Source: a virus
Length of the DNA stretch: 22,430 bases
Reading direction: 5' to 3' (one strand)
IMG/VR virus record: IMGVR_UViG_3300011114_000075
Coordinates: 1 to 22,430 of that record
The notes below the pieces were generated by a model, which was not told the origin of the DNA, searched no databases, and saw nothing but the letters and a program-made list of their open reading frames with translations. Shown here in pieces: positions 1-22,430 of the stretch. Made by a program: the position numbers and the translations under genes. Each line of letters opens with the position of its first letter. Positions within the stretch are counted from its first letter, which is position 1.

Positions 1-1
1 T

Positions 2-121
2 ATAACAAAACAAGGTATATATGATATGGAATTAAGAGATGCTCAAGGTAATATAACTATTGGTGCTATTTTTAAAGCATTATCTGCTATGGGTTATAAA
101 TATCAAAATAGAGCAAAATAA
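2..121 (+). CDS. HTH (XRE-like) regulator, C-terminal fragment
   Basis: An open frame enters from the left edge and ends at TAA 119-121, giving 39 residues. The fragment contains KQGIYDMELRDAQGNITIG followed by AIFKALSAMGYKY. This pattern (recognition helix, short D/E-rich turn, 'G-x-I-T' strand start, then a helix ending in an 'AMGY' turn) resembles the C-terminal part of small XRE-type HTH proteins, especially the 'mobile mystery protein A' type. It is the only convincing plus-strand gene and it converges on the late operon. Its stop abuts the terminator that faces the other way. It could be a phage or host regulator or an antitoxin. The N-terminus lies outside the window, so the family is inferred from the tail alone. 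Confidence 0.6.
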   Translation: MTKQGIYDMELRDAQGNITIGAIFKALSAMGYKYQNRAK

Positions 122-152
122 AAAAAAGGGGGACAAGTAGAAACAAGTCCCC
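121..152 (-). terminator. Intrinsic terminator, distal of a tandem pair
   Basis: Read on the minus strand, GGGGAC (147-152) pairs with GTCCCC (129-134) around a 12-base loop. One C and a run of seven T (121-127) follow. The T-run is only on the minus-strand side, so it stops late-operon transcription before it runs into the convergent HTH gene. Confidence 0.85.
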
Positions 153-180
153 GAACCATTAGTATAATCTATACACAAAT

Positions 181-215
181 ATAATAAAAACTCCCCAGCT
201 TTTTACACTGAGGAG
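181..215 (-). terminator. Intrinsic terminator at the end of the late operon
   Basis: On the minus strand CTCCTCAG (208-215) pairs with CTGGGGAG (191-198) over eight base pairs including one G-U wobble. The loop is nine bases, and TTTTTATTAT follows (181-190). It lies 26 bases past the stop of the HExxH gene, the last gene of the operon. Confidence 0.87.
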
Positions 216-241
216 AACCTATGAACCAAGAAAAAACAACC

Positions 242-511
242 TTAAATTGACCCATCCTGTAAAGGCAAGTCAATAGTATCATCTATTTTCCTGTACCCTT
301 CTTTCCACAAAACCTTAGTCAAAGTTACACTTTTGCGAATTATGGTTTTTTCATCATCCTTAGGATTTACCAAATGCATCAATTCGTGGATTAAAACTTC
401 CATCATTTTACGACCCTTCAACCTTTCATCAATCTCAATTATACCATCACTGGATGAAATGCCATAGGCTTGTTCCTTACCTAGTTTGCGATATATGATT
501 TTGATTTTCAC
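242..511 (-). CDS. Small putative zinc metallopeptidase (HExxH)
   Basis: An 89-residue protein with a zincin-type HELMH motif at residues 42-46, in which the two histidines would bind zinc and the glutamate would be catalytic. The N-terminus (residues 1-30) looks like a strand pair and the helix around residues 35-50 carries the motif. No third zinc ligand is obvious. It starts at GTG 509-511, which overlaps the TGA stop of the upstream gene (508-510); no ATG in this frame lies upstream. It is the last gene before the tandem terminators. Small SprT-like or ImmA-like zincins occur in phages, but this is too short to assign to a family. The substrate is unknown; both processing of a structural protein and a host-directed role are possible. 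Confidence 0.7.
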   Translation of the reverse strand: MKIKIIYRKLGKEQAYGISSSDGIIEIDERLKGRKMMEVLIHELMHLVNPKDDEKTIIRKSVTLTKVLWKEGYRKIDDTIDLPLQDGSI

Positions 512-696
512 GATTTCAATAAGGCTTCATCTGGTCTTTCAATCTCTTTTACTACAATCCTTTGTCCACCTCTTAATTTGGCTAACATCTTAGAAACTGA
601 TTCTACTTCACTAATCATTTCTTGATACTTTTTTACCAACCAACTTTCTTGTTCGGCTATATTAAATTTATTCCAGTTCTTAGGCATTTTCATCAT
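508..696 (-). CDS. Hypothetical small helical protein
   Basis: A 62-residue charged protein that I do not recognise. Residues 12-45 look like one or two amphipathic helices rich in E, K, S and L, with a short basic stretch (KLRGGQR) after them. There is no signal peptide, membrane segment or metal motif. Starts at ATG 694-696, 691-693 and 685-687 are all in frame. The first overlaps the upstream TGA as ATGA, which favours coupling. Its own stop overlaps the GTG of the HExxH gene. Lying between the exonuclease and the zincin, it may assist either, but that is only positional inference. Confidence 0.7.
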   Translation of the reverse strand: MMKMPKNWNKFNIAEQESWLVKKYQEMISEVESVSKMLAKLRGGQRIVVKEIERPDEALLKS

Positions 697-1442
697 TTAT
701 CGGTTTTTGAATGGTATTTATTACAAGTATTGCATTTATATTGAATCCTAGTTAATCCTGTGGCAGTAATTACTTTGTTATTACGAATTAAATCATCACT
801 TCCACATTCAGGACAAGTGCCTCTATCTTCCCCAAAAATTACTCCATAATGTGTCTTTGGCTCAATATGATTCTTTAATTCAGCAAATACTTTCTCTAGC
901 AAAACAACATCTTTTTTGCAATATTTAATCATCTTTTCCATAGCAATTTTATCCTTGTGTAAAAGAATATCTTTCCACAGGGAATATTCGGTCTTTATCT
1001 TTTGACCTAAACCTAAATAATCTGCTATGTAATTAAGCCTGTTAGAATTAAATCTAAACTTTTGTCTTGCTACCTTTAATGTGTCAATAGTTAGATACTT
1101 AGGAAACATTGGAATGTGATGAAATAAACATCTTGTTCTAATCCAAGCCAAGTCAAATTTGTCGCCATTGTGTCCAACCATTTCGTTAGATAGATTTGCC
1201 ACCTCAATAAATTTAAGTAGCATTGCTTTATCGTTCTGCTTAGAATCCCATTGTAAAGAGTAAACTTCTTTTTCATCTTCCCATTTATAACAGATGCAAA
1301 TAATTGCACGTTCTTGAATAATGTTTGAATAATCAATGTTCTTTTTGTAACCAGCTTCCCAGAACAAACCAATATTCGGACTTGTTTCGATGTCGAAAAA
1401 TAGTCGCCTACGCTTGGTTTGAAGCGTTTTTGGAGTTGCCAT
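693..1442 (-). CDS. DEDD-family 3'-5' exonuclease (RNase H-like) with C-terminal zinc ribbon
   Basis: A 249-residue protein with the three Exo motifs of DnaQ/YprB-like nucleases. ExoI is FFDIET (D17, E19), ExoII is GHNGDKFDLAWI (probable catalytic D97, or D94) and ExoIII is YCKKD (Y174, D178), which is the DEDDy spacing. A zinc ribbon follows: CPEC at 210-213 and CNTC at 237-240. It should bind two metal ions and trim DNA or RNA 3' ends, with the ribbon aiding nucleic-acid binding. It is odd to find a replication or repair type enzyme after the endolysin in a late operon. It starts at ATG 1440-1442, 14 bases after the endolysin stop. The domain call is firm; the substrate is unknown. Confidence 0.85.
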   Translation of the reverse strand: MATPKTLQTKRRRLFFDIETSPNIGLFWEAGYKKNIDYSNIIQERAIICICYKWEDEKEVYSLQWDSKQNDKAMLLKFIEVANLSNEMVGHNGDKFDLAWIRTRCLFHHIPMFPKYLTIDTLKVARQKFRFNSNRLNYIADYLGLGQKIKTEYSLWKDILLHKDKIAMEKMIKYCKKDVVLLEKVFAELKNHIEPKTHYGVIFGEDRGTCPECGSDDLIRNNKVITATGLTRIQYKCNTCNKYHSKTDK

Positions 1443-1456
1443 ATTTTAGGTTTTTA

Positions 1457-2062
1457 TTATGCGAATGAATCCCTTACCAAGTCTGCTTCTGCTTCCCTTC
1501 TCACTACCAGCCCATCTAAGTTTTTATGTTCCCAATGTCTCTTACTCTTTTCAATCTCCTCTGCTATTCCTTCGTAATCTTTGTTCTTAACCATCTCAAC
1601 AATGGCTTTCATCTCTGCCCTTGAATCTCCTTCTAATTTGTTTCCTCTGTTGTAAACCATAGAAACTAATGCACCTTGAGTGTCCTCATTTAACGTTTCT
1701 AGTTCTGGATATATTGCCTTAGTTAATTTAAAATACTTAGGTATTGAACATTTAACAAAAACCTCGTAAGCTATATTGTATGAGATTTTAACCTGCATTA
1801 ATTCCCCTCTAAGCATTTGTTTGGCTTGTACCCCTTTAAGCCCAATAACCTTTCTTAATGGCTCTAAAAAGTTAGGCGTAAGCATATTACCCCAATCCTG
1901 AAAGAATTGTTTTTCGTTTATATATCCGCAATCATAACCCATCCCTATTGTAATACCAGATTCCCCTCCAGCCCAAATAGGGGATTGAAGTTTCTTTTCA
2001 TAAAATGCTCTACCTCCTACTTCAAATTGTATAATAAGGTCTATTGCTTTTTTGCTTAACAT
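1457..2062 (-). CDS. Endolysin, pesticin/T4-lysozyme-like muramidase
   Basis: A lysozyme-type glycosidase predicted to cut peptidoglycan at lysis. Counted from the start chosen here (201 residues), the catalytic Glu is E14 in IIQFEVGG. The second active-site segment is SGITIGMGYD with T38, matching the T4 E-D-T arrangement and the pesticin C-terminal domain. The conserved C-terminal part has YNRGNKLEGDSRAEMKAI. There is no signal peptide, so it needs the holin. The frame is open to ATG 2165-2167 (236 residues), but those 35 extra residues overlap the holin by 44 bases and precede the usual family start, so I prefer ATG 2060-2062 (MLSKKA). The gap to the holin stop is then 61 bases. Confidence 0.85.
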   Translation of the reverse strand: MLSKKAIDLIIQFEVGGRAFYEKKLQSPIWAGGESGITIGMGYDCGYINEKQFFQDWGNMLTPNFLEPLRKVIGLKGVQAKQMLRGELMQVKISYNIAYEVFVKCSIPKYFKLTKAIYPELETLNEDTQGALVSMVYNRGNKLEGDSRAEMKAIVEMVKNKDYEGIAEEIEKSKRHWEHKNLDGLVVRREAEADLVRDSFA

Positions 2063-2123
2063 AAGAATATTATTAATAAAATAATCCAAAGTATCAATGC
2101 ACCCTTTAAGATTATTTGTTGTT

Positions 2124-2318
2124 TCATTTGCTAAATTTATCAATAGTTGCAAGTCCACACCAAGCACAAACCAAATAGAAAATAAGGTCTGCTAAATGAG
2201 AATCCTTGCTAAAACAATAAACACCAAATAGGATGAATGACCCTATAAAAGCTAAAGTCCTTTTGTGGCTAATTGAACCTCGTTCATCTGCCAACATATT
2301 TTTAATAAATTCTACCAT
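2124..2318 (-). CDS. Putative holin, two membrane segments
   Basis: A 64-residue protein with two hydrophobic helices at about residues 22-37 and 42-59 joined by a short polar turn. A charged N-terminus (DERGSISHKR) and a basic C-terminus (DKFSK) flank them. This is the shape of class II holins, and it sits directly before the endolysin. Other small phage membrane proteins share the pattern, so 'holin' rests on topology and position. It starts at 2318, overlapping the upstream gene by 17 bases. The in-frame ATG 2295-2297 (MLADERG) would leave a 4-base gap and is a real alternative. Confidence 0.7.
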   Translation of the reverse strand: MVEFIKNMLADERGSISHKRTLAFIGSFILFGVYCFSKDSHLADLIFYLVCAWCGLATIDKFSK

Positions 2319-2838
2319 AATAACCGATTGAATATTGATTAGTTGTTGCCGATATTGTAAATAGGCTATTTTTAGCAGTTTTAAACCCTAAGCCTAGTCC
2401 TATACCCAATTTATTGTCAGATGCCCTTAAATCGCCTAATATACCCCAATAAACCTCGTTTTTGGATGGTGTTGTCCTAATAGATTCCACTATTATCGTT
2501 TTTTGACTTATATCAGCGTAAAATCCCCTATTTAAAATCTTGTTTTTAGAGATGGTATCGTTTATAATAAAAGTACTTGAATCCAGCTTTATAGTATCCG
2601 AGTAGGCTCTTATAAACGCATAATCTTGAACTATGCGTATTGTATCGTGGATTGTGGTCGTATCAATGCCCAAAACGACAAAAGGGATAGAATCCCCTTT
2701 AATAAATTTCTTCATTATGTCGTGCTTATAAATAGTATCGGTTTGGGTTACTATGATAGGCTCTATCTTATTATAATTCCCATTGAAAATGAAAAGGATT
2801 AATGCTGCAACTAACAATGTGATTACAATCTCTTTCAT
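2302..2838 (-). CDS. Membrane-anchored protein with beta-rich C-terminus, possible lysis accessory
   Basis: A 178-residue protein with an N-terminal hydrophobic helix at residues 4-18 that could be a signal anchor. It has no lipobox cysteine. The middle is rich in I, T and D (for example TQTDTIYKHD, GIDTTTIHDTIRIV) and likely forms beta strands or an extended stalk. The last 45 residues alternate glycine and hydrophobic residues (LGIGLGLGF, SIGYYGRIY), as in outer-membrane-like strands. It overlaps the upstream gene by ATGA (2835-2838) and lies two genes before the endolysin. That context and an envelope-spanning shape would fit a spanin-like role, but no family is recognised and the role is inference. 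Confidence 0.6.
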   Translation of the reverse strand: MKEIVITLLVAALILFIFNGNYNKIEPIIVTQTDTIYKHDIMKKFIKGDSIPFVVLGIDTTTIHDTIRIVQDYAFIRAYSDTIKLDSSTFIINDTISKNKILNRGFYADISQKTIIVESIRTTPSKNEVYWGILGDLRASDNKLGIGLGLGFKTAKNSLFTISATTNQYSIGYYGRIY

Positions 2839-3053
2839 TCTCTGTCTTGCTTATTTTGTAAAGCAATAGCCAAACCATTTAACGTAGCTTGGATTAGGTC
2901 AAGTTTCTTAGCAATAATGTCATCTTGTTTCTCAACCATACTTACCCTTACCTCAAGTTCTTTTAGTTTAAGGCTAACCTTAACATAAATACTTATTAAG
3001 CCGATAATGATAAATATGGCTTGACCTGCAATGAAAATAACCAATGACTGCAT
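2835..3053 (-). CDS. Small protein, N-terminal membrane helix plus coiled coil
   Basis: A 72-residue protein. Residues 4-26 are a strong membrane helix (VIFIAGQAIFIIIGLISIYV). Residues 30-68 are a charged heptad-like helix (LKELEVRVSMVEKQDDIIAK). The layout is the reverse of XhlA-type proteins, which have the membrane helix last, and similar to inner-membrane spanins. It starts at ATG 3051-3053, which shares one base with the TAA of the 48-residue gene, and it ends in ATGA with the next gene. A role in lysis is plausible from topology and neighbours only. Confidence 0.65.
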   Translation of the reverse strand: MQSLVIFIAGQAIFIIIGLISIYVKVSLKLKELEVRVSMVEKQDDIIAKKLDLIQATLNGLAIALQNKQDRE

Positions 3054-3199
3054 TAATCTACTTTTGCATCCTCTACTGGAGGATTTTGTTCTTCTGCAAT
3101 TTTGCCTAGAAATTGTAAAATAGGGTTAGCAAATTTTGCTGGGATTTCCAATAAATAAGCCTCTAATTCTTTGATGTTTGTTTCTGTTAAGTTTATCAT
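3053..3199 (-). CDS. Hypothetical 48-residue protein
   Basis: A short open frame from ATG 3197-3199 to TAA 3053-3055. It begins MINLTETNIKELEAYL and continues as a probable helix-turn-helix pair around residues 9-37, with a proline- and acid-rich end. Three points support it as a gene: its stop is joined to the next start as TAATG, it fills an otherwise empty 170-base gap, and a TAnnTTTG box lies just upstream. I do not recognise a family. Confidence 0.65.
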   Translation of the reverse strand: MINLTETNIKELEAYLLEIPAKFANPILQFLGKIAEEQNPPVEDAKVD

Positions 3200-3214
3200 A
3201 ATATTGATTTTTTA

Positions 3215-3222
3215 CAAATATA
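3215..3222 (-). promoter_or_regulatory. Promoter -7 box TATATTTG before the lysis genes
   Basis: On the minus strand TATATTTG (3222-3215) matches the Bacteroidetes TAnnTTTG element. It is followed by TAAAAAATC and then the ATG at 3199. The only upstream TTG (3248-3246) is 23 bases away, which is long. It could drive the membrane, holin and endolysin block. Confidence 0.45.
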
Positions 3223-3225
3223 AGA

Positions 3226-3552
3226 TTATTCTGCTATAATTTCCGCAATAGGAGTTTCAACAATTGTTTCAACAATCGGTTCTACAATTGGTGGAACATA
3301 TTCCCCTGTGATAGTTAAACCTAATGTAGTAGCTACCCAATCCCAAGCATAAGAATCTTGAGACCACTTTTGGTAGGCTTCGCCTGTCATAGTTAAATAT
3401 CCAACAGCTACAATTCCTAGAGTTTCATTTAGTAACCCATAGTAAAAGTCTGCTGAATAACCTAATGTTACATTAGTAGCATAGGAGTTAAGAATAGTGG
3501 CTTCAATGGACTTACCATTATTCCACATAGGAACTGATTTTATTACTTTCAT
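3226..3552 (-). CDS. Hypothetical protein downstream of the tail fibre
   Basis: A 108-residue protein that I do not recognise as a characterised family. Residues 1-84 look like a compact beta domain with many aromatics (for example FYYGLLNETLGIVAVGYLTM and WSQDSYAWDWVATTLGLTI). The last 22 residues are a V/I-E-P repeat (PIVEPIVETIVETPIAEI) with no obvious fold. It starts one base after the fibre stop and is followed by the promoter-like box before the next gene. Directly after a fibre, a fibre-attachment or chaperone role is possible but unproven. Confidence 0.65.
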   Translation of the reverse strand: MKVIKSVPMWNNGKSIEATILNSYATNVTLGYSADFYYGLLNETLGIVAVGYLTMTGEAYQKWSQDSYAWDWVATTLGLTITGEYVPPIVEPIVETIVETPIAEIIAE

Positions 3553-3553
3553 T

Positions 3554-6500
3554 TTATTTATTTTCTAGTTTATCTAATCTATCTTGTAATGATGTTATCA
3601 TTAATTGTTGTTCTTGAATGGCTTTTATATAAACTGCGTGTAATTGGCTATATTCAATACCCATTTTACCTGTTGATTCAGTTGTAAATACTGCTTCAGG
3701 TATTATTGCTTCCATCTCTTGTGCTATATTACCATTTTGCCTTCCTTCACCATAATTTTTATATTCATCAATAAAATCAAACCATACTGGATTCATTTTA
3801 ATTATTTCTTTTAAACCATATCCAATTGACTTAATGTTTTGTTTTACTGATATATCGGAAACAGGTGCAGATAAAGTACCACTTGCATCTGCTAATACTG
3901 CTCTACTTCCTGTACCTGCTAAATTGCTAAATGTAGCTGCACCTGTTGTTGCTCCTATGGTAAGTCTTGTAGTTCCACTTGTTCTAAAAGTAATAGGATG
4001 AGCTGTACTTGTGTTAATGGAAAGACCATTTGTATTATCAGGATAGATATATGAAGAAACAGAAGAATCAGAAGAATCTAGTACAATTGCACCTCCTTTA
4101 GTTGTTGCAGTACCTACTATTCTAAGTGTTGTTGCACCTGCAGAAACTGCTGAAACACTTGTTGTCCCCATTCCAACATTTCCACTATTTGTAGCAAAAT
4201 AACTATCTCCTGTAAATCTTCCTGTACCTGTAACATCTAGTGTATAAGTAGGAGTTATATTATTAATTCCAACTGAACCACTAAACAATGCCGCATAATT
4301 TATATTCGCATTATAACCATTAACTCCTATTCCATTAGTAAATGTAGTTAAACCTCCTGAAGCTATCGTTACATTAGTAGTTGAAGCAGAACCACCTAAA
4401 AATAAACCACCACCATTTGCATAAATTGAAATATACCCACTAGCTCCTGTATTTGTAATTGAAGTTGAACTTGTAAAGTTTAATCCACCTGTTCCACCAC
4501 CTAATGTTAATACTCCGCTTACTTTTGCAGTTCCGGTTACATCTAGTATAAAAGCAGAAGGTGCTCCACCAATACCAATCTTTGTAGCTTGTAAAGTTGA
4601 ACTAAACGTTCCTGCTCCTGCTTGAGTTATAGTAACAACAGTTCCTAATGTACTTGAATAAAATTCTAATAAACCTGCACTTGTTCTTCCGTTTTCAATG
4701 TTCCAATTTTTGCCTCCTATTCTATTATCTATTAATTGAAATAAAGGGAAATTATCACTTGATGTTGCTTGTACTGTAATATTTCCTGTACCACTAGCAA
4801 TAATGTTACCACCTGTTGTTAAAGTTGAACTAAATGTCTTAGCTCCTGCTATTGTTTGAGTTCCTGTTGTAACATAACCTGCTACTGAAGCACTAGCTGC
4901 TTGAGAACTAATTACTCCCGTTGAAGAATTATAAAATATAGGGCTAGTTGCACTTAATGAACCTAAAACAATATAAGCACTTGAATCTACTGAACCATCT
5001 GCTTTTAAGAATTGACTTGATGTTCCCCCTGTCTTAACAAAAGATGTAGCAGTTGCACTTGAATCAAAGGTTGCAGCACCCGTTGTATTCGCTATTGTTA
5101 AACCAAGACTACTTCCATTAGATAAAAGTATATCTCCTGCATTAGCATAAATCTGAGTAAGATTTGTAGATTGTACATATTGAAAACCAGCTGTTACACT
5201 ACCATTTAATAATAATCTTACCGCAGTAGAACCTGTTGTATTTTTGTTTTCAATACCTAACCAAGCATTTGCGTTTTCTCCCACATTTGCAGCTATATAA
5301 GTTACATATTGAGCCACCGCTTGTGTACCTATACCTAATTTCATATTGGTATTATCCCAATACAATCTTGTATTATTTTGAGCAATAGTTGAACCATTAC
5401 TAAACAATATAGAACCACTTGTTAAAGATGGCAAAGTAAACTTGCCGTTAAAAGTATTCCAATCCGTAGATGTTAAATAACCGCTAACCGATGTAGTAGC
5501 AGCCGCCATTGATATTGCAGGAGTTGTACCACCACTTGAAACAACTGGAGCAGTACCAGTAACCGAAGTAACAGTTCCGCTTCCTTTATTGTTAAAAGTA
5601 TTCCAATCAGTTGAAGTCAAATAACCACTTACGGAAGTTGTTGCCGCAGGGATTGAGATAGTATTTGTAGTTCTTACTAAAGGGCTAGAAAAGGTCAAAG
5701 GATATTCGTAATCAGTTCCACCTACCGCAGCAATGATTTGTCCTGATGAATTAGCTTTTAACATACTAGATGTAACAGTCTGATAAATAGAACCACCATA
5801 CGCTTGGATTGAACCAACAACAGTTAATTGTTGTGTCATAGGTATTACACCAATATTCCCTATTGCTACATTATTTGTGCCATCAATAGTAACAACCCCA
5901 CTCCCACCATTATTGATTAATATTTGACTAGCAGTTTCCACATTAGCTATTACTAAAGCCGTTGGAGTTACTTTTATATAAGAACCATCTGTTGAAGTAT
6001 AACCTGTTGTTGGATTGTGTAATCTTATCTCTACGCTTGTACTTATTGAAGTAAAGTCATAAACAGTTGTAGCACTTGAACCTTGAGGATTCAACGTATT
6101 AAAACCTATGTTATTATTGCTACTTTCTGGTACTGATAAAAAACCACCTAAAGCATTGTAGAAACTCAAATTACTAGCTGTACCTGTGCCTAATCTATTA
6201 TAGCCATAAACCATACCAAAAGAAGAATCATAATATATATTCGCTTGATATTGGTTTGCACTATCTGATGTTCTTACTTGAAGCCCTGTTGAACTAGAGT
6301 TTAATATACCTAAACTTGCGTTAGGGGTATTAGTGCCTATTCCTAGCCTTGAGGTTGAATTATCCCAATAAAAGTTAGCACTACCGCCCAAAGTAGTAGA
6401 ACCTCCGTTAAAGAATGCTACTTGACCACTAGAGCCACTCCCCCCAATCTTACCATTAAATGTACTCCAATCTGTTGAACTTAATTTACCTGTATTACTA

Positions 6501-7786
6501 GCAGATGCGGTAGGTAAGTTAAAAGTATGCGTAGCAGTTGATGAACTAATTGCAAAGTCAGTTCCACTTGTACCTGTTGCAAAATATTGTACTTGAGCAG
6601 TCAAACCATTCAACGCAGTTATACCCGTTGAGAAAGTTGTTATAACAGAACTCAAATTTGGATCTTGAGTGTGCATTGTAATTGTCTTGCTAGAATGTAT
6701 TACATAAACTCTTACTGCCAATCTATCGGTAACTGTTAAAACTGTTGCTGGAACTGCTAAAGCAGTTATATATAAATCTACCGAAGTGCCATTTGTTATA
6801 TATTCAGGATTTGCTGAACTTGTAGCTATCAAAGTAAATGTACTTGAAGCATATTTATACAACTCAACATAAAAACTAGGACTTCCACCTGATGAATTAG
6901 AATTCATATAAATCTCAAAGTTCCAATTACCTGCTGGTATATTTAATTGATTTGGCGAACCTACATCTGTTAAAAAAGATGCTATATATCCATCTGCACT
7001 AATACTAAAATCAGCACTTGTACCTGTATTAGCAACAGTACTCATTTGCTCATATCCTACAACACTTGAAGCAACACCACCATTAAAATAAAATGTTTGA
7101 CTTGAACCTCCTCCGCCACTACTAGGATTATAAGCCGCTAAAGAACCATCTCCACGAATATACTGAGAAGCGTTACCTGCCCCTGTTACTGCAATCGTTC
7201 CATTAGCCGTTAGAGGGCTATTAGCGACACTAAAAGCACTTGGCATTGTAAGTCCTATGCTATTAATAACTGTTGGAAATGTAGTTAAATTACCTGCTCC
7301 GTTAACATATTGAAGATTTGTCCCGTTGAAATTAGCAGAAATTACACCGCTTGTTGTTACTGGCGAAGAACCAATTGTGATAGAATCTCCATTAGTGGAT
7401 AAGCCAACAGATGTTACACTTCCCGTTGCACCACCTGACCTTTGCCAAATACTTCCTGAATATATAGCCGAATCCCCTACTATAAAAGTAATAGGACCAG
7501 CCCCAAAATTTGTTGTTCCAGCAACATTACATAAATAAACATCACCTTGATTAAACGCACCACCATTGGTTAATGTTGGGGTATTTGTTGCAGCGTTCCA
7601 AGTTCCTTGATATTCCATTACCGAATTAGGTAATTGGCTTACCAATATCTTAGCATTAGAATCTAACTTAGGAACACCATTAGCTACGTTGAAAGCTAAA
7701 GAACTTAGTACTCCACTTGTTCCAATGATTACATCATTTAAATCTCTTACTTTCGCACCCCCTGTTATCTGTAATTGTTGACTCAT
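3554..7786 (-). CDS. Tail fibre with C-terminal S74 intramolecular chaperone
   Basis: A 1410-residue receptor-binding fibre. The N-terminus (1-58) is a probable attachment region. Residues 59-117 are a 'GTWNA' domain also present in the tail-tip protein. The shaft is rich in S, T, G, A and N with repeated units: DWNTFN-type (three copies), FYWDN...LGIGT-type (two copies) and LDVTGT-type (two copies). The C-terminal 101 residues are a Peptidase_S74 domain: SDISVKQNIK at 1310-1319 with the Ser1310/Lys1315 dyad, then GNIAQEMEAIIPEAV and IEYSQLHAVYIKAI, then a final coiled coil. By family knowledge the chaperone trimerises the shaft and then cleaves itself off just before Ser1310 (codon 3857-3859). 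It starts 5 bases after the upstream stop. Confidence 0.9.
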   Translation of the reverse strand: MSQQLQITGGAKVRDLNDVIIGTSGVLSSLAFNVANGVPKLDSNAKILVSQLPNSVMEYQGTWNAATNTPTLTNGGAFNQGDVYLCNVAGTTNFGAGPITFIVGDSAIYSGSIWQRSGGATGSVTSVGLSTNGDSITIGSSPVTTSGVISANFNGTNLQYVNGAGNLTTFPTVINSIGLTMPSAFSVANSPLTANGTIAVTGAGNASQYIRGDGSLAAYNPSSGGGGSSQTFYFNGGVASSVVGYEQMSTVANTGTSADFSISADGYIASFLTDVGSPNQLNIPAGNWNFEIYMNSNSSGGSPSFYVELYKYASSTFTLIATSSANPEYITNGTSVDLYITALAVPATVLTVTDRLAVRVYVIHSSKTITMHTQDPNLSSVITTFSTGITALNGLTAQVQYFATGTSGTDFAISSSTATHTFNLPTASASNTGKLSSTDWSTFNGKIGGSGSSGQVAFFNGGSTTLGGSANFYWDNSTSRLGIGTNTPNASLGILNSSSTGLQVRTSDSANQYQANIYYDSSFGMVYGYNRLGTGTASNLSFYNALGGFLSVPESSNNNIGFNTLNPQGSSATTVYDFTSISTSVEIRLHNPTTGYTSTDGSYIKVTPTALVIANVETASQILINNGGSGVVTIDGTNNVAIGNIGVIPMTQQLTVVGSIQAYGGSIYQTVTSSMLKANSSGQIIAAVGGTDYEYPLTFSSPLVRTTNTISIPAATTSVSGYLTSTDWNTFNNKGSGTVTSVTGTAPVVSSGGTTPAISMAAATTSVSGYLTSTDWNTFNGKFTLPSLTSGSILFSNGSTIAQNNTRLYWDNTNMKLGIGTQAVAQYVTYIAANVGENANAWLGIENKNTTGSTAVRLLLNGSVTAGFQYVQSTNLTQIYANAGDILLSNGSSLGLTIANTTGAATFDSSATATSFVKTGGTSSQFLKADGSVDSSAYIVLGSLSATSPIFYNSSTGVISSQAASASVAGYVTTGTQTIAGAKTFSSTLTTGGNIIASGTGNITVQATSSDNFPLFQLIDNRIGGKNWNIENGRTSAGLLEFYSSTLGTVVTITQAGAGTFSSTLQATKIGIGGAPSAFILDVTGTAKVSGVLTLGGGTGGLNFTSSTSITNTGASGYISIYANGGGLFLGGSASTTNVTIASGGLTTFTNGIGVNGYNANINYAALFSGSVGINNITPTYTLDVTGTGRFTGDSYFATNSGNVGMGTTSVSAVSAGATTLRIVGTATTKGGAIVLDSSDSSVSSYIYPDNTNGLSINTSTAHPITFRTSGTTRLTIGATTGAATFSNLAGTGSRAVLADASGTLSAPVSDISVKQNIKSIGYGLKEIIKMNPVWFDFIDEYKNYGEGRQNGNIAQEMEAIIPEAVFTTESTGKMGIEYSQLHAVYIKAIQEQQLMITSLQDRLDKLENK
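5444..5617 (-). repeat. DWNTFN repeat pair in the fibre gene
   Basis: Two near-identical coding repeats centred on STDWNTFN lie at about 5444-5473 and 5588-5617. Each is preceded in the protein by ATTSVSGYLT. A more diverged third copy (SSTDWSTFNGK) lies at about 6450-6479. Intra-fibre repeats like these allow recombination that changes shaft length or swaps tips. Confidence 0.75.
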
Positions 7787-7791
7787 ATTAA

Positions 7792-8493
7792 TTATTGAAA
7801 TAGTCCTCTAATAAATTCATCCGATTCTAAAACCCTTGCAAATGTAAGAACGCCTGTTGCAACATTCCATTTAACTTGCTCTCCTGTTGGAGTTATAGAT
7901 ACAATTTCTCTTACCTCAACACCACCTCTAGTTACTCCTAAACAAGTCTTTCCTATCATATCTGTCCAAGTAATTGTAGATTCGCCACCTGCTGCCACAT
8001 ATTGCTTCATATAAACTTGACCACCTGCTACTACTACCACTCCTGAAGGATTTACTGTTGTTCCTGTTGTACCATAAGCACCTGACCCTTGTAATAAAAC
8101 TGCATAAGTCCCAATCTCTTTATAAGGAGCATTTATTTGTAAACTTGTTAGATTACAATTTCCACTTATAATAACTAAACCATCTGCTCCGTTATCAATA
8201 ACAAATTTAACTAGAATTTGTGTTCTATTTTGTTGTTGTTGTAATAAGAAAAGATAGCCATAACCAGTTAAAGTTACAAGACCATCACAAGAAATAGTCC
8301 AAGAAGCTATGTCATTTTTGTATTCACGATACCAAGCCGATGTTTGGCTGGTTACTTCTTTTTGGTCAACATTAACTGAAAAACTACAATTAGTTGAACA
8401 CGCAAAAGCTATATCTCTACCACTTGGATAAGTCTCCGAAGCTGGTTCGTGATAATAAAGCATAATATTTTTACCCTGTACGTTGTCTGCCAT
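7792..8493 (-). CDS. Tail tube-like structural protein (second copy of the fold)
   Basis: A 233-residue protein between the tail tip and the fibre. Residues 25-80 (SFSVNVDQKEVTSQTSAWYR, then SWTISCDGLVTL) resemble the core of TP901-1-type tail tube proteins. Residues 150-233 form a second beta domain rich in G and V. The true major tail protein is encoded near 13.6 kb, so this is likely a tip, collar or decoration protein built on the same fold. It begins MADNVQGKNIMLYY at ATG 8491-8493, nine bases after the upstream stop. The fold assignment is from sequence pattern only. Confidence 0.6.
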   Translation of the reverse strand: MADNVQGKNIMLYYHEPASETYPSGRDIAFACSTNCSFSVNVDQKEVTSQTSAWYREYKNDIASWTISCDGLVTLTGYGYLFLLQQQQNRTQILVKFVIDNGADGLVIISGNCNLTSLQINAPYKEIGTYAVLLQGSGAYGTTGTTVNPSGVVVVAGGQVYMKQYVAAGGESTITWTDMIGKTCLGVTRGGVEVREIVSITPTGEQVKWNVATGVLTFARVLESDEFIRGLFQ

Positions 8494-8497
8494 ATGT

Positions 8498-8505
8498 CAA
8501 AGTTA
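8498..8505 (-). promoter_or_regulatory. TAACTTTG box fused to the upstream stop codon
   Basis: On the minus strand TAACTTTG (8505-8498) matches TAnnTTTG. Its TAA is the stop codon of the tail-tip gene. It lies 4 bases before the next ATG, so any transcript would be nearly leaderless. No TTTG is found at the usual spacing, so function is doubtful. Confidence 0.3.
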
Positions 8506-10902
8506 ACCATATATTTCTAAAATATAACCACTACTACTTATTTTGTAAGCGTGGTATGATAATGCGTCATTCATTACTCTCCACCACAAACTAGCACCAT
8601 TAAAGCCATTTATTAAATCTTCATCTGAATAATATCTATCCCCAACACTAGGTGCACCATTCGTATTGTTATAAATCAAGAATGTAGTTAAAGGTGCTGC
8701 AAAGGCAGCTTCTCTAGTAAAATATGCCGTTGACCTCAAATGACCATACCCAGTTGTAATAGGTTGTAAAGTATTTGTAAAATACCTTGTTGCTAAAGTA
8801 GTTTCAATATTTGTATTATTTATGTCTAATAAAGTTGCTTTTATTGTATTATTAAATAAATCAATAGTTGAATTCCCTATCATATATTTTTTAGCAGATA
8901 CATTAATTTGAGCTGGGTCATCATCGGTAGCAGTAATTCTAAGTGCTCCATTTAATCTACCATCGCTAGTATCCATCCCCATAAAAGATGCATCAATATT
9001 AATTAAATTTTTATTTAATGCATTTGAATATTGTTTGATTACTAATTCATTTAAAGAACTATATATTTCAGTAGGATATTCATATCTATACCAACCACTT
9101 AATGATAATCCATTGTAATCACATAAAAAACCTTTAAATGAAAAATACCCAGCCTTTGGGTTGTTAAACCCTATTGAAAAGTCAGCATTATATACATAAT
9201 CTTCTACATCACTTATAAAAGATTCAGTTAATAAAGATTTATAATTAGGATTAAATGCTAAAACAAAGTTTTGTATTTGCACTGCACTTTGAGTTGAAAA
9301 TGGGTATCTTGTATAACCAGTAGGGGCTACACCTTGACTAACTCCAATCTCTATATTTAAAGTTCCAGTATATGGAGCAACAGGTAATTCAATACTTGCA
9401 TTATTTGATGAATTATCAGTTGTATAAGGTACAAAAGTATATCCTGCTTTTGCAGTCCAAGTAGATGTGCCATAAACAACTAAATCTCCAACATTAAAAT
9501 TATATGTAGTAGAACCAAATGTATGTACCCCCGCAACTGAAACTAAATAAGTATCATTTGTAGTTCCTGTCCCATTTACTAAAGATGGACTATTTGTTGA
9601 TGCATTCCAAGTACCCTTATAATTTTTAGTAAATTCTAAATTCCAAGCATTATTTGTACCTAAATAAAATGTATAAGAATCAGTAGTTAAAATAACTTTA
9701 ACATAAGCTAAAGAAACTGGACCAACAGAAGCCCCAATTGCAACACAATCAAATGATAATTTTGCACTTTCATTTTGTGATAATATTGGTAAATTAATTG
9801 GAGATACAAAATTTCCATAATTACCAAGACTTAAAATATAAGCGTTTAAAGCACTTGTAGGATAATCTTTTATAGTAATACTTCCACCTGTACCTAAATT
9901 AGTTTCAGTCCAACTATTAGCATCATTACCAGTAAAATCTTTTAAATCGTAGTTGGTTATATAATTGCTTGAATAATCTATTGTTTTATTGAATCTTATT
10001 TTATTATACCCCTTTCTAAATATTTTATATTGACCATTGTCAACAAAGAATAAGCCACTTGTATTAGAACTATAACCTTGTATTTGACCTGTAAAATCAA
10101 TTGTTCCACTTCCAACTATTGTATATTGACTATATTCTGTGTAATAATATGAATCTTGTGCTAATTGGTTTATAGGAACAATATACCATTTAGAACCAGC
10201 TTGGAATATTCTAGCCCCGAAACCTTGTACAATTTGAGAAATTATTTCTAAACAAGTTACTGTTACCTTTTTATTTGTAGTTGTAGTTGTTAAATTATTT
10301 TGGTCTAAAAATGTATTTAATTTAATATATGTTTGAATTAAAGGCTCTGCATCCCCACTTGTACTTCTATTTGTCATAGCATAAGAATAATAGCTTATCC
10401 CACTTATAATATTTAAAAAATCAGGGAATTGTATTTGGCTTAAACAATTTGTTATATATGTAAGGCAAGTAATTCTATCATTTAATGAATAATTATCTTC
10501 TAAAGGATAATAAATATTCTGTAACATCCCTAAACCATCTATGCAATTAAATGAAATTGTTTTCCTCCCTGTACTAAAATTAAACTGTACATTATCACTT
10601 AAACTCCATCCTTGCCATTCTAAAGTGTCAGCATTAAATAATTGAGCATAATATTTTCTATCATCTAATGATGTAAGATTTGGCATATTTTCAATGTCTT
10701 CAGTTACATCTATTGAAACATCTAATTGACTAACTACAATTGGCTCAAATACATTATCACTTCTTGGAATATATTGTAATTGTAAACTTACTGCTGGATA
10801 TTCTATTAAATCTCCTGAATACCCATCTTCTAATAAATACAAATAAGAAATAGTACCACTTTTGGTAGCCATTGTAATTTTATATTTATTTGCGTATGCC
10901 AT
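8503..10902 (-). CDS. Tail tip / baseplate hub-like protein with inserted GTWNA domain
   Basis: A 799-residue beta-rich protein directly after the tape measure, the usual place of Dit/Tal-like tip proteins. The N-terminal 130 residues look like a distal-tail strand-rich domain, with repeated acidic and aromatic segments such as DDRKYYAQLFNADTLEWQGW. The middle region to about 330 would be hub-like. Residues about 380-545 resemble a carbohydrate-binding beta sandwich interrupted by a GTWNA domain at about 428-484. The C-terminus is unassigned. It starts at ATG 10900-10902, overlapping the tape measure TAA as TAATG. The role is inferred mainly from position and size; no enzymatic motif was seen. 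Confidence 0.7.
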   Translation of the reverse strand: MAYANKYKITMATKSGTISYLYLLEDGYSGDLIEYPAVSLQLQYIPRSDNVFEPIVVSQLDVSIDVTEDIENMPNLTSLDDRKYYAQLFNADTLEWQGWSLSDNVQFNFSTGRKTISFNCIDGLGMLQNIYYPLEDNYSLNDRITCLTYITNCLSQIQFPDFLNIISGISYYSYAMTNRSTSGDAEPLIQTYIKLNTFLDQNNLTTTTTNKKVTVTCLEIISQIVQGFGARIFQAGSKWYIVPINQLAQDSYYYTEYSQYTIVGSGTIDFTGQIQGYSSNTSGLFFVDNGQYKIFRKGYNKIRFNKTIDYSSNYITNYDLKDFTGNDANSWTETNLGTGGSITIKDYPTSALNAYILSLGNYGNFVSPINLPILSQNESAKLSFDCVAIGASVGPVSLAYVKVILTTDSYTFYLGTNNAWNLEFTKNYKGTWNASTNSPSLVNGTGTTNDTYLVSVAGVHTFGSTTYNFNVGDLVVYGTSTWTAKAGYTFVPYTTDNSSNNASIELPVAPYTGTLNIEIGVSQGVAPTGYTRYPFSTQSAVQIQNFVLAFNPNYKSLLTESFISDVEDYVYNADFSIGFNNPKAGYFSFKGFLCDYNGLSLSGWYRYEYPTEIYSSLNELVIKQYSNALNKNLINIDASFMGMDTSDGRLNGALRITATDDDPAQINVSAKKYMIGNSTIDLFNNTIKATLLDINNTNIETTLATRYFTNTLQPITTGYGHLRSTAYFTREAAFAAPLTTFLIYNNTNGAPSVGDRYYSDEDLINGFNGASLWWRVMNDALSYHAYKISSSGYILEIYG

Positions 10903-12728
10903 TAACTTCCTCTTTTAAGATTAAGTGAATAATTTGACCTTTGTAAAGCTAATACTAAATCGTTACCTTTTAATGTAAACTCCCCACTATTACCCATAGA
11001 ATTTGAACTAATATTACTTGTATTCATAGCAGAACCAACTGATGCACCACCTTTAGTAATATTATATAATGCACTTAACCATCCTGTTCCTGAATCACCA
11101 AGAGCAGGGCTAATTCCGCTACCTGTAATAGCAGTTGCTGGGGATATTGATGCTAATACAGCTTTAAATATTACTTCTTTTATTATTGCTGCTCCAATGT
11201 CTTCAGCTAATTTTAAAAATGATTCTCCTAAAGATTTAAGCACATCTCCACCTTTTACCATTGTATCAAATACATTCATCAAAGCATTAGTTACATCTCC
11301 AGAAAGAGTTTTAGCAAATTCTTTATACGCATCTTGTTGTTCTTTAATTACTTTTACTCTTTCTTTACCATCTACTATATAATTACGTATAAGTCCAGGT
11401 ATAACACTTGTACTTATTTTTTCAGTAGCTACGTTTTTACCCCCCATTTGCCTAATCATCCAATCAGGTACATCTAAATCAGGATTTCTTTGTCCTTCAA
11501 CAGTATCTCTCCATCCAATAGTTGTTGCTTTTTTAGAAGATGCAGCTATTTTATCGTGAATCTTAATTTGTTCATTAGCCCATTCAGTTGTTTTTCTAAT
11601 ATCATATTCTAAAAGTGCTATTTTTTCATCTAATGCTTTTTTAAATTCTTTATTATCTTCTTTTTGAGGAATTTTAACTTTTAATACTTCATCAAGAGTT
11701 CTACTTAATGAATCTTTAGCTTTATTTATATCAGATTGTGCACCTGCTAATACATCAACATAACTTGCCTTTATTTCATCTCTTAATTGTTGAGTTGTCT
11801 TACCTTGTTCTTGCTGCTTTGTTGTTGCGTAAGTATTTTTAATTAAATTATCTCTTTCTTCAGTAATTCTTTTAAATTCAGCATTAGCAGCACTTAACGC
11901 ACTAGTATAATTTTTTTCTTTACCAATTTCTAATTGTTGAATTGCCGCCTTATTATTTAATGATTTTAAATAATTTGCAGTATATGTATCTATACTTTTT
12001 ATATCTAAATCTTGTATATCTTTATTGTCTTGATATAATTTTTTTAATTCTATAATAGCATTTTGCCTAGTCGTAATATCTAATTTTTGATTAGATACTT
12101 TTTCTGATAATATACTTCCAATTAATTGATTTGATTGAGCAGCACCAGCAATTTTATAAATATCATCATTAAGTTTTAATAATTCTTCTCTTAATTTTTT
12201 TAATTTATCAACTGGTTTTTCAAATGCTTCAGTTATATTTTTTGAAAATACAACTAACAATGCTGAAACTGCACCTATTGCTAATCCTATACCAGCAGGT
12301 CCAGATAACCCATTAAGCATAGCAGTTAATGCTTTTTTAGTTCCACCTTCAGTTGCAGCTAACCTATAAAATGATTCAATCATTGGATTAAGGTTATTAG
12401 ATATGCCTATAAATCCATAAGGAGCATCTTGTGCAATCCTTGAAAGGTCGTTTAATGCCAAACCTGCCTTATTACTACCTAAAGATATTTTTTGCGTATC
12501 ATTGCCAAAGTTGTCAAATGCAACTCCCGCTTTACTTAAAGTACCTTGTAATTCTCCAATCCTAGCTTGTATTCTAGGTATTGTTGTTTCAATCGTATGT
12601 GTTAAAGGCCAGTCTCCTTTATAATTCTTAACTGTTTCCAGTAATTGGAATAATTTATCTTGGAGTTGCTTTAATTCTTCTAGTGCCTTTTGGTTCTCGG
12701 CTGAAATTATAATTTTTAACTCTGGCAT
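10902..12728 (-). CDS. Tape measure protein
   Basis: A 608-residue protein that sets tail length. It has long charged coiled-coil stretches (about 10-70 and 170-470), a hydrophobic segment at 141-161 (GPAGIGLAIGAVSALLVVF) and a glycine/serine-rich C-terminus. The segment LNDLSRIAQDAPYGFIG at 92-108 is typical of tape measures from Bacteroidetes phages. At about 1.5 angstrom per residue of helix this predicts a tail near 90 nm, which is an estimate. It follows the chaperone GT frame by six bases, the standard siphovirus order. No lytic domain is evident. Confidence 0.9.
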   Translation of the reverse strand: MPELKIIISAENQKALEELKQLQDKLFQLLETVKNYKGDWPLTHTIETTIPRIQARIGELQGTLSKAGVAFDNFGNDTQKISLGSNKAGLALNDLSRIAQDAPYGFIGISNNLNPMIESFYRLAATEGGTKKALTAMLNGLSGPAGIGLAIGAVSALLVVFSKNITEAFEKPVDKLKKLREELLKLNDDIYKIAGAAQSNQLIGSILSEKVSNQKLDITTRQNAIIELKKLYQDNKDIQDLDIKSIDTYTANYLKSLNNKAAIQQLEIGKEKNYTSALSAANAEFKRITEERDNLIKNTYATTKQQEQGKTTQQLRDEIKASYVDVLAGAQSDINKAKDSLSRTLDEVLKVKIPQKEDNKEFKKALDEKIALLEYDIRKTTEWANEQIKIHDKIAASSKKATTIGWRDTVEGQRNPDLDVPDWMIRQMGGKNVATEKISTSVIPGLIRNYIVDGKERVKVIKEQQDAYKEFAKTLSGDVTNALMNVFDTMVKGGDVLKSLGESFLKLAEDIGAAIIKEVIFKAVLASISPATAITGSGISPALGDSGTGWLSALYNITKGGASVGSAMNTSNISSNSMGNSGEFTLKGNDLVLALQRSNYSLNLKRGS

Positions 12729-12734
12729 CTTATT

Positions 12735-13064
12735 TTAATTTACTCCGTATAATTTTAAAGTTCTAGTTAATTGGTCATCTGTTAACATTTCCCTTTTTTC
12801 TTCTTCTTCATTGTCATCTAACATAGGTATGTGCCAAAATGCTCTTAATGATTTTGGAGACTTTTCAGTTGTATTACTTAGGTATATAATATAGGCGAGG
12901 TTTCTTGTCCTCGCCCATTCATTTAACTCCTGTCTTTCTTTTCCCATCACAATGATAGAAAAATCTTTCCAAGTAATATCCCAAAACTCATTTGGCTTTA
13001 TACCACATTCAGCAGCCTTAACTAATATGTCATCCCAACTTAGATTTGTTAGGCTTTTTTTTTT
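12735..13064 (-). CDS. Tail assembly chaperone GT extension, reached by frameshift
   Basis: The frame ending at TAA 12735-12737 is open upstream through the A10 run of the G gene. It reads SLTNLSWDDILVKAAECG and then GIKPNEFWDITWKDF, before the part that starts at GTG 12948-12950 (MGKERQELNEWARTRNLAYI). The 'W-D...FW-x-x-T' segment is the hallmark of GT domains of tail chaperones and would be lost if translation began at 12950. It is thus almost certainly made as a G-GT fusion of about 221-222 residues. GT binds the tape measure during tail assembly and is absent from the virion. Independent initiation at 12950 or 12947 is less likely. Confidence 0.75.
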   Translation of the reverse strand, partial: KKKSLTNLSWDDILVKAAECGIKPNEFWDITWKDFSIIVMGKERQELNEWARTRNLAYIIYLSNTTEKSPKSLRAFWHIPMLDDNEEEEKREMLTDDQLTRTLKLYGVN

Positions 13065-13401
13065 CTTCTGTTGGTGTTGTTTTTACAGAGTTAACTGTAT
13101 TTTCAATTATATATTTAATATAATCTATCAACTGCCCTTCAGAACTAAAAATAGTCCCCATTTCATCTATCCAATCACAAGCATCATCTTCTGTAAATTC
13201 AATTGGTATTTTTAAAGAATTACAAGCGGACTTATAACCAATAAATACTAATTGAACAATTAAGTCAATATCAAATTGCGATTTACCAAGTAATTCAAAG
13301 TACTTATCAATTGTTATATTGTTTCTTTGGCAAAACTCACGCATTGCCCAAGTACCCCATTTTAAATGGATTGTGTTGTTGTTCAGTCTTAATTCAAACA
13401 T
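13030..13401 (-). CDS. Tail assembly chaperone G
   Basis: A 123-residue protein between the major tail protein and the tape measure. It begins MFELRLNNNTIHLKWGTWAM. The WGTWAMREFC segment, the helix NNITIDKYFELL and the acidic helix EFTEDDACDWIDEMG fit Bacteroidetes tail assembly chaperones. The C-terminus is a lysine-rich linker encoded partly by an A10 run, ending at TGA 13030-13032. It coats the tape measure together with the frameshifted GT form. Confidence 0.8.
   Translation of the reverse strand: MFELRLNNNTIHLKWGTWAMREFCQRNNITIDKYFELLGKSQFDIDLIVQLVFIGYKSACNSLKIPIEFTEDDACDWIDEMGTIFSSEGQLIDYIKYIIENTVNSVKTTPTEEKKKPNKSKLG
13052..13068 (-). other. Programmed frameshift site, A10 slippery run (+1 or -2)
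   Basis: On the minus strand GAA GAA AAA AAA AAG CC (frame 0) contains ten A (13064-13055) between G residues. Frame 0 ends 25 bases later at TGA 13030-13032, while the GT frame is open through the run. A net +1 or -2 shift joins the two. -2 shifting is known for the Mu tail genes and -1 for lambda. RNA polymerase slippage on A10 could do the same. Confidence 0.75.
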
Positions 13402-13416
13402 AGTTTTTTATTTTTT

Positions 13417-13869
13417 TTATGTCATTTCAGTTTGTGCAATAGGAGGAACACACACAACAAAAGTAGCAGAGAATTTTACATCATCTTTATCAGCAGCAGT
13501 TACATCAAAGTTGCTAATAAATACTGTACTTGTTGATAATCCACCATAGTAAACATCACCTGCAGCTGGAGTCGCTTTACCCATTTTAATGGTAAATTGA
13601 GTTCTTGCAGCGTGAGCAGCATACAATTGTTGGTAAGAATCTTTACTTGGAGTTCCTGTTTCATCAATTGCAAAACCATCGGCTTTGAAAGATTGAGTGA
13701 ATGCTGGACCTGCTTGGAATTGGTCTCCACATTTTGAAGTTGCATCAATAGTGTTAACAGTTGATGTAAGTGAGTTTGTTGTTAAACAAGCTACTGGTAT
13801 AAAAGTTGTACCACCAGCTAAATCTGCTAAGAGAATATAGTCCCTTGCTGATACTTTAGTTTCTGCCAT
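13417..13869 (-). CDS. Major tail protein (tail tube)
   Basis: A 150-residue protein immediately before the tail chaperones, in the standard place of the tube subunit. It is rich in A, T, S and D with alternating strands. Features include CLTTNSLTSTVNTIDATSKC, then GPAFTQSFKADGF, SYQQLYAAHAARTQFTIKMG and a C-terminal strand pair STVFISNFDVTAADKDDVKF. This matches the TP901-1/lambda V type of tube fold (single domain, no Ig extension). It begins MAETKVSARDY at ATG 13867-13869, five bases after the previous stop. It is followed by an A-rich 15-base gap before G. Confidence 0.85.
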   Translation of the reverse strand: MAETKVSARDYILLADLAGGTTFIPVACLTTNSLTSTVNTIDATSKCGDQFQAGPAFTQSFKADGFAIDETGTPSKDSYQQLYAAHAARTQFTIKMGKATPAAGDVYYGGLSTSTVFISNFDVTAADKDDVKFSATFVVCVPPIAQTEMT

Positions 13870-13874
13870 TTTAT

Positions 13875-14282
13875 TTAATTTTGAGTTATTATTATATTAT
13901 ATGTTATTAATGTTCTAAAAACGTTGTCCAAAGGGTTTAATCCATCTAAATTCGTTACACTTCCAATACTCAAAGCAGATGAAGTAAATCCATTACTTAA
14001 AGTTATTGTCGTATCCGAGTTTATATCCGCCAATACCAAATCACTTATTTCTTCGGCTCGTTTATAGCCAAAGTTAGCATTTTTTGTAACAATGTCAACT
14101 ATGATAGTAATAGAATTTGTATAACCTGCTTTCCCTTGTTCTTGGCTTGATGTTCTACCTGTTAAAATTATGTATTCATTGCCTACATTTTCAGGAGCAA
14201 ATCCATCATAAACACCTAGTCCTGTTGCAGATACTAAATGAGTATAAAACCACTTCTTTATTTCTATGTTAGGATTAAGCAT
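13875..14282 (-). CDS. Tail terminator / tail completion protein (DUF3168-like)
   Basis: A 135-residue protein preceding the tube gene. The pattern (N-terminal helix NIEIKKWFYTHL, GVYDGFAPENVGNEYIILTG, central strand SITIIVDIVTK, helix RAEEISDLVLADI, final strand FRTLITYNIIITQ) fits DUF3168 tail completion proteins, which cap the tube and join it to the head. The start ATG 14280-14282 overlaps the upstream stop by eight bases. Confidence 0.8.
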   Translation of the reverse strand: MLNPNIEIKKWFYTHLVSATGLGVYDGFAPENVGNEYIILTGRTSSQEQGKAGYTNSITIIVDIVTKNANFGYKRAEEISDLVLADINSDTTITLSNGFTSSALSIGSVTNLDGLNPLDNVFRTLITYNIIITQN

Positions 14283-14799
14283 TTAATATATTTTTAAGTC
14301 TTTCTATTAATAGTTTTTGTTCTTTCTCAAAAGCTGGTATTAAATAAGGTTGTGGTCTCATCCCTTTCCTTAATATGCTTAATGCAATTGCATAAGCTAT
14401 ACTTTTAGACTTTTTACCGCTTCCAATACCTTTTCTTTCAACCCACAAAGTTAAGGCATTGACCATATCTTTAAATTTACCACCAGTCTTTTGTTGAAAT
14501 TGAGATGCAAAAGTTGAATATCCATTAGGAATTGTAGTTAATGGTCCAGTGCCAAATTCAACATAAGCAGCATAAGAGGTATAAGCACCAACTGAATAAG
14601 TTAATTCGCTTTCCTTATCCCATTTAATTGCTCCACGAAGTTTGCCAAAATTAATAGGTGCTAATCTTTTAGCATCTGATTCAATCTTCATTACAGAGGC
14701 TTGAATTTCATTAGAAACCTCTTTTGAGACCTTTTCGGACATTTTTTTAATTGCATCCTGAATCTCACTCATCCCTGCAAGATTTACGTCAAATGCCAT
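14275..14799 (-). CDS. HK97 gp10-like tail-head connection protein
   Basis: A 174-residue protein of the HK97-gp10-like family. Diagnostic segments are KRLAPINFGKLRGAIKW (about 64-80), the core SYAAYVEFGTGPL (about 95-107) and the C-terminal RPQPYLIPAFEKE. It contains a gp10-type lysine-rich insertion (about 125-150). It sits between the head closure and tail terminator genes, as in HK97-like modules. The start ATG 14797-14799 is joined to the upstream TAA as TAATG. Confidence 0.88.
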   Translation of the reverse strand: MAFDVNLAGMSEIQDAIKKMSEKVSKEVSNEIQASVMKIESDAKRLAPINFGKLRGAIKWDKESELTYSVGAYTSYAAYVEFGTGPLTTIPNGYSTFASQFQQKTGGKFKDMVNALTLWVERKGIGSGKKSKSIAYAIALSILRKGMRPQPYLIPAFEKEQKLLIERLKNILNA

Positions 14800-15140
14800 T
14801 ATGCGTACATTAATATTTCGTAAAATCTAAACTGATTCTCTACATCCTTAATTGAATGAATAGTGTACATTTCGCCTTCTGCTTCTATTTGGTAACCATC
14901 GGTAATAGTTACATCATATCTGATAAATAACTTAGCAGAACGGGTAAAACTCAACTCTAGTTCCAATAAGGCTCTATTTTGCTCTTGTGGGCGGAAATCT
15001 CCAAATACGACCTCTTGTAAGGTAAATGTGGTTGTATATCCGCCTTGACCATCTGATACCCTTGTAGGGGCATATAAGCCTATCTCAGAGTACATTGTGT
15101 TTGCATCTACATAGTTACCTTTCTTGCTTCCTATTCTCAT
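14799..15140 (-). CDS. Head closure / head-tail joining protein
   Basis: A 113-residue protein of the phage head-tail joining type: a compact beta barrel with VSDGQGGYTTTFTLQEVVFG, FTRSAKLFIRYDVTITDGYQ and a C-terminal SIKDVENQFRFYEILM. It plugs the connector after packaging. The frame is open 14 codons further (to 15182), but that would overlap the connector gene by 46 bases. The chosen ATG 15138-15140 (MRIGSKKG) overlaps the connector's TGA (15137-15139) as ATGA, which decides the start. Confidence 0.82.
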   Translation of the reverse strand: MRIGSKKGNYVDANTMYSEIGLYAPTRVSDGQGGYTTTFTLQEVVFGDFRPQEQNRALLELELSFTRSAKLFIRYDVTITDGYQIEAEGEMYTIHSIKDVENQFRFYEILMYA

Positions 15141-15670
15141 AATATTGGGCTTATTCTTGTCCAGCGTTGACAGGCTTTCCAAGTCTTTTCACAAATACCT
15201 GTATTTGAATCTAATCCTCTATTCTCATAATCGTAGCTTACTTGGTCTAAAATAGCAATCTTTAAGTCATTAGGGACAGTTGCATAACCAACCACATAAG
15301 TTGCCTTTAAGTTTTGGAATAAAGGTCTTTGTAATTGTGGAAACTTACCACCTACTAAAGTATAATCAGCAGCAATAATAGTATTTGCGTTTTGGTCTAT
15401 CAATGAAGTAAAGCTAGTCATTGGTCCATAAGGAAGGTTGAAATTACCATCAAAATTAGTAAACCAAACAACGGCAGTCTTGGGTATTAAACTTAATCCT
15501 GTACCTACTTCAACTGCTTCTCTTGCTTGTTTAATCATTAAAGAGATTTGATTATCATCAACAGAATTAGTTACTCTGATATACAATTTAGCCTCTGCAA
15601 GTGTTACTGGTTCAACCACAGTACCTATATCGGTTAAACTAGAATCTATAATAAAATTAGAATATGCCAT
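15137..15670 (-). CDS. Head-tail connector / adaptor (gp6-like)
   Basis: A 177-residue adaptor protein that docks under the portal. The family signature EPVTLAEAKLYIRV lies at residues 20-33. It is followed by the helix DDNQISLMIKQAREAVEVGTG and later by PNDLKIAILDQVSYDYENRG. This order (strand, helix pair, beta hairpin, C-terminal helices) matches HK97 gp6 and SPP1 gp15-like adaptors. It is the first gene after the capsid terminator and has a TAAATTTG box 12 bases upstream of ATG 15668-15670. Confidence 0.85.
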   Translation of the reverse strand: MAYSNFIIDSSLTDIGTVVEPVTLAEAKLYIRVTNSVDDNQISLMIKQAREAVEVGTGLSLIPKTAVVWFTNFDGNFNLPYGPMTSFTSLIDQNANTIIAADYTLVGGKFPQLQRPLFQNLKATYVVGYATVPNDLKIAILDQVSYDYENRGLDSNTGICEKTWKACQRWTRISPIL

Positions 15671-15682
15671 ATATCTTTTTTA

Positions 15683-15690
15683 CAAATTTA
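15683..15690 (-). promoter_or_regulatory. Promoter -7 box TAAATTTG of the connector/tail block
   Basis: On the minus strand TAAATTTG (15690-15683) is followed by TAAAAAAGATAT and the ATG at 15670. The box and leader nearly match those before the HNH gene (TATCTTTG plus TAAAAAAAGAT). It lies just past the capsid terminator, where a new promoter would be needed. There is no TTTG at the optimal upstream distance. Confidence 0.5.
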
Positions 15691-15700
15691 CATTATTTAT

Positions 15701-15731
15701 AATAAAAAACCCCCTACTAATAAGTAAGGGG
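15701..15731 (-). terminator. Intrinsic terminator after the major capsid gene
   Basis: On the minus strand CCCCTTACT (15731-15723) pairs with AGTAGGGGG (15718-15710) over nine pairs with one G-U wobble and a four-base loop. Six T follow (15709-15704), then ATTAT. It lies 25 bases past the capsid stop, separating head from neck and tail transcription. Confidence 0.88.
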
Positions 15732-15756
15732 TCTTTATATCTATGTAAGATTAGAA

Positions 15757-16845
15757 CTATACGTTTCCTAAGTCAGCAAAAATTGCAGATGTAGGTTGCA
15801 TTAAGTTAATATCTTCATAACACTCAATACGAGCAGTAACCATATTTTGTTGGAAGTTACTAGCATTCTCATAAGAGAACTCAATAGCCATTCCTTCAAC
15901 TTCAATTCTTTCGCAGAAGTTGTTATCTAAAATAAGTACTTTATCATCAGTTACCCAAGATGCAGCAATTACTGGAACACCCCAGATTGTAATACCACCA
16001 TTAGGGTTAACAATAACACTACCATTCCCAGCATAGTAACCAGAAGTAATAGTTTCTTTCAATAAGCGACCTAATTGAGAAGGGCTTACTAAAGCAAAAG
16101 AAGCTACAAAGTTTGCACTCTTTTGGTTGCCAATATAGTCAACTAATTGCTTTAAATCAACAGTTTCAGCAGTTGTTGTAGAACCAGTTGCAGCAGCAGA
16201 AACAGTAGAGAAAAACGCAGCGTTCTCAGCTTTGTAGAAATCTCTAGTTAACATTCTTGGTAAAGTTGTACTCAAGAAAGGTAAACTTCTAGCCATTTGT
16301 TTAGAGAAAGTTGAGAAACCAGCTATGTAGTCGTTTACAACTTTAACTTCGCTTAATGCGTAGCTATTTTGTCCTTTATCAGAACCTTCAGTTTGAGCAG
16401 CAATGTTATTAGTTGTAGCAGTCTCTTTGTAGAATACATAAAGACCTGACTCACTTCTTACAGTTGGTACTAAATCACGGAAGTTAATTGCTTGACTTGG
16501 CAAGATAGAAGCATTAGGAGCATAAGATGCTTGAGCATCTCCTGTTAATGAACCACTTAAAGTCATTGTCTTAACATCAGATAAATCAACACGGAATTTT
16601 CCGTTAGATTTCATTGATTTTTCCATTTCATCTAATCTACCATCTAATTTCTCGATGATAACTTCATCTAAGAATTTTATTTGCTTAGATGCAGATTTTT
16701 TTGTTGCAGCAGCTTGAGCATCAAATTGTTTTTGTGCCTCATCTCTTACAACTCTAATCTCAGCTTTAGTTTCTTCTAACTTAGCTTCGATGTTAGCTTG
16801 AAAACCTTTAAGGTTATCAGCCATTTCGTTAATTACGTTTTCCAT
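15757..16845 (-). CDS. Major capsid protein, HK97 fold
   Basis: A 362-residue capsid subunit. Residues 1-80 are a long charged coiled coil (for example NIEAKLEETKAEIRVVRDEA), the scaffolding delta domain that the adjacent protease should remove. The HK97-fold part follows: SQAINFRDLVPTVRSESGLY, the helix FYKAENAAFFSTVS, FALVSPSQLGRLL, PNGGITIWGVPVIAASWV and the C-terminal IEVEGMAIEFSYENASNFQQ. The order protease-capsid is standard. It starts two bases after the protease stop and ends in TAG, the only TAG stop among the genes here. A strong terminator follows, allowing capsid mRNA to be made in excess. Confidence 0.92.
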   Translation of the reverse strand: MENVINEMADNLKGFQANIEAKLEETKAEIRVVRDEAQKQFDAQAAATKKSASKQIKFLDEVIIEKLDGRLDEMEKSMKSNGKFRVDLSDVKTMTLSGSLTGDAQASYAPNASILPSQAINFRDLVPTVRSESGLYVFYKETATTNNIAAQTEGSDKGQNSYALSEVKVVNDYIAGFSTFSKQMARSLPFLSTTLPRMLTRDFYKAENAAFFSTVSAAATGSTTTAETVDLKQLVDYIGNQKSANFVASFALVSPSQLGRLLKETITSGYYAGNGSVIVNPNGGITIWGVPVIAASWVTDDKVLILDNNFCERIEVEGMAIEFSYENASNFQQNMVTARIECYEDINLMQPTSAIFADLGNV

Positions 16846-16847
16846 TT

Positions 16848-17603
16848 TTACTTTTTAAATATTTTATTAAATTCTTTTATTGCCTTCAGGACTTGTGCAT
16901 CATTATTTTTAATTTCTTCAATTATCGGCTCAGGTGATTGCTCGGTCTGAGTGATTTCTTTAACGATTTCAATTTCTAATAATTCTGATTGAATCCTTTT
17001 TATTTCAATCTCCATCAACGCAAAGGTCTCATCTGTGAAACGACCACCTTTAAACGCTTTCAAGAGTTTCTCTAGCCTATTTGCTAATTGCTCTTTCTTA
17101 ACTTCACTTTTAACAGATATTGTTGGTGTCTCTGGGTTTGCTGCCCATAATACCGCACTTCCTTCGTAAAGTTTAAGTTCACTTATTGTTCTTATTCCGT
17201 TTTTATCTACGCTTGAATTTATTGTGCTAAATCCAATAGAGTGTTGATTGATAAGACCTGCATCATACATTTTAATCATATCTTCTCCTGTTTCAGTTTC
17301 TACTATTGGAGTGATTGCAATAAGCATATCTCCCTCAATGTATAATTGCTCAGGCTTACCGATTACGGCTTCCATTTCAGCACAATGGTCAACTAATGAC
17401 CATATTAAGTTTTTACCTGCTGGACCTCTTTCTTTTAGAGTTTTAGTAAAGGCTTCAGGAACTATAATGTCATTATCTAAATCAATGTTTCCTGTTCTAG
17501 CCCAAACTGCTTTAACTCTACGAGTTTCGGTATCAACATCCATTACTTCGTAACCGATATCTTGTTTTTCAACAATAGTATCTTTTGATGCGTATGTTTT
17601 CAT
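16848..17603 (-). CDS. Prohead protease, HK97 family (S78)
   Basis: A 251-residue protease that trims the capsid delta domain during head maturation. Family features are NIDLDNDIIVPEAFTKTL (about 39-56), the catalytic histidine H73 in SLVDHCAEMEAVIGK and the catalytic serine S122 in INQHSIGFST. ELKLYEGSAVLWAANPET at 142-159 supplies the conserved acid (E147). After residue 170 comes a helical C-terminal extension that ends in a basic tail and may act in scaffold interaction or autoprocessing. It starts at ATG 17601-17603, 25 bases after the MuF-like stop. Confidence 0.92.
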   Translation of the reverse strand: MKTYASKDTIVEKQDIGYEVMDVDTETRRVKAVWARTGNIDLDNDIIVPEAFTKTLKERGPAGKNLIWSLVDHCAEMEAVIGKPEQLYIEGDMLIAITPIVETETGEDMIKMYDAGLINQHSIGFSTINSSVDKNGIRTISELKLYEGSAVLWAANPETPTISVKSEVKKEQLANRLEKLLKAFKGGRFTDETFALMEIEIKRIQSELLEIEIVKEITQTEQSPEPIIEEIKNNDAQVLKAIKEFNKIFKK

Positions 17604-17608
17604 ATTGA

Positions 17609-17616
17609 CAAAGTTA
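17609..17616 (-). promoter_or_regulatory. TAACTTTG box before the prohead protease
   Basis: On the minus strand TAACTTTG (17616-17609) lies in the 25-base gap before the protease, five bases from its ATG. It fits the TAnnTTTG pattern but has no upstream TTTG, and a transcript would be almost leaderless. It is listed because the same octamer precedes the small terminase and portal genes. Confidence 0.3.
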
Positions 17617-17628
17617 TTATTTTTTTTG

Positions 17629-18513
17629 TTATTGTATTAATGATGCTATAAGTTTCCCTATTGTTTGCCCTATTACATTTTGTAGGGCATTCCAAATAAC
17701 TGCAACTCTCCCTATTGGGGGATTTTCAGCTAATGTTAAAAGTTTACCATTTGCACCTCTCACGGCTTCATATCCTAAAGTACATCTGCAATTGCAAACA
17801 TTGGCAGCACTTGCTTTAGAATCACAAGGGTGGTCCATTAATTCATAACCTAATCCTACTTGATTATTAGGAACGTGAAATTGTTTCTCCATAGGAAGTT
17901 TAACGCCATCCATATTATAATGGTCAGTATGGTCTCTTGGCTCTCTCCTTGTTCGGTTGTCTCTTGCTGAAATCCATTCTTTTATTGTTACAAGACCTGT
18001 GCTAGTTGCTCCAACCATTGAACCAATATTTGCTGCTCTGCCTGTTTCCGTTCTAGCTATAAGTTCGGCTCTATAATCTGTTATTCCTGCCGTTCTAAGC
18101 AAAGCTATTGTTTCAGGCATTGTTAAGTTCTGCTTTGCTGATTGAATTAAGAATCTTCTTATCTGTTCTTTGGTAGTATTGGTAATATCTGAGGCTAATT
18201 GGTCTAATCCATCATTTTGAAGGACTTGGATAATAGCATATTGGAAAGCATCTGTCTTTTGTGATTTAAACTCAAAAGGCACATAAACCCCCTTTACAGA
18301 CCTTTTAACGACACTTTCACTTATTTGAGCCATCTTAGTACCCATAGCTAAATGGAGCTTGTAAATGGTCTTTTTAAGGGCTTTGTCGCTAATTGCGTTG
18401 AAGTTCTGCGTACGGCAATATGTATTCACCTGATTTTGCAGTTCTTTTTTGAACTTAGGCGAATATTGTTTTAAAGCATTAGCATATAGTTTCCTGTAAT
18501 CTTGCCAAATCAT
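17629..18513 (-). CDS. MuF-like minor head protein
   Basis: A 294-residue protein of the Mu gpF / SPP1 gp7 type that rides on the portal and is carried into the head. The core lies in the second half: TDYRAELIARTETGRAANIG at about 145-164, then WISARDNRTRREPRDHTDHY with the conserved W, D, R and H. The cysteine and histidine cluster is DHPCDSK...CNCRCTLGY near 228-250. The N-terminal 130 residues are helical. There is no toxin or enzymatic fusion at the C-terminus, which ends in a short hydrophobic amphipathic helix. It starts one base after the portal stop. Confidence 0.87.
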   Translation of the reverse strand: MIWQDYRKLYANALKQYSPKFKKELQNQVNTYCRTQNFNAISDKALKKTIYKLHLAMGTKMAQISESVVKRSVKGVYVPFEFKSQKTDAFQYAIIQVLQNDGLDQLASDITNTTKEQIRRFLIQSAKQNLTMPETIALLRTAGITDYRAELIARTETGRAANIGSMVGATSTGLVTIKEWISARDNRTRREPRDHTDHYNMDGVKLPMEKQFHVPNNQVGLGYELMDHPCDSKASAANVCNCRCTLGYEAVRGANGKLLTLAENPPIGRVAVIWNALQNVIGQTIGKLIASLIQ

Positions 18514-18514
18514 T

Positions 18515-19900
18515 TTATGGATTTAGGTTGTCAGGAATATTTAAAGGCTGAAATTGGTCTATTGGTTGCAAAGATGAAGGCACATAAAGTTTCTCCATTT
18601 CTTCCTGTGGAATATAATTAGGAGTTTTAATACCCATAATCTCATTCTTTTGAGAAGGGGGAATCCACCAAGCCGTATTTAACCAAGCAACTTGTTCTGT
18701 CTTATTAGCTTCTAATTCTTGGTAAACTTGAATATCATATCCTACATACAATCCACTATTTCTATACCCCCAGTCAGTATGTAATTTTCTATTTAAATTC
18801 TCAGTCAAAGCATCTAACAAAGGAATAGCACAACGCAAAGTCAACGCCTTCTCTCCCTCTAATTGATTGTTGTAAGTCTTGTTATCTGAATCATTTAATA
18901 GTTGAGATGGTACTCCGTAAATATTACAAAGTGCCTTCATATCCCATTTCTCTGATTCAATGATATTAAGTTCCACTGGACTAAGTCCTATTTGTTTCCA
19001 GTCTACTTTATAACCTGATACTGCAATAGAGTTAAAGTTAGCTGCTCCACCTTTCTCGCTAACTGCTCTCTTTAATGCTTGTGCTTGTGCTTGACCACTT
19101 GTAGGGTCGAATCTTTCATCGTTCATAAATAGAACACCTGCTGGTCCACCATTTTGGAATGATGCAACGGCAGCAGTCTTAGCTTCGTTACTTCTAGTTA
19201 ATGTTCTTGCTGCTGCAAGTAAAGGACTTTGCCCGTATAATTGTCCACCTGTAACTGTCCACTCAGGATTGAAGTATTTGTCGTGTAATATTTCTTTAGG
19301 GTCAAAGGACCACATTGCTCCGTAGTATAATTGATATCCAACTCTGGTTGGTGGGAACATTTCGATATTTGCAATAATAGCCATATACTGAGCAGGTAAA
19401 GCAAATAGTTCAAACGGCTTACCTTGATTGTTTCCTGTTTCAATAAGTTTTCCATATATAAATGAATTTCCTGTAATTAACTTAAATCCACACCATTGCT
19501 CAATTAAATCCGCCCAAGTATCTTCTCCATTAGGATATTTTAATAGGTCGTTTAATCTTTGGTCTCCTGTATATATCTCAAATGCTTTCTTATGTAAATT
19601 GTTTACCTCTTGCCAATTTGCAATCTTATCAGGTTGTTTCATTAAAGCCTTATATCTTTTTGCAGATATTTCATCTTTAACTTTATAAACGTGGAATGGA
19701 GCAAGTTTTACTTTATCAGTAATTAGTTTAATAATTGAGTAAACTATATCATTAGCTATATATCCATCTCTTACGAATGCTCTTGAATCACCACCTTGCC
19801 AAGTAACGATTCCTCGTTGTATAGCGACACTTGTATCAAAAGGAATATTAGGTAATAGAGTGTTTATCTTCTTTTTAGTTAAGAAGTCAAAAAATGCCAT
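18515..19900 (-). CDS. Portal protein, HK97 family
   Basis: A 461-residue dodecameric portal subunit. Typical features are the N-terminal MAFFDFLTKKK, the strand and helix region VYSIIKLITDKVKLAPFHVY, LIEQWCGFKLITGNSFIYGK, YFNPEWTVTGGQLYGQSPL, VASFQNGGPAGVLFMNDERF and the C-terminal stem NIYGVPSQLLNDSDNKTYNN. The length is usual for the family. It follows the large terminase by 35 bases and precedes the MuF-like gene by one. A TAACTTTG box lies 16 bases before the start. The C-terminus is rich in P and Q and probably flexible. Confidence 0.92.
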   Translation of the reverse strand: MAFFDFLTKKKINTLLPNIPFDTSVAIQRGIVTWQGGDSRAFVRDGYIANDIVYSIIKLITDKVKLAPFHVYKVKDEISAKRYKALMKQPDKIANWQEVNNLHKKAFEIYTGDQRLNDLLKYPNGEDTWADLIEQWCGFKLITGNSFIYGKLIETGNNQGKPFELFALPAQYMAIIANIEMFPPTRVGYQLYYGAMWSFDPKEILHDKYFNPEWTVTGGQLYGQSPLLAAARTLTRSNEAKTAAVASFQNGGPAGVLFMNDERFDPTSGQAQAQALKRAVSEKGGAANFNSIAVSGYKVDWKQIGLSPVELNIIESEKWDMKALCNIYGVPSQLLNDSDNKTYNNQLEGEKALTLRCAIPLLDALTENLNRKLHTDWGYRNSGLYVGYDIQVYQELEANKTEQVAWLNTAWWIPPSQKNEIMGIKTPNYIPQEEMEKLYVPSSLQPIDQFQPLNIPDNLNP

Positions 19901-19916
19901 ATTATTAGAATTTAAA

Positions 19917-19924
19917 CAAAGTTA
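19917..19924 (-). promoter_or_regulatory. TAACTTTG box before the portal gene
   Basis: On the minus strand TAACTTTG (19924-19917) lies in the 35-base gap after the large terminase, 16 bases before the portal ATG. The nearest upstream TTTG (19940-19937) is only 12 bases away, so the match to the Bacteroidetes promoter is partial. Confidence 0.4.
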
Positions 19925-19935
19925 TGATTTTTACA

Positions 19936-21252
19936 TCAAAATACACTTACTTGAAATCTTGGAGTATATTCAAAGAACATTCTCATTGCCAAACAATCAC
20001 TAAAATCTGGTGAACGACCTATTGCAGCTTTGACTTTATCCTTTGGTATTACTCCTTTCTTCATATCATTATCAACAGACTTTTGTTTCACTTGTTCTAG
20101 TTCCTGAATGATAGTTTGTTTTTGCTTCCCATCTGCTTGAATATAGACTTCTGCTTTATTAACTAAATCAGCTAATTTAAAATAGCATTGAGACTTTAAG
20201 TTATCAAAGTTTTCCTTTTGTCTAGTTATAGGGTTTACTAATGGAGAACTATTATTGACAAAGCCCTTGCATCGTAGAATATCAACCACACCCGCACCTA
20301 TGCCATCTTCATCTGCCACAATGTTTGATAATGGTACTTTATGTTCTAATGCAAAGTTCTTTATAAGTTCAGCAACTTCAACAATTGATTTACCATTGAA
20401 TTGATAAAGCCTAACACGAAACCCATTCCATATACCAATAACAGTACTATCATTACCAAAACGTGCCACATCACAAGTAATGTAAGCATCACCAATAGCA
20501 ACAAAAGTATTGGTAAAAGAGTCAAGTATTTTATCATAATCTATAAGTTGAGCAGGGTCATCTAAATATTCCCAGTTACCAAATAAAAGCCTTTCTTTTG
20601 ATACGCTATCTAATCCTAAAAGGTTTTCTTTATAGTGTTTAGATATGTACGGATTATCATCTATTAACGAAGCAATAAATCTTTTATTCTTAGCTATTAC
20701 TCCATCTTGTTCTGGTTTATAGAACTCAGAGTAAGTCCAATTCTTTGCAGGGTTACAAGTATAAAGAATCTTAGGTATTAAATCGTTTTGGTCCAGTTGA
20801 AATCTTATCCTTGACTTAATGATATTTCTAGCTTTGTCATCTACTTGGTTTGCCTCATCTATAAACGCATCGGTAATCTCTAATGAACCTAATTCATCAA
20901 AGTTAGGGTCGGAAGGGTAGGAGTAAAGGTCTTTGAGTAGGATAGTAGAACCATTAGGGAATTCTATGGTAGAAGATTGAGCATTGAATTTAAAATGCTT
21001 ATTGGCTTCTAGTCCTTGCATTTTAGCTATCTGGAAGAAGGAAACTAAGGTAGTTTCTTTTAGAGTTTTTAACACGGCTCTCCCAATTAGTCCTCTTGTA
21101 TTGGGATATTTTAATCTTTGTTTAAGTTGCCAGTAGCAACCTAACGCCGTTTTTCCCCCGCCTCAACCTGCCCCGCCTCCGAAAAGAACCTCGTTTGTGC
21201 GAGTATCTTCAAGAAGGTCAAGGGCAGTAGTTTGTTTTATTGATAGTTCCAT
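19936..21252 (-). CDS. terL: Terminase large subunit, interrupted by in-frame TGA at codon 30
   Basis: The packaging motor ATPase/nuclease, 438 codons before the stop. It begins MELSIKQTTALDLLEDTR at ATG 21250-21252, joined to the HNH stop as TAATG. Walker A reads LFGGGAG, then TGA (21163-21165), then GGGKTALGC. Removing six bases (TGAGGC) would give the usual FGGGAGGGKT. Walker B is FIDEA (D132, E133) and the coupling motif is YTCNPA. Nuclease acids are D261 (CDVARFG), D314/D316 (ADEDGIG) and D416/D419 (SPDFSD). The rest is intact. Initiation at GTG 21073-21075 would yield 379 residues without Walker A, so no ATPase. It may be an assembly error, a decayed gene or recoding. The real gene ends at TGA. 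Confidence 0.85.
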
Positions 21253-21752
21253 TAAATAAATTGCTTGTATGTCTTGTTTTGTAATATATCTTTTATAACC
21301 CATTCAGATACTTCGTATGCTTCAGCTAACATTTTTCTTGTTATAACATTTGGAGTATAAGTTTCTCTTATTTCAATTACTTGGTCTCTAGTTAAATGTT
21401 TATTTTCCCCTGAATAAAAAAAGAATCTACCCATCATTATTGAATGCTGAGTATTTTGCTTTGGTGTAACCCATTCAAGATTTTCAACTCTATTATCAGT
21501 CTTGATTGCGTTTATGTGATTTACTTGTGGCAAATTGTTTGGGTTAGGTATAAAGTTTTCAGCTACTAATCTATGTACTTTTCTTGTTACTAATTTACCA
21601 TCTTTCATTAAACCAACCCTACGATAACCTTTATTATCTGTTGCTGGTTTTAAGATTGCTTCTCTACCTTTTACTCCATATTGAGTTTTAGTTAAAATGT
21701 CTCCGTTTGGATATATCCAATAAAGACCTTCAAATCCTTTTAGTTCTTTCAT
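21252..21752 (-). CDS. HNH homing-type endonuclease (NUMOD4 + HNH_3)
   Basis: A 166-residue DNA endonuclease. The N-terminal NUMOD4-like segment is KGFEGLYWIYPNGDIL (5-20). The HNH_3 core is VHRLVAENFIPNP (H60), QVNHINAIKTDNRVENLEWV (N78, H79, N87) and NTQHS (H103). A C-terminal DNA-binding helix-turn-helix (about 120-162) reads LTRDQVIEIRE then LAEAYEVSEWVIKDILQNKT. Such genes are selfish and often sit beside the conserved gene they target. It lies between the two terminase genes, with its own promoter, and shares one base with the large terminase start. It is likely a free-standing mobile element rather than part of packaging, although HNH proteins near terminases can be needed for packaging in some phages. 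Confidence 0.88.
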   Translation of the reverse strand: MKELKGFEGLYWIYPNGDILTKTQYGVKGREAILKPATDNKGYRRVGLMKDGKLVTRKVHRLVAENFIPNPNNLPQVNHINAIKTDNRVENLEWVTPKQNTQHSIMMGRFFFYSGENKHLTRDQVIEIRETYTPNVITRKMLAEAYEVSEWVIKDILQNKTYKQFI

Positions 21753-21763
21753 ATCTTTTTTTA

Positions 21764-21794
21764 CAAAGATACTTAGTTTTAACCACTCCCCAAA
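21764..21794 (-). promoter_or_regulatory. Bacteroidetes-type promoter of the HNH gene
   Basis: On the minus strand TTTG (21794-21791), 19 bases, then TATCTTTG (21771-21764) fit the -33 TTTG and -7 TAnnTTTG consensus. The leader TAAAAAAAGAT leads into the ATG at 21752. The TTTG begins just after the small terminase stop. Confidence 0.7.
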
Positions 21795-22142
21795 TTATAG
21801 GCTTCCTGTTTTTTCAACGTAAGTTTTTTTCTCCTCCCAAACTACATTAAGTCCTCCTGATAGTTCTATCTCGTTGGTTTGTTTTGCTCTGCCTTCTAAT
21901 CGGTCAAGGATTTCCTGATAAGCCCTTATATCCGATTTCATTGCCTTTGCAATTATCTTCATATCTAGCTGCTCCGCTATTGTAAATTCTTCATCTTCGC
22001 CTGTAACAGGGTTACGCACTTTGGTAACTAATTGAAGTAAACGCAATAGTCTTGTTTTGCTATGTTCAACTCCTTTAGGTTTCCCTGCTGGGTTTCCACT
22101 TACTCCTTTTGGGAATGGTTTAAGATTTTGTTCATTTGCCAT
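21795..22142 (-). CDS. terS: Terminase small subunit (DUF5681-like)
   Basis: A 115-residue DNA-recognition subunit of the packaging motor. The N-terminal signature FPKGVSGNPAGKPKG at about 9-23 is the DUF5681 motif found in phage small terminases. Helices follow at about 28-40 (TRLLRLLQLV) and 58-90 (AEQLDMKIIAKAMKSD, AYQEILDRLEGRA), with a short C-terminal tail VVWEEKKTYVEK. It begins MANEQNL at ATG 22140-22142, 25 bases after a full promoter. It stands before the HNH and large terminase genes, as expected. Confidence 0.85.
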   Translation of the reverse strand: MANEQNLKPFPKGVSGNPAGKPKGVEHSKTRLLRLLQLVTKVRNPVTGEDEEFTIAEQLDMKIIAKAMKSDIRAYQEILDRLEGRAKQTNEIELSGGLNVVWEEKKTYVEKTGSL

Positions 22143-22167
22143 ATCTCACTGTATTTTCATTGAATCA

Positions 22168-22198
22168 CAAAGTTAAACCTTAAACCATTGCAACCAAA
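22168..22198 (-). promoter_or_regulatory. Bacteroidetes-type promoter of the packaging/head operon
   Basis: On the minus strand TTTG (22198-22195), 19 bases, then TAACTTTG (22175-22168) are a full match to TTTG-N19-TAnnTTTG. The TAA of the -7 box is also the stop codon of the methyltransferase. The expected leader before the small terminase ATG is about 20 bases. Confidence 0.7.
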
Positions 22199-22430
22199 TT
22201 TGATGTGCTATTTGGGCAGTCATTATTGGGGGAACTGACATACCAATAAGATATTGTGGTCTTAATGTTTTAAAATCATAATCCATCGGAAATGTGCCTA
22301 TCATTTGAAATTCTTTATTTGATAAACTTTTAGGTTCAGAAACTGATATAAATTTTGCCCTATCAGTTGATGCAATAGTATTGCAAACATTATTATCATA
22401 TATAAACTTATTATTCCAATATGATTCTTT
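22173..22430 (-). CDS. C5 cytosine DNA methyltransferase, C-terminal fragment
   Basis: An open frame enters from the right edge and ends at TAA 22173-22175, giving 85 residues. It matches the end of the C5 methyltransferase fold. The motif IX-like LSNKEFQMIGTFPMDYDF corresponds to the 'RE..rLQgFP' segment. Motif X is YLIGMSVPPIMTAQIAHQI, corresponding to 'iGNsVpp..a..IA'. The usual Asn of motif X is Met here. The catalytic part (PCQ) lies beyond the window, so activity cannot be judged. Phage methyltransferases protect against restriction or regulate packaging or expression. It is upstream of the small terminase and contains that gene's promoter in its last codons. Confidence 0.8.
   Translation of the reverse strand, partial: KESYWNNKFIYDNNVCNTIASTDRAKFISVSEPKSLSNKEFQMIGTFPMDYDFKTLRPQYLIGMSVPPIMTAQIAHQIWLQWFKV

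Follow-up and report, generated by a model that had tools for sequence, protein, structure and literature searches.

A conserved poly-A run at the overlap of two putative tail assembly chaperone frames in phages of likely Bacteroidota hosts, and polymerase slippage as a candidate recoding mechanism

Genes and reading frames at the G/T overlap

The window analysed here, that is the whole stretch of DNA under study, comprises 22,430 nt of the IMG/VR virus record IMGVR_UViG_3300011114_000075. Its minus strand carries, in this order, the terminase, the portal, head genes, neck genes, the major tail protein, a reading frame that we call G, an overlapping frame T and a tape measure candidate (Table 1). 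The G/T pair is thus flanked by the gene for the major tail protein and that for the tape measure, the latter being assigned mainly by its position and length; it matches phrog_30292 (E = 6e-19) and, weakly, the tape measure family phrog_10613 (E = 0.07), and a homologue at the corresponding position in Cellulophaga phage phi12:1 is annotated as tape measure protein. The portal is 27-32% identical to portals of Cellulophaga and Flavobacterium phages, and a scan of genomes for prophages found one close relative, in a Chitinophagaceae MAG contig, which together make a Bacteroidota host likely. A class-wide search for prophage relatives returned distant matches as well.

Table 1. Features at and around the G/T junction (positions in the window)
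Feature	Position	Strand	Remarks
Major tail protein gene	13417..13869	minus	upstream neighbour of G; phrog_1407, E = 7.2e-14
G ORF, putative tail assembly chaperone, unshifted product	13030..13401	minus	123 aa; ends ...EEKKKPNKSKLG, then stop
T frame, open, +1/-2 from G	12735..13082	minus	stop ends at 12735
A10 slippage run (putative)	13055..13064	minus	0-frame GAA GAA AAA AAA AAG CCT; T frame resumes at AGC CTA
GYCTAR just past the run	13049..13054	minus	closes the third (-1) frame with GCC TAA
T domain proper (SLTNLSWDD...YGVN)	12738..13055	minus	phrog_16333, E = 3.3e-6; phrog_2066, E = 4e-5
Conserved RNA hairpin in T	12886..12922	minus	14-bp stem with a single bulge, closed by an 8-nt loop; 137 nt downstream of the run
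Tape measure candidate	10902..12728	minus	608 aa; downstream neighbour, starts 7 nt past the T stop

The 3' end of G reads GAA GAA AAA AAA AAG CCT AAC AAA TCT AAG TTG GGA TGA and includes ten consecutive A's; nowhere else in the 22.4-kb window do nine or more A's or T's follow one another, although about two A runs of this length would be expected by chance on that strand. At this run, the T frame reads KKKK-SLTNLSWDDILVKAAECGIKPNEFWDITW..., and if one base is skipped, or two are read back, translation proceeds as K-S-L-T-N-L-S-W-D-D-I-L and stays open to the end of T. A -1 shift from A_AAA_AAG, in contrast, produces KKKA and terminates at once (GCC TAA), so that the T frame is not reached. 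The initial annotation had described T as open from the A run through 12735, which is exact (open from 13082 to 12735), and its statement that the W-D-D...FW region has no start codon ahead of 12950 is borne out as well; the first ATG, GTG or TTG of the T frame in the window is found at this position, inside the domain. As there is no earlier one, initiation at 12950 would forfeit the conserved W-D-D...FW part.

For G, an AlphaFold2 model (pLDDT 85, pTM 0.80) was matched by Foldseek to several viral models named tail assembly chaperone, the best with E = 6.1e-4 and TM 0.66 and the others weaker; a PDB fold search with the same model gave no significant match, and a search of NCBIfam gave none. 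The model of T is less certain than that of G (pTM 0.56), and its best fold matches are unnamed phage proteins. The two PHROG families matched by T have no assigned function, and a weak similarity to Phage_TAC_6 (E = 0.12) stays below the cut-off. Gene order, the overlapping and startless T frame, its conservation in hundreds of relatives and the predicted fold of G nevertheless support the original proposal of a G-GT pair of tail assembly chaperones, with G and T connected at the A run by a net shift of +1 or -2. By this best explanation, the phage would be a siphophage and the pair its tail assembly chaperones, with a presumed role in tail assembly like that in phages such as lambda, where the G-T fusion connects the tail tube protein with the tape measure.

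Junctions of related phages and selection on the run

Related junctions were retrieved with unbiased, protein-based scans, using T, G, the L139-type T and the T of Flavobacterium phage 11b as queries, and with a DNA pattern that allowed synonymous breaks in the run. In all 209 distinct junctions G and T overlap, T is out of frame with G and a pure run of at least eight A's is present (at least nine in 208 of them); we found no relative among them that lacks both the run and the open frame, which would have counted against the initial annotation. Most junctions (148) combine A10 with a required shift of +1/-2, as in the window, and 55 combine A9 with -1. The remainder consists of three A9 junctions needing +1/-2 (L007, phi12:1 and phi18:1), one A13 junction needing +1/-2 (L017), and Cellulophaga phages phi17:1 (A10, -1) and phi10:1 (A8, +1/-2). 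What is constant among the 209 is therefore the long pure run, while the codon phase and the size of the shift vary. The claim of the initial annotation that the net shift is +1 or -2 and not -1 consequently applies to the window and fails as a universal rule, given that the A9 relatives need -1. The T proteins of phi17:1 and phi12:1 are at least 99% alike, although phi17:1 has one A more and needs the other shift; this difference could represent either a natural experiment or an error in sequencing the homopolymer. Among the distant prophage-like relatives in Bacteroidota genomes, one (L405) has A9 and needs -1, and another (L406) has only six A's, within the classical -1 heptamer A_AAA_AAC.

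Conservation extends to synonymous positions of the run. With the pattern GAR AAR AAR AAG, which permits interruption by AAG or GAG, all 124 distinct contexts were found to be uninterrupted and to read GAAAAAAAAAAG; the Glu codon just upstream of the run is GAA in 84 and GAG in 17 contexts of this set. On a tree of 106 A10 representatives, the three wobble sites within the run underwent no change at all, compared to a mean of 8.6 A/G wobble changes (5.5 for Glu, 13 for Lys) at 19 conserved two-fold Glu, Lys and Gln sites that served as controls, only one of which was unchanged. AAG does not occur at the first Lys codon of the run in any relative. A ribosomal +1 shift needs only A's 6-9 of the run and a -2 shift A's 4-10, so that the Glu wobble base (A2) should be free under both and A5 free under +1, as they lie outside the respective stretches. 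The invariance of A5 is strong support for selection on the run, that of A2 taken alone modest, since 1 of 10 other Glu sites is also unchanged. By these comparisons, selection is shown to act on the whole pure run. The length of the run also looks capped: all 20 L139-type relatives have GAG, the rarer codon, ahead of their nine A's, and every member of the phage 11b family has a pyrimidine there, consistent with selection for an exact length.

Immediately after the run comes a Leu codon, and in 164 of 166 A10 members it is CTA, even though TTA is commonly used (347 TTA versus 51 CTA in the window). The stop in the third frame is insufficient as a reason for this preference, as TTA yields the same stop; coding in the 0-frame (AAG YCT ARY) may explain the conserved C.

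Polymerase or ribosome as the maker of the fusion

Unaltered A10 mRNA would yield the 123-residue G, and a minority of events would join G to T. An mRNA with nine A's, or a ribosomal +1 shift, would give a 221-residue fusion (EEKK-SLTNLSW); one with twelve A's, or a ribosomal -2 shift, a fusion of 222 residues (EEKKK-SLTNLSW); and one with eleven A's, or a ribosomal -1 shift, a G-like protein of 117 residues that stops at once (KKKA, then TAA). The same proteins result whether the polymerase or the ribosome slips. While we infer from this anatomy that a fusion is made, the question of its maker has to be decided on other grounds, and here we consider transcriptional slippage by RNA polymerase at the A10 run slightly more probable than not. 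On such a template the polymerase would generate mRNAs with 9, 11 or 12 A's, and those with 9 or 12 would be read straight into T. Since one slipping polymerase would provide the -1, +1 and +2 lengths together, a change of the T frame from -1 to +1/-2 or back would entail no loss, and the different shifts required among the relatives therefore favour this mechanism.

A second argument comes from the avoidance of runs elsewhere. In 644 ORFs from contigs of this phage group, A7 runs occurred at 0.80 and A8 runs at 0.27 of the codon-shuffled expectation, and A9 was absent where 15.4 were expected; by inspection, the few longer runs in this census are the G or T genes themselves. T runs were depleted too, to 0.35 for T7 and 0.06 for T8 (1 versus 18). 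An onset of avoidance at nine has been described for many genomes as a mark of transcriptional slippage (Baranov 2005, PMC1088944), and the onset near nine seen here points the same way, since an effect of slippery heptamers should strike A7 already. The locus thus combines an uninterrupted homopolymer of about nine or more with the avoidance of such runs in other coding regions. E. coli ribosomes, moreover, show little sliding at A9 or A10, with strong sliding setting in only at A11 (PMC4363877), and in IS1447 transcriptional slippage on A9 proceeds in both directions, at about 16% each (PMC6211511). Other observations argue against the polymerase: the junctions with A9 and -1 fit the classic ribosomal heptamer A_AAA_AAA, the A_AAA_AAC of L406 looks ribosomal, phi10:1 has only A8, and runs of A8-A9 also harm ribosomes, so that their avoidance is not exclusive to the polymerase. 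The initial annotation had mentioned polymerase slippage as something that ten A's permit; on comparison of sequences it emerges as the better-supported mechanism.

The strongest competitor, which we regard as a substantial if lesser possibility, is a programmed ribosomal -2 shift, in which the P- and A-site Lys-tRNAs on AAA AAG would re-pair two bases back on AAA AAA and continue with AGC CTA. Full re-pairing is permitted by A's 4-10, and the 222-residue fusion would be obtained from unedited A10 mRNA, just as phage Mu does at its own site; phage G-GT shifts are classically ribosomal, and recoding by -1, -2 or +1 is already known for them (PMC5009743). The A9 relatives with their heptamer, and L406, suit a ribosomal origin too. 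However, A_AAA_AAG lies in frame at the very same site, where -1 should dominate and would lead to immediate termination; the Glu wobble base of the run is not needed and yet invariant; and the relatives would have to swap -1 and -2 upon the change of a single base. Nor is there a stimulatory structure nearby: the spacing of 5-10 nt at which one would act shows no stable fold (mean z -0.9 at +6..85, weaker than upstream), and folding just past the run (mean z -0.9 to -1.2) is no stronger than upstream of it.

A programmed ribosomal +1 shift, with the P-site Lys-tRNA slipping one base forward on AAA, would reach T in one step with four A's, giving the 221-residue fusion. It is nonetheless improbable, considering that A's 6-9 would be enough while the whole run is kept and the first Lys codon is never AAG, that the A site holds neither a stop nor an obviously hungry codon, and that relatives needing -1 could not use it. 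Even less credible is a scenario without any fusion, in which an internal or unusual start serves to translate T as a separate protein. An in-frame start ahead of the conserved domain is indeed present in 71 of 156 members of the window family, as well as in phi12:1 and phi10:1, but there is none in the other 85 window-family junctions or in any of the 29 of the phage 11b family and the 20 of the L139 family, and the invariant run would be left unexplained; as most relatives lack such a codon, an internal start is rejected. That the A10 is a sequencing or assembly error, to which homopolymers are prone and which may account for phi17:1 versus phi12:1, is hardly conceivable and already refuted for the window, because independent assemblies from many metagenomes agree on the same A10 and offset in 148 distinct junctions.

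The switch from G to GT is known from textbooks as a conserved ribosomal frameshift of tailed phages. The window shares with lambda G/GT two ORFs that overlap and have the major tail protein and tape measure genes as neighbours, the startless downstream ORF and a slippery A-rich site near the end of G, but lambda employs a ribosomal -1 shift, whereas the window requires a net +1/-2 on a pure A10 (PMC5009743). The -2 shift of the phage Mu tail chaperone entails the same net frame change (PMC5009743); unlike Mu, the window has a pure A run, its relatives with such runs include ones that need -1, and its mechanism may be transcriptional. In having a pure run of about nine A's it resembles Thermus thermophilus dnaX (A9) and IS1447 (A9), where the mRNAs differ in length, more than one frame is translated into products and another frame meets a stop soon after the run (PMC1088944, PMC6211511). 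These are non-tail genes in which slippage was measured, while for the window it is inferred. Phage 11b and Cellulophaga phages phi12:1, phi18:1, phi17:1 and phi10:1 have a homologous T, an overlapping out-of-frame G and runs of A8-A10. In 11b (L281), the T gene (12176-12529) has A9, a -1 offset and no start in frame, whereas phi12:1 needs +1/-2 on its A9; in these isolates, G and T stand in the annotation as two hypothetical genes, and no frameshift is mentioned, and the T genes of 11b and of the Cellulophaga phages L282 and L283 appear as separate or truncated hypothetical proteins. In the open-access literature, we found no report of transcriptional slippage in a G-GT pair, and none of frameshifting in the corresponding tail genes of Flavobacterium or Cellulophaga phages. 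Annotation pipelines restricted to ribosomal shifts of -1 or +1 overlook T, leaving it cut short or listed as separate hypothetical genes, as in isolates like phage 11b.

A conserved hairpin within T

In folding windows along T, unusual stability was confined to 80-159 nt past the run (mean z -2.84 and -3.08), with none beyond. It is accounted for by a single hairpin of the sequence AUGAAUGGGCGAGG-ACAAGAAA-CCUCGCCUAU-A-UUAU, the pair cells of which are kept to 99.0% in 35 distinct sequences, compared to 32-65% in sliding controls. The pair formed by the wobble bases of an Ala GCN and a Leu CUN codon is GC in 63, AU in 55, UA in 4 and CG in 1 of 123 representatives; on the tree, each column changed 12 times and the pair 12 times, so that all 12 changes at this synonymous pair were double, independent and compensatory, and it is Watson-Crick in all 182 distinct contexts. 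The stem codons Arg AGG, Asn AAC, Ala GCC and Tyr UAU are invariant. The hairpin occurs in the window and L139 families, in members with A10 as well as in those with A9; in the phage 11b family the same hairpin was looked for and not found, and Rfam gave no credible match near the site. For the 11b family (L281, region 12176-12529), consensus folding suggests a different, long-range stem, GGCGAA...UUCGCC, early in T.

At 137 nt from the run, the hairpin is beyond the range of ordinary frameshift stimulators and is reached only by ribosomes already in T. Because the majority of ribosomes terminate where G ends, this part of the mRNA is expected to be folded and largely free of translation. A kissing interaction of the loop (ACWMGAAA) with YCTAR past the run was rejected, as no consistent covariation was seen, and so was an intrinsic terminator on the sense strand, as the scan flags the antisense copy only. 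A role in mRNA stability, in processing or in limiting tape measure expression would be a guess. More broadly, it is tentatively conceivable, though rather doubtful on present comparisons, that a large group of Bacteroidota phages sets the ratio of its tail chaperones by polymerase slippage on a length-capped poly-A run, that the T frame drifts while the run stays, and that the hairpin is part of the same control. If the group does use transcription in place of the ribosome, this ratio would depend on the host polymerase and the exact run length, and how a recoding site switches mechanism and direction could be tested directly on the hundreds of variants that nature offers in this family (A8 to A13, -1 and +1/-2).

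Elsewhere in the window, an in-frame TGA breaks the frame of the large terminase (TerL) within the region of its Walker A motif (about 21150-21175, minus strand), beside a short insertion. In relatives L174, L184, L222 and L274 the frame is intact at this spot, and the TGA of the window record is therefore a mutation or an assembly error. Directly ahead of the terminase gene, an HNH endonuclease with a NUMOD4-like motif is inserted (21252-21752, minus strand), which is likely a free-standing homing endonuclease. A tail fibre-like protein of 1410 residues (3554-7786, minus strand) ends in a C-terminal Peptidase_S74 self-cleaving chaperone domain.

Follow-up and report, generated by a model that had tools for sequence, protein, structure and literature searches.

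The window, a virus record of 22,430 bases from IMG/VR, carries a stop codon within the Walker A loop of its large terminase gene (terL). Stops at this site in the terL of many related phages, often beside a gene for an HNH homing endonuclease, suggest natural, recurrent ribosome hopping. It is probable that the stop belongs to a short insert that is skipped by programmed translational bypassing (a 'stop-hop') and that shields terL from a homing endonuclease. That ribosomes hop here, that uninterrupted terL is cut and that the insert gives protection are what we infer from comparisons of sequences.

The minus strand of the window encodes, in this order, a gene in the terS position, an HNH gene, terL and a portal gene. 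The first of these (21795–22142, minus strand) contains a DUF5681 domain (Pfam PF18932; E-value, 6 × 10−13) and is the next gene upstream of the HNH gene. Upstream of terS, the end of a C-5 cytosine methylase gene occupies positions 22173–22430 (Pfam E-value, 4 × 10−4, just below the cut-off). The HNH homing endonuclease gene (21252–21752, minus strand; 166 aa), found between terS and terL, has NUMOD4-like and HNH_3 domains according to Pfam, and its stop codon overlaps the start codon of terL (TAATG). On the same strand, terL starts with the ATG at 21252–21250 and ends at 19936. Its first reading frame (codons 1–29; 21166–21252, minus strand) is 96–100% identical at the DNA level among the phages with the insert of the window, and its resumed frame (19936–21159, minus strand) runs from the GGKT of Walker A to the stop and matches Terminase_3 (Pfam E-value, 1.4 × 10−9). 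From 21180 to 21148, the minus strand reads GGA GGC GGG GCA GGT TGA GGC GGG GGA AAA ACG (preceded by TTC). The preliminary description had reported an in-frame TGA at codon 30, inside the Walker A motif of an otherwise intact TerL with an intact start and overlap with the upstream gene, and all of this was confirmed: the TGA (21163–21165, minus strand) is followed by a reading frame that is intact over the 405 codons between the Walker A Lys and the terminator, and the upstream gene that shares TAATG with terL is the HNH gene. The proposed take-off codon, GGT (Gly 29; 21166–21168, minus strand), stands directly before the stop, as a Gly or Ala codon does in all insert types. The proposed landing codon, GGC (21160–21162, minus strand), is matched to the same tRNA-Gly and has matched counterparts in other types; reading would resume at the GGG that begins at 21159. 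The two codons are synonymous, not identical, and a hop between them would restore FGGGAGGGKT.

A pattern scan of IMG/VR returned 29 stretches, 17 of which proved to be the same terL with the same insert. The identical insert is thus found in 17 other contigs from 17 metagenomes (18 contigs with the window), so the six extra bases noticed in the preliminary description are neither a private mutation nor an error. Homology scans that were blind to the stop recovered the window allele, uninterrupted relatives reading FGGGAGGGKT, and further interrupted alleles. Two more pattern scans yielded additional insert types, as did a homology scan of another, more distant TerL superfamily (the second superfamily); about 20 hits of the later pattern scans were discarded as chance matches outside terL. 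Among 160 distinct TerLs, 36, including some retrieved by pattern search, are interrupted at the Walker A loop, with net inserts of 1, 2, 6, 8, 9, 10 or 16 nt, while the second superfamily adds net inserts of 5 and 13 nt. The insert was absent from 397 Flavobacteriaceae genomes, where the sole pattern match was due to chance, and none of the classifiable prophage relatives from genome contigs (39 loci fetched) has an interrupted TerL. A prophage TerL fragment with a TAA in its C-terminal part (L387, genome G003) probably comes from a decayed prophage. No isolate phage record with a Walker A stop insert was found; the records of 11b, phi10:1, Versailles, BS-TP1/TP3 and P12002L annotate a single TerL CDS across the site. 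Among the papers searched, no report of stop inserts in the Walker A motif of terL was found.

Besides that of the window, at least 14 insert types were found in the same loop of related TerLs. Net inserts across types range from +1 to +16 nt (1, 2, 5, 6, 8, 9, 10, 13 and 16 nt), so that all three frames are represented, and the stop is TGA, TAA or TAG. In every type, a Gly or Ala codon immediately precedes the stop; types G and H come from scans that required the stop, and the remaining types were also found without that requirement. Written as take-off / gap / landing-resume, the type of the window (A) is GGT / TGA / GGC GGG GGA AAA. Those that share its design are B1 (GGC / TGAATAA / GGT GGA AAA), B2 (GGC / TGAAT / GGY), C (GGT / TGAAG / GGC), the GGC form of E (GGC / TAACCAA / GGC or AGC), G (GGC / TGAATAAAAAAAA / GGT; L263), H (GGC / TAGCTA / GGC; L275), J (GGT / TAA / GGC; L291/L335), K (GCC / TA / GCT or GCC), L (GCT / TAA / GCG) and M (GGT / TGACTAAACT / GGA). 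In all of these, one additional codon for the amino acid of the take-off codon stands right after the gap, and a matched-codon hop would yield the canonical loop, FGGGAGGGK[TS], with nothing gained or lost; this includes the Ala versions GCC-TA-GCT, GCC-TA-GCC and GCT-TAA-GCG. The landing codon is only near-cognate in A' (GGT / TGA / AGC), in the AGC part of E and in F (GGT / TGAAAAT / TGC). Type D (GGG and one extra base, then TAA) would need a +1 slip instead of a hop. Type I (GGG / TA / GGW; L274, L286) is not explained by a matched hop, which would leave the Walker A loop one Gly short. A preference for GGY take-off codons was considered and found to be weak, as GGY already makes up 61–74% of the matching Gly codons in uninterrupted alleles.

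The HNH protein of the window matches HNH_3 (E-value, 5 × 10−10) and, below the cut-off of 23.4 bits, NUMOD4 (21.7 bits; E-value, 2 × 10−4), a domain that scores 32.8 bits in L286. Its nearest solved structure is that of the HNH homing endonuclease I-HmuI (PDB 1u3e; E-value, 5 × 10−12). Of 32 interrupted loci, 11 have an HNH gene directly upstream of terL, vs none of 116 uninterrupted ones (p = 1 × 10−8); the counts for the second superfamily are 5 of 8 vs 0 of 50. Most interrupted loci are without an HNH gene. The 11 HNH relatives with at least 72% identity all have an interrupted terL (type A, B2, C or D) as their neighbour. Between the window and L017, identity is 94–100% across the HNH gene and up to terL codon 28, and falls to 64–88% after the insert. 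The HNH gene, the start of terL and the insert therefore form a co-conversion-like block, which moves nearly identical between diverged phages, and in L005, L058 and L081 the block is kept without the HNH gene. Sporadic presence and transfer together with flanking sequence, as expected of a homing endonuclease, were both observed for the HNH gene. From the absence of HNH genes beside uninterrupted terL (0/116), we infer that the enzyme would cut only the uninterrupted gene. On the TerL tree, at least 29 state changes were counted, gains and losses together, and the number of independent insert origins is uncertain because blocks move between phages.

More distant HNH genes (35–41% identity) are found upstream of terS in L046, L078, L089 and L105; in L046, L078 and L089 they accompany an uninterrupted terL, so this HNH family has other sites, too. 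In L263, an ORF of 68 aa without a Pfam match (positions 1837–2043) lies between terS and the type G terL, and is possibly an endonuclease remnant. Seven TerLs of the second superfamily (L316, L317, L318, L319, L329, L334 and L321) contain apparent inteins at the Walker A site; the frame upstream of SWLG ends with ..NNFIVTHN|S, and that of L321 with ..IIVHN|SGKS. The loop is therefore a hotspot for two kinds of mobile element.

An mRNA stem-loop (GAAGA..CTCG / CGAG..TCTTT) is predicted at terL codons 12–24 of the window (21183–21210, minus strand), ending 14 nt before the take-off codon, with a folding energy of −10.3 kcal/mol (z = −2.95). In the clade of the window, a stem-loop is predicted 14–19 nt upstream of the take-off codon in interrupted alleles only. 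The mean minimum free energy is −6.6 for 24 distinct interrupted sequences vs −1.3 for 44 uninterrupted ones of this clade (p = 1 × 10−10), and shuffling of synonymous codons gave stem-loop z-scores of −2.4 and +0.3, respectively; the difference in folding is confined to the stem-loop stretch. When the stem is kept in place, 97% of its paired cells hold, against 41–79% when it is slid. While the 3' arm (TGAG or CGAG) stays the same, it is paired with newly made 5' arms that encode different residues (ACT CGC, AAA CTC, TCT CAA and ACT CAA); in three sequences, one stem pair has changed from GC to AU. On a tree of 174 TerLs from both superfamilies, 13.1 of 19 independent pairs were concordant and 1.6 discordant (p ~0.004). 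The second superfamily by itself gave no enrichment of the stem-loop (p = 0.40), so its status as a universal feature was rejected and the claim is limited to the clade of the window.

The preliminary description had also listed a scar at a homing site among its possibilities, and this idea holds in part: HNH genes adjoin interrupted terL only, and the HNH gene, the first 28 terL codons and the insert move as a block. In its strict form, according to which the inserts are end-joining scars of homing-endonuclease cuts, kept for resistance only, with TerL made through weak, non-specific frameshifting, the explanation would account for both the association with HNH genes and the clustering of inserts at one site. 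It is nevertheless improbable, since random scars would not always make a stop the first new codon, nor would they usually add a matched codon, and in the clade of the window only interrupted alleles have the upstream stem-loop.

Counted from the Walker A Lys, interrupted alleles have the same 405–406 codons up to the stop as uninterrupted ones. Within types, dN/dS is 0.048 (A), 0.085 (B1), 0.074 (C), 0.058 (E) and 0.066 (D), and among uninterrupted alleles it is 0.067; purifying selection acts normally on the 405 codons downstream, as it does in uninterrupted relatives. Because the block is transferred between phages, the insert may be younger than some of the divergence downstream of it, and the linked codons upstream of the stop in types B and D are therefore the cleaner evidence of selection. 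In this upstream part, B alleles differ on average by 7.2 synonymous and 1.9 nonsynonymous codons, and D alleles by 5 synonymous and 0 nonsynonymous ones. The type C allele L136 has a second frameshift at about residue 61 after Walker A; this is an error of sequencing, or else the gene is truly broken.

A premature stop might mean that terL has been inactivated, in decaying or satellite-like phages that obtain intact TerL in trans. Standard decoding would indeed yield a peptide of only 29 residues, and the record of the window is incomplete, so that a second copy of terL could lie elsewhere. Against this stand the dN/dS values of 0.05–0.09 with the 405 intact codons, the many insert types, in each of which a Gly or Ala codon directly precedes the stop, and the identical allele in 18 contigs, a second lesion being found in L136 only. 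Inactivation is thus quite unlikely, and a decaying gene was rejected on the basis of dN/dS and ORF integrity; the recent inactivation considered in the preliminary description also conflicts with the 17 other contigs and with inserts in all frames at the same spot.

As another possibility, the TGA could be read through or suppressed, with addition of a residue (GGGAG-X-GGGKT). This would suit the window type, in which the downstream frame is in phase. It would, however, leave two extra residues in the P-loop, and type C has nearly the same upstream block with a frame-disrupting +8 insert. The TGA of terL is the sole in-frame stop across the 26 window genes checked, and TGA truly terminates seven other window genes. 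The genome of the window thus does not read TGA as sense, and genome-wide recoding was rejected. A search of the window for a tRNA gene or suppressor tRNA found none, and a search for known RNA families was equally negative. As readthrough also leaves the +1, +2, +5, +8, +10, +13 and +16 types unexplained, it is very improbable; of the readthrough or local bypass suggested in the preliminary description, only the bypass stands. Removal of the insert from the RNA, by a micro-intron or by RNA repair after nuclease cleavage, would give the canonical protein for any insert length and would fit the adjacent HNH gene. It predicts neither a stop right after the Gly or Ala codon nor a matched codon before the resume point, we know of no pathway that removes 1–16 nt from RNA in such a manner, and we regard it as highly unlikely.

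The nine-base block GAGGCGGGG does occur twice, as the preliminary description had noted (21156–21164 and 21171–21179; 0.01 expected by chance), but the exact repeat is not universal: relatives that share the insert mostly read TGAGGCGGAGGA instead, so the proposed repeat-mediated insertion is not supported. A sequencing or assembly error or repeat-mediated slippage in the window contig, for which this repeat speaks, has a negligible probability, given the same insert in 17 independent contigs, mostly without the exact repeat, and other inserts at the same spot in all three frames.

Under programmed bypassing, peptidyl-tRNA-Gly would sit on codon 29 (GGT) while TGA occupies the A site, leave GGT, and re-pair with GGC three nt further on. 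Translation would then resume at GGG, so that nine nt (GGT TGA GGC) yield one glycine and the loop reads FGGGAGGGKT. With GGT in the P site, the predicted stem-loop (codons 12–24) would lie just outside the mRNA exit of the ribosome, where it may aid the hop. A possible reason why the insert is kept is the loss of a target site: without it, the HNH endonuclease, whose gene lies immediately upstream of terL or in competing phages, would cut the DNA that encodes Walker A. The endonuclease, the terL start and the insert would spread jointly by homing and co-conversion.

Programmed bypassing has so far been known mainly from T4 gene 60 and yeast mitochondria. It seems fairly likely that the Walker A coding sequence of terL has time and again been contested between phages and homing endonucleases, and that very short stop-containing inserts, hopped by ribosomes with Gly or Ala tRNAs, have arisen there repeatedly in diverse phages of the Bacteroidota type; these would form the first natural 'stop-hop' family, with many independent types. 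If so, the minimal rules of hopping could be tested directly on dozens of natural variants, with gaps of 1–13 nt, three stops, Gly and Ala codons and uninterrupted sister alleles, and the origin of bypassing would be linked to conflict with homing endonucleases. The observation is also a warning that gene callers split or discard such essential genes.

Among known systems, inteins have been described at the P-loop of TerL in mycobacteriophages (PMC5050341). These are likewise mobile elements with endonucleases that exploit the TerL ATPase site, but they are long and spliced at the protein level, whereas the terL inserts are non-coding and 1–16 nt in length. The HNH protein of the window shares its domain content and nearest structure (1u3e) with the I-HmuI-type HNH homing endonucleases with NUMOD; the latter sit in a group I intron, whereas the gene in the window is free-standing between terS and terL. 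Another bypass proposed for a phage terminase gene is tied to the codon UUA, not to a Walker A stop or an HNH gene. According to the literature, synthetic 'stop-hops' have been reviewed in E. coli reporters, and no natural in-frame stop-hop is known (PMC5009743). The terL of the window matches the design of these 'stop-hops', although the E. coli cases are constructs.

In T4 gene 60, a Gly take-off codon is directly followed by a stop, with a matched landing codon and a 5' stem-loop, and the proposed role of the insert is protection from a homing endonuclease encoded upstream (PMC5009743, PMC11194080). The terL of the window has the same combination of a Gly take-off codon with a stop, a matched landing codon, a predicted 5' stem-loop and an upstream homing endonuclease. 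No motif like the KKYK of the T4 gene 60 nascent peptide was seen in the 29 residues before the stop. The gap is 3 nt in the window (2–13 nt in other types) vs 50 in T4 gene 60, and the take-off stem-loop that T4 gene 60 has in its gap at the A site would find no room in 3 nt. The proposed terL bypass also recurs in many types and lineages, unlike that of T4 gene 60. Thus, the terL of the window may be regarded as working like T4 gene 60, and it is not classified as a gene 60 homologue because of its 3-nt gap without a gap stem-loop.
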